From a bacterium SCSIO 12643 (GTDB taxonomy: Bacteria > Bacteroidota > Bacteroidia > Flavobacteriales_G > Salibacteraceae), in NCBI GenBank assembly GCA_024398135.1, contig CP073750.1, positions 1,984,001 through 2,048,000 of the forward strand: 64,000 bases of DNA. The letters run 5' to 3'. Both the position numbers and the translations under genes were made by a program. Each line of letters opens with the position of its first letter. Positions within the stretch are counted from its first letter, which is position 1. The notes below the pieces were generated by a model, which was given only the letters and a program-made list of their open reading frames with translations, had not been told where the DNA came from and did no database searches. Shown in pieces: positions 1 to 64,000 of this stretch.

Positions 1-489
1 TGCATCCATAACCTTTTGAGCAACCTGCTCTACGTTATCGTAGGTGAGATCATCGAAAAGTTCGTTTGCATGCTCTGGTAAAGTTCCATCAGTAACAGCA
101 TATCCGTCACGAACCATTACATCGGCTGCTTTCTTCCCAATGCTAAGCACTTTTACATTCTTATCCGAATACTTGTTATCGATAAGATCTTTTGTTGCTT
201 TAACAATTTGAGAATTAAAACCACCACATAAACCACGGTTTGATGTGACAGGAATCAATAAAACATTTTTCACTTCGCCATGAGGACCGTAGATGCTTTC
301 TGAAGAATCCAAGCTTGAAGTTAAATTGGATAAAACTTCAGTTAGTTTTTCAGAAAAAGGTCTCATTTGAGTAACTGCATCTTGTGCTTTTTTAAGCTTA
401 GCTGCAGATACCATTTTCATGGCAGAGGTGATTTGCATCGTTGAATTCACCGATGTAATCCTGTTTCTTACCTCTTTTAAACTTGCCAT
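1..489 (-). CDS. atpG: F1 ATP synthase gamma subunit, 3' truncated by window edge
   Basis: The gamma subunit is the central rotor shaft of F1, coupling c-ring rotation to catalysis in the alpha3beta3 head on the cytoplasmic side of the inner membrane. Reading the minus strand from the ATG at 489 gives 163 codons without a stop. The start MASLKEVRNRI, followed by TSAMKMVSAAKLKKAQ, is the conserved N-terminal coiled-coil helix of the family. The C-terminal part lies beyond position 1. It follows atpA by 28 bases on the same strand, as expected in an atp operon. I cannot see whether atpD and atpC follow; in many Bacteroidota these two lie elsewhere. Confidence 0.95.
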   Translation of the reverse strand, partial: MASLKEVRNRITSVNSTMQITSAMKMVSAAKLKKAQDAVTQMRPFSEKLTEVLSNLTSSLDSSESIYGPHGEVKNVLLIPVTSNRGLCGGFNSQIVKATKDLIDNKYSDKNVKVLSIGKKAADVMVRDGYAVTDGTLPEHANELFDDLTYDNVEQVAQKVMDA

Positions 490-517
490 TATTTACGTTT
501 TTAACGTGTTCTAAAAT

Positions 518-2092
518 TTAGTATGCAGCTGTCATATCAGCAGCTACTTTTTCCAATACATCAGTTTCAGCGTTGGTATATTTACCAGCTCCTAATGCAT
601 CTAAAGTTGCTTTATGAGAAGTTCTCATAGTTTCTAAGAATTCACCTTCAAATTTCTTGATATCCTTTACAGGAACAGCTTGAAGTAATCCTTTAGAACC
701 TAAATAGATAATTGCCACTTGCTCTCCTACCGGTAGTGGTGAGTTTTGAGCTTGTTTCAAGATCTCCACGTTTCTAGCACCTTTATCAAGTACAGCTTTA
801 GTTGCAGCATCCAAATCAGAACCGAATTTAGAGAAAGCCTCTAACTCACGGTATTGAGCCTGGTCAAGCTTCAATGTACCTGCTACTTTTTTCATTGATT
901 TTACCTGAGCAGAACCACCCACACGAGATACAGAGATACCCACGTTAATCGCAGGACGTACACCTGCTAGGAATAAGTTAGACTCCAAGAAAATCTGTCC
1001 GTCAGTAATCGAAATTACGTTAGTTGGAATATATGCAGATACGTCACCCGCTTGAGTTTCAATAATTGGAAGTGCTGTTAATGAACCACCACCTTTTACT
1101 TTGTCTTTTAATGACTCAGGTAAATCGTTCATTGTTTTAGCGATATCATCATCAGCGATTACTTTAGCAGCACGCTCTAATAATCTTGAGTGAAGATAGA
1201 ATACGTCACCTGGATAAGCCTCACGACCTGGAGGACGTCTTAATAGAAGTGATACCTCACGATACGCAACAGCTTGTTTTGATAAATCATCATACACAAT
1301 TAAAGCTGGACGACCGGTATCACGGAAATACTCACCAATTGAAGCACCTGCGAATGGTGCATATACTTGCATTGGTGCTGGATCAGAAGCAGAAGCAGAT
1401 ACAACAGTAGTATAAGCCATAGCTCCAGCATCCTCTAAAGTTTTAACGATCTGTGCAACTGTAGAAGCTTTTTGTCCAATCGCTACATAAATACAGTATA
1501 CAGGCTCGCCTTTATCATAAAATTCTTTTTGATTGATAATCGCGTCAATAGTAACGGTAGTTTTACCGGTTTGACGGTCACCAATAACCAACTCACGTTG
1601 TCCTCTTCCTACAGGAATCATCGCGTCAATAGACTTAATTCCAGTTTGAAGTGGCTCGTTTACAGGCTGACGGAAAACAACACCAGGAGCTTTACGCTCT
1701 AATGGCATTTCAACCAACTCACCTTGAATTGGACCTTTACCATCAATTGGATTTCCTAATGTGTCAACCACACGGCCAACCATACCTTCACCTACGTTGA
1801 TTGATGCAATACGATTAGTACGTTTTGCTGTTGAACCTTCTTTTAAGTCCCCTTCAGGTCCTAAAAGTACAGCACCAACATTGTCTTCTTCAAGGTTCAA
1901 CGCCATACCTACCAAGCCATTTTCAAACTCAATAAGTTCACCGTATTGGATGTTAGTTAAACCATAAATTCTTGCAGTACCATCACCAATTTGGAGAACG
2001 GTTCCTACTTCTTCTAATTCAGCTTCTGAATTAAACCCAGAAAGCTGGTTTCTTAATATTGCTGTTATTTCAGCTGGATTTATATCTGCCAT
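518..2092 (-). CDS. atpA: F1 ATP synthase alpha subunit
   Basis: Non-catalytic nucleotide-binding subunit of the F1 head. At 524 aa it has full family length. Visible motifs are the N-terminal beta-barrel (about residues 25-95), the Walker A loop GDRQTGKT at 171-178, the Walker B region ending [13 protein letters not shown], and the arginine-finger region around VSRVGGSAQ. It starts at an ATG 15 bases downstream of the atpH stop, so the genes are presumably co-transcribed and translationally linked. Nothing is unusual in length or motif content. Confidence 0.97.
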
Positions 2093-2107
2093 CTTTGTAA
2101 GTTCAGA

Positions 2108-2668
2108 TTATAATTTGCTTGTGTATGTTGTATTATATAAGTCCCTTTTAAGTGTCTTTAACCTGTTGGCAACACTTACATCAATTTGATGTGTATCTGT
2201 ACGGAAAATAAAACCACCGATTAAATCAGGATTGATTTCCTCGTTGATTTCAATTGTACTGTCAGGGGCGTCTTTCTTTAAGAATGCTACGAGATCATTT
2301 TTAAGCTCATCATCCATTTTACTAGCTGTAGTAATATTTACAGATAGAATTTTGTTATAAGCTTTATATTGCTTCTCAAATGCACTGAAAATATGTGGTA
2401 TAATTGATGAACGGCTGTTCTTAGCTAACAGAATCATGAAGTTTAAAGTTGTCGCAGAAATCTTATCAGCAAAGATTTCTTTATAGATAGACACTTTTTT
2501 CTCTTCTTGAATTACAGCACTATTCATCATCATAGCTAACTCCTTACTTTCGGTAAGAACATTTTGCATTGTCATAACATCAGTATTCACTGCGTCAAGT
2601 TCTTTGCGCTCAATAGCAAATGTTAACAATGCTTTAGCGTAACGTGTTGCTGCTTTATTCAACTTCAT
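2108..2668 (-). CDS. atpH: F1 ATP synthase delta subunit
   Basis: Delta (OSCP-like) subunit, which ties the top of F1 to the peripheral b-stalk. It has 186 aa, the normal length. The N-terminal helical domain starts with AATRYAKALLTFA, and the C-terminal signature includes NPDLIGGFIFR, the conserved GG region of the family near residue 150. The start codon lies one base beyond the atpF stop, so translation is probably coupled. It is identified by motif and by its place between atpF and atpA. Confidence 0.95.
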   Translation of the reverse strand: MKLNKAATRYAKALLTFAIERKELDAVNTDVMTMQNVLTESKELAMMMNSAVIQEEKKVSIYKEIFADKISATTLNFMILLAKNSRSSIIPHIFSAFEKQYKAYNKILSVNITTASKMDDELKNDLVAFLKKDAPDSTIEINEEINPDLIGGFIFRTDTHQIDVSVANRLKTLKRDLYNTTYTSKL

Positions 2669-2669
2669 C

Positions 2670-3170
2670 TTAGTTCAAATTCAAGTCTTTTACATATCTC
2701 TCAGCCAATGCTTTTTGGTTGTCATCAGAAGAAAGATTTTCTTTAAGAATCAATGAAGCTACTTCAATTGATAATTCAGCTACCTGATTTTTGATATCAA
2801 CCATAGCTTTTTGCTTTTCAGCTTCAATTGCAGCTTTAGCGTTAGCAGTAATTTTTTCAGCTTCAGCTTTTGCTTCAGAAGCAGCATCGCCAACAATTTT
2901 ATCTCTTGTTTCACGCGCTTCTTTTAGCATTGCTTCTCTCTCAACTCTAGCTTGTTTTAACAATTCTTCATTGCTAGATTTAAGCTGAGCCATTTCTTCT
3001 TTAGCTGCTTTAGCTTCGTCAATGGCATTACGGATACCTTCTTCTCTTTCCTCAACAGAGTTAAGAATCGGACCCCATGCATATTTCTTTAAAATGATAA
3101 GTAGAATGACAAAAAGTACACTTTGCCAGAAAAAAAGACCAACCGAAAAATCGTTATATAAACTTTCCAT
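2670..3170 (-). CDS. atpF: F0 ATP synthase subunit b
   Basis: Peripheral stalk subunit. It has 166 aa, with one N-terminal membrane helix (about residues 10-28, FFWQSVLFVILLIILKK) followed by a long Ala/Glu/Lys-rich helix (about 40-150) typical of the dimeric stalk coiled coil. The phrase GPILNSVEEREEGI just after the membrane segment is characteristic of Bacteroidota AtpF. It lies 69 bases after atpE and one base before atpH. Confidence 0.95.
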   Translation of the reverse strand: MESLYNDFSVGLFFWQSVLFVILLIILKKYAWGPILNSVEEREEGIRNAIDEAKAAKEEMAQLKSSNEELLKQARVEREAMLKEARETRDKIVGDAASEAKAEAEKITANAKAAIEAEKQKAMVDIKNQVAELSIEVASLILKENLSSDDNQKALAERYVKDLNLN

Positions 3171-3239
3171 TTTTATTCTTTAAATAAATTTTATAAAGAA
3201 GCAGTTACAACCAACCGTTGTAACTGCAATCTTAAGTTT

Positions 3240-3434
3240 TTAGTTTACTGCGAATAATGCAGCAAATCCAATACCTTCAATCAAAGCCGCAGCAATAAGC
3301 ATAGCTGTTTGAATTTTACCAGTAGCTTCTGGTTGACGAGCGATAGCGTCCATTGCTGATCCACCGATTCTACCAATACCGATACCTGCACCGATAACAA
3401 CAAGTCCTGCACCTACGATAGCTGGAATTTCCAT
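3240..3434 (-). CDS. atpE: F0 ATP synthase subunit c (rotor ring proteolipid)
   Basis: A 64-aa hairpin of two membrane helices that oligomerises into the c-ring. Helix 1 carries the glycine-rich packing motif GAGIGIGRIGG. The polar loop is ARQPEATGK, and the ion-binding carboxylate is Glu53 in AALIEGIGFA. The residue after Glu53 is Gly, not the Ser/Thr typical of Na+-binding rings, and helix 1 has no matching Gln, so proton coupling is the more likely reading (inference). It sits between atpB and atpF in the standard order. Confidence 0.96.
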   Translation of the reverse strand: MEIPAIVGAGLVVIGAGIGIGRIGGSAMDAIARQPEATGKIQTAMLIAAALIEGIGFAALFAVN

Positions 3435-3468
3435 AATCTATAAAATTTAATTATTAATATATACTTAA

Positions 3469-4515
3469 TTAGTGATCACCGTGCTCTTCAACTGCCATAC
3501 CGAAGTATAGTGCTGATAATACAGTGAAGATATATGCCTGTAATGCAGCTACAAGTAGCTCAATTAAAGACAAGAACATAGTTAAACCGAAGAATGCAGT
3601 TCCAGCGAAGTAACTATGGAACGTAAACATTAAACCGATCAAACTCATTAATACAATATGCCCTGCTGAAATGTTTGCATACAAACGAATCATTAATGCG
3701 AAAGGCTTAATAAATACTCCAAGTAACTCAATTGGAGCCAAAATGATTTTCATTGGAGTTGGTACACCTGGCATCCAGAAGATGTGCATCCAGTAGTCCT
3801 TCTTACCGTTGATTTGCGTTAAGATAAACGTCATGATTGCTAAAGAGAAAGTAATCGTGATATTACCTGTGATATTGAATCCAAAAGGCATCAATCCCGC
3901 AAGGTTTAAGAACCAAATGAAGAAAAAGATGGTTAATAAATAACCCATGAATTTTTTGTAGTGCTTTTCACCAATGTTTGGAATCGCAATCTCATCTCTA
4001 ACAAAGATGATGATTGGCTCCATAAATCTACCAAATCCGGATGGTAATTGTTTGTTGTATGATTTAGCCATTCCTTTAAATAGGAAGAATAAAATCAATA
4101 CAGTCAACATGATGGTAAATACATTCTTGGTGATAGAAAAGTCTAATGGGTGAACATGGTGACCATGTCCATCATCCATAAAGTTTCCTTCAGCGTCAGT
4201 AGTATAAATCTTACCGTGCGCTTCTTTGAAGTAATCTCCGTTGCTCTCCACTACACCGTGATGTAATTTAGAAGAACTAAATATGTGTAATCCGTTATCA
4301 TTCCATAAGATTACCGGAAGTGGAAATCCAACCCCATGTAAAATACTGAATCCATAAGAATCAATAAGGTGATGATCAATGGTTTCTTTTACTGTTTCAT
4401 CAGTAATACCAGCCTCATGTGAATTGGAAGAAGTCTCGTGATGTTGTGCGTTTAGATTAATCGCAAAAAGCATCATTATCGCGACTAAAACTTTTGTGTA
4501 TACTTTTCTTTGCAT
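3469..4515 (-). CDS. atpB: F0 ATP synthase subunit a, with signal peptide and His-rich N-terminal extension
   Basis: Proton-channel subunit facing the c-ring. I start it at the ATG at 4515; the longer frame begins with two TTG codons. The first 20 or so residues look like a signal peptide ending LNAQ. Then comes a soluble, His/Asp-rich segment of about 95 residues (many HH, HGH and DGHGHH runs) before the first membrane helix (KNVFTIMLTVLILFFLF). The channel helix holds the essential arginine in MIRLYANISAGH, and the last helix ends LYFGMAVEEH. The long exported N-terminus is typical of Bacteroidota AtpB, whereas E. coli AtpB lacks it. What the His-rich segment does is unknown to me. Confidence 0.95.
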   Translation of the reverse strand: MQRKVYTKVLVAIMMLFAINLNAQHHETSSNSHEAGITDETVKETIDHHLIDSYGFSILHGVGFPLPVILWNDNGLHIFSSSKLHHGVVESNGDYFKEAHGKIYTTDAEGNFMDDGHGHHVHPLDFSITKNVFTIMLTVLILFFLFKGMAKSYNKQLPSGFGRFMEPIIIFVRDEIAIPNIGEKHYKKFMGYLLTIFFFIWFLNLAGLMPFGFNITGNITITFSLAIMTFILTQINGKKDYWMHIFWMPGVPTPMKIILAPIELLGVFIKPFALMIRLYANISAGHIVLMSLIGLMFTFHSYFAGTAFFGLTMFLSLIELLVAALQAYIFTVLSALYFGMAVEEHGDH

Positions 4516-4712
4516 TTCAATCAACAAAATGGTTGCTAAAATTAGGCTGCGAAATTAGGTATTCGATTTTATATATGATAGCAAAAAAGTTGATTTTATT
4601 TCATGCAAAAGTCATGATGCTTGGAAAGTTAATATATATCTGATTTGTAGCGTTATAGATAGTGCGCGAAAAGTATCTTTTTTGGAAGGTATTGGATCGA
4701 ATCTTTGATCAA

Positions 4713-5102
4713 CTAATCCATTTTGTTGAGAATACGAATGAGAAAAGTTGTTTCTAACGTAAGAGAAATGGCGTAAGGAATAAAAAATAAACCAAATTCG
4801 GTCTTGCTGATTTCTCCATCTAATGCGTATTCCGGATAAAAGATCAAAAAGAAGATTAAAAACTTGAATAAACTGCCTCCCATAAAAATAAAACCCAGGT
4901 TATGGGCTTGTTTTATACGTAGCATATATAGGGTGATCGTTATTGCCAGTGTGAGAATAAAGTTTACCGAATAGGATAAGTAGAATTGACCTGTTGTGAT
5001 GTCAGTATATTGAGAGACATAGTGGGCGTGAATGAAGTAGGAGATAAACAATGCTATGGATAGTATCGCAGTGAATACTAATAATGGTTGTTTATTCCAC
5101 AT
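4713..5102 (-). CDS. Small four-helix membrane protein upstream of atpB (DUF6168-like)
   Basis: A 129-aa protein with about four hydrophobic segments (residues 8-26, 42-62, 70-90 and 105-124) and no catalytic motif. It starts on the last base of the atpZ-like stop codon, so the two are translationally coupled, and it lies about 200 bases upstream of atpB. I recall proteins of this kind at the same place in flavobacterial atp loci, where they are called DUF6168. A role as an ATP synthase assembly or accessory factor analogous to AtpI is inferred from position only. Confidence 0.7.
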   Translation of the reverse strand: MWNKQPLLVFTAILSIALFISYFIHAHYVSQYTDITTGQFYLSYSVNFILTLAITITLYMLRIKQAHNLGFIFMGGSLFKFLIFFLIFYPEYALDGEISKTEFGLFFIPYAISLTLETTFLIRILNKMD

Positions 5103-5329
5103 TACTTGTTCAGTTTGTTGACTTGTTGGATGAGATTGTAAAGAGATACCGCCACTGCAAATAAAGTAATGCCTATGGTAAACCAGTTTTTGTCATTGGG
5201 ATATTGGGTATCTAAGTATTTACCCAGTTTGGCACCTAAATATATAGTGACGCCCATTTGCGCTCCTACACCTGTAAGTTGAATCGCAGTATTAAGCGGT
5301 CTTTTCTTTTTGTCTTTGTTCTTGTCCAC
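5102..5329 (-). CDS. AtpZ/AtpI-family ATP synthase accessory protein
   Basis: A 75-aa protein with two membrane helices: the first around TGVGAQMGVTIYLGAKLG, the second around WFTIGITLFAVAVSLYNLI. The Gly-rich first helix and the length fit the AtpZ/AtpI family, which assists c-ring or F0 assembly and has also been linked to Mg2+/Ca2+ transport in some bacteria. The only usable start is a GTG at 5329, 38 bases inside the 3' end of the bactofilin gene in another frame. The stop overlaps the next ATG by one base, so translation is probably coupled across all three genes. Confidence 0.85.
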   Translation of the reverse strand: MDKNKDKKKRPLNTAIQLTGVGAQMGVTIYLGAKLGKYLDTQYPNDKNWFTIGITLFAVAVSLYNLIQQVNKLNK

Positions 5330-5711
5330 CCGATGAAATTGCTTTTACTTTTCCTGAAATAGAAAGTTTACCTTCTAATTCTGCACCTGGCTCCACAGAT
5401 AGTTTGCCGTAGGTGATTTCGCCACTGATTTTTCCTGTAGCTTGAACTTTCAGCATTTCTGATACATTAATAATACCTTTAAGGTTCCCTGAAACATTTC
5501 CTGTTACACAGTTCACCTCTCCTTCAATAACTCCAGTGTTTCCAACAACAAGTTTTCCTTTAGAAGTGATCGAACCATCAACTCTTCCGTCAATTCGAAT
5601 ATCACCTTGTGTTACAATATCACCTTTTACTTGAGTTCCTGCAGCCAGGTGGTTGCGCATTACCCCGTCTATTTCGTTTGATTTTGCCATTTTCGATTTT
5701 GAATTAAACAT
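5292..5711 (-). CDS. Bactofilin (polymer-forming cytoskeletal protein)
   Basis: Bactofilins are small self-polymerising beta-helix proteins that form membrane-associated scaffolds for cell shape or polar structures. This one has 139 aa. The core (about residues 28-120) is a run of six-residue beta-helix rungs such as GDIVTQGDIRIDGRVDG and GNVSGNLKGIINVSE, with short disordered ends. The N-terminus is MFNSKSKMAKSNEI; Met8 is an alternative start. A TATATTTG -7-like box on the minus strand lies at 5732-5739. It overlaps the atpZ-like gene by 38 bases, so it may be co-transcribed with the atp genes. Confidence 0.92.
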   Translation of the reverse strand: MFNSKSKMAKSNEIDGVMRNHLAAGTQVKGDIVTQGDIRIDGRVDGSITSKGKLVVGNTGVIEGEVNCVTGNVSGNLKGIINVSEMLKVQATGKISGEITYGKLSVEPGAELEGKLSISGKVKAISSGGQEQRQKEKTA

Positions 5712-5847
5712 AGTTGTTGGTTTTCGGAGGGCAAATATAGGAATTCCTACGAAGTGTAAGGCTTGTAAGGGTATAGGTAAATCTTAAATGTGAACAGAAA
5801 ATGAAATATTTAGGATTTTTAACAGAATCCAACTAATGAACTCTAAA

Positions 5848-8520
5848 TTAGAGGTCCTTATATTTTATTGTAGCCCATCTTTGGTAGTTTACATGATCTT
5901 TTCCTTTATAAAATAAAGCATAGTTCATATAGGACACAATAAAGAAACTATTATGATTAGAAGTAATAGTTTCTAATTTAGATGCATTTTCAAATGCAGT
6001 TTTGTAGACCTTAGCTTGTTTTGCGTTTTTAAAAGATTTAATAGTAATCATGTGCGTACCTTTCTTATAAATGATGGATGACATTTTAAGCCCTTCCATT
6101 TTAAAATTCGTACGATTAAAATTACTGATGCTGGTTTTAATGTCGCTGAGTTCTTTTCCCGAAGCCTGAACAATAATAACGAAGTTATGTTTGGAAGTTA
6201 AGTCAAGTTTGTAATCCATTTCCTCCACTTCAGCTTCCATTTGTTTTTGTTGTGCTTCAGCCAATTCTTTGGCTTTTGCATCTTGAACTTTGATATTTAA
6301 TCCTTCTATGATTTGTTGTGCACGGATTCCATATTCATCATCGGAATATTTGGTAGCTATTTCAGTAAGTTCTCTTCTTAATGCGTCTTCACCTTCTTCA
6401 TGACCAATAGCTAAAGCGCGTAAGAACATAGCTTTTGGTTTTATTCGGGTATGTCCGTAGTTGTCGATAATACTCGTACAAGTTTCAATAGTTTGTGCGT
6501 AGTAACCACGTTTGTAGTATTTGATATAAGCTTTTTGATAAATTTTAGAAGCTTCTACAAAATCCTCATTTTCTCTTTCTAAGAAATTAGGGTCTCTAAT
6601 TACTTGTGCGTACTGAGAGTCAGGAAAATCATTTAGAATTTTATTCTTGTAATAATTTGATTTTGCAAGATCTCCTTCATCTAAATGCATTCTATACAAT
6701 CTATAGTAACTATCAACGGTGTATTTATGCGGATGGAATCTGTTATTTAGCTCTTCTAAAGTAGAGATGGACATTGGTGTATCTTCCATCTGATCTTTAT
6801 AGATCACAGACAATGCATAATATGCTTCAATGATTTGATCGTTTGAAGCTTTGACCTGTTCTTCCGTTACCGGGAGATCTTTTAAATAATAATTAGGATC
6901 TAACCAATCACCAGAGATTTGTAGTGTGTCTCCATCTTCATTTACAAAGAAATCATTGTCTCCTCCTTCGGTAGAATCATCAAAAGTTTGTTCTTTTGAA
7001 CTTCTTCTCCAGTTGTCTTCATTTGCACGTCTACCCCAAATTCTTGTAAATTCTTGCTTACCTGCATCCCGTGTGGTTGGATTGTAGAAATACCATTTAT
7101 TACTTCCAGCTGGTAAACCTCCAAATCCACCTGGTCCACCCGGACCACCGGCAAATCCTCCCGGATTGTTTAATGCTCCAGCCTCAGCTTCAGTTTTATT
7201 TTGTTCCTCTAATAGTCTACGCTCTTCTTCATCCACTCTCTTTTGAATAATGTCTGCAATAAGATCTTCTCTTTCTTCGGGATCCATTTTAGCCACCATC
7301 TGTAAGCTATCCTGAGTTTCGATAATGATAATTTGAGCAACTAGATCTTTTAGGTTGTTGGATAATTTCCGAATGTTTTCGGCATCTGGGAAATCGTCTG
7401 GCATGTAAGTCACACAACTATCATAGTTGGCTTGTGCTTTTTGGTATTCTGGTTCCTTAAAATAAATCTCACCAAGACGTAAAAAGGATTTTGCTTTTTG
7501 ATTGTTGTTGTCAATGCTGGCTACAGTTGATTTTTCGAGATAATCAATAGTTTGCGGAAGATCTCTTTCGTTATAAGACATTTCTGCAAGTGCATAGTAG
7601 ATTTGATCTTGAAATTCAATATACTTTTCATCTCGCAACATTTTAAGAAGTTCTTTACGTACTCCTTCTGCTCCACCTGTTTCCAAACTGTAAGCCATTG
7701 CCATTTGAATGCGTGTATAAAACTCCATCTTGTATTCAGGATGCATTTTCAATACACGAGCAAATACACGCATGGATTCTTGTCGCTCTTCCTGATCTTT
7801 ATAAAGCTGACCAAGTAAATATGTTAAACGAAGCCTTTCAGGTTTTTTCTTGGCGTGCGAAATAGCGGTGAGTAGTTCAGAAATTGCGCCTTCCATATTT
7901 CCCTGTGCAAGAAATATAGAAGTATACATTTTACTAATATCCAGTTTAAGTCTTTCAGGAAGTTCTTTGTCACTTTCCAGGTGTGAAAGGTATTTTAAAG
8001 CTTTTTCATAATTTTCTTCTTTGGCATATAATCGGGCTAACCATAATCGAGCATCAAAACGGGATTCCTGATCTTTATATTTTCGAGCAGCTTGATTAAG
8101 AAGTTTATAAGATTTGGCAAAATCATTTTTATAATAATAAGCTTTACCCATTAGGAAATAACAGTCGTCAATCCATTTGGTGTATTCTTTTCCTCTCTTT
8201 TTAATGGAGTTTTTGGTGATCACCTTCGCACATTTCTCAACCACAAGATCCATGTCTGAAGAAACTAAGTCAGCTTGCTCAATCGGTAGTTCTTTGTAAA
8301 CAGGAAGAATTTTAGTGTAGTCATCTGGCATAGCCAAATCAATCTTAAGTTCGGCTTCCTTCATGATTTCATTGGCATTAAAATATCCATTGAAACGTGT
8401 CAATACACTATGGTAATAACGATGTGCCCACCCGGTTTTTTTGGTGGAACATCCATTAAAAAGAAATAGTCCTGCAAAAAGGAGGACTACCAGTGAATAC
8501 TTCTGAAGGTTTTTTGTCAA
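5848..8520 (-). CDS. sprE: T9SS/gliding motility TPR lipoprotein SprE (PorW)
   Basis: SprE/PorW is a periplasmic-side lipoprotein needed for Type IX secretion and gliding in Bacteroidota. This 890-aa protein has a lipoprotein signal with lipid-accepting Cys24 (FLFNGCSTKK), then the family's conserved opening GWAHRYYHSVLTRFNGYFNA. Many tetratricopeptide helices cover about residues 95-400, followed by a Gly/Pro-rich linker near 450-475 (GGFAGGPGGPGGFGG), a second helical repeat region (about 555-740) and a C-terminal alpha/beta domain. The length matches flavobacterial SprE. A TATTTTTG box lies upstream at 8564-8571 on the minus strand. It sits beside bactofilin/atp, a neighbourhood I recall from flavobacteria. 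Confidence 0.88.
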   Translation of the reverse strand: MTKNLQKYSLVVLLFAGLFLFNGCSTKKTGWAHRYYHSVLTRFNGYFNANEIMKEAELKIDLAMPDDYTKILPVYKELPIEQADLVSSDMDLVVEKCAKVITKNSIKKRGKEYTKWIDDCYFLMGKAYYYKNDFAKSYKLLNQAARKYKDQESRFDARLWLARLYAKEENYEKALKYLSHLESDKELPERLKLDISKMYTSIFLAQGNMEGAISELLTAISHAKKKPERLRLTYLLGQLYKDQEERQESMRVFARVLKMHPEYKMEFYTRIQMAMAYSLETGGAEGVRKELLKMLRDEKYIEFQDQIYYALAEMSYNERDLPQTIDYLEKSTVASIDNNNQKAKSFLRLGEIYFKEPEYQKAQANYDSCVTYMPDDFPDAENIRKLSNNLKDLVAQIIIIETQDSLQMVAKMDPEEREDLIADIIQKRVDEEERRLLEEQNKTEAEAGALNNPGGFAGGPGGPGGFGGLPAGSNKWYFYNPTTRDAGKQEFTRIWGRRANEDNWRRSSKEQTFDDSTEGGDNDFFVNEDGDTLQISGDWLDPNYYLKDLPVTEEQVKASNDQIIEAYYALSVIYKDQMEDTPMSISTLEELNNRFHPHKYTVDSYYRLYRMHLDEGDLAKSNYYKNKILNDFPDSQYAQVIRDPNFLERENEDFVEASKIYQKAYIKYYKRGYYAQTIETCTSIIDNYGHTRIKPKAMFLRALAIGHEEGEDALRRELTEIATKYSDDEYGIRAQQIIEGLNIKVQDAKAKELAEAQQKQMEAEVEEMDYKLDLTSKHNFVIIVQASGKELSDIKTSISNFNRTNFKMEGLKMSSIIYKKGTHMITIKSFKNAKQAKVYKTAFENASKLETITSNHNSFFIVSYMNYALFYKGKDHVNYQRWATIKYKDL

Positions 8521-8642
8521 GATAACCTGAATGAGATATTTGTTGCTGTTAACTGATTTGCGCCAAAAATATTTTATTTTATTAGAATAAATTCATTAAT
8601 CTTTTCTATTAATAGAAAGAATCATGATTTTTGTAGCACTTT

Positions 8643-9509
8643 ATGGAAGAAAAACCAGAGAAAAGACGAAAGAAAGTAATCCGGAAACTCAGGTATAAGT
8701 TTCGTTTGGTAATCATCAATGATGATACCTATGAAGAGCATTTTTCACTAAAATTAAGTCTGTTAAATATCATAACTGCCGTTGGTTTATTGATGATTTT
8801 TGTGGCTGTATTTGTAGGTGGAGTACTCGCATTTACACCATTAAGAGAATATATCCCAGGTTATTCAGATTTGGAAACCAAGAAGAATGCCGCTTATGCC
8901 GCGCATAAAAGTGATTCACTGGCGAAAGAAATCGCAATACGTGATGTTTATCTGAAGAATATTAAAAATATCTTATCAGGTGAAATTGCTGCAGATTCTA
9001 TTATCGAAGCACCATTTGAAGACGTTAGGATTGAAAATATTCAAGATGTAAAAAGTCAGGAAGACTCCCTGATGAGAAAGAGTATAGAAGAACAAGAACA
9101 ATATGCTTTGCATAATTCTGACGGGGAGATTGAAGATAAAGTGTATTTGTTTTTTAATCCGGTGAAGGGTACCGTAATTGAGCATTTTAATGTGAAGAAA
9201 GGACATTTTGGTGTAGATGTGGTGACCAAAGAAGGAGAACCCATTAAGTCGGTAATGGATGGAACGATTGTGATGGCAGATTATACAACTAAATCTGGTT
9301 TTGTAGTTCAAATTCAACATCATAATGATTTACTTTCGGTGTATAAGCATTGTTCAGCTGTATTAAAACAAACCGGAGAAGTGGTGAATGCCGGAGATCC
9401 AATTGCTGTTGTAGGGAATACAGGAGAGTTGACCACAGGTCCACATTTACATTTTGAATTATGGGAAAACGGAATCCCAATTGACCCTGAAAATCACATT
9501 ATATTTTAA
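8643..9509 (+). CDS. Membrane-anchored M23 (LytM-type) peptidase
   Basis: Predicted inner-membrane-anchored peptidoglycan endopeptidase. It has 288 aa: a basic cytoplasmic N-terminus (residues 1-20), one membrane helix (about 39-64), a linker of about 100 residues, then the LytM fold. The zinc and catalytic pattern is complete: H188 and D192 in GHFGVDV, H236 in YKHCS, and H268/H270 in GPHLHFELW. It diverges from sprE across 122 bases. Its stop overlaps the rnhA start by one base (TAATG), so the two are translationally coupled. The substrate is inferred from the family. Confidence 0.9.
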   Translation: MEEKPEKRRKKVIRKLRYKFRLVIINDDTYEEHFSLKLSLLNIITAVGLLMIFVAVFVGGVLAFTPLREYIPGYSDLETKKNAAYAAHKSDSLAKEIAIRDVYLKNIKNILSGEIAADSIIEAPFEDVRIENIQDVKSQEDSLMRKSIEEQEQYALHNSDGEIEDKVYLFFNPVKGTVIEHFNVKKGHFGVDVVTKEGEPIKSVMDGTIVMADYTTKSGFVVQIQHHNDLLSVYKHCSAVLKQTGEVVNAGDPIAVVGNTGELTTGPHLHFELWENGIPIDPENHIIF

Positions 9510-9967
9510 TGGCGCAAATTATTGTCTATACTGATGGTGCCGCAAGAGGAAATCCTGGCCCAGGTGGATATGGTATTGTTTTAATGTCGGGAATTCATAG
9601 AAAAGAATTGTCTGAAGGATTTAGAAACACTACGAACAATAGAATGGAGCTGCTGGCTGTGATTGTAGCTTTGGAAAGCATTAAAGGAAGCGGACATTCG
9701 GTAACCATTTATTCGGATTCAAAATATGTGGTGGATTCTGTAGATAAGGGCTGGGTTTTTGGATGGCAGAAGAAAGGGTTTAAAGGGAAGAAGAATATCG
9801 ATTTGTGGAAACGTTTTTTGGTCGTGTATTCAAAAAATCCTGTTAAGTTCATTTGGGTAAAAGGACATGCAAATATTCCGGAAAATGAGCGTTGTGATGC
9901 ACTTGCTGTTGCAGCTTCCAGGCAAGAGAATTTACCTCCCGATGTAGGATATGAAGAAAATAACTAG
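9509..9967 (+). CDS. rnhA: Ribonuclease HI
   Basis: Endonuclease that cuts the RNA strand of RNA-DNA hybrids. It has 152 aa, the standard length for bacterial RNase HI. All expected metal-binding residues are visible: D9 (YTDGAARGNPGPGG), E47 (NNRMELLA), D70 (IYSDSKY) and D130 (ERCDALA), plus the mobile catalytic loop His at H120 (VKGHANIPEN). The basic handle region around KKGFKGKKN is present. It is coupled to the upstream M23 gene and followed by a hairpin terminator. Confidence 0.97.
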   Translation: MAQIIVYTDGAARGNPGPGGYGIVLMSGIHRKELSEGFRNTTNNRMELLAVIVALESIKGSGHSVTIYSDSKYVVDSVDKGWVFGWQKKGFKGKKNIDLWKRFLVVYSKNPVKFIWVKGHANIPENERCDALAVAASRQENLPPDVGYEENN

Positions 9968-9983
9968 TAAAATTCATTGTTCG

Positions 9984-10012
9984 TAACTGATTGTTTATCA
10001 GTTAATTTTTTT
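9984..10012 (+). terminator. Rho-independent terminator after rnhA
   Basis: An 8-bp perfect stem (TAACTGAT/ATCAGTTA, loop TGTTT) is followed by a run of T at 10006-10012. It lies 16 bases after the rnhA stop. Confidence 0.75.
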
Positions 10013-10131
10013 GGCTTTGTCAAAGAAATGTCACCAAATAACCCCACTTAGAATTCAAGCCTTTCGTGTTAAGGGGTAATTCAGGCCAATTACGTAATAG
10101 CTTTTTTTTTACCTTATTAAATCTCTATACG

Positions 10132-12150
10132 ATGAAACAATTAATATGGATCATTTGTCTTGGAATTCATGTGTTTACGTTTGGTCAAAACAATCCTCCG
10201 GTTGCAGTTGATGATACGATTTATTTAACTTATGGTGAAGCGCATTCTGTGGATTCAATCAAGTTAAACCTCGATTTTTTGTCAAATGATTATGATGTAG
10301 ATGGACATGGCTTTCAATTAGAATCGGTCATTTATACAGGTCAAAATCAAATCACATCTTTAAAGCCCGGAAATTATATTATTTGGCTGCATTACTATCC
10401 GGCAGCAGGTTATTCAGGTACCGAATCTTTCAAATATGTTATTCGAGATAATGGCTCCTCAGCCATGCGTGATACAGGAGAGGTGACTCTGATTGTGATG
10501 CAGAAGTCGTTTGCACAATTGACAATAAACAACATTAATGCAACCATTGATAAAGATGCGTTGTTTGTTAATCCCCAAGTTTATGGAAATGGTTTTTCAA
10601 GCCCTAAAATTAATGGGGTGCGTTCAATTTTTGGTTCAAATATCTGGATCTCCGGTTTACATAATAATACCGTACATTCTAATATTAGAACTTATGGCTC
10701 ATGGTTAGGGACCTTTACAGGGAATTCAGGACCAGTGTCCAATGTATCACATATGGATTCATTATACAATACCAAGTGGGATCGTGTGTGGAAAGTATCA
10801 GCGCATCAGATAGATTGGCATAAAAATCATTGGAATGATTTGGGGTATCAAGTACCTCAAGAATTATTGGACTGGCCTGCACATGGAAATATTGTGAATG
10901 GTGAGGCTGCGAATCTGGCACCATTTTTCGACTATAATAATGATCAAACTTATAACCCGTATGATGGGGATTATCCATTAATTAAAGGAGACGAAGCCAT
11001 TTATTTTATTTATAATGATGGGTATTCTGAGGTTTCTCTTCATCCTATGTTTGCAGAGGTTCACGGAATGGCATATGCTTTTGGTTGCGGAGACTCAGCG
11101 CTAATGAATACTGTATTTGTAGATTACAAGATTTACAATAGATCAAATAAGACGTATTATTCAACTCGAGTAGGTATGTGGAGTGATTTGGAGGTGGGAG
11201 ATGCATTAGATGATTATATTCAATGTGATGTAGATCGAGGTATGTTTTTCGCTTATAACGGAAGTGATTATGATGCGAGTTATAAGAATCATCCTGGAGC
11301 TCAGGCTGTGGTGATATTACAAGGATTAAAACAGGATGATGATGGGATTGATAACAATGCGGGGATTGGGCCGAATCAAACCGTTAACGGAAAAGGGTTT
11401 GGCGATGGTATTGTGGATAATGAATATTGGGGAATGGAATATTTCCAGTATTATGTAAATACTTCTGGATCTGTATTATCTGATCCTCAGATTGAATGGG
11501 AGTATAATAATTATTTGCAAGGGATGTGGAAAGATGGTTCTAACATTGTACATGGGGGAAACGGTCATTTTAGTTCAGTTCCTCCTAATCCAACCGAAAC
11601 TAAATATATGTTTCCCGATAATTCTGATTCGCAGAATTATGGTACCAATGGAACATCCGTACCGGTTTGGAATGATGCATTGGTGCAAGCTCCTGGAGAC
11701 AGGAGAGGAGTTGCATCTACTGGACCGGTTACGTTTGCTCCGGGTGATGCAATTGAATTAACATATGCCTTTGTTTTGGGGAGAGATTATAATGTTGTTG
11801 GTGCTCAGGCAGGTGTTGATGTGATGTTGGAAAGAGTTGATTCGGTAAGAAGTTACTATGCCCAGGGAAAGTTAACTCCGTGTGGGTTCCCACTAAGTGT
11901 GGATCCGAAAGACCCGGAAATAGGTATGGAAATATACCCGAATCCTACACGTGATATTGTATATGTAAATCTGGAAAAACCAGATAATATGAGAATTGAT
12001 GTTCTTGATGCTGCGGGTAGAGTATTGCAGACAAGAAAAGTAAATCAATCAAATGTGATCATAGATTTGACTCAGTTTTCAAACGGAATTTACTTTATTA
12101 AGGTTCACTCAAAAGATAAAGTAAGAGTTGAAAGAATAATGAAGCGATAA
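10132..12150 (+). CDS. T9SS type A cargo protein with N-terminal Ig/cadherin-like domain
   Basis: A 672-aa exported protein of unknown function. I choose the ATG at 10132 because it opens a clean signal peptide (MKQLIWIICLGIHVFTFGQN); the frame upstream of it is low-complexity leader. After cleavage comes a domain like those introduced by PPVAVDD (about residues 22-120), common in bacterial surface proteins with Ig/cadherin-type folds. A long central region follows (about 130-590), with several Asp-rich DDDGIDNN-like stretches that could bind Ca2+. The last 80 residues are a T9SS type A sorting domain (EIYPNPTRDIVYV, ending RVERIMKR). It is probably secreted through the SprA/SprE system and anchored on the cell surface. 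Confidence 0.85.
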   Translation: MKQLIWIICLGIHVFTFGQNNPPVAVDDTIYLTYGEAHSVDSIKLNLDFLSNDYDVDGHGFQLESVIYTGQNQITSLKPGNYIIWLHYYPAAGYSGTESFKYVIRDNGSSAMRDTGEVTLIVMQKSFAQLTINNINATIDKDALFVNPQVYGNGFSSPKINGVRSIFGSNIWISGLHNNTVHSNIRTYGSWLGTFTGNSGPVSNVSHMDSLYNTKWDRVWKVSAHQIDWHKNHWNDLGYQVPQELLDWPAHGNIVNGEAANLAPFFDYNNDQTYNPYDGDYPLIKGDEAIYFIYNDGYSEVSLHPMFAEVHGMAYAFGCGDSALMNTVFVDYKIYNRSNKTYYSTRVGMWSDLEVGDALDDYIQCDVDRGMFFAYNGSDYDASYKNHPGAQAVVILQGLKQDDDGIDNNAGIGPNQTVNGKGFGDGIVDNEYWGMEYFQYYVNTSGSVLSDPQIEWEYNNYLQGMWKDGSNIVHGGNGHFSSVPPNPTETKYMFPDNSDSQNYGTNGTSVPVWNDALVQAPGDRRGVASTGPVTFAPGDAIELTYAFVLGRDYNVVGAQAGVDVMLERVDSVRSYYAQGKLTPCGFPLSVDPKDPEIGMEIYPNPTRDIVYVNLEKPDNMRIDVLDAAGRVLQTRKVNQSNVIIDLTQFSNGIYFIKVHSKDKVRVERIMKR

Positions 12151-12249
12151 TAATTCAATATTGGTGTGAATGAATTGATTGTTATAGAAGTTATTTAACC
12201 TTAAGCAGCTCGTTAGAGTTCGTATATAAGAAGATTTTGTTTGATAGAT

Positions 12250-12301
12250 GAAATTTCAAGCGCGCATCCTTTTTTTCGTAGCAACGCGTGCTTGAAATTT
12301 C
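12250..12301. repeat. Long inverted repeat / hairpin between a T9SS cargo gene and the lyase gene
   Basis: A 16-bp stem with one G-T wobble (left arm 12250-12265, right arm 12286-12301) encloses a 20-base loop containing a T7 run. The tract after the right arm (CTCGTTTTAA) is only weakly T-rich. It may end transcription of the cargo gene at 12150 or act as a structured RNA element. No gene lies within 12151-12368. Confidence 0.6.
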
Positions 12302-12322
12302 TCGTTTTAATGACTTTATATA

Positions 12323-12352
12323 TTGGCTAGTTCTTTTAGGTTTTTAGATTTG
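12323..12352 (+). promoter_or_regulatory. Bacteroidota-type promoter for the HMG-CoA-lyase-like gene
   Basis: TTG at 12323-12325, a 19-base spacer, then TAGATTTG at 12345-12352, matching the TTG/TAnnTTTG consensus of Bacteroidota sigma-70-type promoters. It lies just upstream of the ATG at 12369, so the leader would be very short. Confidence 0.65.
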
Positions 12353-12368
12353 TCCGAAAACAAATATA

Positions 12369-13361
12369 ATGCAGTTACCTAAAAAAGTTAAAATTAGTGA
12401 CATAACCATTAGAGATGGTTTTCAACATGAAGAGCATTTTATTCCAACTGCATCAAAAATTTGGCTGGGAAAGCAATTAATAGATTGTGGGTTTAAATCG
12501 ATTGAAGTTACCAATTATGGTAATCCTAAAGGAATGCCACAATTTCAAGATGCGGATGAGGTGCTTCAGGGGATTCGAAAAACAAAGTCGGGTTGGAATG
12601 GCGCTCCCGAAACTCAGCTTACAGCGGTAACTATACGTGAAAAAGCTATAGAACGAGCGATTGAAGCCAAAAAACAGGGGTACGGGCCTGATAGAATATT
12701 GTTGATGGTGTCTACGAGTGAGGCACATCATAGAGTAAATTCCGGTTTGTCTTTAGATGAATATTGGAAAATGTCTGAGGAGTATATCCGAAAGGCAAAG
12801 GATGCAGGGCTAAAAGTCTGTGGTACGGTAAGTACCATCTGGGGGTGCCCGATTTCAGGCCCTACTGAGATGAGTTTAGCTGTTGACTTTACAGAAAGAT
12901 GGTTGAATATGGGAGTGGATGATGTGGAACATGCAGATCATGATGGCTCCGCTACTCCTCAAAGCATATACGAATATTTCACAATGCTATTAGACCGGGT
13001 GAAAGTTCCGGAAGAGCATATTGTGCATTTACATACCACCAGAGGATGGGGTTTAGCGAACGTGTTGGCTGCACTTCAAGCTGGAATGGTCCATTTTGAA
13101 TCTACGATGGGAGGAATAGGCGGACAGCCAGCAAACTTTGTAGATGGAGTGCCTGTGGCGGGAACAGGGGCATACTATATCAAGGATCCTAACATCTCAG
13201 GATTGGTGAGTACCGAAGATTTGGTGGTGATGTTGGATGAAATGGGTATTGATACTGGACTTCATGTGGAGAAGATATTAGAAACCGGTGAGATGGTAGA
13301 GAGAATTGTCGGACGTAGATTACGTTCTGAGAGTATTAAGAGCGGTAGAATAAAAATATAA
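12369..13361 (+). CDS. HMG-CoA lyase-like DRE-TIM metallolyase, catalytic Cys replaced
   Basis: Member of the HMG-CoA lyase/isopropylmalate synthase superfamily (TIM barrel with a divalent metal). It has 330 aa. The metal and substrate residues R15-D16 (ITIRDGFQ) and H220/H222 (VHLHTTRG) are present. In HMG-CoA lyase the mobile loop reads GGCP with the catalytic Cys. Here the matching place is GGQP with Gln253, followed by an insertion of about 20 residues before STEDLVVML. So the fold is clear, but classical HMG-CoA cleavage is doubtful. Related lyase or aldolase chemistry on another acyl-CoA or oxo-acid is an inference. It is monocistronic, with its own promoter and terminator. Confidence 0.75.
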   Translation: MQLPKKVKISDITIRDGFQHEEHFIPTASKIWLGKQLIDCGFKSIEVTNYGNPKGMPQFQDADEVLQGIRKTKSGWNGAPETQLTAVTIREKAIERAIEAKKQGYGPDRILLMVSTSEAHHRVNSGLSLDEYWKMSEEYIRKAKDAGLKVCGTVSTIWGCPISGPTEMSLAVDFTERWLNMGVDDVEHADHDGSATPQSIYEYFTMLLDRVKVPEEHIVHLHTTRGWGLANVLAALQAGMVHFESTMGGIGGQPANFVDGVPVAGTGAYYIKDPNISGLVSTEDLVVMLDEMGIDTGLHVEKILETGEMVERIVGRRLRSESIKSGRIKI

Positions 13362-13370
13362 TAACATAAA

Positions 13371-13398
13371 AAAAGCGCTTCATGTATGAAGCGCTTTT
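13371..13398. terminator. Bidirectional terminator
   Basis: A 13-bp perfect inverted repeat (AAAAGCGCTTCAT/ATGAAGCGCTTTT) lies between convergent genes ending at 13361 (plus) and 13426 (minus). The A- and T-rich ends let it work in both directions. Confidence 0.8.
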
Positions 13399-13425
13399 AA
13401 ATTCTATAAGAGGTTACCAGCTACC

Positions 13426-13785
13426 TTACTTCTTAGCAATTTGATTTGTAGAGTAATCTACAACCTGATAAACCTTACCGTCTTTATAATGGGTCCAGGT
13501 TCCTGTTTTTTTACTATCTGCAAAATAACCGATAGTTTGAAGTTCAGTATTGATATTATACGTAATCCATTTTCCACTTAACTTTTCATTTTTGAAATAA
13601 CCCGTTTCGTAAAGTTCTCCGGTTTCAAAATAGTATGTGGCTTCAACTAAATCCGGTGCAATCTCAACAAACTTTAATTTTAAGTTCCCATTAGCATAAA
13701 ACTCCTCTCTCACTACTTTACCATCTTGAGCAAATAAACCTGCGCTTAATACAGTAAAAAGTCCTAATAAAATTAAATTTTTCAT
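13426..13785 (-). CDS. Small exported MORN-like (YwqK-type) repeat protein
   Basis: A 119-aa secreted protein starting at the ATG at 13785, which opens a signal peptide ending GLFAQDG. The mature part consists of short repeated strands of the form YFETGELYETGYFKNEKLSGKW and YFADSKKTGTWTHYKDGK, the MORN/YwqK-like pattern of antiparallel hairpins found in many Bacteroidota. Some databases call this family a toxin-antitoxin YwqK antitoxin, but nothing here suggests a toxin partner. A promoter with TTG-N23-TATATTTG precedes it on the minus strand. Function unknown. Confidence 0.75.
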   Translation of the reverse strand: MKNLILLGLFTVLSAGLFAQDGKVVREEFYANGNLKLKFVEIAPDLVEATYYFETGELYETGYFKNEKLSGKWITYNINTELQTIGYFADSKKTGTWTHYKDGKVYQVVDYSTNQIAKK

Positions 13786-14105
13786 AATCGTCTGGTGTTT
13801 GTTACAGTACAAATATAATAAGATTATGGAAATATTACGCCAATGTTAAGCTAATATTAACCAATGTAAAACAGATCTTAACTTAAATGTTTTAAAAACA
13901 GCGTTTTAGCTTCAGTCTGTTTTATCTTAAATGTTAACAATAGACTTAACATTAACTTAATAAACGAATGGAATAAGGAATAATTCGAGATTTAAAGGGA
14001 TAAAAACTAATAGAATTATGGGAATTCCATTCATATATTTATCAACCTTTTGAATTCTTTCTGCACCTTTTCGATCTGATTGAAAATTGGCGTATTTTCG
14101 CGCCA
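13786..14105. other. AT-rich divergent intergenic region with short repeats
   Basis: A 320-base gap between the divergent MORN-like and lepA genes. On the minus strand CAAATATA at 13810-13817 and CAA at 13841-13843 form a TTG-N23-TATATTTG promoter. Short direct repeats are present: CCAATGT at 13840 and 13861 (21 bases apart) and CTTAAATGTT at 13882 and 13926. I see no RNA gene. A TATTTTCG box at 14093-14100 is a weak candidate -7 element for lepA. Confidence 0.5.
13810..13843 (-). promoter_or_regulatory. Promoter for the MORN-like gene
   Basis: On the minus strand TTG (13843-13841), a 23-base spacer, TATATTTG (13817-13810). It lies 25 bases before the start codon at 13785. Confidence 0.5.
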
Positions 14106-15899
14106 ATGAGTAAGATGAAGAACATACGTAATTTTTGTATAATCGCACACATTGACCATGGTAAAAGTACTTTGGCGGATAGATTATTACAGGAAACAAA
14201 TACCATATCAGAACGTGAAGCTCAGGATCAGTTATTGGATGATATGGATTTGGAGAGAGAGAGAGGTATTACAATAAAATCTCATGCCATTCAAATGAGA
14301 TACCTTCAAGATGGTGAAGAGTATACATTGAACCTAATTGATACCCCAGGGCACGTGGATTTTTCTTATGAAGTATCACGATCAATTGCTGCATGCGAAG
14401 GAGCATTACTTATTGTCGATGCGACTCAAGGGATTCAAGCGCAAACCATTTCAAATTTATATTTGGCTCTAGATAGTGATCTGGAAATTATTCCGGTACT
14501 GAATAAAATGGATTTGCCTAGTGCTATGCCTGATGAGGTCTCAGATCAGATTGTTGATTTGATTGGATGCGAGTATGAAGATATTATTCCAGCTAGTGGT
14601 AAGACAGGTATTGGTGTAGATAAGATATTAGAAGCTATTGTAGAAAAGGTGCCAGCACCAGTCGGAGATCCGGTAGCACCTTTGCAAGCCATGATTTTTG
14701 ATTCGGTGTTTAATTCTTTTAGAGGGATTATTGCTTATATCAGAGTATATAATGGAACCTTGAAGAAAAGAGATTTGGTGAAGTTCTTAAATACCGATAA
14801 GGAATATTATGCGGATGAGATCGGTGTATTGAAATTAAATCAAGAACCATGTGATACTTTATCTGCCGGTGATGTAGGTTATATTATTTCCGGAATTAAA
14901 GTAGCGCGAGAGGTAAAAGTTGGGGATACCATTACAAGAGTTGAGGATCCGTGTGAACCTATTACAGGTTTTGAGGATGTGAAGCCAATGGTATTTGCGG
15001 GTGTTTATCCCGTAGAGAATGATGACTATGAGGAGTTGCGTGATGCAATGGAGAAGTTGCAATTGAATGATGCTTCTTTAACGTACGAGCCCGAAACATC
15101 AGCAGCATTAGGGTTTGGATTTAGATGTGGCTTCCTTGGAATGCTCCATATGGAGATTATTCAAGAAAGGCTGGAAAGAGAATTTAATATGACGGTGATC
15201 ACTACTGTTCCAAACGTATCTTACATAGCACATACGAAGAAAGGAGAAACTTACACGGTGATGAACCCATCAGAGTTTCCGGACCCAGCTATTTTGGAAT
15301 ACGTAGAAGAGCCTTATATCTCTGCGCAAATTATTACCAAAGCAGATTTTATAGGGTCAATTATGACGCTCTGTATTGAAAAACGTGGTATTCTTCAAAC
15401 GCAGAACTATTTGACTACAGATCGTGTTGAGATTATATTCCACATGCCATTGGGTGAAATCGTATTTGATTTTTACGATAGACTAAAGACAGTATCCAAA
15501 GGATATGCTTCCTTTGACTATCATCCCATAGATTATCAAAGATCAAATCTGGTTAAATTGGATATTCTTTTAAATGGCGATAACGTAGACGCTTTGTCTG
15601 CGCTGATTCATAGGGATAATGCATATAATCTTGGTAAGAAGATTTGTTCGAAGTTGCGTGAACTCATTCCGCGTCAGCAATTTGATATTGCGATTCAATC
15701 CGCGATTGGGGCTAAAATTATTTCCAGAGAGACCGTTAAAGCGGTACGTAAAGATGTAACTGCAAAATGTTATGGTGGAGATATTTCCAGAAAACGTAAA
15801 CTTCTGGAAAAACAGAAGAAAGGTAAGAAGCGAATGCGTCAGGTAGGGAACGTTGAAATTCCGCAGGCAGCGTTTATGGCAGTACTAAAATTGGATTAA
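14106..15899 (+). CDS. lepA: Elongation factor 4 (LepA)
   Basis: Ribosome-associated GTPase that can back-translocate or rescue stalled ribosomes. It has 597 aa, the normal length. The G motifs are clear: AHIDHGKST (G1), the RGITIKSH switch region, DTPGHVDF (G3) and NKMDLP (G4). The family-specific C-terminal domain ends [14 protein letters not shown]. The frame has two close starts, at 14106 and 14115; the second (MKNIRNF) fits the family N-terminus slightly better. It is a single gene with a strong terminator right after the stop. Confidence 0.97.
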
Positions 15900-15931
15900 A
15901 AAAATCCCGATTCTTTTGAATCGGGATTTTT
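15900..15931. terminator. Bidirectional terminator (lepA / Omp28 copy 1)
   Basis: A perfect 14-bp stem AAAAATCCCGATTC/GAATCGGGATTTTT with loop TTTT, between convergent lepA and the Omp28-like gene. The same stem recurs at 16989-17020, exactly 1089 bases away. Confidence 0.9.
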
Positions 15932-15948
15932 GCTTTTATATAATAAGG

Positions 15949-16860
15949 TTATTTGCTCGTTAAATGTATTTCTTCTACTTGAAGAACCTCACCGGTATCG
16001 GAATTATATAGGAATACAACTACATCCATATTTTCAGGTTTCCAGTTATCATTAATTTTTACCGAAATTTCGTCAGCTGGAGAAATAACTTCTGCAACAT
16101 CACCCATGGACGGGTCTGTGAATATTGTCTTTCCATCACCGCCTCCAGGGAACCCAACTCTTAGAACATGATTGTGCTCATAGTCCTTTACATAAGGATC
16201 GTTCAATCTACTATCCTTTTGAGGAGCTATGATTTTGTTTTCCAGTAAATAACCTACAATCGCAATGTTTCCAGTTACATTTTGCAGACATGTAGCTTTA
16301 TATCTCACGCGTAAAGAACGATCACCAGGTTTGCTATTATAGATGTTTTCTAATTGCAACTCGAATCTAGGAGCCATGTATGTTTGATCCGCAATAAGCT
16401 TATTTACTTCTTCTGACCATTTTTGATAATCCACTTTAACAGCTCCACTTATTTCCGTGCGGTTTAGTAATCCTCCTGGAAATCCTGAGATTTTGTATTT
16501 GATGAGAAGTTTTTCACCGGTTTTCGTTTCAAAATCTGAAGGAAAGGGATGTTCCGGGTCACTCATATCAACTTTGGCAAATGAGCCATTATGTATGGCA
16601 ACAGATATAAAATCTTCTGGGTGATCAGTTTTTATTTGTTTTGCGATATCCGCCCCTTCAGGACAATTTGGGCATTTATGACCTGTGAATTCCTCAAGCA
16701 TAATTCTTCGTTTAACGACTGTAGTGTCATTGTAAACAGTGTCGTTATATTGCTCATCACCCGGGCGAGCTCCGTTATTATTATAAGGTTGGGTAATTAA
16801 ATTGCAACTATAGGTAATGGTAAGGAGTAAAAATGAATATCCAAAAATTCTCTTTTTCAT
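15949..16860 (-). CDS. Omp28-related lipoprotein with thioredoxin-like CPNC motif (copy 1)
   Basis: A 303-aa predicted lipoprotein (lipid-accepting Cys19 in TITYSCNL) of the Omp28 family. Omp28 is an outer-membrane protein first described in Porphyromonas. After an acidic linker the sequence VKRRIMLEEFTGHKCPNCPEGA places a CxxC pair (C63/C66) where thioredoxin-fold proteins carry their redox centre. A beta-sandwich-like C-terminal half follows. It is a tandem paralogue of the next gene upstream (17038-17949). A central block of about 206 bases is almost identical between them while the flanks are clearly diverged. Thiol-redox activity and export to the outer membrane are inferred. Confidence 0.8.
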   Translation of the reverse strand: MKKRIFGYSFLLLTITYSCNLITQPYNNNGARPGDEQYNDTVYNDTTVVKRRIMLEEFTGHKCPNCPEGADIAKQIKTDHPEDFISVAIHNGSFAKVDMSDPEHPFPSDFETKTGEKLLIKYKISGFPGGLLNRTEISGAVKVDYQKWSEEVNKLIADQTYMAPRFELQLENIYNSKPGDRSLRVRYKATCLQNVTGNIAIVGYLLENKIIAPQKDSRLNDPYVKDYEHNHVLRVGFPGGGDGKTIFTDPSMGDVAEVISPADEISVKINDNWKPENMDVVVFLYNSDTGEVLQVEEIHLTSK

Positions 16861-16988
16861 GATCGGTTGATACTGGTTATTAACTACGAATATAACATTC
16901 TATAAATGTGATAATGCATATAATCTACGGAAAAATAATGGTTTAGGTTTTAAGGTGATTTCTAAATGGAAATAAAGTTAAGCTCAAA

Positions 16989-17020
16989 AAAAATCCCGAT
17001 TCATTTGAATCGGGATTTTT
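16989..17020 (-). terminator. Terminator after Omp28 copy 2
   Basis: The same 14-bp stem as at 15900-15931, with loop ATTT in place of TTTT, at the same distance from the gene end. It was evidently duplicated together with the gene. Confidence 0.85.
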
Positions 17021-17037
17021 TCATATTAGCAATAATA

Positions 17038-17949
17038 TTATTGACTTGTAAGAGAGACTTCTTCAGCTTGAAGAATCTCGCCTGTATCAGAATTGTATAA
17101 GAATACAACTACTTCCATATTTTCTGGTTTCCAGCTATCGCTAACCGCCACAGAAATTTCATCTGATGGAGATATGACTTCAACAATATCCCCCATAGAA
17201 GGGTCCGTGAATATTGTTTTACCGTCACCGTCACCTGGGAATCCGATTCTAAGAACATGATTGTGCTCATAGTCCTTTACATAAGGTTCGTTCAATCTAC
17301 TATCCTTTTGTGGAGCTATGATTTTGTTTTCCAGTAAATAACCTACAATCGCAATGTTTCCAGTTACATTTTGAAGACATGTAGCTTTATATCTCACGCG
17401 TAAAGAACGATCACCAGGTTTGCTATTATAGATGTTTTCTAATTGCAACTTGAATCTGGGAGCCATGTAAGTTTGATCAGCAATAAGCTTATTTACTTCT
17501 TCCGACCATTTTTGATAGGCTACTTTGACATTTCCATTAATTTCTGTACGGTTTAACATTCCGCCAGGGAATGCTGCAAATTTGTACTTAATTCTAAGTT
17601 TTTCACCAGTTTCTGTTTCAAAGTCCGAAGGATATGGATGCGTTGGATCGCTCATATCTACTTTAGAAAATGCGCCAGAATTGTGTATTGCAACCGAAAT
17701 GAAATCTTCAGGATGATCTGTTTGTATTTGTTTAGCAATATCAGCTCCTTCAGGACAATTTGGACATTTATGACCCGTAAATTCTTCCAGAATAATTCTT
17801 CTTTTAACAACGGTTGAATCGTTGTAAACAGTATCGTTGTATTGTTCATCACCTGGTCCAGCCCCTCCCTCAGGATATGGATTGGTAACCACATCGCAAC
17901 TTGCAGCTACGATAGATGTTAGTATGATAAATCCAAATAGTTTTTTCAT
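17038..17949 (-). CDS. Omp28-related lipoprotein with thioredoxin-like CPNC motif (copy 2)
   Basis: A 303-aa paralogue of copy 1, with lipid-accepting Cys18 (IVAASCDVV) and the redox-like pair C62/C65 in FTGHKCPNCPEGAD. It starts 11 bases after the stop of the DUF6029-type gene on the same strand, so it is likely the last gene of the operon tlpA-like / DUF6029 / Omp28, closed by the terminator at 16989-17020. The sequence between about residues 165 and 235 is almost the same as copy 1. The N-terminal signal and the C-terminal end differ more. Function is inferred from fold and context only. Confidence 0.8.
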   Translation of the reverse strand: MKKLFGFIILTSIVAASCDVVTNPYPEGGAGPGDEQYNDTVYNDSTVVKRRIILEEFTGHKCPNCPEGADIAKQIQTDHPEDFISVAIHNSGAFSKVDMSDPTHPYPSDFETETGEKLRIKYKFAAFPGGMLNRTEINGNVKVAYQKWSEEVNKLIADQTYMAPRFKLQLENIYNSKPGDRSLRVRYKATCLQNVTGNIAIVGYLLENKIIAPQKDSRLNEPYVKDYEHNHVLRIGFPGDGDGKTIFTDPSMGDIVEVISPSDEISVAVSDSWKPENMEVVVFLYNSDTGEILQAEEVSLTSQ

Positions 17950-17960
17950 AACGTTTATGT

Positions 17961-19625
17961 TTAGAACGTGCTGGATAAAGTAAGTTTAACACCATTAGAT
18001 GCTGGTACTACACGACAAATTCCTCCTACACAGAATAAACCTTCTCTTTGTCGGCCATAGCTTAACATGATCTTATTGGCCTTTTGTGTATATCCTACAG
18101 CTGCAGTGAAATAGTGTATTCTTTTTTCAGCAGATTTATTTCCGTAATTGTATTGATCCAATAATGAGAACGACCAATGAGGAGAAACAGTATATTCCGC
18201 AACAAATGCGGCCCAATCGCCATCATGTTGATCTGTGAATAATGTTTGAGCTTCTACTCTTAATGTATTCTTTCTATCAAATTTAAATTTCCCCTCGGCA
18301 ATAAAAACGTTTGCCAAAATATCTGATTCCCCTGGTTTCCCTTGAAGAATATCTATGTTGTAAAACAAGTTCTGATAAGTGAATTTTAATTGAAACAACT
18401 TTGAGAATTTATGAACGATTTTCATATTGAAATCATGCCATAATTTTGTGTCTCCCGGTTTGAATAAATCTGCAGAATAACCTAAACGAGTAGTCTCCAT
18501 ATCATTCAGGTTTGTGGTATCTACATCATTTGCAAAAGAGAAATTAACGAATAAAGTCGTTCCATATTTTCCTCCTAACAGAGATTTACGCTTAAACTTG
18601 TATACTGCATCCACCTGAAACGCCATTTCATTTTGAAGTTGAGTCGCATATGGATAAAGCGTTGCCATCAACAAATAACTGTGCGGCTTTGTTAAAGACG
18701 GAATAAAGTTAATGTATTCTTCCGTAAATTGACTGGAGTTGTCTCTGTCACTACGATAAGACATGTTAATCAATGTATGCGCAGTAACATTAATTCCGAA
18801 ACCTCTTTTGGAGTAACCTAAACCTGCTTCTAACGATTGACCATTTCTAAAGATATATCGGTTATCAGCAGAAGGGTCATTGTATTTATAAGCGTATTCA
18901 CTGTATACATACATCCCTTTTCTGGAAACTTTAAATCTACCATCAAGAATCATTACGTTTTCAGGTAATACCAAATCCGGACTATTATCAGGTTGGTATT
19001 TACTTACTACACTACCACCAAACTGAATCTTGGTAGGGTTGTCTTTTAAATTATCCAGTAAATCGTTTAGCTGAACATTTAAATCAGCTCCACGAACGAT
19101 ACCCTCACTTTGAGTAAAATAATTCCTTTGAGTACCGATTAACATTTTAATTCCAACTCCCTTGTTGTTGTACTTTACTCTAAAACCATCAAAAGAGTTG
19201 TCGACACCTAATGTCGGTTCAAAATAACTTCTTAAAGGAAATCCATTACCGAATTGTTCATAGAAGTTTCCCGCAGTGAAATCAAAATTACCCAATTTAT
19301 AACCAGCATATCTATAAGGAATTCCATTTCCAATATATTCTGGACTATAACCTAATAAGGCATTTTGATAACTTTCATATCTAATTCCAGCACGGAAGTT
19401 TCCTTTGGTATAATTTAGGTTAAGAAAACCATTAAACAATACTTGTTCAGGAACATCAGGTGCACCAATAAGGGTATCATCACGATAGTATTGAGCCCCC
19501 AAATCGAAGTTTCCATGAATTTGACCTAAATCGGTACCAGCTGGTATTGGAGAATTTTGTGCGTTAACCTGAAACGCAAATACAGTTACAAATAAAAATG
19601 AAACTATTATTTGAATCTTACGCAT
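17961..19625 (-). CDS. Predicted outer-membrane beta-barrel protein (DUF6029-like)
   Basis: A 554-aa exported protein with a signal peptide (cleavage after FQVNAQ). Most of its length is alternating-polarity strands of the type NFRAGIRYESYQNALLGY and KLFQLKFTYQNLFYNI, ending in a barrel-like strand with terminal Phe (GVKLTLSSTF), as in outer-membrane barrels. I recall proteins of this kind as DUF6029 in Bacteroidota. It lies between a TlpA-like thioredoxin gene (24 bases) and Omp28 copy 2 (11 bases), so it may be the barrel partner of these periplasmic or surface thiol proteins. No enzyme motif is visible. Confidence 0.7.
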   Translation of the reverse strand: MRKIQIIVSFLFVTVFAFQVNAQNSPIPAGTDLGQIHGNFDLGAQYYRDDTLIGAPDVPEQVLFNGFLNLNYTKGNFRAGIRYESYQNALLGYSPEYIGNGIPYRYAGYKLGNFDFTAGNFYEQFGNGFPLRSYFEPTLGVDNSFDGFRVKYNNKGVGIKMLIGTQRNYFTQSEGIVRGADLNVQLNDLLDNLKDNPTKIQFGGSVVSKYQPDNSPDLVLPENVMILDGRFKVSRKGMYVYSEYAYKYNDPSADNRYIFRNGQSLEAGLGYSKRGFGINVTAHTLINMSYRSDRDNSSQFTEEYINFIPSLTKPHSYLLMATLYPYATQLQNEMAFQVDAVYKFKRKSLLGGKYGTTLFVNFSFANDVDTTNLNDMETTRLGYSADLFKPGDTKLWHDFNMKIVHKFSKLFQLKFTYQNLFYNIDILQGKPGESDILANVFIAEGKFKFDRKNTLRVEAQTLFTDQHDGDWAAFVAEYTVSPHWSFSLLDQYNYGNKSAEKRIHYFTAAVGYTQKANKIMLSYGRQREGLFCVGGICRVVPASNGVKLTLSSTF

Positions 19626-19649
19626 AATGATATGTTCAGAAATGTAAAA

Positions 19650-20147
19650 TTAAATTTCTTCTCCCGCGTTCAGCTTGTGAACAAGCTCTAGAAGCTCTTC
19701 CTCATCTCCAGGGTTATAGCCATTGTGTTGCCACACAATCTCACCTTTACCGTTTAAAAGGAATGCATGAGGTACATTGTTCACATTCATTGCACGTCTG
19801 AATTCCGAATTTACATCCAACAATGTAATAAAAGGCCAATCTTGTCCATATACATATGGTTGAACACTGTTTACAGAACGAGAATTATCGATAGAAACGA
19901 TATAGATTTTCACACCAGTTTCTTCCCAGTCTGGCCACTCATCTGCAATTGCATTTAGTTCAGCTTTACATGGTGCACACCAGGTTGCCCAGAAGCTAAT
20001 AATAATAGGCTTTCCATCGTTTTTAATGTTCAATGTATTGAATGTTTCAAAATCAATATTTTGAATTTGAACTTCAGGCAATTTTGCTTGTGAAAAAGCA
20101 CTGATAGATAACGCAATAGCGACAATAAAAGTGGATAAATATTTCAT
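19650..20147 (-). CDS. TlpA-like periplasmic thioredoxin
   Basis: A 165-aa exported thioredoxin-fold protein. The start at 20147 gives a signal peptide (MKYLSTFIVAIALSISAFSQ); the frame upstream of it has no family support. The active site is WCAPC with C57/C60 in ISFWATWCAPCKAEL. The cis-Pro region NNVPHAFLLNGKGEIV fits the TlpA/ResA/thiol-disulfide reductase family. A minus-strand TATGTTTG box lies at 20178-20185, shortly upstream. It is the first gene of the operon with the DUF6029-like barrel and Omp28 copy 2, suggesting it keeps cysteines of its exported neighbours in the right redox state. Confidence 0.88.
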   Translation of the reverse strand: MKYLSTFIVAIALSISAFSQAKLPEVQIQNIDFETFNTLNIKNDGKPIIISFWATWCAPCKAELNAIADEWPDWEETGVKIYIVSIDNSRSVNSVQPYVYGQDWPFITLLDVNSEFRRAMNVNNVPHAFLLNGKGEIVWQHNGYNPGDEEELLELVHKLNAGEEI

Positions 20148-20258
20148 GTTTTTTTGTTTGAGGCTGTAATTATAAACCAAACATATTAATAGAACAAAAA
20201 AAAGTGCTTTTAATATAGATGATGTCTTTTGTTTAACATAAAATTTAGAATGAAGATT

Positions 20259-20288
20259 TTGATTAAATTTGGAGCAGGCTCATTTTTG
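20259..20288 (+). promoter_or_regulatory. Promoter for the di-haem peroxidase gene
   Basis: TTG at 20259-20261, a 19-base spacer, then CATTTTTG at 20281-20288. This differs by one base from the TAnnTTTG consensus. It lies 21 bases before the ATG at 20310. Confidence 0.5.
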
Positions 20289-20309
20289 TGTAAGTATAAG
20301 TAAATTAGA

Positions 20310-21491
20310 ATGTTGATGAAATGTGATTTGAAACTTCGGAACCGTAAATGGATTTTTTTAGTATTTATTTTGGGGTTCTCCGCCTGTAAAAAGGATGTTG
20401 AACCAACTAATACGCTGACGCAATATCAAAAGGATAATCAGATGTTAAGCGAATACTTGAACTTACCTTCAAGTCCATATAATTATCAGGGGATTACATT
20501 GCCTGGATATCTTGGGAATACGAATATTTTAATTCATGATAATACACCTGCGGATAACCCGGTGACTGATGAGGGTGCAACATTGGGTAGAGTTTTATTT
20601 TACGATAAAAAATTGTCCAGGAATGGAACAATATCATGTGCCAGCTGTCATGTGCAGGAGTTTGGTTTTAGTGATACAGCTACATTGTCAAAAGGATTTG
20701 AGGGAGGACTAACAGGACGCCATTCCATGGGTTTGAGTAATTCCAGATTTAGAACAAACGGACGTTTTTTCTGGGATGAACGAGCTGAAACTTTAGAAGA
20801 TCAGGTATTGATGCCAATTCAGGATGCTGTTGAAATGGGTATGACTTTAACCGATTTGGTGAATGTAGTGGATCAACAGGAATATTATAAAATATTGTTT
20901 AAGCGTGCATTTGGAGATGATGAGGTTTCATCTGATCGTATTTCGAAGGCGCTTGCACAGTTTATCAGATCCATGGTTTCATTTAATTCTAAATATGACC
21001 AAGGGAGAGCCCATCATGAAGTGAATGAACCATTTGATAATTTTACTGTGCAGGAAAATTGGGGGAAATCACTTTTTAATAGCATCGATAAAGGACAATG
21101 TGGTAGTTGCCATTCTACAGATGCGATGATCACGGTTGTTTCTCGTAATAATGGATTAACCAGAGAACCAGATGATTTTGGGTTGGAAAAAACAACAGGA
21201 AATCCTTTGGATAGAGGTAAGTTTAAGGCTCCTTCTTTGAGAAATATAGCAGTTAGGCCTCCATATATGCACAATGGAGATTATAAGAGTTTAACGGAAG
21301 TTATTCAGGGATATAGTACAGGAATTAATTGGTCTCCAACATTAGATGGTCATTTAAAAATGCCGGGTGGTCAAACAGCTATTCGCTATAACTTGACTCA
21401 AGAAGAGATAGAAGCGTTAGAGGCTTTTTTAAATACGTTGACCGATACCGAATTCTTAACGAATAAGATTTATAGCGATCCATTCAAATAA
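20310..21491 (+). CDS. Di-haem cytochrome c peroxidase / MauG family lipoprotein
   Basis: A periplasmic-side c-type cytochrome of the CcpA/MauG family, which reduces hydrogen peroxide or performs related haem oxidations. It has 393 aa with a lipoprotein signal (Cys26 in LGFSACKKD). Two haem-binding CxxCH motifs are present: C110-C113-H114 (SCASCH) and C264-C267-H268 (CGSCH). The family phrases RFFWDERAETLEDQ and FKAPSLRNIAVRPPYMHNG are also clear. It starts at the ATG at 20310 or 20316. It diverges from the tlpA-like gene across 162 bases and has its own promoter and terminator. Whether it is a true peroxidase or an oxidase of another substrate cannot be told from sequence. Confidence 0.88.
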   Translation: MLMKCDLKLRNRKWIFLVFILGFSACKKDVEPTNTLTQYQKDNQMLSEYLNLPSSPYNYQGITLPGYLGNTNILIHDNTPADNPVTDEGATLGRVLFYDKKLSRNGTISCASCHVQEFGFSDTATLSKGFEGGLTGRHSMGLSNSRFRTNGRFFWDERAETLEDQVLMPIQDAVEMGMTLTDLVNVVDQQEYYKILFKRAFGDDEVSSDRISKALAQFIRSMVSFNSKYDQGRAHHEVNEPFDNFTVQENWGKSLFNSIDKGQCGSCHSTDAMITVVSRNNGLTREPDDFGLEKTTGNPLDRGKFKAPSLRNIAVRPPYMHNGDYKSLTEVIQGYSTGINWSPTLDGHLKMPGGQTAIRYNLTQEEIEALEAFLNTLTDTEFLTNKIYSDPFK

Positions 21492-21498
21492 AATAAAA

Positions 21499-21529
21499 AA
21501 AGCCGTTTACCTTTCTGGTAAACGGCTTT
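21499..21529. terminator. Bidirectional terminator
   Basis: A perfect 13-bp stem AAAGCCGTTTACC/GGTAAACGGCTTT with loop TTTCT, between the convergent peroxidase gene and the T9SS cargo gene ending at 21551. Confidence 0.88.
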
Positions 21530-21550
21530 GTATCATCTAAGTGAGATATC

Positions 21551-23611
21551 TTATTTCTGGATCACTAATTGTGAAGTAGAAACCTGACCATCAATAGTCA
21601 CTTCCACCATGTAAACACCAGCGTTTAAGCTTGCAGTATTTAACTCGATGTTGTTTTGACCACCGTTCACTTTTACATTGTTCATGTAGATTACAGTTTT
21701 ACCTACTAAGTCTAAAACTTTAATTGACGCGTTAGCCGCATCAGCAGAAGAAATAGCTAAAGTAGTATTGCTTACTGCAGGATTTGGATAAATATTGATG
21801 TTGTTATTTGCAGCATCAACATTGTTTACAGAAGTAATTCCACTCGTTGCATTCGCAGCATTGAAAACTGTTTTGTCAGAAGCTTGTAACCAAACTACAA
21901 CACCTAAATCAGTGAATTCCTCAACAGAGTGCTCAGTTGCATCATTAATCAAGTCAGTTGCATTGTTAGGTAATCTGAAGTTACCCTGGAAAGTGTAATC
22001 TTTACAGATTTTTTGGTTCATTCCAGCAGTAATGTTTACTGTTTCACCATCTGCATCTGGAACCATTTTTTTCACAACATCAAAGAACTCAGTCTCACCG
22101 TTTGTTCCAACGTTTTGAACTGTTTTGTGCTCTTTAATAGCAATTTGAAGTGAAGCGTTACCTAAATCTTTTAATGCAGTAATAGTTGCGCAAGTTCTCA
22201 CTTTTTGATCTGCAACAGTTACGTTATATTCAGCATCAATGTTAACGAAAGCTGGTACTTCAAGAGCAGCAGTGTGCTCAGCCATAGTGAAGGCATTTGA
22301 GTTACCATCCCATCCACCATCGATTTCCATTCCAGGAACAGAACTAATGTTGTAATATCCTCTTCTAGTGTTTCCATCAGCAGCGTTGTATGGATCACCA
22401 TCACCTGGCCAGCTCATTTGATACTTGATAGAAGCAAATTGAGAATCTGGAAGTGTAGCGATAATACCTTCGAAGTTTGCATTACCAGGAACACATGGAG
22501 GACATGTAGAACTTGTGAAAGTTTCGTAAAGAACTACTCTTGGGTATGCATTAGAATACGTTGTAGTGTTTTTGTCTGTTTTATCATTTGATGGATCAGA
22601 ATCAGGATTTCCGTTAATAGCAGAAGCCCAGAACTCAACGTTGAAAGTAGCTTCAGTAGTTGGATCCCACGCAGTTGGATGCGTTACAGTAGCTGAAGTA
22701 CCAGAAGCAATACTTAAACCAGAAACTGTAGCTACAACTGGAGTACCACCATCAACACTATAAGATAATTCTAAGTCAGTGATCGTTTGAGCACCTAAGT
22801 TAGTGATAGTAGCTTCAACACTTGTTCCACCTTGACCTAATTTTAAGTAATTAGGAGTCATTAAATCTGACATAGTAGCTTCGTAATCTGGTTGAACACC
22901 AGGAATGAATGCGTAGTAAGAGTTGTCCGCAGGACCAACATCAGAACCACCAGAAGTTGCACTGTTTACTGAAGCTAAAGCTGGAGACCCAGGAACACTC
23001 ATTGCGTTACTAGCGTCAAATTGAATACCAGCAGTTAAAGCTACACCAGCTCCTGCATTCACATAGTTACGTGCGTCTACGATATAAATTTTGTTAGTTG
23101 TTTCTTCTAAAGCGATTGACCAGTAAACCCAGCCACCGCCTTGAGGCCATGATGCTGAAGCCCAAGTGATCCAGTATTGTCTGTTTGGTGCAGTACCGTG
23201 AGTCTTAACGATAACACCATCGTTACCACCACTTAAGTTTAATCCCCAAATACAAATTGAGTTATCTGGAATCATTGCTGTAGGAAGAGCTACATTATTA
23301 CCAGGTCCCACTCCAGTTGAAGCAGTAAATGAAACAACACCATTTGGTGCAACATATACAGAATTGTAAGAGTTTCCATTAAAGGTAAATGAAAATGGTA
23401 GAGTTTGCGCTGATGACCAATCTGTATCACCAGAGTTTAATACCTGAGTATATCCTGTTGAATTAGCTAACATATAAGCAGCTGTTTGATCTTCATCGGT
23501 ATTTAAACCACCAGGATTTTGACCAGCATTAATAAATGGTAATTGATAATACTGAGCAGAAAGAGCTCCCGAAATCAATACCACAGATAATAAAGTAAAG
23601 ATTTTTTTCAT
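21551..23611 (-). CDS. T9SS type A cargo protein with Omp28-like half (long version)
   Basis: A 686-aa exported protein with a signal peptide (MKKIFTLLSVVLISGALSAQ). The N-terminal domain (about residues 21-240) looks like a beta-sandwich (PFSFTFNGNSYNSVYVAPNG, WVYWSIALEE). A CARDB-like domain of the form EATITNLGAQTITDLELSYS follows (about 245-350). From residue 354 onward the sequence is Omp28-like, with C370/C373 in SSTCPPCVPG, and ends with a T9SS type A sorting domain (NINIYPNPAVSNTTLAISS). The last 333 residues are about 97% identical to the neighbouring 630-aa protein by eye. Probable surface protein; function unknown. Confidence 0.85.
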   Translation of the reverse strand: MKKIFTLLSVVLISGALSAQYYQLPFINAGQNPGGLNTDEDQTAAYMLANSTGYTQVLNSGDTDWSSAQTLPFSFTFNGNSYNSVYVAPNGVVSFTASTGVGPGNNVALPTAMIPDNSICIWGLNLSGGNDGVIVKTHGTAPNRQYWITWASASWPQGGGWVYWSIALEETTNKIYIVDARNYVNAGAGVALTAGIQFDASNAMSVPGSPALASVNSATSGGSDVGPADNSYYAFIPGVQPDYEATMSDLMTPNYLKLGQGGTSVEATITNLGAQTITDLELSYSVDGGTPVVATVSGLSIASGTSATVTHPTAWDPTTEATFNVEFWASAINGNPDSDPSNDKTDKNTTTYSNAYPRVVLYETFTSSTCPPCVPGNANFEGIIATLPDSQFASIKYQMSWPGDGDPYNAADGNTRRGYYNISSVPGMEIDGGWDGNSNAFTMAEHTAALEVPAFVNIDAEYNVTVADQKVRTCATITALKDLGNASLQIAIKEHKTVQNVGTNGETEFFDVVKKMVPDADGETVNITAGMNQKICKDYTFQGNFRLPNNATDLINDATEHSVEEFTDLGVVVWLQASDKTVFNAANATSGITSVNNVDAANNNINIYPNPAVSNTTLAISSADAANASIKVLDLVGKTVIYMNNVKVNGGQNNIELNTASLNAGVYMVEVTIDGQVSTSQLVIQK

Positions 23612-23662
23612 GCGAAAAAATTTAATTTGATGTGAATAATTGAAATTTATAAGCCGTAAATC

Positions 23663-23682
23663 TACAATAATAATTTATTGTA
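23663..23682. promoter_or_regulatory. Palindrome upstream of the 686-aa cargo gene
   Basis: TACAATAA/TTATTGTA, two perfect 8-base arms with a 4-base spacer (TAAT). It lies 52 bases upstream of the start codon at 23611 and could be an operator. No regulator is known to bind it. Confidence 0.35.
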
Positions 23683-23776
23683 CAAAATTTATTTTTCGCA
23701 AAGAGTGATGGAAGTCATATGTTAAGTGTGAGTGGTAAATGGGTTGATAATTAAAAGGTTAATGTAGTAAAAGAAA

Positions 23777-23806
23777 AAGCCACTTACCCGCTAGGGTAAA
23801 TGGCTT
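23777..23806 (-). terminator. Terminator after the 630-aa cargo gene
   Basis: Stem AAGCCACTTACCC/GGGTAAATGGCTT, with one position that pairs as G-U only in the minus-strand RNA, followed on that strand by a T-rich tract. It fits termination of the gene ending at 23830. Confidence 0.75.
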
Positions 23807-23829
23807 AATGTTTTTGTCAAGGTAATTTT

Positions 23830-25722
23830 TTATTTCTGAATCACCAATTGTGAAGTAGAAACCTGACCATCAATAGTCACTTCCACCATGTAAACACCAG
23901 CGTTTAAGCTTGCAGTATTTAACTCGATGTTGTTTTGACCACCGTTCACTTTTACATTGTTCATGTAGATTACAGTTTTACCTACTAAGTCTAAAACTTT
24001 AATTGACGCGTTAGCCGCATCAGCAGAAGAAATAGCTAAAGTAGTATTGCTTACTGCAGGATTTGGATAAATATTGATGTTGTTATTTGCAGCATCAACA
24101 TTGTTTACAGAAGTAATTCCACTCGTTGCATTTGCAGCATTGAAAACTGTTTTATCAGAAGCTTGTAACCAAACTACAACACCTAAATCAGTGAATTCCT
24201 CAACAGAGTGCTCAGTTGCATCATTAATTAAATCTTGTGCACTGTTTGGTAATCTGAAGTTACCCTGGAAAGTATAATCTTTACAGATTTTTTGGTTCAT
24301 TCCAGCAGTAATGTTTACTGTTTCACCATCTGCATCTGGAACCATTTTTTTCACAACATCAAAGAACTCAGTTTCACCGTTTGTTCCAACGTTTTGAACT
24401 GTTTTATGCTCTTTAATAGCAATTTGAAGTGAAGCGTTACCTAAATCTTTTAATGCAGTAATAGTTGCACAAGTTCTTACAGTTTGATCGTCCACAGTTA
24501 CGTTATATTCAGCATCAATGTTAACGAATGCAGGAACTTCAAGTGCAGCATCGTGAAGTGCAGCAGTGAAAGAGTTAGAGTTACCATCCCATCCACCATC
24601 GATTTCCATTCCAGGAACAGAACTAATGTTGTAATATCCTCTTCTAGTGTTTCCATCAGCAGCGTTGTATGGATCACCGTTACCTGGCCAGCTCATTTGA
24701 TACTTGATAGAAGCAAATTGAGAATCTGGAAGTGTAGCGATAATACCTTCGAAGTTTGCATTACCAGGAACACATGGAGGACATGTAGAACTTGTGAAAG
24801 TTTCGTAAAGAACTACTCTTGGGTATGCATTAGTGTAAACATTAATGTCATGAGTTTGAACATTGTCTGAAATGTCCGCATCAGCCACACCATTTACTGC
24901 AGTAACTTTTACTTCAATAGTGTAATCACCTTCTGCAGATGGAGTCCAAGGAGTAGTATGCGTGAAATCGTAATCTGTTAGAGGAGCAACGTTTAAACCA
25001 GTTAAAGTCGCAGCAACAGGAGAACCACCATTTACGGTATACTCTACATCCATAGAAGTAATAGCGGCACCACCGTTGTTTCTAATAGATCCTTTAATAT
25101 CTACAGCACCGTTACTTAATTTAGAATAGTTAGGAATATCCAAAGAAGATAAAGTAACATCTTCGTCAGCAGGAACGTAAACAGAAATGTCGTCAATACC
25201 CATTCCATAAACCCATCCACCATCATCGTTATAACGGAAACCTACCATAATGTTTTGACCAGCATAGCTACTTAAATCAACAATTACGTCAGTCCATGCA
25301 CCAGCACCTGATAATGTACCTAAAACAGAATATGATGAACCACCGTTAGTAGATACTTCAACGGTAGCAACTTCTTGAGCTCCCTGGTAGGCAGCAGCAA
25401 AATAGTATTGAGAATATTTCATGAAAACAGCGCCAGATTGATTCGTCAGGTCAATAGCCGCGGTATATAAAAAGTCATCACTTTTATCACAGTTACAATC
25501 ATCATCATTGGTAGCCGCGAATTGTGTGTTGTTTCCAGTTAATGGGAAATATTGAGAACCTAATGTGTTAGCAGTTCCAACGTTCCATCCACCATCAGTA
25601 GCATTTGTGGTTACCCCCCATCCGGCAGGCATAGATCCTCCCTCAAAATCTTCACTAAAGATTTGAGCGGATAAGTTGCTCGCAAGAGCCAAGGCTCCAG
25701 CAAAAAGTAAAGTTTTTTTCAT
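23830..25722 (-). CDS. T9SS type A cargo protein with MAM-like domain and Omp28-like half (short version)
   Basis: A 630-aa exported protein with a signal peptide ending SNLSAQ. Residues 21-185 resemble the choice-of-anchor J / MAM-like beta-sandwich (IFSEDFEGGSMPAGW near the start, GMGIDDISVYV at its end), with a small CNC pair at 76/78. Then comes a CARDB-like domain (about 190-290). From residue 298 the sequence is almost the same as the 686-aa neighbour, including C314/C317 (STCPPCVPG) and the T9SS sorting domain. Only about nine residue differences are visible over 333. A secreted surface protein, probably made by domain exchange with its neighbour. Confidence 0.85.
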   Translation of the reverse strand: MKKTLLFAGALALASNLSAQIFSEDFEGGSMPAGWGVTTNATDGGWNVGTANTLGSQYFPLTGNNTQFAATNDDDCNCDKSDDFLYTAAIDLTNQSGAVFMKYSQYYFAAAYQGAQEVATVEVSTNGGSSYSVLGTLSGAGAWTDVIVDLSSYAGQNIMVGFRYNDDGGWVYGMGIDDISVYVPADEDVTLSSLDIPNYSKLSNGAVDIKGSIRNNGGAAITSMDVEYTVNGGSPVAATLTGLNVAPLTDYDFTHTTPWTPSAEGDYTIEVKVTAVNGVADADISDNVQTHDINVYTNAYPRVVLYETFTSSTCPPCVPGNANFEGIIATLPDSQFASIKYQMSWPGNGDPYNAADGNTRRGYYNISSVPGMEIDGGWDGNSNSFTAALHDAALEVPAFVNIDAEYNVTVDDQTVRTCATITALKDLGNASLQIAIKEHKTVQNVGTNGETEFFDVVKKMVPDADGETVNITAGMNQKICKDYTFQGNFRLPNSAQDLINDATEHSVEEFTDLGVVVWLQASDKTVFNAANATSGITSVNNVDAANNNINIYPNPAVSNTTLAISSADAANASIKVLDLVGKTVIYMNNVKVNGGQNNIELNTASLNAGVYMVEVTIDGQVSTSQLVIQK

Positions 25723-25785
25723 AGCATTTTCGTGTTTAATATTTGGCGCAATCTAAAAAAAAAGACTTAGTAAACAAAGTTTTAA

Positions 25786-25816
25786 TTGACACACTATAAT
25801 TTAAGTTCTATTTTTG
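25786..25816 (+). promoter_or_regulatory. Promoter for the cysteine-rich T9SS cargo gene
   Basis: TTG at 25786-25788, a 20-base spacer, then TATTTTTG at 25809-25816, a full consensus match. This TTG is also the first codon of the open frame, so the frame upstream of 25846 is promoter and not coding. Confidence 0.75.
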
Positions 25817-25845
25817 GCGCTGATATTTACACCAAAACTTTGTTT

Positions 25846-26583
25846 ATGATGAAAAAAATACTCCCAATATTTATAGCGGCAATGGTTTTTAGCGTAAGCT
25901 CTATTGCTCAAATTACATTTAGTAAGGATACAGCTTACTTGCAGTTGCAGGACGGGGTGTTAAATGCAGCAAAAATCTTATTGTCCAATAATTCTGGTCA
26001 TGATATTGACTTAAGATGGAGCTTGATTCAATCAACGCTGAATGATAATGTAAATGGAACTTATCCTAATACCGTAAGCTGGAAAATGCAGTTTTGCGAT
26101 TGTGTAACTTGTATTGGTAACGATTTTGGAGTTTTGCCAACAGGTGCTCAGTGCCCTGATGCAATGCCTGATGGTACAAATGAAGAGTGGTATTTAACTG
26201 CTGATCCAAATGGGCAAAATCCAACTGCCGATGGTATGTTTATTATCGAGGTTCAAAATGTTACTGACAACATTAAGGATACGTTGGTTTACATTGCAGA
26301 GGCTCCGAATTCTGTGAAGAAAGTGAGTTATAATGCTAATGTGGCAAGTTTTCCAAATCCTGCGAATAATGAATTAGTTGTAAACTATCAGTTGACAAAT
26401 GTTTCTTCTCCTGTTTTAAATGTGTATAGCATTATTGGTGGGAAAGTAGGAGCATATGAGTTAAACTCTGTTACTGGAACATTAAACCTGAATACTTCGG
26501 ATTTCGAAAATGGGATGTATTTCTTCACTATTGAAGAGAAAGGACAAAGAGTTTACATTCAAAAGTTCAATGTGGTTCATTAA
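25846..26583 (+). CDS. Small cysteine-rich T9SS cargo protein
   Basis: A 245-aa exported protein starting at the ATG at 25846 (or 25849), chosen because the signal peptide MMKKILPIFIAAMVFSVSS begins there and the upstream frame overlaps the promoter. The mature domain (about residues 23-155) has four cysteines in FCDCVTCIGND (C84, C86, C89) and GAQCPDAMPDG (C103), a spacing that could bind metal or form disulfides. The end is a T9SS sorting domain (NVASFPNPANNELVVN, ending YIQKFNVVH). It is divergent from the 630-aa cargo gene. Function unknown. Confidence 0.78.
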   Translation: MMKKILPIFIAAMVFSVSSIAQITFSKDTAYLQLQDGVLNAAKILLSNNSGHDIDLRWSLIQSTLNDNVNGTYPNTVSWKMQFCDCVTCIGNDFGVLPTGAQCPDAMPDGTNEEWYLTADPNGQNPTADGMFIIEVQNVTDNIKDTLVYIAEAPNSVKKVSYNANVASFPNPANNELVVNYQLTNVSSPVLNVYSIIGGKVGAYELNSVTGTLNLNTSDFENGMYFFTIEEKGQRVYIQKFNVVH

Positions 26584-26609
26584 TCCATAAAAAAGATTTT
26601 AAAATATTG

Positions 26610-26635
26610 AAAGCCAAAACATTTGTTTTGGCTTT
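26610..26635. terminator. Bidirectional terminator
   Basis: A perfect 11-bp stem AAAGCCAAAAC/GTTTTGGCTTT with loop ATTT and a T run after it. It lies between convergent genes ending at 26583 and 26637. Confidence 0.85.
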
Positions 26636-26636
26636 T

Positions 26637-27329
26637 TTATTGTTTGGAATTTAGAAGTTGTTGAATGAGTTTAGGAACTTTATCACTTGCTTTTTCTTTG
26701 AATAGCTTTATGTGATGAGGTACATCAATCTCATCTGCGTGTGGGTCGATAAGGAATATTTGGCATGAAGGAGGTACTGCATGAATTAGACCAGCTGCAG
26801 GATATACTTGTAAGCTTGTACCAATAATAATGAGAATATCCGCTTTTTGACACTTCTCATGTGCATCTTCAATTAATGGAACATCTTCACCAAACCAAAC
26901 GACATGTGGACGCATTTGTTCTCCGGAAGGAGTGAGATCTCCAAGTTTAATATCCTGGTATTCGATATCCATGATTGGAGTGTGTGAAAATTCGCCTTTG
27001 GCTTGAGTTAGAAGTCCATGTAGATGCAGAACATTTTTAGAACCTGCCTGCTCATGTAGATTGTCTACATTTTGAGTAATGATCTCAACATGGAAGTGAT
27101 TTTGTAGTTCGGCTAGTGAAAGGTGGGCAGAATTGGGTTTGACCTTTTGGAGTTCTTTTCTTCTGAAATTGTAAAAGTCTAAAACGAGTTGCTTGTTGTT
27201 ATTCCAGGCTTCTGGGGTGGCTACCTCGTAAATACTATAGTTGTTCCATAACCCATTGGATGCTCTAAATGTGGCAAGTCCACTTTCGGCACTTATTCCA
27301 GCTCCAGTAAGTACAACGATGTTTTTCAT
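26637..27329 (-). CDS. NAD-dependent protein deacylase (sirtuin) without zinc cysteines
   Basis: A sirtuin that removes acyl groups from lysines using NAD. It has 230 aa. The NAD-binding motif GAGISAESGLATFR starts at residue 9, QNVDNLHEQAG at 86-96, and the catalytic base is H104 in LHLHGLL. Y53 and R56 in DFYNFRR match the Tyr/Arg pair that gives class III (CobB/SIRT5-type) enzymes a preference for succinyl- or malonyl-lysine. The usual four zinc-binding cysteines between the catalytic His and RPHVVWFGE are absent. I believe this form is common in Bacteroidota. It is convergent with the cysteine-rich cargo gene. Confidence 0.88.
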   Translation of the reverse strand: MKNIVVLTGAGISAESGLATFRASNGLWNNYSIYEVATPEAWNNNKQLVLDFYNFRRKELQKVKPNSAHLSLAELQNHFHVEIITQNVDNLHEQAGSKNVLHLHGLLTQAKGEFSHTPIMDIEYQDIKLGDLTPSGEQMRPHVVWFGEDVPLIEDAHEKCQKADILIIIGTSLQVYPAAGLIHAVPPSCQIFLIDPHADEIDVPHHIKLFKEKASDKVPKLIQQLLNSKQ

Positions 27330-27555
27330 AGTTGAAATGTGTATGGTAGCAAGATAAAATGGATGAGGTGCATTCGCAAATTTTGAATATGAAATAATTC
27401 TTGTGTTTAAATAGAGAGGAGAGGTGGTTAAGGTGATATCTATTATTTAGATTTGCCAGTTAGAACAAGAATGTTTTTTAAAATACTATGTGTTAGGGGA
27501 AAGTGTTTTACCAGAAAGAACATCGATTGATAATTGAGAAATTACGATTTATCGT

Positions 27556-29826
27556 ATGAAGATAAGAAAGAATGAGGCCTTAAACTATCATGCAGAAGGC
27601 CGACCGGGGAAAATAGCAGTTGTACCAACAAAACCATATAATACGCAGAGAGATTTGTCTTTGGCGTATTCACCCGGAGTAGCTGAGCCATGTAAAGAGA
27701 TTGCTTTGAATAAGCAAGATGTATATAGATATACGGCTAAAGGTAATTTGGTAGCTGTAATTTCTAATGGAACTGCAGTATTGGGGCTTGGGAATATAGG
27801 CCCTGAAGCTTCTAAGCCGGTAATGGAGGGTAAAGGCTTGTTATTCAAGATATTTTCTGATATTGATGTTTTCGATATAGAGGTAGATGCAACGAATGTT
27901 GATGAGTTTGTAAGAACTGTAAAGAATATTGCACCAACGTTTGGTGGAATTAATTTGGAAGATATTAAAGCTCCAGAAGCATTTGAAATTGAGGCTAGAT
28001 TAAAGGAGGAATTAGATATTCCGGTGATGCATGATGATCAGCATGGTACTGCGATCATTTCTGCTGCGGCATTAATAAATGCTTTGGAACTAGCCAACAA
28101 AAAAATAGAAAAGATAAAGATTGTTGTTAATGGTGCTGGAGCGGCAGCCATTATGTGTGCGAGATTATATGTGAAGTTGGGAGCAAAACTTGAAAACATA
28201 TTTATGTTGGATAGTAAAGGGGTGATTAATGCTGAAAGAGGAGAGTTGCCTTCAACAAAAGAAGCCTTTAGAAATAAAACAACGATGAGTTCATTACAAG
28301 AGGTGATCAGGGATGCAGATGTGTTCTTAGGTCTTTCCAAGGGTAATGTTTTATCGCAAGATATGGTACGTTCCATGGCTAAGAACCCGATTGTTTTTGC
28401 ATTGGCAAATCCCGTGGCGGAAATTTCTTATGCTGATGGAATAGCTTCAAGAGATGATATCATTATGGCCACAGGACGTAGCGATGCGCCAAATCAAGTG
28501 AATAATGTTTTAGGGTTCCCTTATATATTTAGAGGGGCATTAGATGTTAGAGCAACTTCTATTAATGAAGAGATGAAGTTAGCAGCGGTTAAGGCATTGG
28601 CTAGTTTGGCAAAAGAACCCGTTCCTGAGGAGGTCATAGAAGCTTATAATGAAAAGAATCTGACATTCTCAAAGGAATATATTATACCAAAACCTCTGGA
28701 TCATAGATTGATTACAGCAGTGTCCATTGCGGTGGCAAAAGCAGCAGTTGAAAGTGGTGTGGCAAGAGAACCGATTGAAGATTGGGTGGCTTATAAGAGA
28801 GAGCTTCAAAAAAGATTAGGTATTGATAATACCATGATGAAAAGGTTGGAGGCTAGAGCTAAAAAAGATCCGCAAAGAATTGTTTTTGCTGAGGCACATG
28901 ATGTAAAAGTGTTAAAAGCGGCACAATCTGTAGCGGACAGAGGGTTAGCAAAACCAATATTACTAGGTAAGGACACGAAGATTGACCGTTTAGCAAATGA
29001 ATTTGCCATTGATATTTCAGGATGTGAAATTATTGATGCCAGAAGTGAAGAGACGGAGGAGCTACGTAATAGTTTTGGTAAGATGTTCTTTGAAAAAAGA
29101 AAACGTAAAGGATTAACGTTGCCTGAAGCTAAGAAACTCATGCGGGAGCGAAATTATTTTGCGGCAGGTATGATTGAAGCAGGAGTGGCAGATGCTGCGA
29201 TTTCAGGTTTGACCAGGAATTATCCGGATACGATTCGTCCAGCATTACAGGTAGTAGGAAAAGATAAAGACGCATTGAGAATTGTTGGGATGTATGTGTT
29301 GATTACCAAAAGAGGGCCTATGTTCTTTGCAGATACAACTATCAACTATAATCCAACGTCAGAAGAGCTAGTGGACATTACATTACAAGTAAATGATGCT
29401 GTCAGACGTATGAAAGTAAAGCCTGTAATTGCAATGTTGTCGTATTCTAATTTTGGTTCGTCTTCCGGTGGAGAGGCCAAGAAAGTGGCAGATGCAGTTG
29501 AAATATTACATAGGGAATACCCGGAAATTCTGGTGGATGGAGAAATGCAAGCCAATTTTGCTTTGGATACCGAATTATTAGAAGAAATTTTCCCATTTTC
29601 GCAACTTGTAAATCAAAAGGTTAATACATTTATATTTCCAAACTTAGGTGCAGGGAATATTGCGTATAAAATGTCGCAGCAATTAGCGGCATCCGATGCC
29701 ATCGGTCCTATATTGCTTGGAATGCATAGGCCTTTCCATGTACTTCAATTAGGAAGTACAGTACGTGAGATAATTAATATGGTAACTATTGCGTCAATTG
29801 ATGCGCAGGCTAAAAAAAGTGAATGA
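27556..29826 (+). CDS. maeB: NADP-dependent malic enzyme with C-terminal phosphotransacetylase-like domain
   Basis: Decarboxylates malate to pyruvate, making NADPH. It has 756 aa, the length of the two-domain MaeB type. The malic enzyme domain (about 1-430) shows SLAYSPGVAEPC, HDDQHGTAI and the NAD(P)-binding GAGAAAIMCARL. The C-terminal domain (about 430-750) resembles phosphotransacetylase but acts in regulation in characterised MaeB enzymes. A TAGATTTG -7-like box lies at 27448-27455. The stop codon overlaps the ruvA start (ATGA), so the two genes are translationally coupled. Confidence 0.95.
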   Translation: MKIRKNEALNYHAEGRPGKIAVVPTKPYNTQRDLSLAYSPGVAEPCKEIALNKQDVYRYTAKGNLVAVISNGTAVLGLGNIGPEASKPVMEGKGLLFKIFSDIDVFDIEVDATNVDEFVRTVKNIAPTFGGINLEDIKAPEAFEIEARLKEELDIPVMHDDQHGTAIISAAALINALELANKKIEKIKIVVNGAGAAAIMCARLYVKLGAKLENIFMLDSKGVINAERGELPSTKEAFRNKTTMSSLQEVIRDADVFLGLSKGNVLSQDMVRSMAKNPIVFALANPVAEISYADGIASRDDIIMATGRSDAPNQVNNVLGFPYIFRGALDVRATSINEEMKLAAVKALASLAKEPVPEEVIEAYNEKNLTFSKEYIIPKPLDHRLITAVSIAVAKAAVESGVAREPIEDWVAYKRELQKRLGIDNTMMKRLEARAKKDPQRIVFAEAHDVKVLKAAQSVADRGLAKPILLGKDTKIDRLANEFAIDISGCEIIDARSEETEELRNSFGKMFFEKRKRKGLTLPEAKKLMRERNYFAAGMIEAGVADAAISGLTRNYPDTIRPALQVVGKDKDALRIVGMYVLITKRGPMFFADTTINYNPTSEELVDITLQVNDAVRRMKVKPVIAMLSYSNFGSSSGGEAKKVADAVEILHREYPEILVDGEMQANFALDTELLEEIFPFSQLVNQKVNTFIFPNLGAGNIAYKMSQQLAASDAIGPILLGMHRPFHVLQLGSTVREIINMVTIASIDAQAKKSE

Positions 29827-30404
29827 TAGAGTATTTAAAAGGTAGATTAACCGAAAAGAACCCAAGTTACGTAGTTATCGAATGTAATGGGGTTGGATAT
29901 TACTTGAATATTTCTTTGCATACATACAGCGCCATCGGTGATGGAGAAGCTTTAAGTTTATATACACATTTAGCGATTCGTGAAGATGCACATGTGCTTT
30001 ATGGTTTTGCGGAAAAAGAAGAACGCCAGTTTTTTAGACAGTTGATTTCGGTTTCAGGTGTTGGTGCAACCACTGCGCAATTGGTGCTGTCTTCGTTAAA
30101 TCCAAAGGATGCTATGGCTGCGATTTTGAATGGCGAGGTGGCCACTTTACAATCCGTAAAAGGAATTGGAGGTAAAACAGCACAAAGAATAATTATTGAT
30201 TTAAAAGACAAAATAGGGAAATTGGATGCGATTTCTGATATTTCTTTGACCCCACACAATACCAATCGCCAAGAGGCGTTATCTGCATTGTTTGCTTTAG
30301 GATTTGATAAAAATAAATCATCAAAAATGGTGGACTCTTTATTGAAAACCAATGCAGATATGCCAGTTGAAGAACTTGTAAAATCAGCACTTAAAAAATT
30401 ATAG
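29823..30404 (+). CDS. ruvA: Holliday junction branch migration protein RuvA
   Basis: RuvA binds four-way DNA junctions and loads the RuvB helicase. It has 193 aa. The N-terminal OB fold starts MIEYLKGRLTEKNP, and two helix-hairpin-helix motifs are visible, ISVSGVGATTAQLVL and QSVKGIGGKTAQRIIIDLK. The C-terminal RuvB-contacting helices (after about residue 145) are also present. It overlaps maeB by four bases and is followed after 16 bases by sprA. The order maeB-ruvA-sprA-gcvH is one I recall from other flavobacteria. Confidence 0.96.
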   Translation: MIEYLKGRLTEKNPSYVVIECNGVGYYLNISLHTYSAIGDGEALSLYTHLAIREDAHVLYGFAEKEERQFFRQLISVSGVGATTAQLVLSSLNPKDAMAAILNGEVATLQSVKGIGGKTAQRIIIDLKDKIGKLDAISDISLTPHNTNRQEALSALFALGFDKNKSSKMVDSLLKTNADMPVEELVKSALKKL

Positions 30405-30420
30405 TGTAGGTTAATTATTA

Positions 30421-33400
30421 TTGGAATTGGGGAATAATTACAGGATAAAATTTTTGCTCATTGTTGTCTTCGCATTATTGTGCGATAACGCAGTTGTGTA
30501 TGCTGGGGAAGCATCTGAGTGGAATTATTATGCGCAAAACCCAATAGATTCGGGCGATAGCGATTCTATTAATCTGGTATATCCATACGAAGATAATAGT
30601 GTAAGTCCTTTTAATTCCGGAGAGTCGCCAATCAACCTGGGAGATCCTTCCAATATCAATCAGGAAGTTCAATATGATCCGGTAACCGGTAATTATTATA
30701 TCGTTTCAAAGATCGGTGATACCCTGGATTATCGACCTATTAACTATATGACGTTTGAGGAATATCTGGATTACGATTTGGATCAGGCTTTATCTAAGTA
30801 TTGGAAGGATAAAAATGCTACGGAGAGTGAATTAAGTAAAGACGATGATAAGAGTAAAGATCTTATACCGTCTTTGAATGTTGATAGTAAGGGGTTCGAT
30901 AACATTTTTGGAGGAAATACGATTGATATTCGCCCGAGTGGATCCGCTCAGATTAAGTTTGGTTTAAAAAATTCAAAGACTCAGAATCCTGCTTTATCAG
31001 AAAGACAAAGAAGTATTACCACGTTTGACTTTGATCAACAAATTCAGGTGAATCTGATTGGAAATATCGGGGATAAAATGAAAATGTCCATTAACTATAA
31101 TACTGAAGCGACATTTGACTTTGAGAATCAGGTCAAGGTTGATTTCACGGGTTATGATGACGATATTATTCAAAAGATCGAGGCGGGTAACGTAAGCTTG
31201 CCACTATCAGGGTCTTTAATTACAGGGTCCCAAAGTTTATTTGGGTTGAAGACCAAGTTGAAATTCGGAAGACTGGAGGTGACATCGGTCTTTTCGCAAC
31301 AAAGAGGTAAGAAGGAAGAAATTGAAGTAAAGGGAGGAGCTCAGGTTAAAGAATACGAGTTAAAGGCAGATGAATATGATGAAAACAGACACTACTTTAT
31401 TTCGCATTTTTTCAGGGATAACTACGAGCAAGCTATGTCAAGTCCACCTTTTGTGAGTTCTCCAATAAATGTAACTCGAATTGAAGTTTGGGTGACCAAT
31501 AACAATAACACGACCCAAAACACGCGAAACCTAATTGCATTCCAGGATTTAGGGGAAGCCGATCCGGATAAAGTGTTTAATCAAAATGGAACCGGACCTT
31601 TACAAGTCACTTCAACGAATGGGTTCCCGAATAATCAGGCAAATACCCTATATAATGCGGTAAATATTCCTGAAGTGAAGGGATATGATCAATCAACACC
31701 AGCGCTTGCTGCTTTAGGATACATTGCACAAGAAGATTATCAAAAAGTTGGTTTAGCAAGGTTGTTGACCGAGAATGAATATACGTTTAATCCGCAGCTT
31801 GGGGTGATTTCATTGAATATGGAAATGCAACCAAATCAGGTGTTATCCGTAGCGTTTCAATATACTTATCAAAGTCAGGTGTATCAGGTTGGGGAATTTT
31901 CAACAGACGTAGTAAACAGTCAGGCCATATTTACGAAAATGTTGAAGAGTTCGAAGATTAACACCAATGCTCCGATGTGGGACTTGATGATGAAAAACGT
32001 GTATTCTATTGGTGCATATCAGGTACAGAAAGAGAACTTTAAGTTTGATATCTGGTATTTAGATAGAAGAACAGGAGTGCCAACGAACTATATTCCTTCC
32101 GGTCCTGCGAATGTAAGTGGTCTTCCTTTGATTCAGGTGATGAATTTGGATAAGATGGATAGAAATATGAACCCTGGGCCTGATGGGGTTTTTGACTTTT
32201 TGTCCGGGCCATCAAATCTGCCATATATCAATCCTAAAAATGGAAAGGTGTTCTTCCCGGTATTGGAGCCGTTTGGTAGTCATATTCATAATATTTCAGG
32301 AGGCGATGCAGAGTTTATTGATAAGTATGCCTTTGATTCTTTGTATACGAATACAAAGCCTGATGCGCGGGCGAAATTTCCAAATAAGAATAGATTCTAT
32401 TTTAAAGGAAAGTACGAGTCTTCCGTGAGCAACGAAATTTCTGTTGGTGCAATGCAAATTCCGCAAGGGTCGGTTAAGGTAACTGCCGGTGGACGTGAAT
32501 TGGTTGAGGGGTCGGATTATCAGGTAGATTATAATCTGGGTAGAGTGAAGATTTTAAATCAAGGATTATTGGAGTCAGGTATTCCGATTAAGATTTCATT
32601 AGAGAGTAATTCATTATTCAATATTCAAACCAAGACATTATTAGCTTCCAGATTTGATTATAAAATCTCTAAAGATTTTGTAGTTGGTGGTACGATTATG
32701 AATTTGTCTGAGCGTCCTTTGACGCAAAAAACAAGCTATGGCGATGAGCCCATATCGAATACGGTTTGGGGAGTGGACGGAACATATCGATCAGAATCTC
32801 AGTTTTTAACACGAATGGTAGATAATTTGCCGGGGATTGACACGAAAGAAAAATCGAACTTTCAGGTAACCGGTGAGTTCGCACAATTTATTCCTGGACA
32901 CTCAAAGGCCATTGGAAAATCTGGAACCTCATATATTGATGACTTTGAAGGAAGTCAATCTACCATTGATTTGAGATCAAGAACATCCTGGTCATTAGCT
33001 TCTATTCCTCAGAATCAGCCCGCGTTATTTCCTGAGGCAAGCTTGGTTAACAATACAGCACTTGGTTTTAATAGAGCTTTGTTTTCATGGTATACTATTG
33101 ATCCATTATTTTTTAGGAATGACTCCCGGACACCTGATCATATTAAAAATGATCCGGCTATGCAGAGTAATCACTTCATGAGAGAGATTACCGTGACTGA
33201 GGTTTTCGAAAATCAACAGGTGAGTAGTGTGCAAAATCAAAATATTCCAACATTGGATATGGCATTTTATCCAAGTGAAAAAGGTCAGAATAACTATGAT
33301 TTTGATGGTAGAGACTCTATTGGTAATGTGTATAGTGCAGGTATTAATCCGCAGGATGGAACATTATTAGAACCAGAAACCAGATGGGGAGGGATTCAAA

Positions 33401-36400
33401 GAAAGATTGACCAGCAAAACTTTGAGGCGTTAAATATTGAGTATATCCAGGTATGGGTAATGGACCCGTTTAACGAAGATTATGAGGGAGGAAATGACGA
33501 TGGTACATTATATATCAACCTGGGATCAGTTTCTGAGGATGTGCAAAGAGATGGTCAAAACTTTTTTGAGAATGGTTTGGTCTCTCCGCCTACGGATATC
33601 GCAACCGAACCTTTTACCAGTGCATGGGGTCGATACACTCCTGGAAATCAAATTGTAGATGGGTTTGATAATGATCCGGATGCGCGTCAATATCAGGATG
33701 TTGGTTTAGATGGGATGCGAGATGTGGAAGAAGGTGAATTCTTTAGTGAATATGCAAGTAATATTGCTGGTATTCCAAACCTTGAAAATGATATTTCACA
33801 GGATAACTTCGTGTATTTCAGAGCTGATGCTTATGATAATCAACAGGCAGATATTTTAACCCGATACAAAAAGTTTAATGGTTATGAAGGGAACTCTCCA
33901 TTATCGACAAGTGCAGGAGCAGCAGCGGTGGGGTCAACCCGACCAAACCAGGAAGATATTAATAAGGATAAGAATATTGACGAAACGGAATCATACTGGC
34001 AATATAAAGTAAAAGTAAGCCGTGCGGATTTTAACAGAAATAACATTGGAAATAACTATATCACAGATGTTCGAACTGCGGTGATTCCTACAAAGGATGG
34101 TAGAACCAGAGAAATTGATTGGTATCAGTTAAAAATTCCGATTCGCCAGGGGGAGCCAATAGGAGGGATTAGAGATTTTAGATCCATCCGTTTCATGAGG
34201 GTGTTTATGAGAGGGTTTGAAAATCAGGCGATCATGCGTTTTGCCAGATTGGAATTGGTAAGAGGGGAATGGAGAAAGTTTGAAGGAACATTGGAAGATC
34301 CGGGTGATTATATTTTGGGAGATGACTTTACAAACTTTGACGTGTCTGCAGTAAATATTGAGGTGAATTCCTCAAAAGAGCCTGTCAACTATGTGTTGCC
34401 TCCATTTATTCAACGGGAGATTAATGTCGGTTCAACCAACCTGAATCAATTGAATGAGCAATCTTTAGCATTAAACATTTGTGAGTTGCCAGATGGACAA
34501 GGTAGAGCGGTGTACCGTACGTTTGATTTAGATGTTCTTTCCTATAATACGATTAAGATGTTTGTCCATGCCGAATCGTATGAAAATGAATCTCCGGTGA
34601 ATGATGGAGATTTAGTAGCTTTTATGCGGGTAGGAACAGATTTTGAAAATAACTATTATGAGTATGAAATTCCACTAAAGATTACGTTACCAGGACAGTA
34701 TAATGGAGATGATGATCAGCAAAGATTGTTTGTTTGGCCTGAGGCGAATAATATGGAAGTCTCACTGAATGACTTCAAAGACATCAAAATCCAGCGAAAT
34801 AAAGAGGCTATTGTATCTGGAGGTGGTGCTGCGAATTTTGATACGCCATATTCGGTTAAAAAAGGAAAAGCAAAAGTATCAGTTGTAGGTAATCCAAGTT
34901 TGAATGGTGTTAAAACAATTATGTTGGGTATTCGAAACCCAAGAAAAGAAGTAGGTGACGAAGATGATGATGGAGAAGGAAAATGTGCTGAAATCTGGTT
35001 TAATGAGTTGAGGTTAACGGATTTTGATGATCAAAGTGGTTGGGCATCTATCGTAACAGCAAATGCAAAACTTGCGGATTTTGCTACAGTTTCTGTTTCA
35101 GGTAGTATGAGTACACCTGGATGGGGAAGTATCGATAAAAAGATTAGTGAGAGACAAAGAGAAACCAGACAGGATTTAGATGTGCAGGCAAATGTGGAAT
35201 TAGGTAAGTTCTTTGGTAAAAAATCCGGGGTGAAGATTCCAACTTATGTAGGTTATACGGTAGGTATTGTGAAGCCACAGTTTGCGCCTTTAGCTCCCGA
35301 TATTGAATTTGAAAAATATGTAAAAGAAGCTTTCCCTGCCGGGAGAGAACAAGATTCGGTGCGTAACGTGCAGCAAAAAGTCGTTACCCGAAAGAGTTTG
35401 AATTTTACGAATGTTAGAAAAGAAAGAACCGATACGAAGAAGAAAAAGAAGGTATATGATATTTCAAATTTTGCCTTGAATTACTCTTACAACTCAACCG
35501 AGATGCATGATTTCGAAACGGAATTTGATAATATGAAATCATATCGAGGCGGAATTTCTTATAACTATTCTTCTGCGCCCAAAAACATTAAGCCTTTTAC
35601 AAAGAGTAAATTCTTAAATAGCACAAAGTGGTTGGCTTTAGTGAAAGACATTAACTTTTATCCATATCCTAAATCATTTAGTTTTTCTACAGATGTAAAT
35701 CGTCAATATCAGGAGTCCAGAACCAGAAATAATAATCCTGAGTTATTAAATACGATACCGGTTTATGTAAATAAAACATTCGATTGGAATAGAAACTATG
35801 CGGTACGATGGGATATAACCAGAGCAATTAAATTGGACTTTACCGCGCGAAATAAATCTTTGATTGAAGAGTCTGCGGGTAGACCAAGTGATTCGCTGGA
35901 TATTTGGAAAGAAACAGTTAGAAATAGTATTCGAGATTTTGGAACTAATCTGAATTATAACCATGCATTTAATGGAACCTGGGCGATCCCGTTGAATAAG
36001 ATTCCGGCATTGGATTGGACGAATAGTACATTCAAATACGGGTCTACATACAGTTGGGTGAGAGCACCATTTATATCTGACAATTCAGAGACTGGGGGGT
36101 TAGGGAATACGATCCAAAATACGCAGACGATGCAGATAAATGGAACTTTGAATTTTGTAAATCTGTACAACAAATCAAAGTATCTCAAAAAGGTGAACTC
36201 TAAGAGACCAACCGCAAAAAAGAAAAATGATAAGAAGAAAACGGAGGATAAAAAGGACAATAACGATACAACAAAAACCAAGACTAAAAAGCCTAAAAAA
36301 GATGGGCCGCCAAGTTTTGTAGATGGTATTTCCAGAGTGTTGATGATGGTGCGAAAAGGGAATGCAAGTTATAGTGTAACTAACGGAATCATGTTGCCGG

Positions 36401-37752
36401 GATATAATCAGCAAACAGAAGTTATAGGTATGAACAATAATTTTAGTGCACCTGGACTCGGTTTTGTATTTGGACAACAAACAGGATTTGGTGATAGTGA
36501 TGACTTCCTGGATTATGCCCAACGGAATGATTGGCTCGTCCGGAACCCCGATTTCAATAATCAATATAGAGAGACCAGAGGGGAAAAGTTAAATTTAAAA
36601 TTGACAGTTGAGCCGGTTCGAGATTTTAGGGTAGAATTAAATACCAGTTGGAATGATGCTAAAAGTTATACCACATATAACAGATATTATGATACGCTGA
36701 CTTTACCAGATGGGTCTCAGGTATTTGATGATTTCAATAGAGATAGCCCGCTAGAACAAGGTAATTTTAGCACATCTTTTAATATGATAAGAACAGCATT
36801 TTCAAAAGATGGTGATGATTATACCAGTGCTCCTTTTGAACAGTTTGCTTCCAATAGAGCGATAATCTCTGAGAGATTGGGTAGAGAGTCACAACAAAGA
36901 GGGTATTCAAATGGCCCTTCTGATAGTGGGTATTATGATGGGTATGGTCCAAACCATCCTGATGTATTGATACCGGCATTTCTCGCAGGGTACAGTGGTC
37001 AGAATGCGAGTTCAATAAGCACCAATGTATTCTCGAAAATGTATATCCCAAATATGCGTTTGACATACACAGGTCTGGGAAAACTGCCATCTTTAAAGAA
37101 GCATGTTAGAAATGTGAGTATTTCATCAGGATATAAATCATCGTACATTATTGGTGGATATACTTCCAATATCTTGTTTGATGATAAAGGTGATGGTTTT
37201 ACCGATGTGAGAGATACGAGTTCATTGTATAACAACTTTGTATCAGAATATACCTACAATAGTGTTACGATTAGGGAAGCATTTAGTCCATTAATCAATG
37301 TAGATGTGACATTGAAAAACTCGGTGCAAGTACGATTTGAGATTAAGAAAGACCGTACAATTAATTTAAGTACGCGAAGTTTACAGGTAATGGAGGTTCG
37401 TGGACAAGAGTTTACGTTAGGTTTAGGATATACGTTCAAGCAACTAAGAGCACCTTTCCAGCCTAAGACTAAAAGAAAAGCAATTAAGAGTGACTTTAAA
37501 GTCAGAGCGGATTTCTCATTGAGAAAAAACCTAAGTATTACCAGAGAGTTAACAACAAATATTAACAGGAATAATCCAACGAATGGTCAAAATACATTAT
37601 CGGTTAAATTAACAGGTGATTATAAGTTAAACAGAAAGTTAACTTTAAGACTATTCTTCGATTATAGATCTAATACTCCTGTTATTTCATTATCGTATCC
37701 AAACTCTACAACCAACGGAGGATTTAGTATTAGGTTTAACCTTAACGGATAG
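30421..37752 (+). CDS. sprA: T9SS outer-membrane translocon / gliding protein SprA (Sov)
   Basis: SprA is the giant outer-membrane beta-barrel that forms the Type IX protein-conducting channel, known as Sov in Porphyromonas. This copy has 2443 aa, the expected size. It begins with a signal peptide (IKFLLIVVFALLCDNAVVYAG), then long beta-rich stretches. Typical SprA phrases include FDFDQQIQVNLIGNIGDKM, GRLEVTSVFSQQRGK, a DDFEGSQSTIDLRSRTSW region, and a C-terminal strand GGFSIRFNLNG. No ATG is available before about residue 109 and a stop lies in frame at 30412, so translation must use TTG at 30421 or 30427 (or a rarer codon). A Lys-rich low-complexity loop sits near 36190-36300. It would export the CTD proteins of this window. 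Confidence 0.93.
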   Translation: MELGNNYRIKFLLIVVFALLCDNAVVYAGEASEWNYYAQNPIDSGDSDSINLVYPYEDNSVSPFNSGESPINLGDPSNINQEVQYDPVTGNYYIVSKIGDTLDYRPINYMTFEEYLDYDLDQALSKYWKDKNATESELSKDDDKSKDLIPSLNVDSKGFDNIFGGNTIDIRPSGSAQIKFGLKNSKTQNPALSERQRSITTFDFDQQIQVNLIGNIGDKMKMSINYNTEATFDFENQVKVDFTGYDDDIIQKIEAGNVSLPLSGSLITGSQSLFGLKTKLKFGRLEVTSVFSQQRGKKEEIEVKGGAQVKEYELKADEYDENRHYFISHFFRDNYEQAMSSPPFVSSPINVTRIEVWVTNNNNTTQNTRNLIAFQDLGEADPDKVFNQNGTGPLQVTSTNGFPNNQANTLYNAVNIPEVKGYDQSTPALAALGYIAQEDYQKVGLARLLTENEYTFNPQLGVISLNMEMQPNQVLSVAFQYTYQSQVYQVGEFSTDVVNSQAIFTKMLKSSKINTNAPMWDLMMKNVYSIGAYQVQKENFKFDIWYLDRRTGVPTNYIPSGPANVSGLPLIQVMNLDKMDRNMNPGPDGVFDFLSGPSNLPYINPKNGKVFFPVLEPFGSHIHNISGGDAEFIDKYAFDSLYTNTKPDARAKFPNKNRFYFKGKYESSVSNEISVGAMQIPQGSVKVTAGGRELVEGSDYQVDYNLGRVKILNQGLLESGIPIKISLESNSLFNIQTKTLLASRFDYKISKDFVVGGTIMNLSERPLTQKTSYGDEPISNTVWGVDGTYRSESQFLTRMVDNLPGIDTKEKSNFQVTGEFAQFIPGHSKAIGKSGTSYIDDFEGSQSTIDLRSRTSWSLASIPQNQPALFPEASLVNNTALGFNRALFSWYTIDPLFFRNDSRTPDHIKNDPAMQSNHFMREITVTEVFENQQVSSVQNQNIPTLDMAFYPSEKGQNNYDFDGRDSIGNVYSAGINPQDGTLLEPETRWGGIQRKIDQQNFEALNIEYIQVWVMDPFNEDYEGGNDDGTLYINLGSVSEDVQRDGQNFFENGLVSPPTDIATEPFTSAWGRYTPGNQIVDGFDNDPDARQYQDVGLDGMRDVEEGEFFSEYASNIAGIPNLENDISQDNFVYFRADAYDNQQADILTRYKKFNGYEGNSPLSTSAGAAAVGSTRPNQEDINKDKNIDETESYWQYKVKVSRADFNRNNIGNNYITDVRTAVIPTKDGRTREIDWYQLKIPIRQGEPIGGIRDFRSIRFMRVFMRGFENQAIMRFARLELVRGEWRKFEGTLEDPGDYILGDDFTNFDVSAVNIEVNSSKEPVNYVLPPFIQREINVGSTNLNQLNEQSLALNICELPDGQGRAVYRTFDLDVLSYNTIKMFVHAESYENESPVNDGDLVAFMRVGTDFENNYYEYEIPLKITLPGQYNGDDDQQRLFVWPEANNMEVSLNDFKDIKIQRNKEAIVSGGGAANFDTPYSVKKGKAKVSVVGNPSLNGVKTIMLGIRNPRKEVGDEDDDGEGKCAEIWFNELRLTDFDDQSGWASIVTANAKLADFATVSVSGSMSTPGWGSIDKKISERQRETRQDLDVQANVELGKFFGKKSGVKIPTYVGYTVGIVKPQFAPLAPDIEFEKYVKEAFPAGREQDSVRNVQQKVVTRKSLNFTNVRKERTDTKKKKKVYDISNFALNYSYNSTEMHDFETEFDNMKSYRGGISYNYSSAPKNIKPFTKSKFLNSTKWLALVKDINFYPYPKSFSFSTDVNRQYQESRTRNNNPELLNTIPVYVNKTFDWNRNYAVRWDITRAIKLDFTARNKSLIEESAGRPSDSLDIWKETVRNSIRDFGTNLNYNHAFNGTWAIPLNKIPALDWTNSTFKYGSTYSWVRAPFISDNSETGGLGNTIQNTQTMQINGTLNFVNLYNKSKYLKKVNSKRPTAKKKNDKKKTEDKKDNNDTTKTKTKKPKKDGPPSFVDGISRVLMMVRKGNASYSVTNGIMLPGYNQQTEVIGMNNNFSAPGLGFVFGQQTGFGDSDDFLDYAQRNDWLVRNPDFNNQYRETRGEKLNLKLTVEPVRDFRVELNTSWNDAKSYTTYNRYYDTLTLPDGSQVFDDFNRDSPLEQGNFSTSFNMIRTAFSKDGDDYTSAPFEQFASNRAIISERLGRESQQRGYSNGPSDSGYYDGYGPNHPDVLIPAFLAGYSGQNASSISTNVFSKMYIPNMRLTYTGLGKLPSLKKHVRNVSISSGYKSSYIIGGYTSNILFDDKGDGFTDVRDTSSLYNNFVSEYTYNSVTIREAFSPLINVDVTLKNSVQVRFEIKKDRTINLSTRSLQVMEVRGQEFTLGLGYTFKQLRAPFQPKTKRKAIKSDFKVRADFSLRKNLSITRELTTNINRNNPTNGQNTLSVKLTGDYKLNRKLTLRLFFDYRSNTPVISLSYPNSTTNGGFSIRFNLNG

Positions 37753-37762
37753 GAAAAAATAA

Positions 37763-37770
37763 TATATTTG
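37763..37770 (+). promoter_or_regulatory. -7-like box before gcvH
   Basis: TATATTTG fits TAnnTTTG and lies 38 bases before the gcvH ATG, but no TTG is found at the right distance upstream. gcvH may have its own promoter in addition to read-through from sprA. Confidence 0.35.
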
Positions 37771-37808
37771 AATCTCAAATTTTGAATAACTAATTAAAGC
37801 TAGATATA

Positions 37809-38189
37809 ATGGGAGTACCTGCAGATTTAAAGTATAGTAAAGACCACGAATGGGTTAAAGTAGAGGGTGATGTTGCAACAATCGGAATTACTGATTATGC
37901 ACAAGGAGAGCTAGGCGATATCGTTTATGTGGAAGTAGATACTGAAGGAGATACATTAGATAAAGAAGAAACATTTGGTACGGTTGAAGCCGTAAAAACT
38001 GTTTCGGATTTGTTCATGCCTATTTCAGGAGAAGTGATGGAGTTTAATGAAGCTTTAGAAGATGCTCCGGAAACTGTAAATAGCGATGCTTATGGCGAAG
38101 GTTGGATGGTTAAAGTAAAAATCTCTGATCCTTCAGAATTAGAAGCGCTTTTAGATGCAGCGGCATATGAAGCTTTGATTGCTGGATAA
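37809..38189 (+). CDS. gcvH: Glycine cleavage system H protein
   Basis: Lipoyl carrier of the glycine cleavage complex, shuttling the aminomethyl group between the P and T proteins. It has 126 aa, the normal length. The lipoylated lysine is K63 in [11 protein letters not shown], with the family phrases [11 protein letters not shown] and [11 protein letters not shown]. It lies 56 bases after sprA; the 3' end overlaps the vanZ-like gene by 11 bases. Its partners gcvP and gcvT are not in the window. Confidence 0.97.
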
Positions 38190-38643
38190 GGATTTGTATC
38201 TAAGTAAAAATAAAATCACAATATTTTGGGCACTGCTTATTGCAGTGCTCAGTTTTTTACCCGGTAGTAACTTCCCTAAAATGCAAATAACCAACCTTGA
38301 TTTGGTTATACATTTTTTCTTCTATAGTACATTTTCATTTCTTCTTATATTAGGTAATGTACGTCAAACGCAGTTTGATGTCTTAAAAGAATCTCCAGTG
38401 TTCTGGGGATTAATAGTTTCCATTTTTTATGGTGGAATGGTAGAAATAATTCAAGGCACGGAATTTGTTTCTAGGTCCACAGAATTTTCTGATTTTATCG
38501 CTAACTCGGTTGGTAGTATCATCGGATGGATTCTGTTTCAATTTATTTATGGACCTAATAAAAACTTTAAGACATGGAACGAAAGAAGTCGCCCAAAAAA
38601 GATTTTAGAAAACAATCGCCACAATTTTTCCTCATCGGATTAG
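38179..38643 (+). CDS. VanZ-like membrane protein
   Basis: A 154-aa inner-membrane protein of the VanZ-like family, with about four hydrophobic segments (14-27, 43-58, 76-92, 107-124) and a conserved polar core [21 protein letters not shown]. VanZ-like proteins are widespread; teicoplanin resistance is known only for one member, so no resistance is implied. No ATG fits; the frame starts with TTG at 38179 (11-base overlap with gcvH) or TTG at 38194. Its 3' end overlaps the first TonB-like gene by 70 bases in another frame. Confidence 0.82.
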
Positions 38644-39263
38644 TTGTTGCGCTCAGTACAACCCTGCTTGCTTTTGAATACAAGACATTTGAGTATCATA
38701 CTTATGAGTTGCCAGACCCTATTATTAATGAAATGGATGAGGATGAATTACCTCCATTAACATTTCCAAAGAAAAAAGTGTTGCCACCACCACCGGTTCA
38801 GCCTATAGAGCCCATGCCAGTTCCAGATCCAGAACCTACTCCAATGCCTGACCCGGAGCCAGACCCTATTCCAGAACCAACACCTGATCCTGATCCAGAC
38901 CCAAATCCGGGAATATGGGATGAACCGGAGCCTTTGGATAAAGAAGATATTCCAATCAATATAGCTGAGGTGATGCCTGAGTTTAAAGGAGGGGAGAGAG
39001 CCATGTATGAGTACTTAGGTAAAAATGTTAAATATCCGAAGTTCGCTCTGGAAAATGGTTTGGAAGCCAAACTTTACGTTCAATTCATCGTAAATAAAGA
39101 TGGATCGATAAGTGATGTTAAGGTATTGAATCCTGAAGGTTATGGTTTTGATAAGGAAGCGATACGCGTAGTATCTGCTATGCCAGGCTGGAAACCAGGT
39201 AAACAGGCAGGTAGAAAAGTAAGAGTATATTATGTGCTCCCTATTAATTTTTCGATATTATAA
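38574..39263 (+). CDS. TonB-like energy transducer 1 (Pro/Asp-rich linker)
   Basis: A 229-aa TonB-family protein that would transmit proton-motive force from an ExbB/ExbD motor to outer-membrane receptors. The N-terminal cytoplasmic tail and membrane helix (about 17-33, [17 protein letters not shown]) are followed by a stiff linker (about 50-120) of repeated PxP and DPxP units. The TonB C-terminal domain (about 130-229) includes GGERAMYEYLGKNVKYP and GKQAGRKVRVYYVLPINF. The alignable N-terminus of the next gene supports the ATG at 38574, so the 70-base overlap with the vanZ-like gene is real. Confidence 0.88.
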   Translation: MERKKSPKKDFRKQSPQFFLIGLVVALSTTLLAFEYKTFEYHTYELPDPIINEMDEDELPPLTFPKKKVLPPPPVQPIEPMPVPDPEPTPMPDPEPDPIPEPTPDPDPDPNPGIWDEPEPLDKEDIPINIAEVMPEFKGGERAMYEYLGKNVKYPKFALENGLEAKLYVQFIVNKDGSISDVKVLNPEGYGFDKEAIRVVSAMPGWKPGKQAGRKVRVYYVLPINFSIL

Positions 39264-39325
39264 GTACAGTAAGTAATAATTATAAAAATCTTGCTATTTT
39301 AGCAGACTCAAAAAATTGGATATAA

Positions 39326-39997
39326 ATGGAAGTTAAGAAAAATCCAGAAGTAGATGTAAACCGAAAGTCGGGAATGTACTTTATGATTGGTGCAGTCGTG
39401 GCTTTATCAGTGCTTTTACTATCTTTCGAATGGAAAGTGTATGAAAAGAAGGTTGCCGAGTTGGGTAAGCTGGTTCTTGATGCTGAAGAGGATGAATTGA
39501 TTCCGATTACACAGCAAGAATTACCACCACCACCACCACCTCCTCCTCAGACAACAATTATTGAGATTGTTGAAGATGATGAGGAAATCGAAGAAGAGCT
39601 GGAAATCGAAGATACTGAAGCTGATGAGGATGAAGTTGTAGAGATTGTAGAGGTTGAGGAAGAAGAGGAAGTAGCAGAAGAGGAGATTTTTACAATTGTG
39701 GAAACGAATCCTTCGTTCCCTGGAGGAGAAGCTAAGATGTATGAATTCCTAGGGAAAAATATGAAGTATCCACCTATTGCAAGAGATAATAATATTCAAG
39801 GTAGAGTATATGTATCTTTTGTTGTGGAGAAAAATGGTGCGATTACCGATGTAAGAGTTTTACGTGGAATCGGTGGAGGATGCGATGAAGAAGCAATTCG
39901 TGTAGTAAAATCGATGCCAAAATGGAGTGCAGGTAAGCAAAGAGGTAAGCCTGTGCGTGTAAGATTTAATCTTCCAATCGTATTTAAATTACAGTAA
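39326..39997 (+). CDS. TonB-like energy transducer 2 (Glu-rich linker)
   Basis: A 223-aa paralogue of the preceding TonB-like protein. The opening (MEVKKNPEVDVNRKSGMYF and the helix IGAVVALSVLLLSFEW) and the C-terminal TonB domain (GGEAKMYEFLGKNMKYP, KQRGKPVRVRFNLPIVF) align closely. The linker is different: a short polyproline (PPPPPPP) and then a strongly acidic, Glu-rich stretch at about residues 85-125. It is ended by the hairpin at 40020-40048. The two copies may serve different receptors or span different periplasmic distances (inference). Confidence 0.88.
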   Translation: MEVKKNPEVDVNRKSGMYFMIGAVVALSVLLLSFEWKVYEKKVAELGKLVLDAEEDELIPITQQELPPPPPPPPQTTIIEIVEDDEEIEEELEIEDTEADEDEVVEIVEVEEEEEVAEEEIFTIVETNPSFPGGEAKMYEFLGKNMKYPPIARDNNIQGRVYVSFVVEKNGAITDVRVLRGIGGGCDEEAIRVVKSMPKWSAGKQRGKPVRVRFNLPIVFKLQ

Positions 39998-40019
39998 AAT
40001 TAATTACTTAAAATAATTG

Positions 40020-40048
40020 AAGCCTGTCTTATTTATTAGGACAGGCTT
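40020..40048 (+). terminator. Terminator after TonB 2
   Basis: Stem AAGCCTGTC/GACAGGCTT followed by T-rich sequence. It lies inside the longest possible deoC frame, which is why deoC is best started at 40077. Confidence 0.8.
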
Positions 40049-40076
40049 TTTTATTTTTATCCCTCGAATGCTTACT

Positions 40077-40895
40077 ATGGACAGATCGGAATTGCAGAGC
40101 TGGGTAGCCAGTCAATTGGCTGAAAATGATCAGTATAAATCCTCGTATGAAAATCAGGATTTAAAAAACATAATTCAATGTATTGATTTAACAACACTAA
40201 ATGCGACTGATAGTTCGAAATCGGTGTTGGAATTTGTGAATTCGGGTAGAGAATTCTTGTCTGAGAGAAGTTTACCTACAGTTGCAGCCATATGTGTATT
40301 TTCTAATTTCACGTCATTAGTGCGCAAGTCATTAGAAGATACTGGAATATCCACAGCATGTGTCGCAACTTGTTTTCCGCATGGACAAGCAAGTCTGGAC
40401 GTGAAGGTCCAGGAAGTAAAAGATGCTAGAGCTCAAGGTGCTGATGAGATCGATGTGGTGATTAACAGAGGTCAGGTGCTTGATGGTGATTATGAAAGTG
40501 TATTCAATGAAATGGCTGCTTTTAAGGAAGCTGCTGAAGATGTACACGTGAAAGTGATACTGGAAGTATGTGAGTTAACATTGGAACAAGTTTATCATGT
40601 TTCTCAACTGGCCATTAAAGCGGGTGTAGACTTTTTGAAGACATCAACCGGAAAAGGAGCTAGTGGAGCGAGTTTGGAAGCATCTATGATCATGTGTAGG
40701 ACGATTAAAGAGCACTACGATTTAACGGGTAAAATGGTTGGATTTAAAGCTGCTGGAGGTATTTCAACCTCTGATGTAGCCATGCAATATTACAATATGG
40801 TGTCTTCAATACTTGGAGAAAAATGGTTGAATAATGCGTATTTTAGAATTGGGGCAAGTAGCTTGTTAAAGAATCTGGTTGAAGATTTAAAATAA
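40077..40895 (+). CDS. deoC: Deoxyribose-phosphate aldolase
   Basis: Cleaves 2-deoxyribose-5-phosphate to glyceraldehyde-3-phosphate and acetaldehyde in deoxynucleoside breakdown. It has 272 aa from the ATG at 40077 (an ATG at 40068 is also possible). The upstream frame contains the terminator of the TonB gene and is not credible. The Schiff-base lysine is in DFLKTSTGKGASGASLE; IDLTTLNATDSS and VKVILEVCELT are further family motifs. It reads as a single gene, with no deo-operon partners beside it. Confidence 0.93.
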   Translation: MDRSELQSWVASQLAENDQYKSSYENQDLKNIIQCIDLTTLNATDSSKSVLEFVNSGREFLSERSLPTVAAICVFSNFTSLVRKSLEDTGISTACVATCFPHGQASLDVKVQEVKDARAQGADEIDVVINRGQVLDGDYESVFNEMAAFKEAAEDVHVKVILEVCELTLEQVYHVSQLAIKAGVDFLKTSTGKGASGASLEASMIMCRTIKEHYDLTGKMVGFKAAGGISTSDVAMQYYNMVSSILGEKWLNNAYFRIGASSLLKNLVEDLK

Positions 40896-40914
40896 AGAAG
40901 AATTGGATTCAGGA

Positions 40915-42414
40915 ATGAGAAAGTATATTATTCAAATAATTCTAACTACGCTACTATTTATTGGTGCCGGAAGACTATTTGCACAAAAGATTCTTCTACC
41001 TTTTGATCGGATAACTGCGCTGGAAGTAAATAGACAGTTATACGAGTTAGATACCAATATCCATTTTTCGTATAAACCGCTTCTCTTAAATAAATCTGAA
41101 TATGATACGATCATGAAACATGTTCAGAAAAGATTAGGGGCAAAGCATCGTGAAAAATGGGGAGGAAGAAAGCTATTCAATGAAAACCTGGCGGTTCTTC
41201 AGGCAAAAGATTTTTATTTAACTATTGACCCATTAATGAACTTCGAATTTGGGAAGGATTTGGATGATAAGTCTAATGGTCAGGTGACTACGAATACGCG
41301 AGGTATATTAATTCAGGGAAATATTACTGAAAAAGTATATTTCCGTACCGATTTCTATGAAACGCAGTCATATTTTCCAACTTATATGGACAGTATGATT
41401 TTGTCAAGTGGTGCTGTTCCTGGACAAGGTAAAGCAAAGCCTTTTAAAACAAATGGATATGATTATCCTTTGGTGACCGGAATAGTCAATTTTCAGGCAT
41501 CGAAAAATGTCAATTTGCAATTTGGACAGGATAAAATGTTCATCGGTAATGGTTATCGTTCGTTGTTACTGTCTGACAATTCATCTCCATTTTTATTCTT
41601 ACAGGCAGGTCTAAGCCTTTTTGAAAATAAATTGAATTATCACGCAAATTGGAGCGCCCTTCAAACGTTGGTTAAAGTTCATGGTGGAGGAGGTGATGAT
41701 TTGTTTGCCAGAAAACAAGCTAACTTTAATTATGTTTCTTTTAAACCAAATTCTATCTGGGAAATAGGCCTTTTTGAAGGGGTGATATGGGAAAGATGGA
41801 ATGAAAACTCGTATTCTCAGGATTTTGATCCTTTGTTTATTAATCCAGTTCCATTTGTGAATTCATTCGCAAAGAAATCAGATACATTGGTGAATTCAAT
41901 TCTAGGGATGAACGTGTTTGTTAAACCATTTACCTACACATCGTTTTATGGACAATTATCTTATGGACTAGAAAAAGAAGGCGTAGGTTTTCAAGTTGGA
42001 ACAAAGCTGTATGAAGTCTTAGGCATTGAAGGATTGAGTTTGCAAGCAGAATACAATCAGGTAGGAGGTAATGTATATGGAGTAAAGAATGATTACGTAG
42101 ATTATTTCCATTATAATCAACCGCTGGCGGTGCAGCAAATGGAAGATTTTTCTGAGGTAATTCTAATAGGAAATTATAGACATAAGAGATTTTTATTATA
42201 CGCCAAAGCTTCTTTGGCGGATGTGGTTAATCCTTCAATTGGTGATGTAACTATTCAGAACTATGAAGCGAATTTGGGATATATTTTTAATCCAATTACC
42301 AATCTTATGGTAAATGCCGGGGTGAGATATAGAGATCATTCCGTTACGGGCTCAACTAATTGGGTGTACTTCGGATTGAAAACAAATTTGAGAAATCTGT
42401 ATTACGACTTTTAA
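40915..42414 (+). CDS. RemB/Wzi-like outer-membrane protein 1
   Basis: A 499-aa exported protein starting at the ATG at 40915 (the longer frame starts with TTG), with a signal peptide ending GRLFAQ. The mature part has the repeated aromatic strands of an outer-membrane barrel and family phrases GNGYRSLLLSDNSSPF and DYFHYNQPLA. These match the capsule-assembly Wzi / gliding-associated RemB family of Bacteroidota. I recall remB lying close to sprA in Flavobacterium johnsoniae, which fits this location. The next gene starts on its last stop base, so the pair is coupled. Confidence 0.65.
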   Translation: MRKYIIQIILTTLLFIGAGRLFAQKILLPFDRITALEVNRQLYELDTNIHFSYKPLLLNKSEYDTIMKHVQKRLGAKHREKWGGRKLFNENLAVLQAKDFYLTIDPLMNFEFGKDLDDKSNGQVTTNTRGILIQGNITEKVYFRTDFYETQSYFPTYMDSMILSSGAVPGQGKAKPFKTNGYDYPLVTGIVNFQASKNVNLQFGQDKMFIGNGYRSLLLSDNSSPFLFLQAGLSLFENKLNYHANWSALQTLVKVHGGGGDDLFARKQANFNYVSFKPNSIWEIGLFEGVIWERWNENSYSQDFDPLFINPVPFVNSFAKKSDTLVNSILGMNVFVKPFTYTSFYGQLSYGLEKEGVGFQVGTKLYEVLGIEGLSLQAEYNQVGGNVYGVKNDYVDYFHYNQPLAVQQMEDFSEVILIGNYRHKRFLLYAKASLADVVNPSIGDVTIQNYEANLGYIFNPITNLMVNAGVRYRDHSVTGSTNWVYFGLKTNLRNLYYDF

Positions 42415-44000
42415 TGAGAAGACTAAAAAAATATCTGATTGTAATCTTTGTCGTAATGGGTATTTCTCCCTTAATTGGACAAAACAGGATGTACTTGCCT
42501 TTTCAAAGGCAGACGAATATCCCACTACAAAATAATTTAGATACTTTAGGTTCTAATTTTCATCCTGATATTTATCCATACCAGACACAGGATGTTGATA
42601 GTACACAGTGGTTTAGACAGGTGTATAAAAGCGAATTTTTTAGTGATAAGTTCTTATTAGACTTCACTCTCAACAAAAAATCAGAAGAGTATCCACTTAA
42701 GTTATCCATTTCTCCAATTGGTGAATTTCTTACAGGATTTGAGTCGGGACGAGATGCGAAAACTTTTACGCAGACTGGGTTTGGTTTGAATTTTTCTGCG
42801 ATGCTGGGTAAAACATTAGATGTCAATATCAATTGGATGGAGAGCCATTCAAGTTTTCCGAGTTTTGTGGAGTCGTTTATCTTTAATCAGAAAGTGGTTC
42901 CTGGACAAGGATGGGGAAGGCCCACCGATATGGGTTATCATTACAAAAATAGTAATGGATATATCAGTTATTCGCCAGGTAAATACTTCAATTTTACCGT
43001 AGGAAGAGGTAAGAATAAGTTTGGAGATGGGTACCGATCATTGTTGTTAAGTGATGCCGGGAATAACTACAATTATTTTAGAATTGTTACCAATATCTGG
43101 AAGTTTAAGTATGTAAACTTATATGCGCAAATGGATGACATATATAATGTGCCAGGCGCTCCAGGTGTAACAAATAAAAAATATTCTACTGCGCATTATT
43201 TATCCATCAATATTAAGAGAAGATGGAGTATTGGATTATTTGAAAGCATTCAATGGATGGGGCAGGATTCGGTTGTTGATAGAGGCTTTGACCCATACTA
43301 TTTAAACCCTATTATATTTTTAAGACCAGTTGAGTTTAGTTTGGGTTCTGCTGATAATGCTTTAATGGGATTGAATGTTGGGTTTAAAGCAACGAATGAG
43401 ATAAAATTATACGGGCAATTACTATTAGATGAATTCTTGCTAAGCGAGATTAGAGCTGGTAATGGTTGGTGGGGAAATAAATACGGAACACAATTAGGTG
43501 TAAAATATTACAATGCGTTCCATGTGGATAGGCTGACTTTGCAAGCGGAGTTCAATAGAGTAAGACCATACACTTATAGTCATCGTTCTGCGGGACAGGC
43601 TTATGGTAATTATAATCAACCATTGGCACACCCAAGTGGAGCGAATTTTAATGAGGGTGTGTTTATTGCCAGTTATTATGTCAACAAATTTTACGTAGAG
43701 TTGAAATCTACTTATTTAATGCAAGGAGTGGATGTGGATTCTGTGAGTTATGGTGCTAATATTTTTAAATCTTACGATCAACGCCCGGGCGATTATGGAA
43801 TAGAAGTAGGACAGGGAGTTAAGCGAACATTGACTACATTTAATTTAAAAGCATCGTATTTATTAAGTGCAAAAGCCAATATTCGTGTGGAAGCAAATCT
43901 GTCTGGATATAATGAAGTAATAGGTTCAACGGAGAATAATATTTTCTGGGCTAGAATAGGAATTCGGACTGGAATATTTAATGAAGATTGGGACTTCTAA
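42414..44000 (+). CDS. RemB/Wzi-like outer-membrane protein 2
   Basis: A 528-aa paralogue of the preceding gene. The ATG at 42414 overlaps the previous stop by one base and opens a signal peptide (YLIVIFVVMGISPLIGQ). The shared motifs GDGYRSLLLSDAGNNY, YGNYNQPLAHP and a final barrel strand are clear, but overall similarity looks moderate, so the duplication is old. It may serve exopolysaccharide anchoring or gliding-surface assembly (inference from family). It ends at an AT-rich hairpin that overlaps its stop codon. Confidence 0.65.
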   Translation: MRRLKKYLIVIFVVMGISPLIGQNRMYLPFQRQTNIPLQNNLDTLGSNFHPDIYPYQTQDVDSTQWFRQVYKSEFFSDKFLLDFTLNKKSEEYPLKLSISPIGEFLTGFESGRDAKTFTQTGFGLNFSAMLGKTLDVNINWMESHSSFPSFVESFIFNQKVVPGQGWGRPTDMGYHYKNSNGYISYSPGKYFNFTVGRGKNKFGDGYRSLLLSDAGNNYNYFRIVTNIWKFKYVNLYAQMDDIYNVPGAPGVTNKKYSTAHYLSINIKRRWSIGLFESIQWMGQDSVVDRGFDPYYLNPIIFLRPVEFSLGSADNALMGLNVGFKATNEIKLYGQLLLDEFLLSEIRAGNGWWGNKYGTQLGVKYYNAFHVDRLTLQAEFNRVRPYTYSHRSAGQAYGNYNQPLAHPSGANFNEGVFIASYYVNKFYVELKSTYLMQGVDVDSVSYGANIFKSYDQRPGDYGIEVGQGVKRTLTTFNLKASYLLSAKANIRVEANLSGYNEVIGSTENNIFWARIGIRTGIFNEDWDF

Positions 44001-44022
44001 TTTAGTTTAAATCTAAATTAGA
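43996..44022 (+). terminator. AT-rich terminator overlapping the stop codon
   Basis: Stem TCTAATTTAG/CTAAATTAGA with loop TTTAAAT, followed by TTTTAAT. The left arm includes the stop codon of the second RemB/Wzi-like gene. Confidence 0.6.
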
Positions 44023-44119
44023 TTTTAATCCTGAGATATTTAGAATGTTATAAAGCTATACTTGGCTTTACGATATCCGGAAATAGGGCAATTATTCATT
44101 CAATTTTTTATTTTGATAC

Positions 44120-44149
44120 TTGTCTCGTTGTCTAATAATTATAGATTTG
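44120..44149 (+). promoter_or_regulatory. Promoter of the cytochrome oxidase assembly cluster
   Basis: TTG at 44120-44122, a 19-base spacer, TAGATTTG at 44142-44149. A full consensus match 25 bases before the haem O synthase start. Confidence 0.72.
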
Positions 44150-44174
44150 CACTTAGTCAATCAAGGCAATCAAT

Positions 44175-45080
44175 ATGATCACTAAATCGAGAGCAGTTGT
44201 AGCTAGCTCAGCTTCGCTCATAGCTAAATTAAAAGTTTATGCCGCATTTACGAAAATGCGTTTGGCTTCTTTGGTTGTTTTTTCAGCAGTAGTTTCTTAT
44301 GTATATGCCGCACCATCAGTGAGTATGGTGAGTTTGATTGTGCTTTCTATAGGAGGTTTTTTGGTAACAGGAGCTTCTAATGGAATGAACCAGATTATTG
44401 AGAAAGATTTCGATAAATTAATGGATAGAACCAGTAGCCGTCCTATTCCATCAGGACAGATGAGTGTGATGGAAGGATTTATGGTGGTGGCTATCACAGG
44501 GATTACCGGAATTTTTATGTTATGGTATTTTTTGAATCCATTATCAGGTTTATTAGGTGCTTTGGCGATGTTGATGTATGCGGGAATTTATACTCCACTA
44601 AAGCGTAAAACATCATGGGCTGTAATTATTGGAGCTTTCCCTGGTGCGATTCCTCCATTATTGGGTTATGTGGCTGTTACTGGTAAATTTGGTTTGGTTC
44701 CGGGAATCTTGTTCATAATTCAATTTGCTTGGCAATTACCACACTTTTGGAGTATTGCGTGGAAGTTAGATGAAGACTATAAAAAAGGTGGTTTTACACT
44801 TTTACCGATTAACGGGAAAAGAGATCAAGCTAGTGCCTGGGTAATATTATTAACTTCATTGTTAATGATTCCCGCGGGTTTATTACCATATTATTTTGGA
44901 GAAACAAGTATCTACTCTGCAGTCCTGATTACTTTGTTGGCATTGTGGATGGTATACTATTCTATGAAATTAGTTCAAACAAAAGATGATAAGATGGCTT
45001 TAAAGGTTATGTTTGCTTCTTTTGCATATTTGCCTTTAGTGCAATTGGCATTAATGTTTGACAAGATATTTTTAATGTAA
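44175..45080 (+). CDS. ctaB: Protohaem IX farnesyltransferase (haem O synthase)
   Basis: UbiA-family membrane prenyltransferase that adds a farnesyl group to haem B, the first step to haem O/A for terminal oxidases. It has 301 aa with about eight membrane helices. The conserved metal/prenyl-binding motif NQIIEKDFDKLMDRTSSRP (about residues 74-92) and the second loop YKKGGFTLLPIN are both present. It heads a tightly packed cluster; its stop overlaps the next start by one base. Confidence 0.95.
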   Translation: MITKSRAVVASSASLIAKLKVYAAFTKMRLASLVVFSAVVSYVYAAPSVSMVSLIVLSIGGFLVTGASNGMNQIIEKDFDKLMDRTSSRPIPSGQMSVMEGFMVVAITGITGIFMLWYFLNPLSGLLGALAMLMYAGIYTPLKRKTSWAVIIGAFPGAIPPLLGYVAVTGKFGLVPGILFIIQFAWQLPHFWSIAWKLDEDYKKGGFTLLPINGKRDQASAWVILLTSLLMIPAGLLPYYFGETSIYSAVLITLLALWMVYYSMKLVQTKDDKMALKVMFASFAYLPLVQLALMFDKIFLM

Positions 45081-45658
45081 TGGCAAGCGGTATTTCCATA
45101 CAAGAACAAGGAATAATTCGTTCAAAAACGGCAAAGCCTCTTTTATGGGTAGCTATGGCCGGAATGTCCATGATATTTGCTTCATTGACGAGTGCTTATG
45201 TGGTACGTCAGGCAGATTCTGATTGGTTAAGTATTGAACTACCGATGCAGTTTTACTACAGTACAGCAATTATCGTATTGAGCAGTATTACTTTGGTTTT
45301 TGCGGATGTTTCTGCAAAAAAAAATAATCAAACAGGAATTAAAATAGGTTTAATTTCAACATTTGTTTTGAGTTTGGCCTTTGTATATTCTCAGTTTGAT
45401 GCCTACAATATTTTAATGGATCAGGGATTTTATTTTTCCGGTTCCGGTATTTCTTCTTCTTTTTTATATGTGCTGACTATTGTGCATTTGGCACACGTAT
45501 TTGGAGGAAATATTTCTTTATTGATAACATCTATTAAAGGCCTAAAAGGTAAATATTCAGCTGAAGATAAGCTAGGAATCGAATTGGCTTCCTGGTATTG
45601 GCATTACCTTACAGGTGTATGGATGTTTTTACTTATGTTTTTACTTTATATTAAATAA
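45080..45658 (+). CDS. Cytochrome c oxidase subunit III-like protein, short form
   Basis: A 192-aa integral membrane protein of the haem-copper oxidase subunit III superfamily, with about five hydrophobic helices. The conserved glutamate-like positions and the final SWYWHYLTGVWMFLLMFLLY match the subunit III C-terminal signature. It begins on the last base of the haem O synthase stop. A longer subunit III paralogue follows after 19 bases. Two tandem subunit III-like genes are usual in Bacteroidota cox loci. Confidence 0.88.
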   Translation: MASGISIQEQGIIRSKTAKPLLWVAMAGMSMIFASLTSAYVVRQADSDWLSIELPMQFYYSTAIIVLSSITLVFADVSAKKNNQTGIKIGLISTFVLSLAFVYSQFDAYNILMDQGFYFSGSGISSSFLYVLTIVHLAHVFGGNISLLITSIKGLKGKYSAEDKLGIELASWYWHYLTGVWMFLLMFLLYIK

Positions 45659-45677
45659 ATAAAATACCCAATCAATT

Positions 45678-46487
45678 ATGGCGGGAGAAGCTACACAACA
45701 ATTGACAACAGCAGAACTTTGGGCAGGAAAACGCTCACCATTTAGCATTAGCTATGGTAAAATGATGATGTGGTTCTTTTTGATTTCAGATGCATTAACG
45801 TTTACCGGGTTTCTTGGTGCATTAGCGTTTATGAGAGTTTATTTTGGAGATATTTGGCCAATTACGGAAAATATTTTCTATCACTTCCCATTCTTTCATC
45901 ATACTGAGTTGCCATTATTATATGTGGCATTTATGACGTTTATCCTGATTATTAGTTCTGTAACTATGGTTTTAGCTGTGGAAGCTGGACATAGAATGGA
46001 TAAGAAAGGTGTAACTAAATGGTTATTCTTAACGGTAATTGGTGGAGCTGTATTCTTAGGTTCTCAAGCTTGGGAGTGGTCAACATTTATTCACGGTTCT
46101 GAGTATGGAGCATACGATATGGGTGATGGTACCATGGGTAGAATTATGAATGAAGAAGGAACGATCATCCAGTTGAGAGATGGATCATTACTTGAAGGAG
46201 CAGCAGCTGAAGATATTAAAGCGACTCAAAGAGTAGTTCATGGGGCAAACCTTACAGAAAATGAATATGGTTTACCGCTGTACGCAGATTTCTTTTTCTT
46301 CATTACAGGTTTTCATGGAACTCACGTATTGAGTGGTGTGATCATTAACCTGATTATTTTATTACGTGTTAGAAAAGGAGTTTACGAAGAAACCGGTCAC
46401 TATGAAATGGTTGAGAAAGTTGGTTTGTACTGGCACTTTATTGACCTTGTTTGGGTATTTGTATTCACATTCTTCTACTTGGTATAA
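45678..46487 (+). CDS. Cytochrome c oxidase subunit III
   Basis: A 269-aa subunit III of a caa3/aa3-type oxidase. Seven or so membrane helices are visible, with the family motifs SQAWEWSTFIHGS and FITGFHGTHVLSGV and the terminal KVGLYWHFIDLVWVFVFTFFY. Between helices lies a soluble insert of about 55 residues (around GDGTMGRIMNEEGTIIQL). Subunits I and II are not in the window and may be elsewhere in the chromosome. Confidence 0.92.
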   Translation: MAGEATQQLTTAELWAGKRSPFSISYGKMMMWFFLISDALTFTGFLGALAFMRVYFGDIWPITENIFYHFPFFHHTELPLLYVAFMTFILIISSVTMVLAVEAGHRMDKKGVTKWLFLTVIGGAVFLGSQAWEWSTFIHGSEYGAYDMGDGTMGRIMNEEGTIIQLRDGSLLEGAAAEDIKATQRVVHGANLTENEYGLPLYADFFFFITGFHGTHVLSGVIINLIILLRVRKGVYEETGHYEMVEKVGLYWHFIDLVWVFVFTFFYLV

Positions 46488-46508
46488 ACCTTATAAAACA
46501 TTAATATT

Positions 46509-46874
46509 ATGAAAAGAGACGATATTATAGAGTATTCATTAGGAGCACACCATAGCGAAGAAGAAGGTGTAAAGAAACGTAAAGAAATTTATAAGGTTAC
46601 GGTTATTCTTTCTGTGATTACCATTATTGAGGTAACCATGGGTATCATCTTAAAAAAGACGGATTTCTTAGGTGCACAAGCGATCTGGGATATGATTAAG
46701 ATTGCTTACATTGGATTAACGGTAGTAAAGGCAGCTTATATCATTATGATATTTATGCACTTGGGTGATGAAAGAAAACCATTAAGATGGTTGATTTTGG
46801 CACCGTATATTTTCTTCTTGTTGTATTTATTGTTCTTCTTATTAGTGGAAGCAGGTGCGGATACAGCAATCTAA
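46509..46874 (+). CDS. Cytochrome c oxidase subunit IV-like protein
   Basis: A 121-aa membrane protein with three helices (about 30-50, 66-84, 92-114), the layout of the prokaryotic subunit IV family. The phrase KAAYIIMIFMHLGDERKPLRW is diagnostic. It lies 21 bases after subunit III and before the terminator at 46902-46934, which would end the first transcription unit of the cluster. Confidence 0.9.
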   Translation: MKRDDIIEYSLGAHHSEEEGVKKRKEIYKVTVILSVITIIEVTMGIILKKTDFLGAQAIWDMIKIAYIGLTVVKAAYIIMIFMHLGDERKPLRWLILAPYIFFLLYLLFFLLVEAGADTAI

Positions 46875-46901
46875 GTATTATAGAAATTAATAATATTATA
46901 T

Positions 46902-46934
46902 ATAACCGTTAGTTCTCTTTGAGCTAGCGGTTAT
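46902..46934 (+). terminator. Terminator after the oxidase subunit IV gene
   Basis: An 11-bp stem ATAACCGTTAG/CTAGCGGTTAT (one G-T pair), an 11-base loop, followed by a T run to about 46938. Confidence 0.82.
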
Positions 46935-46952
46935 TTTTTACACGTAAGTTTG
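46919..46952 (+). promoter_or_regulatory. Candidate promoter for the SCO-like gene
   Basis: TTG at 46919-46921, a 23-base spacer, TAAGTTTG at 46945-46952. The -33 element falls in the loop of the preceding terminator. Only nine bases separate the -7 box from the ATG at 46962, so the transcript would be nearly leaderless. Confidence 0.45.
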
Positions 46953-46961
46953 TAAGCGATC

Positions 46962-47642
46962 ATGGGGAATAATAAAGTTACAAAGGTGATAATCGTGTTG
47001 GTGATATTGTTATTTCCATCACTTTTATATGTGATTTTTACAACCGGGAAGCATCATATTGGCCAGATGGAATATTATGGACCATCAACCGATTCATTGG
47101 TTTATCAGGTACCTAATGCTAAATTTTTAAATCATCTGGGAGACTCTATTTCCATGGATGAATTAGATGGGAATATCATTCTTTACAATTTCTTTTGTTT
47201 GCAATGTAGTGACTCAAGTGCTAGAAATGCATTGTTGGTTAAGGCGGTAACTGAGCGGTTTTTCGATAAGAAAGATATCAAATACGTGTCGATTAATCTG
47301 ACACCTGGTGATTGGGGATTGGCAGAAGTTAAAGAGTATGTTAAGCCATTTAATATCGAAGAAGATCAATGGTTTTTTGTAACCGCAGATTCTAATTATT
47401 TGGAAGACTTTGTTCATAATGGACTTTTGGTGAATTCTGAGTATGATGAAATACAAAAACCTTATGCTCCGGGAATGGCCACTATTGTCATTGTGGATAA
47501 GAATAAACATATTCGAGGGTTTTTAGATGGGAATCAATATGTAGATCAGTCTACCATAATTGATGTGATTAAGCGAATTCGATTAGAAGAATACCAAAAA
47601 GCAAGTAAAAAAAGGGAGGACTATTTTGAAAGGAGAAGGTAA
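46962..47642 (+). CDS. SCO-like membrane-anchored thioredoxin-fold protein, atypical metal site
   Basis: A 226-aa protein with one N-terminal membrane anchor (about 8-27) and a thioredoxin-like domain of the SCO1/SenC type, which normally delivers copper to oxidase subunit II. The fold markers DELDGNIILYNFF and IVDKNKHIRGFLDG are present. The usual metal motif CxxxCP is here CLQC (C79/C82), and the downstream His ligand before the final strands seems to be missing (YAPGMATIVIV). So copper binding is doubtful and a thiol-reductase role is possible. It overlaps the next gene by 17 bases. Confidence 0.75.
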   Translation: MGNNKVTKVIIVLVILLFPSLLYVIFTTGKHHIGQMEYYGPSTDSLVYQVPNAKFLNHLGDSISMDELDGNIILYNFFCLQCSDSSARNALLVKAVTERFFDKKDIKYVSINLTPGDWGLAEVKEYVKPFNIEEDQWFFVTADSNYLEDFVHNGLLVNSEYDEIQKPYAPGMATIVIVDKNKHIRGFLDGNQYVDQSTIIDVIKRIRLEEYQKASKKREDYFERRR

Positions 47643-48147
47643 GTACACGGGTTGGATTGTGTTAATAGCTATTGTATTGCCCGTAGCAGTGGCCATTTTA
47701 TATATTATGCCAAAAGGTGACGGAGCATCAGAAATGGTAAAGTCCATACCATTCATGAATGCTATTTTTAATGGAGCTAGTTTTTTAGCTCTGGTGTTTG
47801 GTTTGGTAGCGATCCGAAATGGTAAAAAGATGGTGCATCGCGGTTTTATGATGGGCGCGATGGCTATGAGTGCACTCTTTTTAGTTGGATATGTTATTTA
47901 TCATTCGCAAGTGCCTAGCACACCATTTGGAGGCGAGGGAATCATCAGATGGATCTATTTTATCATATTAATTACGCATATCATATTAGCGGCTGGGTTG
48001 GCTCCATTGGTATTAATCACATTTGCACGAGCTTTAAAAGGCGATTTTGAGAAGCATAAGAAGATTGCAAAATGGACTTATCCAATATGGTTATACGTTT
48101 CTTTGACTGGGATCATTGTGTATATGATGATAGAACCATATTATTAA
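47626..48147 (+). CDS. DUF420 membrane protein
   Basis: A 173-aa integral membrane protein with about five helices, of the DUF420 family found beside cytochrome oxidase genes in Bacteroidota and Bacilli. It has family-like histidines (MVHRGFMMG, YVIYHSQVP, ITHIILAAGLAPLVLI), spaced so as to suggest haem or metal coordination by membrane helices. It starts with TTG at 47626, preceded by a Shine-Dalgarno-like AAAGGGAGGA, which is unusual for this phylum; the overlap with the SCO-like gene implies coupling. Confidence 0.8.
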   Translation: MKGEGKYTGWIVLIAIVLPVAVAILYIMPKGDGASEMVKSIPFMNAIFNGASFLALVFGLVAIRNGKKMVHRGFMMGAMAMSALFLVGYVIYHSQVPSTPFGGEGIIRWIYFIILITHIILAAGLAPLVLITFARALKGDFEKHKKIAKWTYPIWLYVSLTGIIVYMMIEPYY

Positions 48148-48160
48148 ATTTGCAGACAGA

Positions 48161-48397
48161 ATGAGTCTCAATATGTGTTCAAAGTGGTCTAAATATCTTC
48201 TGGTAACAATTTTTGTCTGGTCTAACCAATTAGCTTTTGGGCAATGTAGCATGTGTCGTGCGGTAGTCGAAAGTGATATTTCAGGAAAAGGTGCGGGAAT
48301 TAATAATGGTATTGTTTACCTCATGGCCTTCCCATATATGTTAGTAGCGTTATTGGCGGTTGGGCTTATTTATAAGATGAGAAAAGATAGTATGTAA
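48161..48397 (+). CDS. Small exported CxxC membrane protein of the oxidase cluster
   Basis: A 78-aa protein with an N-terminal signal-like helix (about 10-27, ending AFGQ), then QCSMCRAVVES with C29/C32 at the predicted mature end, a short linker, and one C-terminal membrane helix (about 50-70). I do not recognise a named family, though small CSMC proteins occur in Bacteroidota cox loci. The CxxC near the membrane and the SCO-like neighbour suggest a role in copper or thiol handling during oxidase assembly (inference). Confidence 0.7.
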   Translation: MSLNMCSKWSKYLLVTIFVWSNQLAFGQCSMCRAVVESDISGKGAGINNGIVYLMAFPYMLVALLAVGLIYKMRKDSM

Positions 48398-48399
48398 AT

Positions 48400-48966
48400 C
48401 TATTTCTCCTCTAATTCTTCTGATTCAGATTCTTCTTCAGGTCTAAGAGCTGGCAACTCAATCATGGCCTTTTTTACAAATGCTGTAGGAAATTCTTCTT
48501 TGATTTTTTGCAATAGTCTTTCTGCTTCTAATTTGGTTCTATAATCACCAATTCTTACCTCATAATTTGGACTTTTCCATGTAAGATGAGATGCTGAATT
48601 GCAATCCGGAAATTTCTCATTGAACTCAAGTAAAATATTTCGGGCTTTTAGTTTACTATTTGCCCCGGAACCAGAGTAAAGAAGTACGGTATATCCTTTA
48701 ATCTGAGGTTTGTTTTTAGATTGCTCTGTATAAATTTCGTTTAATTCCTGAACTTTGATTGGAACATTAGATTTTAAATGTCCACGGGTTGAATCTTCCA
48801 AGGCTTTTTCAACGGTGTTGGACAGGGTATCTGTTAAGATTCCTTCCCCGGTTTTCACTGTATTTGTATCAGGAGCAGCAGGAAATGATTTCCATGCATT
48901 ATTTTCTTGAGAAAAAATAACCAAAGGCATCATAAAAACACTAACGAAGAAAATCAATCTGGACAT
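48400..48966 (-). CDS. Exported SPOR-like domain protein
   Basis: A 188-aa exported protein starting at the ATG at 48966 (signal peptide MSRLIFFVSVFMMPLVIFSQ); the upstream frame lacks support. The C-terminal part (about residues 92-170: GYTVLLYSGSGANSKLKARN, NYEVRIGDYRTKLEAERLLQ) has the SPOR pattern, a fold that binds denuded peptidoglycan at division sites. The C-terminus is Glu-rich. A CAAAAATA box (TATTTTTG on the minus strand) lies at 48988-48995. It ends two bases from the oxidase cluster, in convergent orientation. Confidence 0.75.
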   Translation of the reverse strand: MSRLIFFVSVFMMPLVIFSQENNAWKSFPAAPDTNTVKTGEGILTDTLSNTVEKALEDSTRGHLKSNVPIKVQELNEIYTEQSKNKPQIKGYTVLLYSGSGANSKLKARNILLEFNEKFPDCNSASHLTWKSPNYEVRIGDYRTKLEAERLLQKIKEEFPTAFVKKAMIELPALRPEEESESEELEEK

Positions 48967-49028
48967 AGTATCAAGTTTGAAGAGATGCAAAAATAAGCAA
49001 ATCGTATTCCGAAAAATATTTTGAATAA

Positions 49029-49060
49029 AAAAAGGAGGGCTGTCCAATACCCTCCTTTTT
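49029..49060 (-). terminator. Terminator after the second M23 gene
   Basis: A perfect 11-bp stem AAAAAGGAGGG/CCCTCCTTTTT with a 10-base loop. It lies downstream of the minus-strand gene ending at 49079 and upstream of the SPOR gene. Confidence 0.85.
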
Positions 49061-49078
49061 CGTCAACCTGAAAAATCG

Positions 49079-49561
49079 TTAATTATTGATATAGTATTCA
49101 GGATTAACCTTTGTGCCGTTAAGTTCAATTTCATAATGTAAATGTGGTCCTGTAGAAGTACCTGAGGAACCTACAGTTCCAATAATATCTTTTTGAGCTA
49201 CCTTTTGACCCAAGGTTACTTTAATGTCTTCTAACTGAGAATATCTTGTTTTGAACCCGTTGGCGTGTTTAAGAATAATGTTATTACCATAACCTGTACT
49301 CTTGTGTTCAATTTTAACAACTTTACCATCAGCTGTGGCCATAACCGGAGTTCCCATTTTTGCAACATAATCAATTCCTGTATGCATTTTAGCAGCTTTG
49401 GTCAAAGGATGAGTTCGCATCCCAAAACCAGAAGAAATTTTAATGAGTTGAGATGATTTTATAGGAGTTATGTTTGGCACTTTTTGACTTGGCTTTTTAA
49501 AAGAAAAGAGGACTAAAGCTACGGAAAGCATAATAAAGCTAATTCTAAATATGAATTTCAT
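49079..49561 (-). CDS. Exported M23-family protein with altered catalytic His
   Basis: A 160-aa exported LytM-fold protein. The N-terminal hydrophobic stretch (residues 4-21) is a signal or anchor. The zinc ligands are present: H60 and D64 in KMHTGIDY, and H142 in GPHLHYE, with H140. The position normally held by the other active-site His (YxHL) is RYSQLED with Gln109. The domain starts at about GFGMRTHPLTKAAK and fills the rest of the protein. A TAAATTTG box is at 49606-49613 on the minus strand. It may be a weak hydrolase or a regulatory pseudo-enzyme (inference). Confidence 0.85.
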   Translation of the reverse strand: MKFIFRISFIMLSVALVLFSFKKPSQKVPNITPIKSSQLIKISSGFGMRTHPLTKAAKMHTGIDYVAKMGTPVMATADGKVVKIEHKSTGYGNNIILKHANGFKTRYSQLEDIKVTLGQKVAQKDIIGTVGSSGTSTGPHLHYEIELNGTKVNPEYYINN

Positions 49562-49711
49562 GGTCTTGATGTTTTAGTATAAGAAATAACCGAGGTAGCT
49601 GACAACAAATTTAAATGGGTGTTCTTTTCATGGAGTTAATCAAAACTTAATGGATGTTAAATTTCGTTAAACCCGTATTCCCGTTGGCTTTAAGCTTATT
49701 TTTGTGTGTTC

Positions 49712-51349
49712 ATGCAGAAGAATATTATTAAGGTACTCATTTTTGCGATTGCATCTGCGGTTATTGCTTTGATCGCCATGCAGTATTATTGGGTTCATAG
49801 TTCCGTTGAGCTAAGAAAAGAAGAATTCTCTAGAAATGTTGCGGATGCCCTAAAATCTGTTTCAGATTATCTGATGCGCTACGAAGCTGCAACATTAATT
49901 CAGGCTCAAGAACAGAATAGATACTTGTTTATAGATGATCATGCAGAAGAGAAAATAAATACTGCTGGAGGAGATACCAATTATGAGTACATGATGATTG
50001 AACGTTATGTACAGGATGGGGAAGAGGTTCAGGTATCTATCACAGAAGAAAAAGATGGTGTTCGAGTAGCTGATTCTAAAGAAATTCAAGATAGAACTTT
50101 ACCTGAGTTTGGAACGGAGAAAGAGACTGGGAGTGGTGTTTGGTCATTTGGAAGTACTGGACATTCTTATCGAGGGATCTCTTTAAACAAGGAGATAGAA
50201 GAGAGAATTGCACAGAAAAATGCTTACATCGGTGAAATTGCGAAGAGTTTGACACGAGTTAACTCTACGGAGAAATTAGAAGATCGCATTGATTCTTTGT
50301 TTTTGGATTCTTTGCTGCATTTGGCATTCTTTGAAAGAGGTATAAAAATCGATTTTGAATTTGGGGTTTTCGATTATAATGGGGTTTATCGATTCGGAAA
50401 CAAACAGAAGTTGAGTACCAAACTTCAAGATTCACATTATAAAGTCCGTTTATTTAAAAATGATGTGATGGGTAAACCGGGTTACCTCAAAGTCTTTTTC
50501 CCAAAAGAAAAAGGATTTGTACTGCAATCAACTGTGTTTATGTTGTTGACTTCTTTACTCGTTGTACTTGCCATCATATATATTTTTTACTGGACTGTGA
50601 AGGCTATTATTACTCAAAAGAAAAATTCTGATATTAAGAATGACTTTATTAATAATATGACGCATGAGTTGAAAACACCGATTTCTACAATTTCTTTAGC
50701 GGTGGAGGTTTTAAATGACCCAGCGATGTCGAGTAATAAAAATCTTTTAGAGCGTTATCTGGGAATGATTAATGAGGAAAACAAGCGTTTGGGGATGTTG
50801 GTTGAGGAGGTATTACAAAGTGCAGCTTTAGATAGAAGTGCCTTTAAATTAAAACAGGAAGAACTCAACATTGCACAACTGGTAACAGAGGTGGTGGGTA
50901 AAATGGATATCAAGATTAAAGAAAAGAACGGCAATGTTCAGGTTGATGTGGACCCATCCGGATTTTATGATTTCGTTGGAGATCGTGTACACCTGACTAA
51001 TGTCCTCTATAATTTAATGGATAACGCTATAAAATATTCAAGAGAAAATCCGGAGATTAAAATTGAGGTTCTGAATGTAGTAAACCAAATTGCGATTCGT
51101 GTGAGCGATAATGGTATAGGAATTGCAAAAGAGCACGTCAAGAAAGTTTTTGAAAAATTATACCGGGTACCAACAGGTAATCTACATGATGTGAAAGGCT
51201 TTGGTTTGGGCTTAAATTATGTTAAAACAATAGTCTCCAGACACCAGGGACACGTGGATGTGAAGAGTGTTTTGGGAAAAGGTTCTACTTTTATCATCTA
51301 TTTACCTATTGACAGTAAAAAAATAAATTCTCCGGAACAAGAAAATTAA
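49712..51349 (+). CDS. Sensor histidine kinase (RprX-like)
   Basis: A 545-aa membrane kinase. I take the ATG at 49712 over the GTG at 49706. Two membrane helices (about 5-25 and 272-295) flank a large periplasmic sensor domain of about 245 residues. Then come the HisKA box (FINNMTHELKTP, phospho-His 318), the N box NLMDNAIKYS, and the G boxes VSDNGIGIAKEH and GFGLGLNYVKTI. A -7-like TATTTTTG is at 49697-49704. It is followed after four bases by its response regulator. The pair resembles RprXY of Bacteroides; the signal is unknown. Confidence 0.92.
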   Translation: MQKNIIKVLIFAIASAVIALIAMQYYWVHSSVELRKEEFSRNVADALKSVSDYLMRYEAATLIQAQEQNRYLFIDDHAEEKINTAGGDTNYEYMMIERYVQDGEEVQVSITEEKDGVRVADSKEIQDRTLPEFGTEKETGSGVWSFGSTGHSYRGISLNKEIEERIAQKNAYIGEIAKSLTRVNSTEKLEDRIDSLFLDSLLHLAFFERGIKIDFEFGVFDYNGVYRFGNKQKLSTKLQDSHYKVRLFKNDVMGKPGYLKVFFPKEKGFVLQSTVFMLLTSLLVVLAIIYIFYWTVKAIITQKKNSDIKNDFINNMTHELKTPISTISLAVEVLNDPAMSSNKNLLERYLGMINEENKRLGMLVEEVLQSAALDRSAFKLKQEELNIAQLVTEVVGKMDIKIKEKNGNVQVDVDPSGFYDFVGDRVHLTNVLYNLMDNAIKYSRENPEIKIEVLNVVNQIAIRVSDNGIGIAKEHVKKVFEKLYRVPTGNLHDVKGFGLGLNYVKTIVSRHQGHVDVKSVLGKGSTFIIYLPIDSKKINSPEQEN

Positions 51350-51353
51350 TACT

Positions 51354-52052
51354 ATGCAAAAATTCAGATTACTTGTAGTTGAAGATGATCCAAATTTAGG
51401 GACAATTTTAGCCGAATATTTGAGAGCTAAAGATTATGATGTGAAATTATGCGAGGATGGGCAAGAAGGGTTTGATTCATTTACAAAAAGAGAATATGAT
51501 CTGGTAATTTCCGATGTGATGATGCCTAAAAAAGATGGGTTTACTATGGCTACGGAAATCAGAAAATTGAATAGTAAAGTACCCATTATCTTCTTGACTG
51601 CGAAGTCTATGAAAGAAGATACCATCGAAGGTTTTAAATTAGGTGCGGATGATTATATCACTAAGCCATTTAGTATGGAAGAATTGCTTTTGAGAATTAA
51701 TGCAATTCTGAGAAGAACAAAAAGTGATGTAATAGATGATGAGAATATCAAGGATATTCAATTGGGAATGTTCAACTTCAATCCTAATGAACGTACATTA
51801 GTGAACGGAGAAACCTCTGAAAAACTTACATCCAAAGAATCTCAATTGTTGAAACTTCTGGCACAGAATAAGAATGAGGTGCTGGAAAGAGAATTTGCTT
51901 TAAAAGCGATCTGGGGAGATGATAGCTATTTTAATTCACGTAGTATGGATGTGTATATTACCAAATTACGTAAGTATTTAAGACCAGATACAAACCTGGA
52001 GATTATCAATGTCCATGGTAAAGGTTTCAAACTAATTGTGAAAAAGGCATAA
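51354..52052 (+). CDS. OmpR-family response regulator (RprY-like)
   Basis: A 232-aa two-domain regulator. The receiver has E10/D11/D12, phospho-acceptor D54 (VISDVMMPKKDG), T82 and K104. The winged-helix DNA-binding domain (about 135-230) ends with SMDVYITKLRKYLRPDTN and VHGKGFKLIV, typical of OmpR/PhoB. It is translated together with the histidine kinase. The porin-like gene downstream has its own promoter and could be a target (inference). Confidence 0.95.
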   Translation: MQKFRLLVVEDDPNLGTILAEYLRAKDYDVKLCEDGQEGFDSFTKREYDLVISDVMMPKKDGFTMATEIRKLNSKVPIIFLTAKSMKEDTIEGFKLGADDYITKPFSMEELLLRINAILRRTKSDVIDDENIKDIQLGMFNFNPNERTLVNGETSEKLTSKESQLLKLLAQNKNEVLEREFALKAIWGDDSYFNSRSMDVYITKLRKYLRPDTNLEIINVHGKGFKLIVKKA

Positions 52053-52082
52053 CATTTGCGTATAGAAAAGCGTCTGTTGCAG

Positions 52083-52112
52083 TTGCTGTATTTTATAAAG
52101 AAAATACATTTG
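52083..52112 (+). promoter_or_regulatory. Promoter for the porin-like gene
   Basis: TTG at 52083-52085, a 19-base spacer, TACATTTG at 52105-52112; full consensus match 22 bases before the ATG at 52135. Confidence 0.72.
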
Positions 52113-52134
52113 CAGCGCTTAAAACATAAATGTT

Positions 52135-52719
52135 ATGAATAAAATGAAATTTGTATTCGCAATTGTGCTGGTTTTCTTGATCTCACCAGTATTTTCTCAA
52201 GTAAATTTTGGATTAAAGGTCGGTGGTAATTACAACCTAAATAGCCTTTCGTCAGATTCATTGAATTTGAGTATTGAGAATACAACATCATTGCTTGGAG
52301 GTGGATTTGTAAGAATTAAGTTAAAGAAAATTAGTCTTCAGGGTGAAGCTTTGTTTGCAAATAAGAAAGCAGAAATCATTGATGCCAGCTCGGGAACAAC
52401 TAAAGTGAGTTTTAACTCGTTTGATATACCACTGATGATCGGTTATAAATTAATTGATTTGAAAGTAGTGAAGCTAAGAGTGAATGCAGGTTTAATTCCT
52501 TCTTTCGTAACAGGAAATAGCGGGGACTTAAAAGAAATCAACTATAAGGATGCGTATTATTCAGCAACGGCCGGATTGTCATTGGATATCCCATTATTCT
52601 TATTTGATATCAGATATCAGGGTGCCATTGGTGATTACTATGAATTACAAAATGTAAATAGTAATACTACACTTTCCAATAGCATGGTTACGTTATCTGT
52701 GGGTTGGAAAATCTTGTAG
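52135..52719 (+). CDS. Small outer-membrane beta-barrel protein (porin-like)
   Basis: A 194-aa exported barrel of the OmpW/PorT-like beta-barrel class common in Bacteroidota. The signal peptide ends SPVFSQ, and the mature part starts VNFGLKVGGNYNLNSL. About eight amphipathic strands follow, with the last ending MVTLSVGWKIL. No ligand motif is visible. It has its own promoter and a strong terminator, so it is probably one transcription unit despite following the two-component genes. Confidence 0.8.
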   Translation: MNKMKFVFAIVLVFLISPVFSQVNFGLKVGGNYNLNSLSSDSLNLSIENTTSLLGGGFVRIKLKKISLQGEALFANKKAEIIDASSGTTKVSFNSFDIPLMIGYKLIDLKVVKLRVNAGLIPSFVTGNSGDLKEINYKDAYYSATAGLSLDIPLFLFDIRYQGAIGDYYELQNVNSNTTLSNSMVTLSVGWKIL

Positions 52720-52736
52720 CAGAAAAAAATATATGG

Positions 52737-52771
52737 AAAAGCCATCCCCAACAAAGTTGGGGATGGCTTTT
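52737..52771. terminator. Strong bidirectional terminator
   Basis: A perfect 16-bp stem AAAAGCCATCCCCAAC/GTTGGGGATGGCTTTT with loop AAA, between convergent genes ending at 52719 and 52777. Confidence 0.93.
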
Positions 52772-52776
52772 TTGTT

Positions 52777-53562
52777 TTATAAACATGGAGTTCTGCCCCC
52801 ATCAACAGGAATATTGATTCCGTTGATGTAGCTTGCAGCTGGAGAAGCTAAAAATGCGACAGCATTTGCAACCTCTTCTGGTTGTGCGATTCTTTTCATC
52901 GGAACAGCAGCAGCCATTTGAGCCAATATTTCATCTGTAGATTGTCCGGTTTTAGCAGATTTATTTTCCGCAATAGATTGTAATCTGACTGTATTCGTAG
53001 CACCAGGTAAAACATTATTTACTGTGATGTTATATTGTCCTAATTCATTTGCCAATGTTTTAGACCAGTTACCTACCGCACCGCGAATGGTATTAGAAAC
53101 ACCTAAACCGTTTAATGGCGCTTTTACCGAAGTGGAAATGATATTCACAATTCTACCAAAACCATAATCTTTCATTCCGGGTACTAGAGATTGCGCGAGA
53201 ATTTGGTTAGCGATAAGGTGCTGATTAAAAGCAACTCTATATGCTTCAGGATTGGCATCAATAGCGAGTCCCCCAGCAGGTCCACCTGTATTATTTACCA
53301 GGATATGCACGGGTTTCTCATCAGCAATAAATTGATCAACTACTTCTTTTAGTGCAGATGGATCAGAGAAGTCTGCGGATAAGTAACTATGTTGAACACC
53401 GTTTGCTGGTAGTTTTGCTACTTCTGCTTCCAGTTTTTCTTTATTTCGAGCAACCAAAATGACCTCCGCGCCCATTTGTGCCAATTCTTCTGCAACAGCA
53501 CGTCCTATACCCTGTGTACTTCCACACACCATAGCACGTTTTCCAGTTAAATCTAGATTCAT
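52777..53562 (-). CDS. Short-chain dehydrogenase/reductase with atypical active site
   Basis: A 261-aa Rossmann-fold SDR starting at the ATG at 53562; the longer frame adds an unsupported leader. The nucleotide motif GSTQGIG and the NNTGG element are present, as is the C-terminal [17 protein letters not shown] and GINIPVDGG. The catalytic Ser143 fits, but the usual Tyr-x3-Lys is replaced: at its position stands SNTIR (Ser156, Arg160). So normal SDR oxidoreduction is uncertain. It is divergent from the two kynurenine-pathway genes, with a TACATTTG box at 53584-53591 on the minus strand, and may act in the same pathway (inference). Confidence 0.82.
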
Positions 53563-53715
53563 TGTTTTTGATTTTTGTACGGACAAATGTAACAGAAGAA
53601 GTAAAGAATAGAATAGTGAATGAGAATAAGAATATATTTTTTGCTGACCGATTATTAAACTAGTCCAGAAAAAACGATTCCTTTCCTTACTTTTACCGAC
53701 ATAAAACAAATTCAA

Positions 53716-54246
53716 ATGGCAGTAGCAAGACCTTTTAATTTATGGCAGTGGATAGAGGATAATAAAGACCTATTAAAGCCGCCAGTGAGTAATAAAAACT
53801 TGTATGTAGATTCCGGTGATTATATTGTAATGATTGTTGGTGGACCTAATGCGAGGAAGGATTATCATTTTAACGAAACAGAAGAATTGTTTTTTCAATT
53901 AAAAGGAGATATCAATGTAAGAATTCAGGAAAACGGTAAAGCTGTTGATGTGGCGATTAAAGAAGGTGAAATGTTCCTTTTACCTGCCAGAATTCCACAT
54001 TCACCTATGCGAGGTGAAAATACTGTTGGATTAGTGATAGAAAGAAAAAGAGGTGGCGATCTAAAGGATGGATTGATGTGGTTTTGCGATAACTGTAACA
54101 ACAATTTGCATAAAGTATTCTTTCCTTTAGAAAATGTAGAAAGAGACTTTTTACCAAGGTTTAAAGAGTACTATGCCTCTGAAGATTTAAGAACATGTGA
54201 TAAGTGTGGACATATGATGGAAACTGATCCACGATTTGTAGAATAA
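53716..54246 (+). CDS. nbaC: 3-hydroxyanthranilate 3,4-dioxygenase
   Basis: Opens the ring of 3-hydroxyanthranilate in the kynurenine route of tryptophan breakdown, giving aminocarboxymuconate semialdehyde. It has 176 aa, a cupin. The iron ligands are H51, E57 ([11 protein letters not shown]) and H95 (ARIPHSPMR). The C-terminal rubredoxin-like iron site of the bacterial enzyme is present: C124/C127 (CDNC) and C161/C164 (CDKC). It is followed after 24 bases by the ACMSD-like gene, so the product of one is the substrate of the next. Confidence 0.95.
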
Positions 54247-54270
54247 TTAATCACCACTAGAAAAAATAAG

Positions 54271-55296
54271 ATGACAGATTATACGGGATTAAAGATAGAT
54301 ACCCATACGCACATCATGCCCCGCCATATTCCTGATTTTGCTAAGAAATTTGGGTATGAAGGTTTTATAATGTTACATCATCACGATCATGATGATAATG
54401 TGGACATGATGCAAGGTGACAAGTTTTTTAGAACGGTGGAGCCAAATTGTTTCGATGCGCATACTAGAATCAATGATTACAAAAAGTCTGGCACTCAAGT
54501 TCAGGTGATATGTACCGTACCAGTATTGTTTGCATACTTTGCTAAGCCAGAGCACGGCTATGAAGTGGCGAAGTTTTTAAATGATGATATTGCGCAAACT
54601 GTACATGATAATCCTAAACATTATATCGGATTAGGAACCTTACCTATGCAAGACGTGGATCTTTCGGTAAAGGAATTACATAGGATCAAGAAGATTGGTC
54701 TGGCTGGAATTCAAATTGGATCGAATATCAATGATTTGAATCTAAATGAAGAGGTGTTTTATCCTATATGGAAAACATGTCAGGAGTTAGGTTTAGCTAT
54801 TATGGTACACCCATGGAATATGATGGGCTTTGATCAGATCAGAAAGTACTGGCTGCCCTGGCTTGTAGGAATGCCTGCAGAAACTGCGCGTGCTGCTGCA
54901 TCTATGATTTTTGGAGGTGTATTTGATAAATTCCCGGAACTGAGAGTCATGTTTTCACATGCCGGAGGTTCATTGATCCCAACCATTGGAAGATTGGAGC
55001 ATGGTTTTAATTGCCGACCAGATTTGGTGGCTATTGATAATAAGAATAATCCTAGAAATTATCTGGGTAAGTTTTGGGTGGATAGTATTACACACGATCC
55101 GGATTTATTAAAATATATCATCGATAGAATAGGTACTGAGAGAATTACTTTAGGTAGTGACTATCCATTTCCATTAGGAGATCTTGAGATAGGTAAGTAT
55201 ATCCTGGATATGGGATTATCAAATAAACAAATCGAAGATATTTACTGTAATTCGCCATTAGAATGGCTAGGTTTAGATAAGTCTCAGTTTATGTAA
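54271..55296 (+). CDS. Aminocarboxymuconate-semialdehyde decarboxylase (ACMSD)
   Basis: Amidohydrolase-superfamily enzyme that decarboxylates the product of 3-hydroxyanthranilate dioxygenase, steering it to degradation instead of quinolinate/NAD. It has 341 aa. The metal-binding HxH is H12/H14 in IDTHTHIMP. Later family motifs are IMVHPWNMMG, MFSHAGGSLIP and ITLGSDYPFPLG. It is coupled in position with the dioxygenase (24-base gap) and followed four bases later by the patatin gene. Other kynurenine genes (kmo, kynU) are not in the window. Confidence 0.92.
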   Translation: MTDYTGLKIDTHTHIMPRHIPDFAKKFGYEGFIMLHHHDHDDNVDMMQGDKFFRTVEPNCFDAHTRINDYKKSGTQVQVICTVPVLFAYFAKPEHGYEVAKFLNDDIAQTVHDNPKHYIGLGTLPMQDVDLSVKELHRIKKIGLAGIQIGSNINDLNLNEEVFYPIWKTCQELGLAIMVHPWNMMGFDQIRKYWLPWLVGMPAETARAAASMIFGGVFDKFPELRVMFSHAGGSLIPTIGRLEHGFNCRPDLVAIDNKNNPRNYLGKFWVDSITHDPDLLKYIIDRIGTERITLGSDYPFPLGDLEIGKYILDMGLSNKQIEDIYCNSPLEWLGLDKSQFM

Positions 55297-55299
55297 AAA

Positions 55300-57633
55300 A
55301 TGAAAAAAACGCTACTACTTGCTTTTTGTCTCTTGATTTTAGGAAATGTATTTGCTCAAAATCAAGAGAAGAATGAAAGCAGACCAAAAATTGGTTTGGT
55401 TTTGAGTGGTGGTGGTGCAAAAGGTTTTGCGCATATCGGTGCAATCCAATTACTTGAAGAAGTCGGGATCATTCCTGATTACGTTACAGGAACCAGTATG
55501 GGTAGCATCGTTGGGGCGCTCTACGCAATGGGATACTCTGTTGAAGAAATGCGAAATATTTCGGATACAACGGATTGGACAGTTGTTTTGTCTAATACCG
55601 TCTCTTTAAAAGAAGTTACCGTAGCAGAAAAACCTTACTATGGTACTTTTCTAACCGAACTAGATGTTAAGAAATCAGGAGTTTCACTTCCTGGAGGTCT
55701 GATAGAAGGACAAAACCTTCTACAAACTTTATCTGGATTGACTTACCCAGTACATGGGATAGAAAGCTTTGAAGATTTTCCAATTCCTTTCACATGCGTT
55801 GCCACGGATATTGTGAATGGAGTACCTGTTGCATTAAACGAAGGTGATATTACGACAGCTATTCGTGCAAGCATGGCTATTCCAACAGCATTTACCCCTG
55901 TGGAATATGATTCGTTGTTACTGATCGATGGAGGATGGACAAGGAACTTACCCGTTCAGGAAGCTAAGGATATGGGAGCGGATATTATTATATCCGTAGA
56001 CGTGGGTGCTCCGCTCAAAGAGAAAGATGAGTTGCAAAGTATGATCTCTATTTTAGATCAAACTGCGTGGCTTTTAAGTGTTCAAGACACAAAAAAGCAA
56101 CTTGAGATGAGCGATTATGTGATAAAACCTCAGGTTGGCGGATTCTCCACTTTTGCATTTGATCAAGCGGATACGATCATTAATATGGGATATATAGAGG
56201 CTGCAAAGCAAAAGGCAGTTTTTGAGGCATTGGCCAAGAAAATATATCCTAATGGAAGAAATGAGGTCAAAATTGAGAAGCCCAATACGGATTCTGCTTT
56301 TGTGATTTCAGACATTAAGGTAACCGGATGCAAACTGACTTCGGAAAAATTTGTAAAAGGGCGATTAAATCTATTAAGAAAGGGGAAGGTATCAGTTAAA
56401 GAGGTTGAAAGGGAAATCGGTTTATTGTACGGGTCGATGTACTATAAAAAAGTAGGTTTTGATGTGATCCCTACTACGGATTCCACCCAGGTTTTATACG
56501 TCAAGGTTGTAGAAGATAATCCGGCTAAATTGAAGCTATCATTTTACTACGATAATGAGAATAGTTTGGGATTAAATGTCAATTTTACATTAAGAAATCT
56601 ACTATTAAAAAATTCAAGATTAATTTTTGATGGTTTTATATCTGAAAACCCAATTTTCGGATTGAAATATTTAAAGTACATCGGAATTGATCAAAAAGGG
56701 TTTGTATATGCGGAAGCCGAGGGGACCAAAGATTCCAGATTTACAGGGACTAACTTATATGGGCAACCGAGTGATTTTAATTATCAGGAATTTATTGGGA
56801 GTGTTGGGGTCGCGTATACCATAAATAATAGTTGGATTTTTGGTTTGGAAACAGGGATTCTAACCGCCAGAGCAAGACCAACATCTAATCCGGATAGTTT
56901 GATTAAAGACTTGCAGCAAACAGCTTATCCGTTACGTGCTTATGTAAATCTGAACACATTAGATCGTGCGGTTTTCCCGACCAGAGGAACCCGAATTTTC
57001 GCATCAGCCAGTTACAATTTTGATATTAAAATGAAGGCCAGGTTACAACCGGATGTCACTAGTATTACGCCAGAACAAATCAATCAAGGCTTACAAGTTG
57101 ATCCTTATTTTTCCTACCAACTCTCCATGCAGCAGTTTTTACCTGTGCTTCCCAAATTGTCATTGTATTTAGATGGTAAATTAGATTTTTCGAGTTCTAC
57201 CGATATTGGTTTTAATGATTACGCAAAAGTTGGAGGGATTGCACCGATTTTAAAAACTGGAACACCATTTTGGGGATTAAAACGAAACGAAATTGCTTTG
57301 GTCCAAATGGCGACACTGTCTTTTGGTTTTCAATGGAATGTGGCGGGAGCATTGTATTTTAGAGGGAAGTTGAATTATTTAAATTCTAAATATCCCATGG
57401 CGCTTTTTGTAAAAGATGAAACTCCTACACTTTATGTAGAATCTCAAGATCCTTATAAGTTTAAATATAAAGATGAATATCTGGAAGAGATTTGGGGATT
57501 TGGAGGAGAATTGGCATATAACTCTCCAATAGGACCTATCCGAGCGTTGGTTCATTATAGTCCTAAAGCGAATGTGGCGCATTTCTTTATGGGGATAGGC
57601 TACAATATATTTAAGTCTAGAGGAGATTATTAA
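55300..57633 (+). CDS. Patatin-like phospholipase fused to an outer-membrane barrel
   Basis: A 777-aa exported protein. After the signal peptide (cleavage near VFAQ20) comes a patatin domain (about 30-320): the glycine-rich oxyanion loop LSGGGAKGFAHIG, nucleophile Ser66 in GTSMG, and catalytic Asp210 in LLIDGGW. A POTRA-like segment (about 335-400) and a BamA/Omp85-like C-terminal barrel (about 410-777) follow, the layout of PlpD-type self-exported phospholipases. Such fused forms are common in Bacteroidota. It starts four bases after the ACMSD stop, so it may be transcribed with it, though a functional link is not clear. Confidence 0.9.
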   Translation: MKKTLLLAFCLLILGNVFAQNQEKNESRPKIGLVLSGGGAKGFAHIGAIQLLEEVGIIPDYVTGTSMGSIVGALYAMGYSVEEMRNISDTTDWTVVLSNTVSLKEVTVAEKPYYGTFLTELDVKKSGVSLPGGLIEGQNLLQTLSGLTYPVHGIESFEDFPIPFTCVATDIVNGVPVALNEGDITTAIRASMAIPTAFTPVEYDSLLLIDGGWTRNLPVQEAKDMGADIIISVDVGAPLKEKDELQSMISILDQTAWLLSVQDTKKQLEMSDYVIKPQVGGFSTFAFDQADTIINMGYIEAAKQKAVFEALAKKIYPNGRNEVKIEKPNTDSAFVISDIKVTGCKLTSEKFVKGRLNLLRKGKVSVKEVEREIGLLYGSMYYKKVGFDVIPTTDSTQVLYVKVVEDNPAKLKLSFYYDNENSLGLNVNFTLRNLLLKNSRLIFDGFISENPIFGLKYLKYIGIDQKGFVYAEAEGTKDSRFTGTNLYGQPSDFNYQEFIGSVGVAYTINNSWIFGLETGILTARARPTSNPDSLIKDLQQTAYPLRAYVNLNTLDRAVFPTRGTRIFASASYNFDIKMKARLQPDVTSITPEQINQGLQVDPYFSYQLSMQQFLPVLPKLSLYLDGKLDFSSSTDIGFNDYAKVGGIAPILKTGTPFWGLKRNEIALVQMATLSFGFQWNVAGALYFRGKLNYLNSKYPMALFVKDETPTLYVESQDPYKFKYKDEYLEEIWGFGGELAYNSPIGPIRALVHYSPKANVAHFFMGIGYNIFKSRGDY

Positions 57634-57702
57634 GTCGATCTCCTATTGTTTCAATAACAAGAACATAAGAAAATACAATACTTAAACCCCAATATTAAGT
57701 TG

Positions 57703-57731
57703 TTGTTAACTCTTTCTTTATATTACTTTTG
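57703..57731 (+). promoter_or_regulatory. Promoter for the PurF-like gene
   Basis: TTG at 57703-57705, an 18-base spacer, TACTTTTG at 57724-57731; a full consensus match 18 bases before the ATG at 57750. Confidence 0.72.
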
Positions 57732-57749
57732 CAGCTCAAATCGTGATAT

Positions 57750-59651
57750 ATGAGTGATGCCATCCAACATGAATGCGGTATAGCATTCGTCAGACTGTTA
57801 AAGCCATTAACTTATTATAAAAAAAAGTACGGAACGTCTTTTTATGGATTGAATAAGATGTATCTCCTCATGGAGAAACAGCACAATAGAGGGCAGGATG
57901 GAGTAGGTTTAGCGAATATTAAGCTAAACATGAATCCGGGACAACGATACATTTCCAGACACAGATCGGTAGATAATCAACCTATTAAAGATGTTTTTGA
58001 GCATGTTCATTCTCGTTTTAAAAAATATGAGAGTGATGAGCCATCAAAACTTCAAGATGTAGAATGGTTAAAGCAAAATGAAGGTTTTACCGGAGAAGTA
58101 TTTTTAGGACATTTAAGATATGGAACTTACGGTAAGAATTCTATTGAAGCATGTCATCCATTTTTAAGACAAAACAACTGGATGACCAGAAATCTGGTTT
58201 TAGCAGGGAACTTTAATTTGACCAATGTGGATGAGTTATTCGATATTCTGGTTCGAATTGGTCAGCATCCAAAAGAAAAAGCAGATACAGTTACTGTAAT
58301 GGAAAAAATCGGTCACTTTTTGGATGTAGAAAATCAGGAGTTATTCGATAAATACAAAACATTGGGTTATAGCAATCAGGAAATTACCAGTTTGATTGCG
58401 AAAAACCTGAATGTTGCTAATATACTAAGACGCGCATCAGAAGAGTGGGATGGAGGATACTTAATGTCCGGTATTATTGGGCATGGAGATGCATTTGCAT
58501 TTCGAGATCCAAATGGCATTCGTCCGGCATATTATTACCAGGATGATGAGGTTGTCGTTGTGGCTTCCGAGCGCCCTGCAATTCAGACGACATTCAATGT
58601 AGGATACGAAGATGTTCAGGAATTAGAAAGAGGGAAAGCTTTAATCGTTAAAGCAGATGGTGAAGTATCATTTGAACAAATTTTAGAACCAAGAGAAAAC
58701 CTGGCTTGTTCATTCGAAAGAATCTATTTCTCAAGAGGATCCGATAGAGAGATTTATCAGGAGCGACAGCAATTAGGAAAGAACATTTTTCCTAAGATTA
58801 TGGAAAGTGTTCAGGGTGATTTTAAAAACACCGTTTTTTCATTTATTCCAAATACTGCAGAGGTATCATTCTTTGGTTTGATGCGTGCTGCAAATGAATA
58901 TTTGAATGAATATAAAGCAAAAGAGATTGCCAAATTAGGTGATGCGGCAACTCCGGAGAAAATCAATGAGATACTGGCCCTGGCTCCAAGGATGGATAAG
59001 TTAGCCATCAAAGATGCGAAGCTAAGAACGTTTATTACGCAAGATGAAGGACGTAATGATCTAGTAGCTCACGTATATGATGTGTCTTATGGGGTAGTGC
59101 AAAACCGAAAAGATACTTTGGTGATGATTGACGATTCCATTGTTCGTGGAACTACATTAAAGCAAAGTATTTTAAGAATATTGGATACTTTACATCCAAA
59201 AAAGATCATTATTGTGTCGTCTGCACCTCAGATTCGTTATCCGGATTGTTATGGTATTGATATGGCTAAAATGGGAGATTTTATTGCATTCCGTGCAGCT
59301 GTGGCTTTACTAGAAGATAGAGGTCAATCTGATTTATTGGATAAAGTCTATAAGAAATGTAAAGCACAAGAGACTTTACCAAAAGAGCAGATCAAGAATT
59401 ATGTGAAGGAAGTATACGATCCGTTTACGGCTGAAGAAATTTCTGCTAAAATTGCAGAATTGGTAACACCTGCAGATATTGATGCTGAGGTAGAGGTTAT
59501 TTATCAAGGTCTAGAGGGCTTAAAAGATGCGTGCCCTAAGAATCCTGGAGATTGGTATTTCTCTGGCGACTATCCAACACCAGGTGGATTTAAAGTGGTG
59601 AATAAAGCATTCATTAACTACATGGAAGGTAGTAACGAAAGAGCGTATTAA
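57750..59651 (+). CDS. Amidophosphoribosyltransferase-like enzyme, long form
   Basis: A 633-aa enzyme of the glutamine PRPP amidotransferase (PurF) family, which makes phosphoribosylamine in purine synthesis. The N-terminal glutaminase domain starts after an eight-residue leader, with Cys9 in HECGIAF as the probable N-terminal nucleophile once the leader is removed. RGQDGVG and HLRYGTYG follow. The PRPP loop VMIDDSIVRGTTLKQS is intact. At over 600 aa it is about 120 residues longer than ordinary PurF, with extra segments in the C-terminal half. Bacteroidota often have this form beside a canonical PurF. It has its own promoter and terminator. Confidence 0.85.
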   Translation: MSDAIQHECGIAFVRLLKPLTYYKKKYGTSFYGLNKMYLLMEKQHNRGQDGVGLANIKLNMNPGQRYISRHRSVDNQPIKDVFEHVHSRFKKYESDEPSKLQDVEWLKQNEGFTGEVFLGHLRYGTYGKNSIEACHPFLRQNNWMTRNLVLAGNFNLTNVDELFDILVRIGQHPKEKADTVTVMEKIGHFLDVENQELFDKYKTLGYSNQEITSLIAKNLNVANILRRASEEWDGGYLMSGIIGHGDAFAFRDPNGIRPAYYYQDDEVVVVASERPAIQTTFNVGYEDVQELERGKALIVKADGEVSFEQILEPRENLACSFERIYFSRGSDREIYQERQQLGKNIFPKIMESVQGDFKNTVFSFIPNTAEVSFFGLMRAANEYLNEYKAKEIAKLGDAATPEKINEILALAPRMDKLAIKDAKLRTFITQDEGRNDLVAHVYDVSYGVVQNRKDTLVMIDDSIVRGTTLKQSILRILDTLHPKKIIIVSSAPQIRYPDCYGIDMAKMGDFIAFRAAVALLEDRGQSDLLDKVYKKCKAQETLPKEQIKNYVKEVYDPFTAEEISAKIAELVTPADIDAEVEVIYQGLEGLKDACPKNPGDWYFSGDYPTPGGFKVVNKAFINYMEGSNERAY

Positions 59652-59677
59652 ACGTTCTGGAATTTTAAATATTAGGG

Positions 59678-59703
59678 AAGCCTCACATGTAAATGTGGGG
59701 CTT
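59678..59703. terminator. Bidirectional terminator
   Basis: Stem AAGCCTCACAT/ATGTGGGGCTT (one T-G pair), loop GTAA, followed by a T run. It lies between the convergent PurF-like gene and the polyprenyl synthase gene ending at 59706. Confidence 0.85.
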
Positions 59704-59705
59704 TT

Positions 59706-60680
59706 TTATTTCTTACGATTAATGGTATAATCTACCAATTCAATTAGAGAATCTTTAGCCTGTCCATCAGGAAAATGAACCAGTCTGGCTTTTGCACTAT
59801 CCGCAAATTCCATCATCTTAGCTTTGGTGTGTTCTATGCCTCCACTTTTCAAAACGTACTGAATGACCTCATTTACTTTTTGAGAGTTTTCGTTGTGATT
59901 TTTAATGATTCGGATTAATCGACTTCGATCTGATTTAGGCGCATTATTTAGTGCGTAAATCATAGGTAAGGTCATCTTCTTTTCTTTGATGTCAATACCA
60001 GTAGGTTTTCCGATTTTGGAACCTTCACCAAAATCAAACAAGTCATCTTTTAGCTGGAACGCCATACCCACATCATTACCAAATAGACGTGCTTCTTTAA
60101 TCATTTTTTCATTCCCACCAGAAGAGGCCACGCCTGCTGCACAACATGCTGCAATTAAAGTTGCAGTTTTCTGACGAATAATATCGTAATAGATATTCTC
60201 ATCAAAATTGAGATTACGCGTTTTCTCCATTTGAAGTAACTCGCCCTCACTCATTTCTTTCACTGCATTTGCTACGATTTTAAGAATAGCAAACTCGTCA
60301 TTGTTCAATGCTACTAATAAACCTCTTGAAAGTAAATAATCGCCAACCAGAACGGCTATCTTATTTTTCCATAATGCATTAATGGAAAAGAAACCTCTAC
60401 GCTCGTAGGAAACATCCACTACATCATCATGAACTAAAGTCGCAGTATGTAGGAGTTCTATGAGTGAAGCTGCTGTGTATGTGGAATCTGTAATCTGATT
60501 CGCCATTTTAGCAGAGAGAAAAACAAACAACGGACGCATCTGTTTTCCTTTGCGCTTGATAATATAATGCATGATTTTGTCAAGTAAGGATACTCGACTT
60601 TTCATGGACTCCCTGAACTTGGATTCAAATCCCGCCATTTCGGCTTCGACAGGAGCCTTTATTTTATCTAAAACACTCAT
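59706..60680 (-). CDS. Polyprenyl diphosphate synthase (long-chain type)
   Basis: Trans-prenyltransferase that extends farnesyl or geranylgeranyl diphosphate to make the side chain of menaquinone. It has 324 aa. The first Asp-rich motif is LVHDDVVDVSYERRG and the second is LKDDLFDFGEG; the PRKQMRPL-like start of the family is GKQMRPLF. The residue five before the first Asp motif is small (Ala), which usually permits a long product, consistent with an octaprenyl-type synthase (inference). A TATATTTG box lies at 60694-60701 on the minus strand. Confidence 0.92.
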   Translation of the reverse strand: MSVLDKIKAPVEAEMAGFESKFRESMKSRVSLLDKIMHYIIKRKGKQMRPLFVFLSAKMANQITDSTYTAASLIELLHTATLVHDDVVDVSYERRGFFSINALWKNKIAVLVGDYLLSRGLLVALNNDEFAILKIVANAVKEMSEGELLQMEKTRNLNFDENIYYDIIRQKTATLIAACCAAGVASSGGNEKMIKEARLFGNDVGMAFQLKDDLFDFGEGSKIGKPTGIDIKEKKMTLPMIYALNNAPKSDRSRLIRIIKNHNENSQKVNEVIQYVLKSGGIEHTKAKMMEFADSAKARLVHFPDGQAKDSLIELVDYTINRKK

Positions 60681-60745
60681 TTTAATTGGAACGCAAATAT
60701 AGGAGAAACACCAGTAATCATGGGTATGTAAATCTTGGATTCGAT

Positions 60746-61795
60746 TTATTTTAAAGCGGCCCCATTTTTATTGGCGAGCTGGCCACACGCTGCATCAATA
60801 TCATCCCCTCTACTTTTTCGAACCTGAGAGTCTACCCCTTTATATTTTAGGAACGCCTGAAATTCTTCGGTGGTCTGACGCGTACTTTTTGAGAAATCAG
60901 AATCATCAATGGAGTTATACTCAATGATGTTTACTTTGGAAGGCACCTGAGCACATAGATTTGCTAGTGCACGAACATCTTCTTTGGTATCGTTAAACCC
61001 TTTAAAAAGGATGTATTCAAATGTGATTTTGTTGCCTGTTTTTTGATAGAAATACTTCAGCGCATCCATTAACACATCCAAATTGTTGGATTCATTAATG
61101 GCCATGATCTTATCGCGTTTGCTATCCATAGCTGCATGGAGTGAAACAGCTAGATTGAATTTAACCTCATCATCGCCCAAACGTTTGATGGCTTTTGCAA
61201 TTCCAGCAGTAGAAACTGTCAATCTTCTGGATGCCATTCCGAGTCCTTCAGGAGAAGTGATTTTATCAATGGCACCTAGTAGGTTTCTATAGTTTAGCAA
61301 CGGTTCCCCCATCCCCATAAAGACGATATTGGTGAGTCCCTTTCCATAATGCTTTTTAGATTCGTCATTGATGATAGAAACCTGATCGTAGATTTCAGCC
61401 GCATCAATGTTTCGCATCATCTTAAGTTTACCGGTAGCACAAAAAGAACATGCTAAACTACAACCTACCTGAGAAGATACACAAGCGGTATTTCTGGTTT
61501 CGGTTGGAATTAAAACACCCTCAATGATTTTGTGATCATGTAGTTCTAAGGCATATTTAAATGTCCCGTCAATACTCTTTTGAGATTCGGCAATAGTTAC
61601 TGGAAGAATCTCAAAATGTTCATTCAGAATTTCGCGATGCTTCTTAGAAAGATTAAGCATCTCATCAAAAGTTTTGGCAGATTTATTCCAAAGCCAATTG
61701 TGAATTTGACGTGCTCTGAATTTTTCAAAACCATATTCGCTTGTATGAGAAATGATCTCATCAAGTGATAGTTTACGTATATCGATTTTAGACAT
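60746..61795 (-). CDS. rlmN: 23S rRNA (A2503-C2)/tRNA (A37-C2) methyltransferase RlmN
   Basis: Radical-SAM enzyme that methylates C2 of adenosine 2503 in 23S rRNA and A37 in some tRNAs. It has 349 aa. The iron-sulfur cluster motif is C112-x3-C116-x2-C119 in GCSLACSFCATG. The methyl-carrying cysteines match C105 (TACVSSQ) and C337 (DAACGQLA). It lies 38 bases downstream of queA on the same strand, so the two may be co-transcribed; both modify RNA. Confidence 0.96.
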   Translation of the reverse strand: MSKIDIRKLSLDEIISHTSEYGFEKFRARQIHNWLWNKSAKTFDEMLNLSKKHREILNEHFEILPVTIAESQKSIDGTFKYALELHDHKIIEGVLIPTETRNTACVSSQVGCSLACSFCATGKLKMMRNIDAAEIYDQVSIINDESKKHYGKGLTNIVFMGMGEPLLNYRNLLGAIDKITSPEGLGMASRRLTVSTAGIAKAIKRLGDDEVKFNLAVSLHAAMDSKRDKIMAINESNNLDVLMDALKYFYQKTGNKITFEYILFKGFNDTKEDVRALANLCAQVPSKVNIIEYNSIDDSDFSKSTRQTTEEFQAFLKYKGVDSQVRKSRGDDIDAACGQLANKNGAALK

Positions 61796-61832
61796 TTTTA
61801 TACCGAATACAACTGTTCAAGTTGTAAAATGC

Positions 61833-62882
61833 TTAGATGATAAGCATGGCGTCTCCATACGCCTGGAATCTGTATTTTTCTTTGATTGCTACATCATAAG
61901 CATGACGTACGTAATCATAATCTCCAAATGCCGCAACAGCCATCAATAGTGTGGAGTGCGAATTGTGGAAATTAGTGATCAAAGAATTTGCTACAGAAAA
62001 CTCATGTGGAGGGAACAAAAACTTGTTTGACCAGCCATCAAATGGTTTTAAATAACCATCTGTAGAAACTGTGGTTTCCAAACTACGTAAAACAGAAGTT
62101 CCAACTGCACAAACACGCTTCTTTTCGTTGATCGCACGATTTACGCGCTCTGCCGTTGTTTCCGGAACGATTAGTTTTTCGCTATCCATTTTGTGTTTCG
62201 TCAAGTCTTCTACCTCAACCTGACGGAAACTGCCTAAACTGGTATTGATCGTAAGGAAAGTGTAATCTACACCATGTAATTCCAGACGCTTCATCAAATT
62301 ACGGCTAAAGTGTAATCCAGCAGATGAAGGAGCTACTGCGCCTTCGTTTTTAGCGAAAATAGTTTGGTATCTATCTACATCCTCAGGTTCAACTTCACGC
62401 TTGATATAATCAGGAAGCGGAGTTTCTCCCATTTGGAAAATAAGTTCTTTGAATTCTTTATAATCACCATCAAATAAGAACCTTAAAGTTCTTCCTCTTG
62501 AAGTGGTGTTATCAATTACCTCAGCAACTAAATCATCATTTTCACCGAAGTATAATTTATTACCGATACGGATTTTACGTGCAGGATCTACTAAAACATC
62601 CCATAATCTGCTCTCGGCATTTAATTCGCGTAGTAAGAAAACTTCAATTCTTGCTCCGGTTTTTTCTTTGTTACCATACAATCTGGCAGGAAAAACCTTA
62701 GAATCATTCATGATCATCACATCACCTTCACCAAAATAATCCACGATATCTTTGAAGGTTTTGTGCTCGATTTCACCGGTATCACGATGCAAAACCATTA
62801 ATCTGGATTCATCTCTTTCTGGTGCTGGATATTGAGCAATTAACTCATCCGGAATATCAATCTTGAACTTTGTTAATTTCAT
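61833..62882 (-). CDS. queA: S-adenosylmethionine:tRNA ribosyltransferase-isomerase QueA
   Basis: Transfers and isomerises the ribose of SAM to 7-aminomethyl-7-deazaguanine in tRNA, making epoxyqueuosine. It has 349 aa. Typical motifs are [35 protein letters not shown] and GLHFSRNLM; the C-terminal [19 protein letters not shown] is diagnostic. A CAAAAATA (TATTTTTG on the minus strand) box lies at 62903-62910. It is upstream of rlmN and downstream of truB, a group of RNA-modification genes. Confidence 0.96.
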
Positions 62883-62976
62883 GCGAATTGTTTAAAAGTC
62901 TGCAAAAATATAAAATAACCTGTAATAAATCAGATGAAATAACTACTTATCATAGAGGTGAAAAGTAGATTTAATA

Positions 62977-63687
62977 TTACTCCTCAGGAGATGGATTGTT
63001 TTTAATTGTTTCAATCCATTCTTCTATAGATGATGCATCCGCAACTTTATGGTCTCCAATAGCTGTTCGCCTTAAAGATTTAAGATAGCCTCCTACATTT
63101 AGTTTTTGTCCTAAATCGTGTGCTAATGATCTGATATAGGTTCCTTTAGAGCATTTAACTCTAAAGTCAATTTCAGGTAATTCTAACCGTGTGATCTCAT
63201 ATTCATGTATGGTGATCACGTTTGGTTTTAGATCTAAGTCAATACCTTTTCTGGCAAATTCATATGCTTTTTTCCCATCGATCTTTTTTGCCGAAAAAAG
63301 TGGTGGGATTTGCTCTATGGTCCCAAGAAACGACTGTACCGCTTCGTGAACAGCTGATTCGGTGATGTGAGAAATATCAAACGTTTGATCAATTTCCGTT
63401 TCCATATCATACGAAGGACGTGTGGCGCCTAAAACGATTGTTCCGGTATATTCTTTGGGCATGCCCATATAAGAATCAATTGTTTTTGTTGCTTTTCCGC
63501 AACAAACAATCAATAAACCTGAAGCAAGAGGATCTAAAGTTCCCGCATGGCCAACCTTAAATCTTTTTATTCCGGTTTTATGTTTGAGTTGATATCTTAG
63601 TTTGTTAACCACATCAAATGAAGTCCAGGTGAGAGGTTTATCCACCAAAAGGACTTCTCCGGCTTTGAAATCGTATATCCGAGACAT
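62977..63687 (-). CDS. truB: tRNA pseudouridine-55 synthase TruB
   Basis: Makes pseudouridine at position 55 of tRNA. It has 236 aa. The catalytic Asp is D52 in VGHAGTLDPLASGLL, with the family phrases DKPLTWTSFDVVN and CSKGTYIRSLAHDLG. The start codon overlaps the uppP stop by one base, so the genes are translationally coupled. It lacks a PUA extension, as in many Bacteroidota. The C-terminus ends at 62977, 94 bases before queA. Confidence 0.96.
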   Translation of the reverse strand: MSRIYDFKAGEVLLVDKPLTWTSFDVVNKLRYQLKHKTGIKRFKVGHAGTLDPLASGLLIVCCGKATKTIDSYMGMPKEYTGTIVLGATRPSYDMETEIDQTFDISHITESAVHEAVQSFLGTIEQIPPLFSAKKIDGKKAYEFARKGIDLDLKPNVITIHEYEITRLELPEIDFRVKCSKGTYIRSLAHDLGQKLNVGGYLKSLRRTAIGDHKVADASSIEEWIETIKNNPSPEE

Positions 63688-64000
63688 TAGATCAAGTTAA
63701 TACCGATGGCAATAAGACCTACAACGAAGCAGTAATATGCAAAATACTTTAACTGACTTCTTTTCACCAAAGAAATCATCCACGTACATGCTAAAACCCC
63801 TGAGATAAATGCAGCGAAGAAACCGATAGACAATACAGGAATGGAAAGCGTTCCGAAATCGGTTCCTCCATCCAGAATGTCTTTCGCCATCTTTCCCAAA
63901 ATCAATGGAACAACCATTAAGAAAGAAAAACGTGCTGCTTTTTCTTTATCAATTCCTAAAATAACGGCTGTAGATATAGTGGCTCCTGACCTTGAAATTC
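63687..64000 (-). CDS. uppP: Undecaprenyl-diphosphatase UppP, 5' truncated by window edge
   Basis: Membrane phosphatase that recycles undecaprenyl pyrophosphate to the monophosphate carrier for cell-wall synthesis. Only the C-terminal part is in the window, read from the right edge: SRSGATIST, then LGIDKEKAARFSFLMVVPLI and three more membrane helices. SRSGATI is the conserved phosphatase motif of the UppP/BacA family. An internal Met at 63917 is not the true start; the frame stays open to the window end. Its stop overlaps the truB start. Confidence 0.93.
   Translation of the reverse strand, partial: ISRSGATISTAVILGIDKEKAARFSFLMVVPLILGKMAKDILDGGTDFGTLSIPVLSIGFFAAFISGVLACTWMISLVKRSQLKYFAYYCFVVGLIAIGINLI

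What the first reader, a model, noticed from the sequence alone, without database searches (positions are those of the whole stretch)
21551..25722. Two adjacent T9SS cargo proteins share a 333-residue C-terminal half but have unrelated N-terminal domains
Nucleotides 21551-22554 and 23830-24833 align at a constant offset of 2279, with about nine amino-acid differences over 333 residues. Immediately upstream, at the codons for NAYPRV, similarity stops abruptly and the N-terminal domains differ (beta-sandwich type against MAM-like). This looks like modular swapping of the displayed domain on a fixed Omp28 plus sorting-signal chassis. Several of the differences cluster at two short sites (the DAALEVP and DQTVRT regions).
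Basis: partly seen in the sequence, partly recalled or inferred. Interest (0 to 1): 0.6.

Follow-up and report, generated by a model that had tools for sequence, protein, structure and literature searches.

The report
Twin surface thioredoxins with homogenised tails
Two neighbouring genes for cell-surface redox proteins carry different front ends but an almost identical back half, and comparison with relatives shows that the back half is repeatedly copied from one gene to the other inside each genome, which is a clear case of ordinary gene conversion rather than a domain-switching device.

Summary
The last 333 codons of two tandem genes differ at 40 of 1004 nucleotides (9 residues), and near-identity stops at the NAYPRV codons. 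The heads differ, but a ~105-residue CARDB-like linker before the break is still homologous (37% aa), so only the first ~190-240 residues are unrelated.

The shared half is an HBP35/Omp28-like thioredoxin module (CxxC in 67/68 relatives, cis-Pro in 68/68; predicted fold matches P. gingivalis HBP35, Z 23.2) plus a T9SS tail.

Five genomes in three genera hold the same tandem pair, always J then A. In trees, heads group by gene type while the C-halves group by genome: in 5 of 6 genomes A and J are sisters, and forcing the J halves together is rejected. In window gene A, head and linker group with the same-genus orthologue but the C-half groups with neighbour J. Fourfold sites differ at 1/129 outside two old patches and 9/18 inside.

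This is concerted evolution by gene conversion confined to the 3' half of old paralogues, not recent head swapping. Head replacement occurs only on long time scales. No evidence for phase variation was found. It is a new member of a known kind.

The parts
21551..23611 (-). Gene A: signal peptide, type-A beta-rich head (res. 1-~240), CARDB-like linker (~250-352), HBP35/Omp28-like thioredoxin module (353-~600), T9SS type A sorting tail (607-686)
   Evidence: ORF; tail PF18962 E 1.4e-13 and weak CARDB; TIGR04183; head model pLDDT 90, all beta
23830..25722 (-). Gene J: signal peptide, choice-of-anchor-J head (22-181), CARDB linker (200-290), same thioredoxin module (297-544), T9SS tail (551-629)
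   Evidence: ORF; CARDB E 3.4e-7; choice_anch_J E 4.9e-13 and TIGR04183
21551..22554 (-). Homogenised 3' half of A (recipient or donor of gene conversion)
   Evidence: 40 of 1004 nt differ from 23830-24833; groups with J of the same genome, not with A of the same genus
23830..24833 (-). Homogenised 3' half of J
   Evidence: as above
22190..22300 (-). Unconverted patch 1 (the DAALEVP and DQTVRT sites); counterpart 24469-24579 in J
   Evidence: 8 of 16 fourfold sites differ here against 1 of 129 in the rest
21950..21970 (-). Unconverted patch 2; counterpart 24229-24249 in J
   Evidence: 7 nt differences in 19 nt
22555..22869 (-). CARDB-like linker of A just upstream of the break; homologous to the J linker (24834-25148) but not homogenised
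   Evidence: 37% aa identity to J, 76% to the same-genus orthologue; groups with G002_A at 100/98
21499..21529 (-). Terminator-like hairpin after A
   Evidence: consensus match only
23777..23806 (-). Terminator-like hairpin between J and A, so the two genes are probably separate transcription units
   Evidence: consensus match only

Best explanation
A and J are old tandem paralogues, both secreted by T9SS to the cell surface. Each displays a thioredoxin-fold thiol-disulphide module (HBP35/Omp28-like, active-site CPPC) behind a head that probably decides what the protein binds. Homologous recombination between the tandem copies repeatedly copies the 3' half (thioredoxin module plus sorting tail) from one gene to the other. 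Copying stops at the linker, where the two genes have drifted too far apart to recombine. So the working half evolves in concert inside each genome while the heads stay distinct. Shown here: tandem pair, shared history of C-halves within genomes, separate history of heads (and of the linker in the window genus), mosaic tracts, conserved CxxC and cis-Pro, predicted fold. Inferred: that recombination is RecA-dependent gene conversion, that selection keeps the chassis common, that the module is redox-active at the surface, and that the heads bind ligands.
For: Mosaic at silent sites: fourfold sites differ 1/129 outside the patches, 8/16 in patch 1 and 1/2 in patch 2; longest identical run 287 nt, reached in 0 of 20,000 shuffles. 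Two histories in one gene: head A groups with the same-genus orthologue G002_A (100/100) and so does the linker (100/98), but the C-half of G000_A groups with G000_J (100/99); both alternatives, G000_A+G002_A and G000_J+G002_A, are rejected (p-AU 0.009 and 0.008). Recurrence: within-genome C identity is 96% (G000), 74% (G005), 86%, 87%, 83% (G010, G032, G031) and 75% (G015), against 54% (G000 vs G005), 41-44% (G000 or G005 vs G010) and 45-47% (G000 vs G015) between genera. In the C-trees A and J are sisters in 5 of 6 genomes. Holding the J halves as one clade is rejected (p 5.5e-71 for all, 1.9e-6 within genus g9), although J heads of g9 form a clade (99/100). Same order J then A in all five tandem pairs; G000 and G005 also share neighbours (DUF6029, TlpA-like, Omp28 lipoprotein, SIR2, malic enzyme). 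Module: CxxC in 67 of 68 homologues, cis-Pro in 68 of 68; AlphaFold pLDDT 94.7; HBP35 5y1a Z 23.2, 219 residues, 2.5 A. SprA of the T9SS is encoded in this same window.
Against: Direction of copying is unresolved: at patch residues 440, 447 and 470 the same-genus A protein resembles J, at 404 it resembles A. In G031 the two C-halves are adjacent but not strictly sisters (88/86). In G015 the genes lie about 180 kb apart on one contig, yet the C-halves are 75% alike, so proximity is not always needed. The linker tree does not separate A from J cleanly outside the window genus: in G005 the two linkers are sisters (99/97), so there the copied stretch may have been longer. Recent duplication of a chassis followed by head capture cannot be excluded separately for G005 and G015, where the J-head subtype or location differs. 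No population data exist here, so the rate of conversion is unknown.
Confidence: 0.86

Rival explanations
1. Recent modular swap: one gene was duplicated and a new head was fused to the copy, so the shared half is simply young.
For: Heads do vary on this chassis across species, and G005 and the window genome carry different J-head subtypes at the same slot.
Against: J heads of the G000 subtype on this chassis occur in other genera, and A heads are orthologous across genera. A young duplicate would not leave patches with half of the silent sites changed, nor a weakly similar linker on both genes.
Confidence: 0.08
2. A phase- or antigenic-variation locus in which heads are exchanged on a fixed chassis within a population.
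For: Surface proteins with long direct repeats; a second array with three head types on one chassis exists in the same genome.
Against: No silent cassettes: only two copies of the thioredoxin chassis in the genome. Homologous exchange between the direct repeats would delete or duplicate a head, not switch it. Both genes have complete ORFs and their own terminator-like hairpins.
Confidence: 0.03
3. Strong purifying selection on the thioredoxin half keeps the two copies alike without recombination.
For: The module is well conserved in general (CxxC in 67/68).
Against: Silent fourfold sites are identical in 128 of 129 positions outside the patches, and the same half is only 65-67% identical in protein between A or J and the same-genus orthologue.
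Confidence: 0.01

Closest known systems
HBP35 of Porphyromonas gingivalis (PDB 5Y1A)
   Same: T9SS-secreted protein with a thioredoxin module followed by a beta domain and sorting tail; best structural match to the shared half, Z 23.2 over 219 residues. Recombinant HBP35 has thioredoxin activity that needs the two active-site cysteines (PMC2907840).
   Different: HBP35 has no head domain before the thioredoxin module; the sequence match is weak (profile search E 0.84). Hemin binding was not tested here for the window proteins.
Omp28 family (PF11551, NF033782; PDB 2R2C)
   Same: Part of the predicted fold matches P. gingivalis Omp28 (Z 9.2); a G005 relative hits PF11551 at 28.5 bits, below the cut-off; true Omp28 lipoproteins sit nearby at 17038-17949 and 15949-16860.
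   Different: A and J themselves give no PF11551 or NF033782 hit, have no lipoprotein look, and carry T9SS tails.
RgpA/Kgp/HagA gingipain-adhesin genes of P. gingivalis
   Same: T9SS cargo genes with different N-terminal parts and identical repeat sequences among their C-terminal adhesin modules, with combinatorial modularity and recombination (PMC5266723); Cleaved_Adhesin/choice-of-anchor-J modules occur in both groups.
   Different: There the shared modules are adhesins and the heads are proteases; here the shared half is a thioredoxin and the heads are the adhesin-like parts, and homogenisation is traced across species.
RgpA/RgpB paralogues
   Same: One part 97% identical, another part only 76% identical between two paralogues of one genome (abstract of PMC10319874).
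   Different: Their diverged parts (propeptides) are still homologous; the heads here are not.

Membership tests
T9SS type A cargo | C-terminal type A sorting domain | tested here: met
   TIGR04183 50.5 and 50.9 bits against cut-off 23
T9SS type A cargo | T9SS translocon in the genome | tested here: met
   SprA_N 498 bits, ORF at window 30748-37752
T9SS type A cargo | Export and tail cleavage observed | not testable with these tools
   needs proteomics
HBP35-like / thioredoxin superfamily | CxxC active site and cis-Pro | tested here: met
   CxxC 67/68, Pro426 68/68
HBP35-like / thioredoxin superfamily | Thioredoxin fold plus beta domain as in 5Y1A | tested here: met
   pLDDT 94.7; Z 23.2, 219 aligned
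HBP35-like / thioredoxin superfamily | Thiol-disulphide activity | not testable with these tools
   insulin reduction assay needed
Omp28 (PF11551) | Match above the curated cut-off | tested here: not met
   no hit for A or J; relative G005_J 28.5 bits, below 34.9
Choice-of-anchor J head (NF038128) | Match above curated cut-off in J | tested here: met
   49.6 bits against 30
Gene conversion (concerted evolution) | Paralogues closer within a genome than orthologues, over part of the gene | tested here: met
Gene conversion (concerted evolution) | Mosaic tracts with sharp changes in silent divergence | tested here: met
   1/129 against 9/18 fourfold sites
Phase/antigenic variation locus | Silent cassettes or invertible repeats | tested here: not met
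   only two chassis copies in the genome; in the region only imperfect inverted matches of 28-40 nt, 72-75% complementary
Phase/antigenic variation locus | Mixed arrangements in a population | not testable with these tools
   needs long reads

The most novel reading that the evidence does not exclude
Concerted evolution of the C-terminal chassis combined with exchange and divergence of heads is a general way in which T9SS cargo families diversify: the tail and working module are kept uniform by gene conversion in tandem arrays while heads are swapped. A second tandem array in the same genome (G000:C1:1084000-1102000, five genes, three head types on one chassis) shows the same pattern.
Probability: 0.35. 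Interest if true: 0.6.

Novelty: new member of a known kind. Interest (0 to 1): 0.4.

Why it matters
It gives a clean, phylogenetically controlled case in which one gene has two histories split at a domain border, repeated in at least two further genera. It warns that orthology of T9SS cargo assigned from C-terminal halves is misleading, and it points out a family of headed, surface-exposed thioredoxins related to HBP35 that had no curated family model for the thioredoxin half in Pfam or NCBIfam as searched here.

Tried and rejected
Recent duplication with head capture was rejected for the window pair because linker and head of A are orthologous to the same-genus gene while the C-half is not. 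Purifying selection alone was rejected by silent sites. Phase variation found no support. The direction of conversion was tried with the patch residues and remains open. The A head gave no solved relative by sequence and no clear one by structure: Foldseek had no match under E 0.001, and VIA gave best Z 5.3, in the range of chance; its binding target is unknown. Literature searches for gene conversion in T9SS cargo returned only the gingipain paper; searches for T9SS-linked thioredoxins led to HBP35 only after the fold match.
Full report
OBSERVATION. The two ORFs exist as described: A, 21551-23611 (-, 686 aa) and J, 23830-25722 (-, 630 aa). Their 3' halves align without gaps at offset 2279: 40 differences in 1004 nt, 9 residues in 333. 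Near-identity begins and ends sharply: just before the codons for NAYPRV (22554/22555) and at the stop codon. That holds for the first ~240 and ~190 residues, but the ~105-residue CARDB-like linker just before the break is homologous in the two genes (37% aa; CARDB hits).

MOSAIC. The differences are clumped: 24 of 40 lie within 111 nt (never above 15 in 20,000 shuffles), and one identical run is 287 nt (not reached in 20,000 shuffles). At fourfold-degenerate sites only 1 of 129 differ outside the patches, but 8 of 16 in patch 1 (22190-22298) and 1 of 2 in patch 2 (21950-21968). So most of the half has been made identical recently, and the patches keep old divergence. They are remnants, not hot spots.

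RELATIVES. Relatives were found in whole genomes and in GTDB contigs. The same tandem pair, always J then A in the direction of transcription, occurs in five genomes of three genera: the window genome, G005, G010, G031 and G032. G000 and G005 share the flanking genes. The three g9 genomes share a different neighbourhood (a 565-residue FtcD-like gene upstream). G015 has A and J about 180 kb apart on one contig. G002, of the window's genus, has A but in the J slot a different T9SS protein with a ResA/TlpA-like thioredoxin domain. G001, also of the genus, has Omp28-like and TlpA-like T9SS proteins at its best-matching locus.

TWO HISTORIES. Within-genome identity of the C-modules is 96% in the window, 74% in G005, 83-87% in genus g9 and 75% in G015, while between genera it is 41-54%. 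A tree of 68 C-modules places A and J of one genome together as sisters in five of six genomes. A careful tree of 18 gives the same, and the AU test rejects J halves as one clade (p 5.5e-71; within g9 p 1.9e-6). In contrast the heads follow gene type: A heads of G000 and G002 are sisters at 100/100, and J heads of g9 form a clade at 99/100. In g9 the neighbouring FtcD-like gene gives ((G031,G032),G010), which the A heads fit, while the C-half tree of A puts G010 with G032 (holding G031+G032 together p 0.027). The sharpest case is window gene A: head and linker go with G002_A (linker 100/98), its C-half goes with J next door (100/99), and both alternatives are rejected at p 0.009 and 0.008. This is the signature of gene conversion limited to the 3' half. 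Direction is not resolved. In G005 the linkers of A and J are sisters too, so the upstream limit may differ between lineages.

WHAT THE PROTEINS ARE. Both have type A T9SS sorting tails, and the T9SS translocon gene sprA lies in the same window at 30748-37752. The shared module has CxxC in 67 of 68 relatives (CGPC, CPPC or CAPC) and a cis-Pro in all 68; one relative has lost both cysteines together. Two extra cysteines (474, 536) are present together in six proteins and absent together in the others, suggesting an added disulphide (inference). The predicted structure (pLDDT 94.7) is a thioredoxin fold plus beta sandwich, closest to HBP35 of P. gingivalis (Z 23.2, 219 residues, 2.5 A), then Agrobacterium 2axo (17.6) and Omp28 (9.2). 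HBP35 is a T9SS protein with thioredoxin activity dependent on its two cysteines (PMC2907840; T9SS-dependent secretion is the title of PMC3120885). The likely role is thiol-disulphide exchange at the cell surface; this is inference. The J head is choice-of-anchor J. The A head is an all-beta domain (pLDDT 90) without a clear solved relative.

HEAD VARIATION. On this chassis I found 31 A-type heads, 14 J-type in two subtypes, a further choice-of-anchor-J group, several unassigned types, and about 15 proteins with no head. The window and G005 carry different J subtypes in the same slot.

COMPARISON. Modular recombination among T9SS cargo genes is known for gingipains and HagA (PMC5266723), and RgpA/RgpB are 97% identical in one domain and 76% in another (abstract of PMC10319874). 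The window pair is a new member of that kind: paralogues partly homogenised by recombination. What is new is the tracing of the process across species with heads as controls, and the headed HBP35-like family.

SECOND CASE. In the same genome five tandem T9SS genes at G000:C1:1084000-1102000 carry three head types on one ~750-residue chassis with mosaic identity; their chassis is 76-81% identical to each other and at most about 52% to any relative searched. This suggests a general pattern, but I did not run the tree tests on it.

Noticed in passing
L169 (G000:C1:1084000-1102000), outside the window: Five tandem T9SS-tail proteins (~1115-1130 aa) with three unrelated head types (T1/T3; T2/T4 MAM-like; T5) on a shared beta-helix/PKD chassis with mosaic identity; a second case of different heads on a homogenised chassis.
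   Followed up: partly
15949-16860 and 17038-17949, - strand: Tandem pair of Omp28 lipoprotein genes with CPNC motif, about 80% identical in DNA over long stretches.
   Followed up: no
15949-25722: A run of exported CxxC proteins: two Omp28 lipoproteins (CPNC), a TlpA-like protein (CAPC, 19650-20180) and A and J (CPPC), around a DUF6029 protein whose C-terminus holds CVGGIC (also in G005, L110); possibly one redox pathway reaching the surface.
   Followed up: no
20310-21491, + strand: A gene for a protein with CxxCH haem motifs (cytochrome-peroxidase-like) stands between the TlpA-like gene and A in the window, also beside A in G002, but not at that place in G005.
   Followed up: no
L165 (G015:C265): A relative of A in which both active-site cysteines are replaced (TPPA), the only one of 68; likely a redox-dead copy.
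   Followed up: no
L120 6291-8435: Second A-headed gene in G024, in tandem with an A gene and a headless one, whose thioredoxin half has nearly lost similarity (40 bits).
   Followed up: no
L111 3540-5210; L137 5267-6931 and 8428-10437: In the window's own genus, T9SS proteins with ResA/TlpA-like or Omp28-like thioredoxin domains at the N-terminus; in G002 one occupies the J slot.
   Followed up: partly
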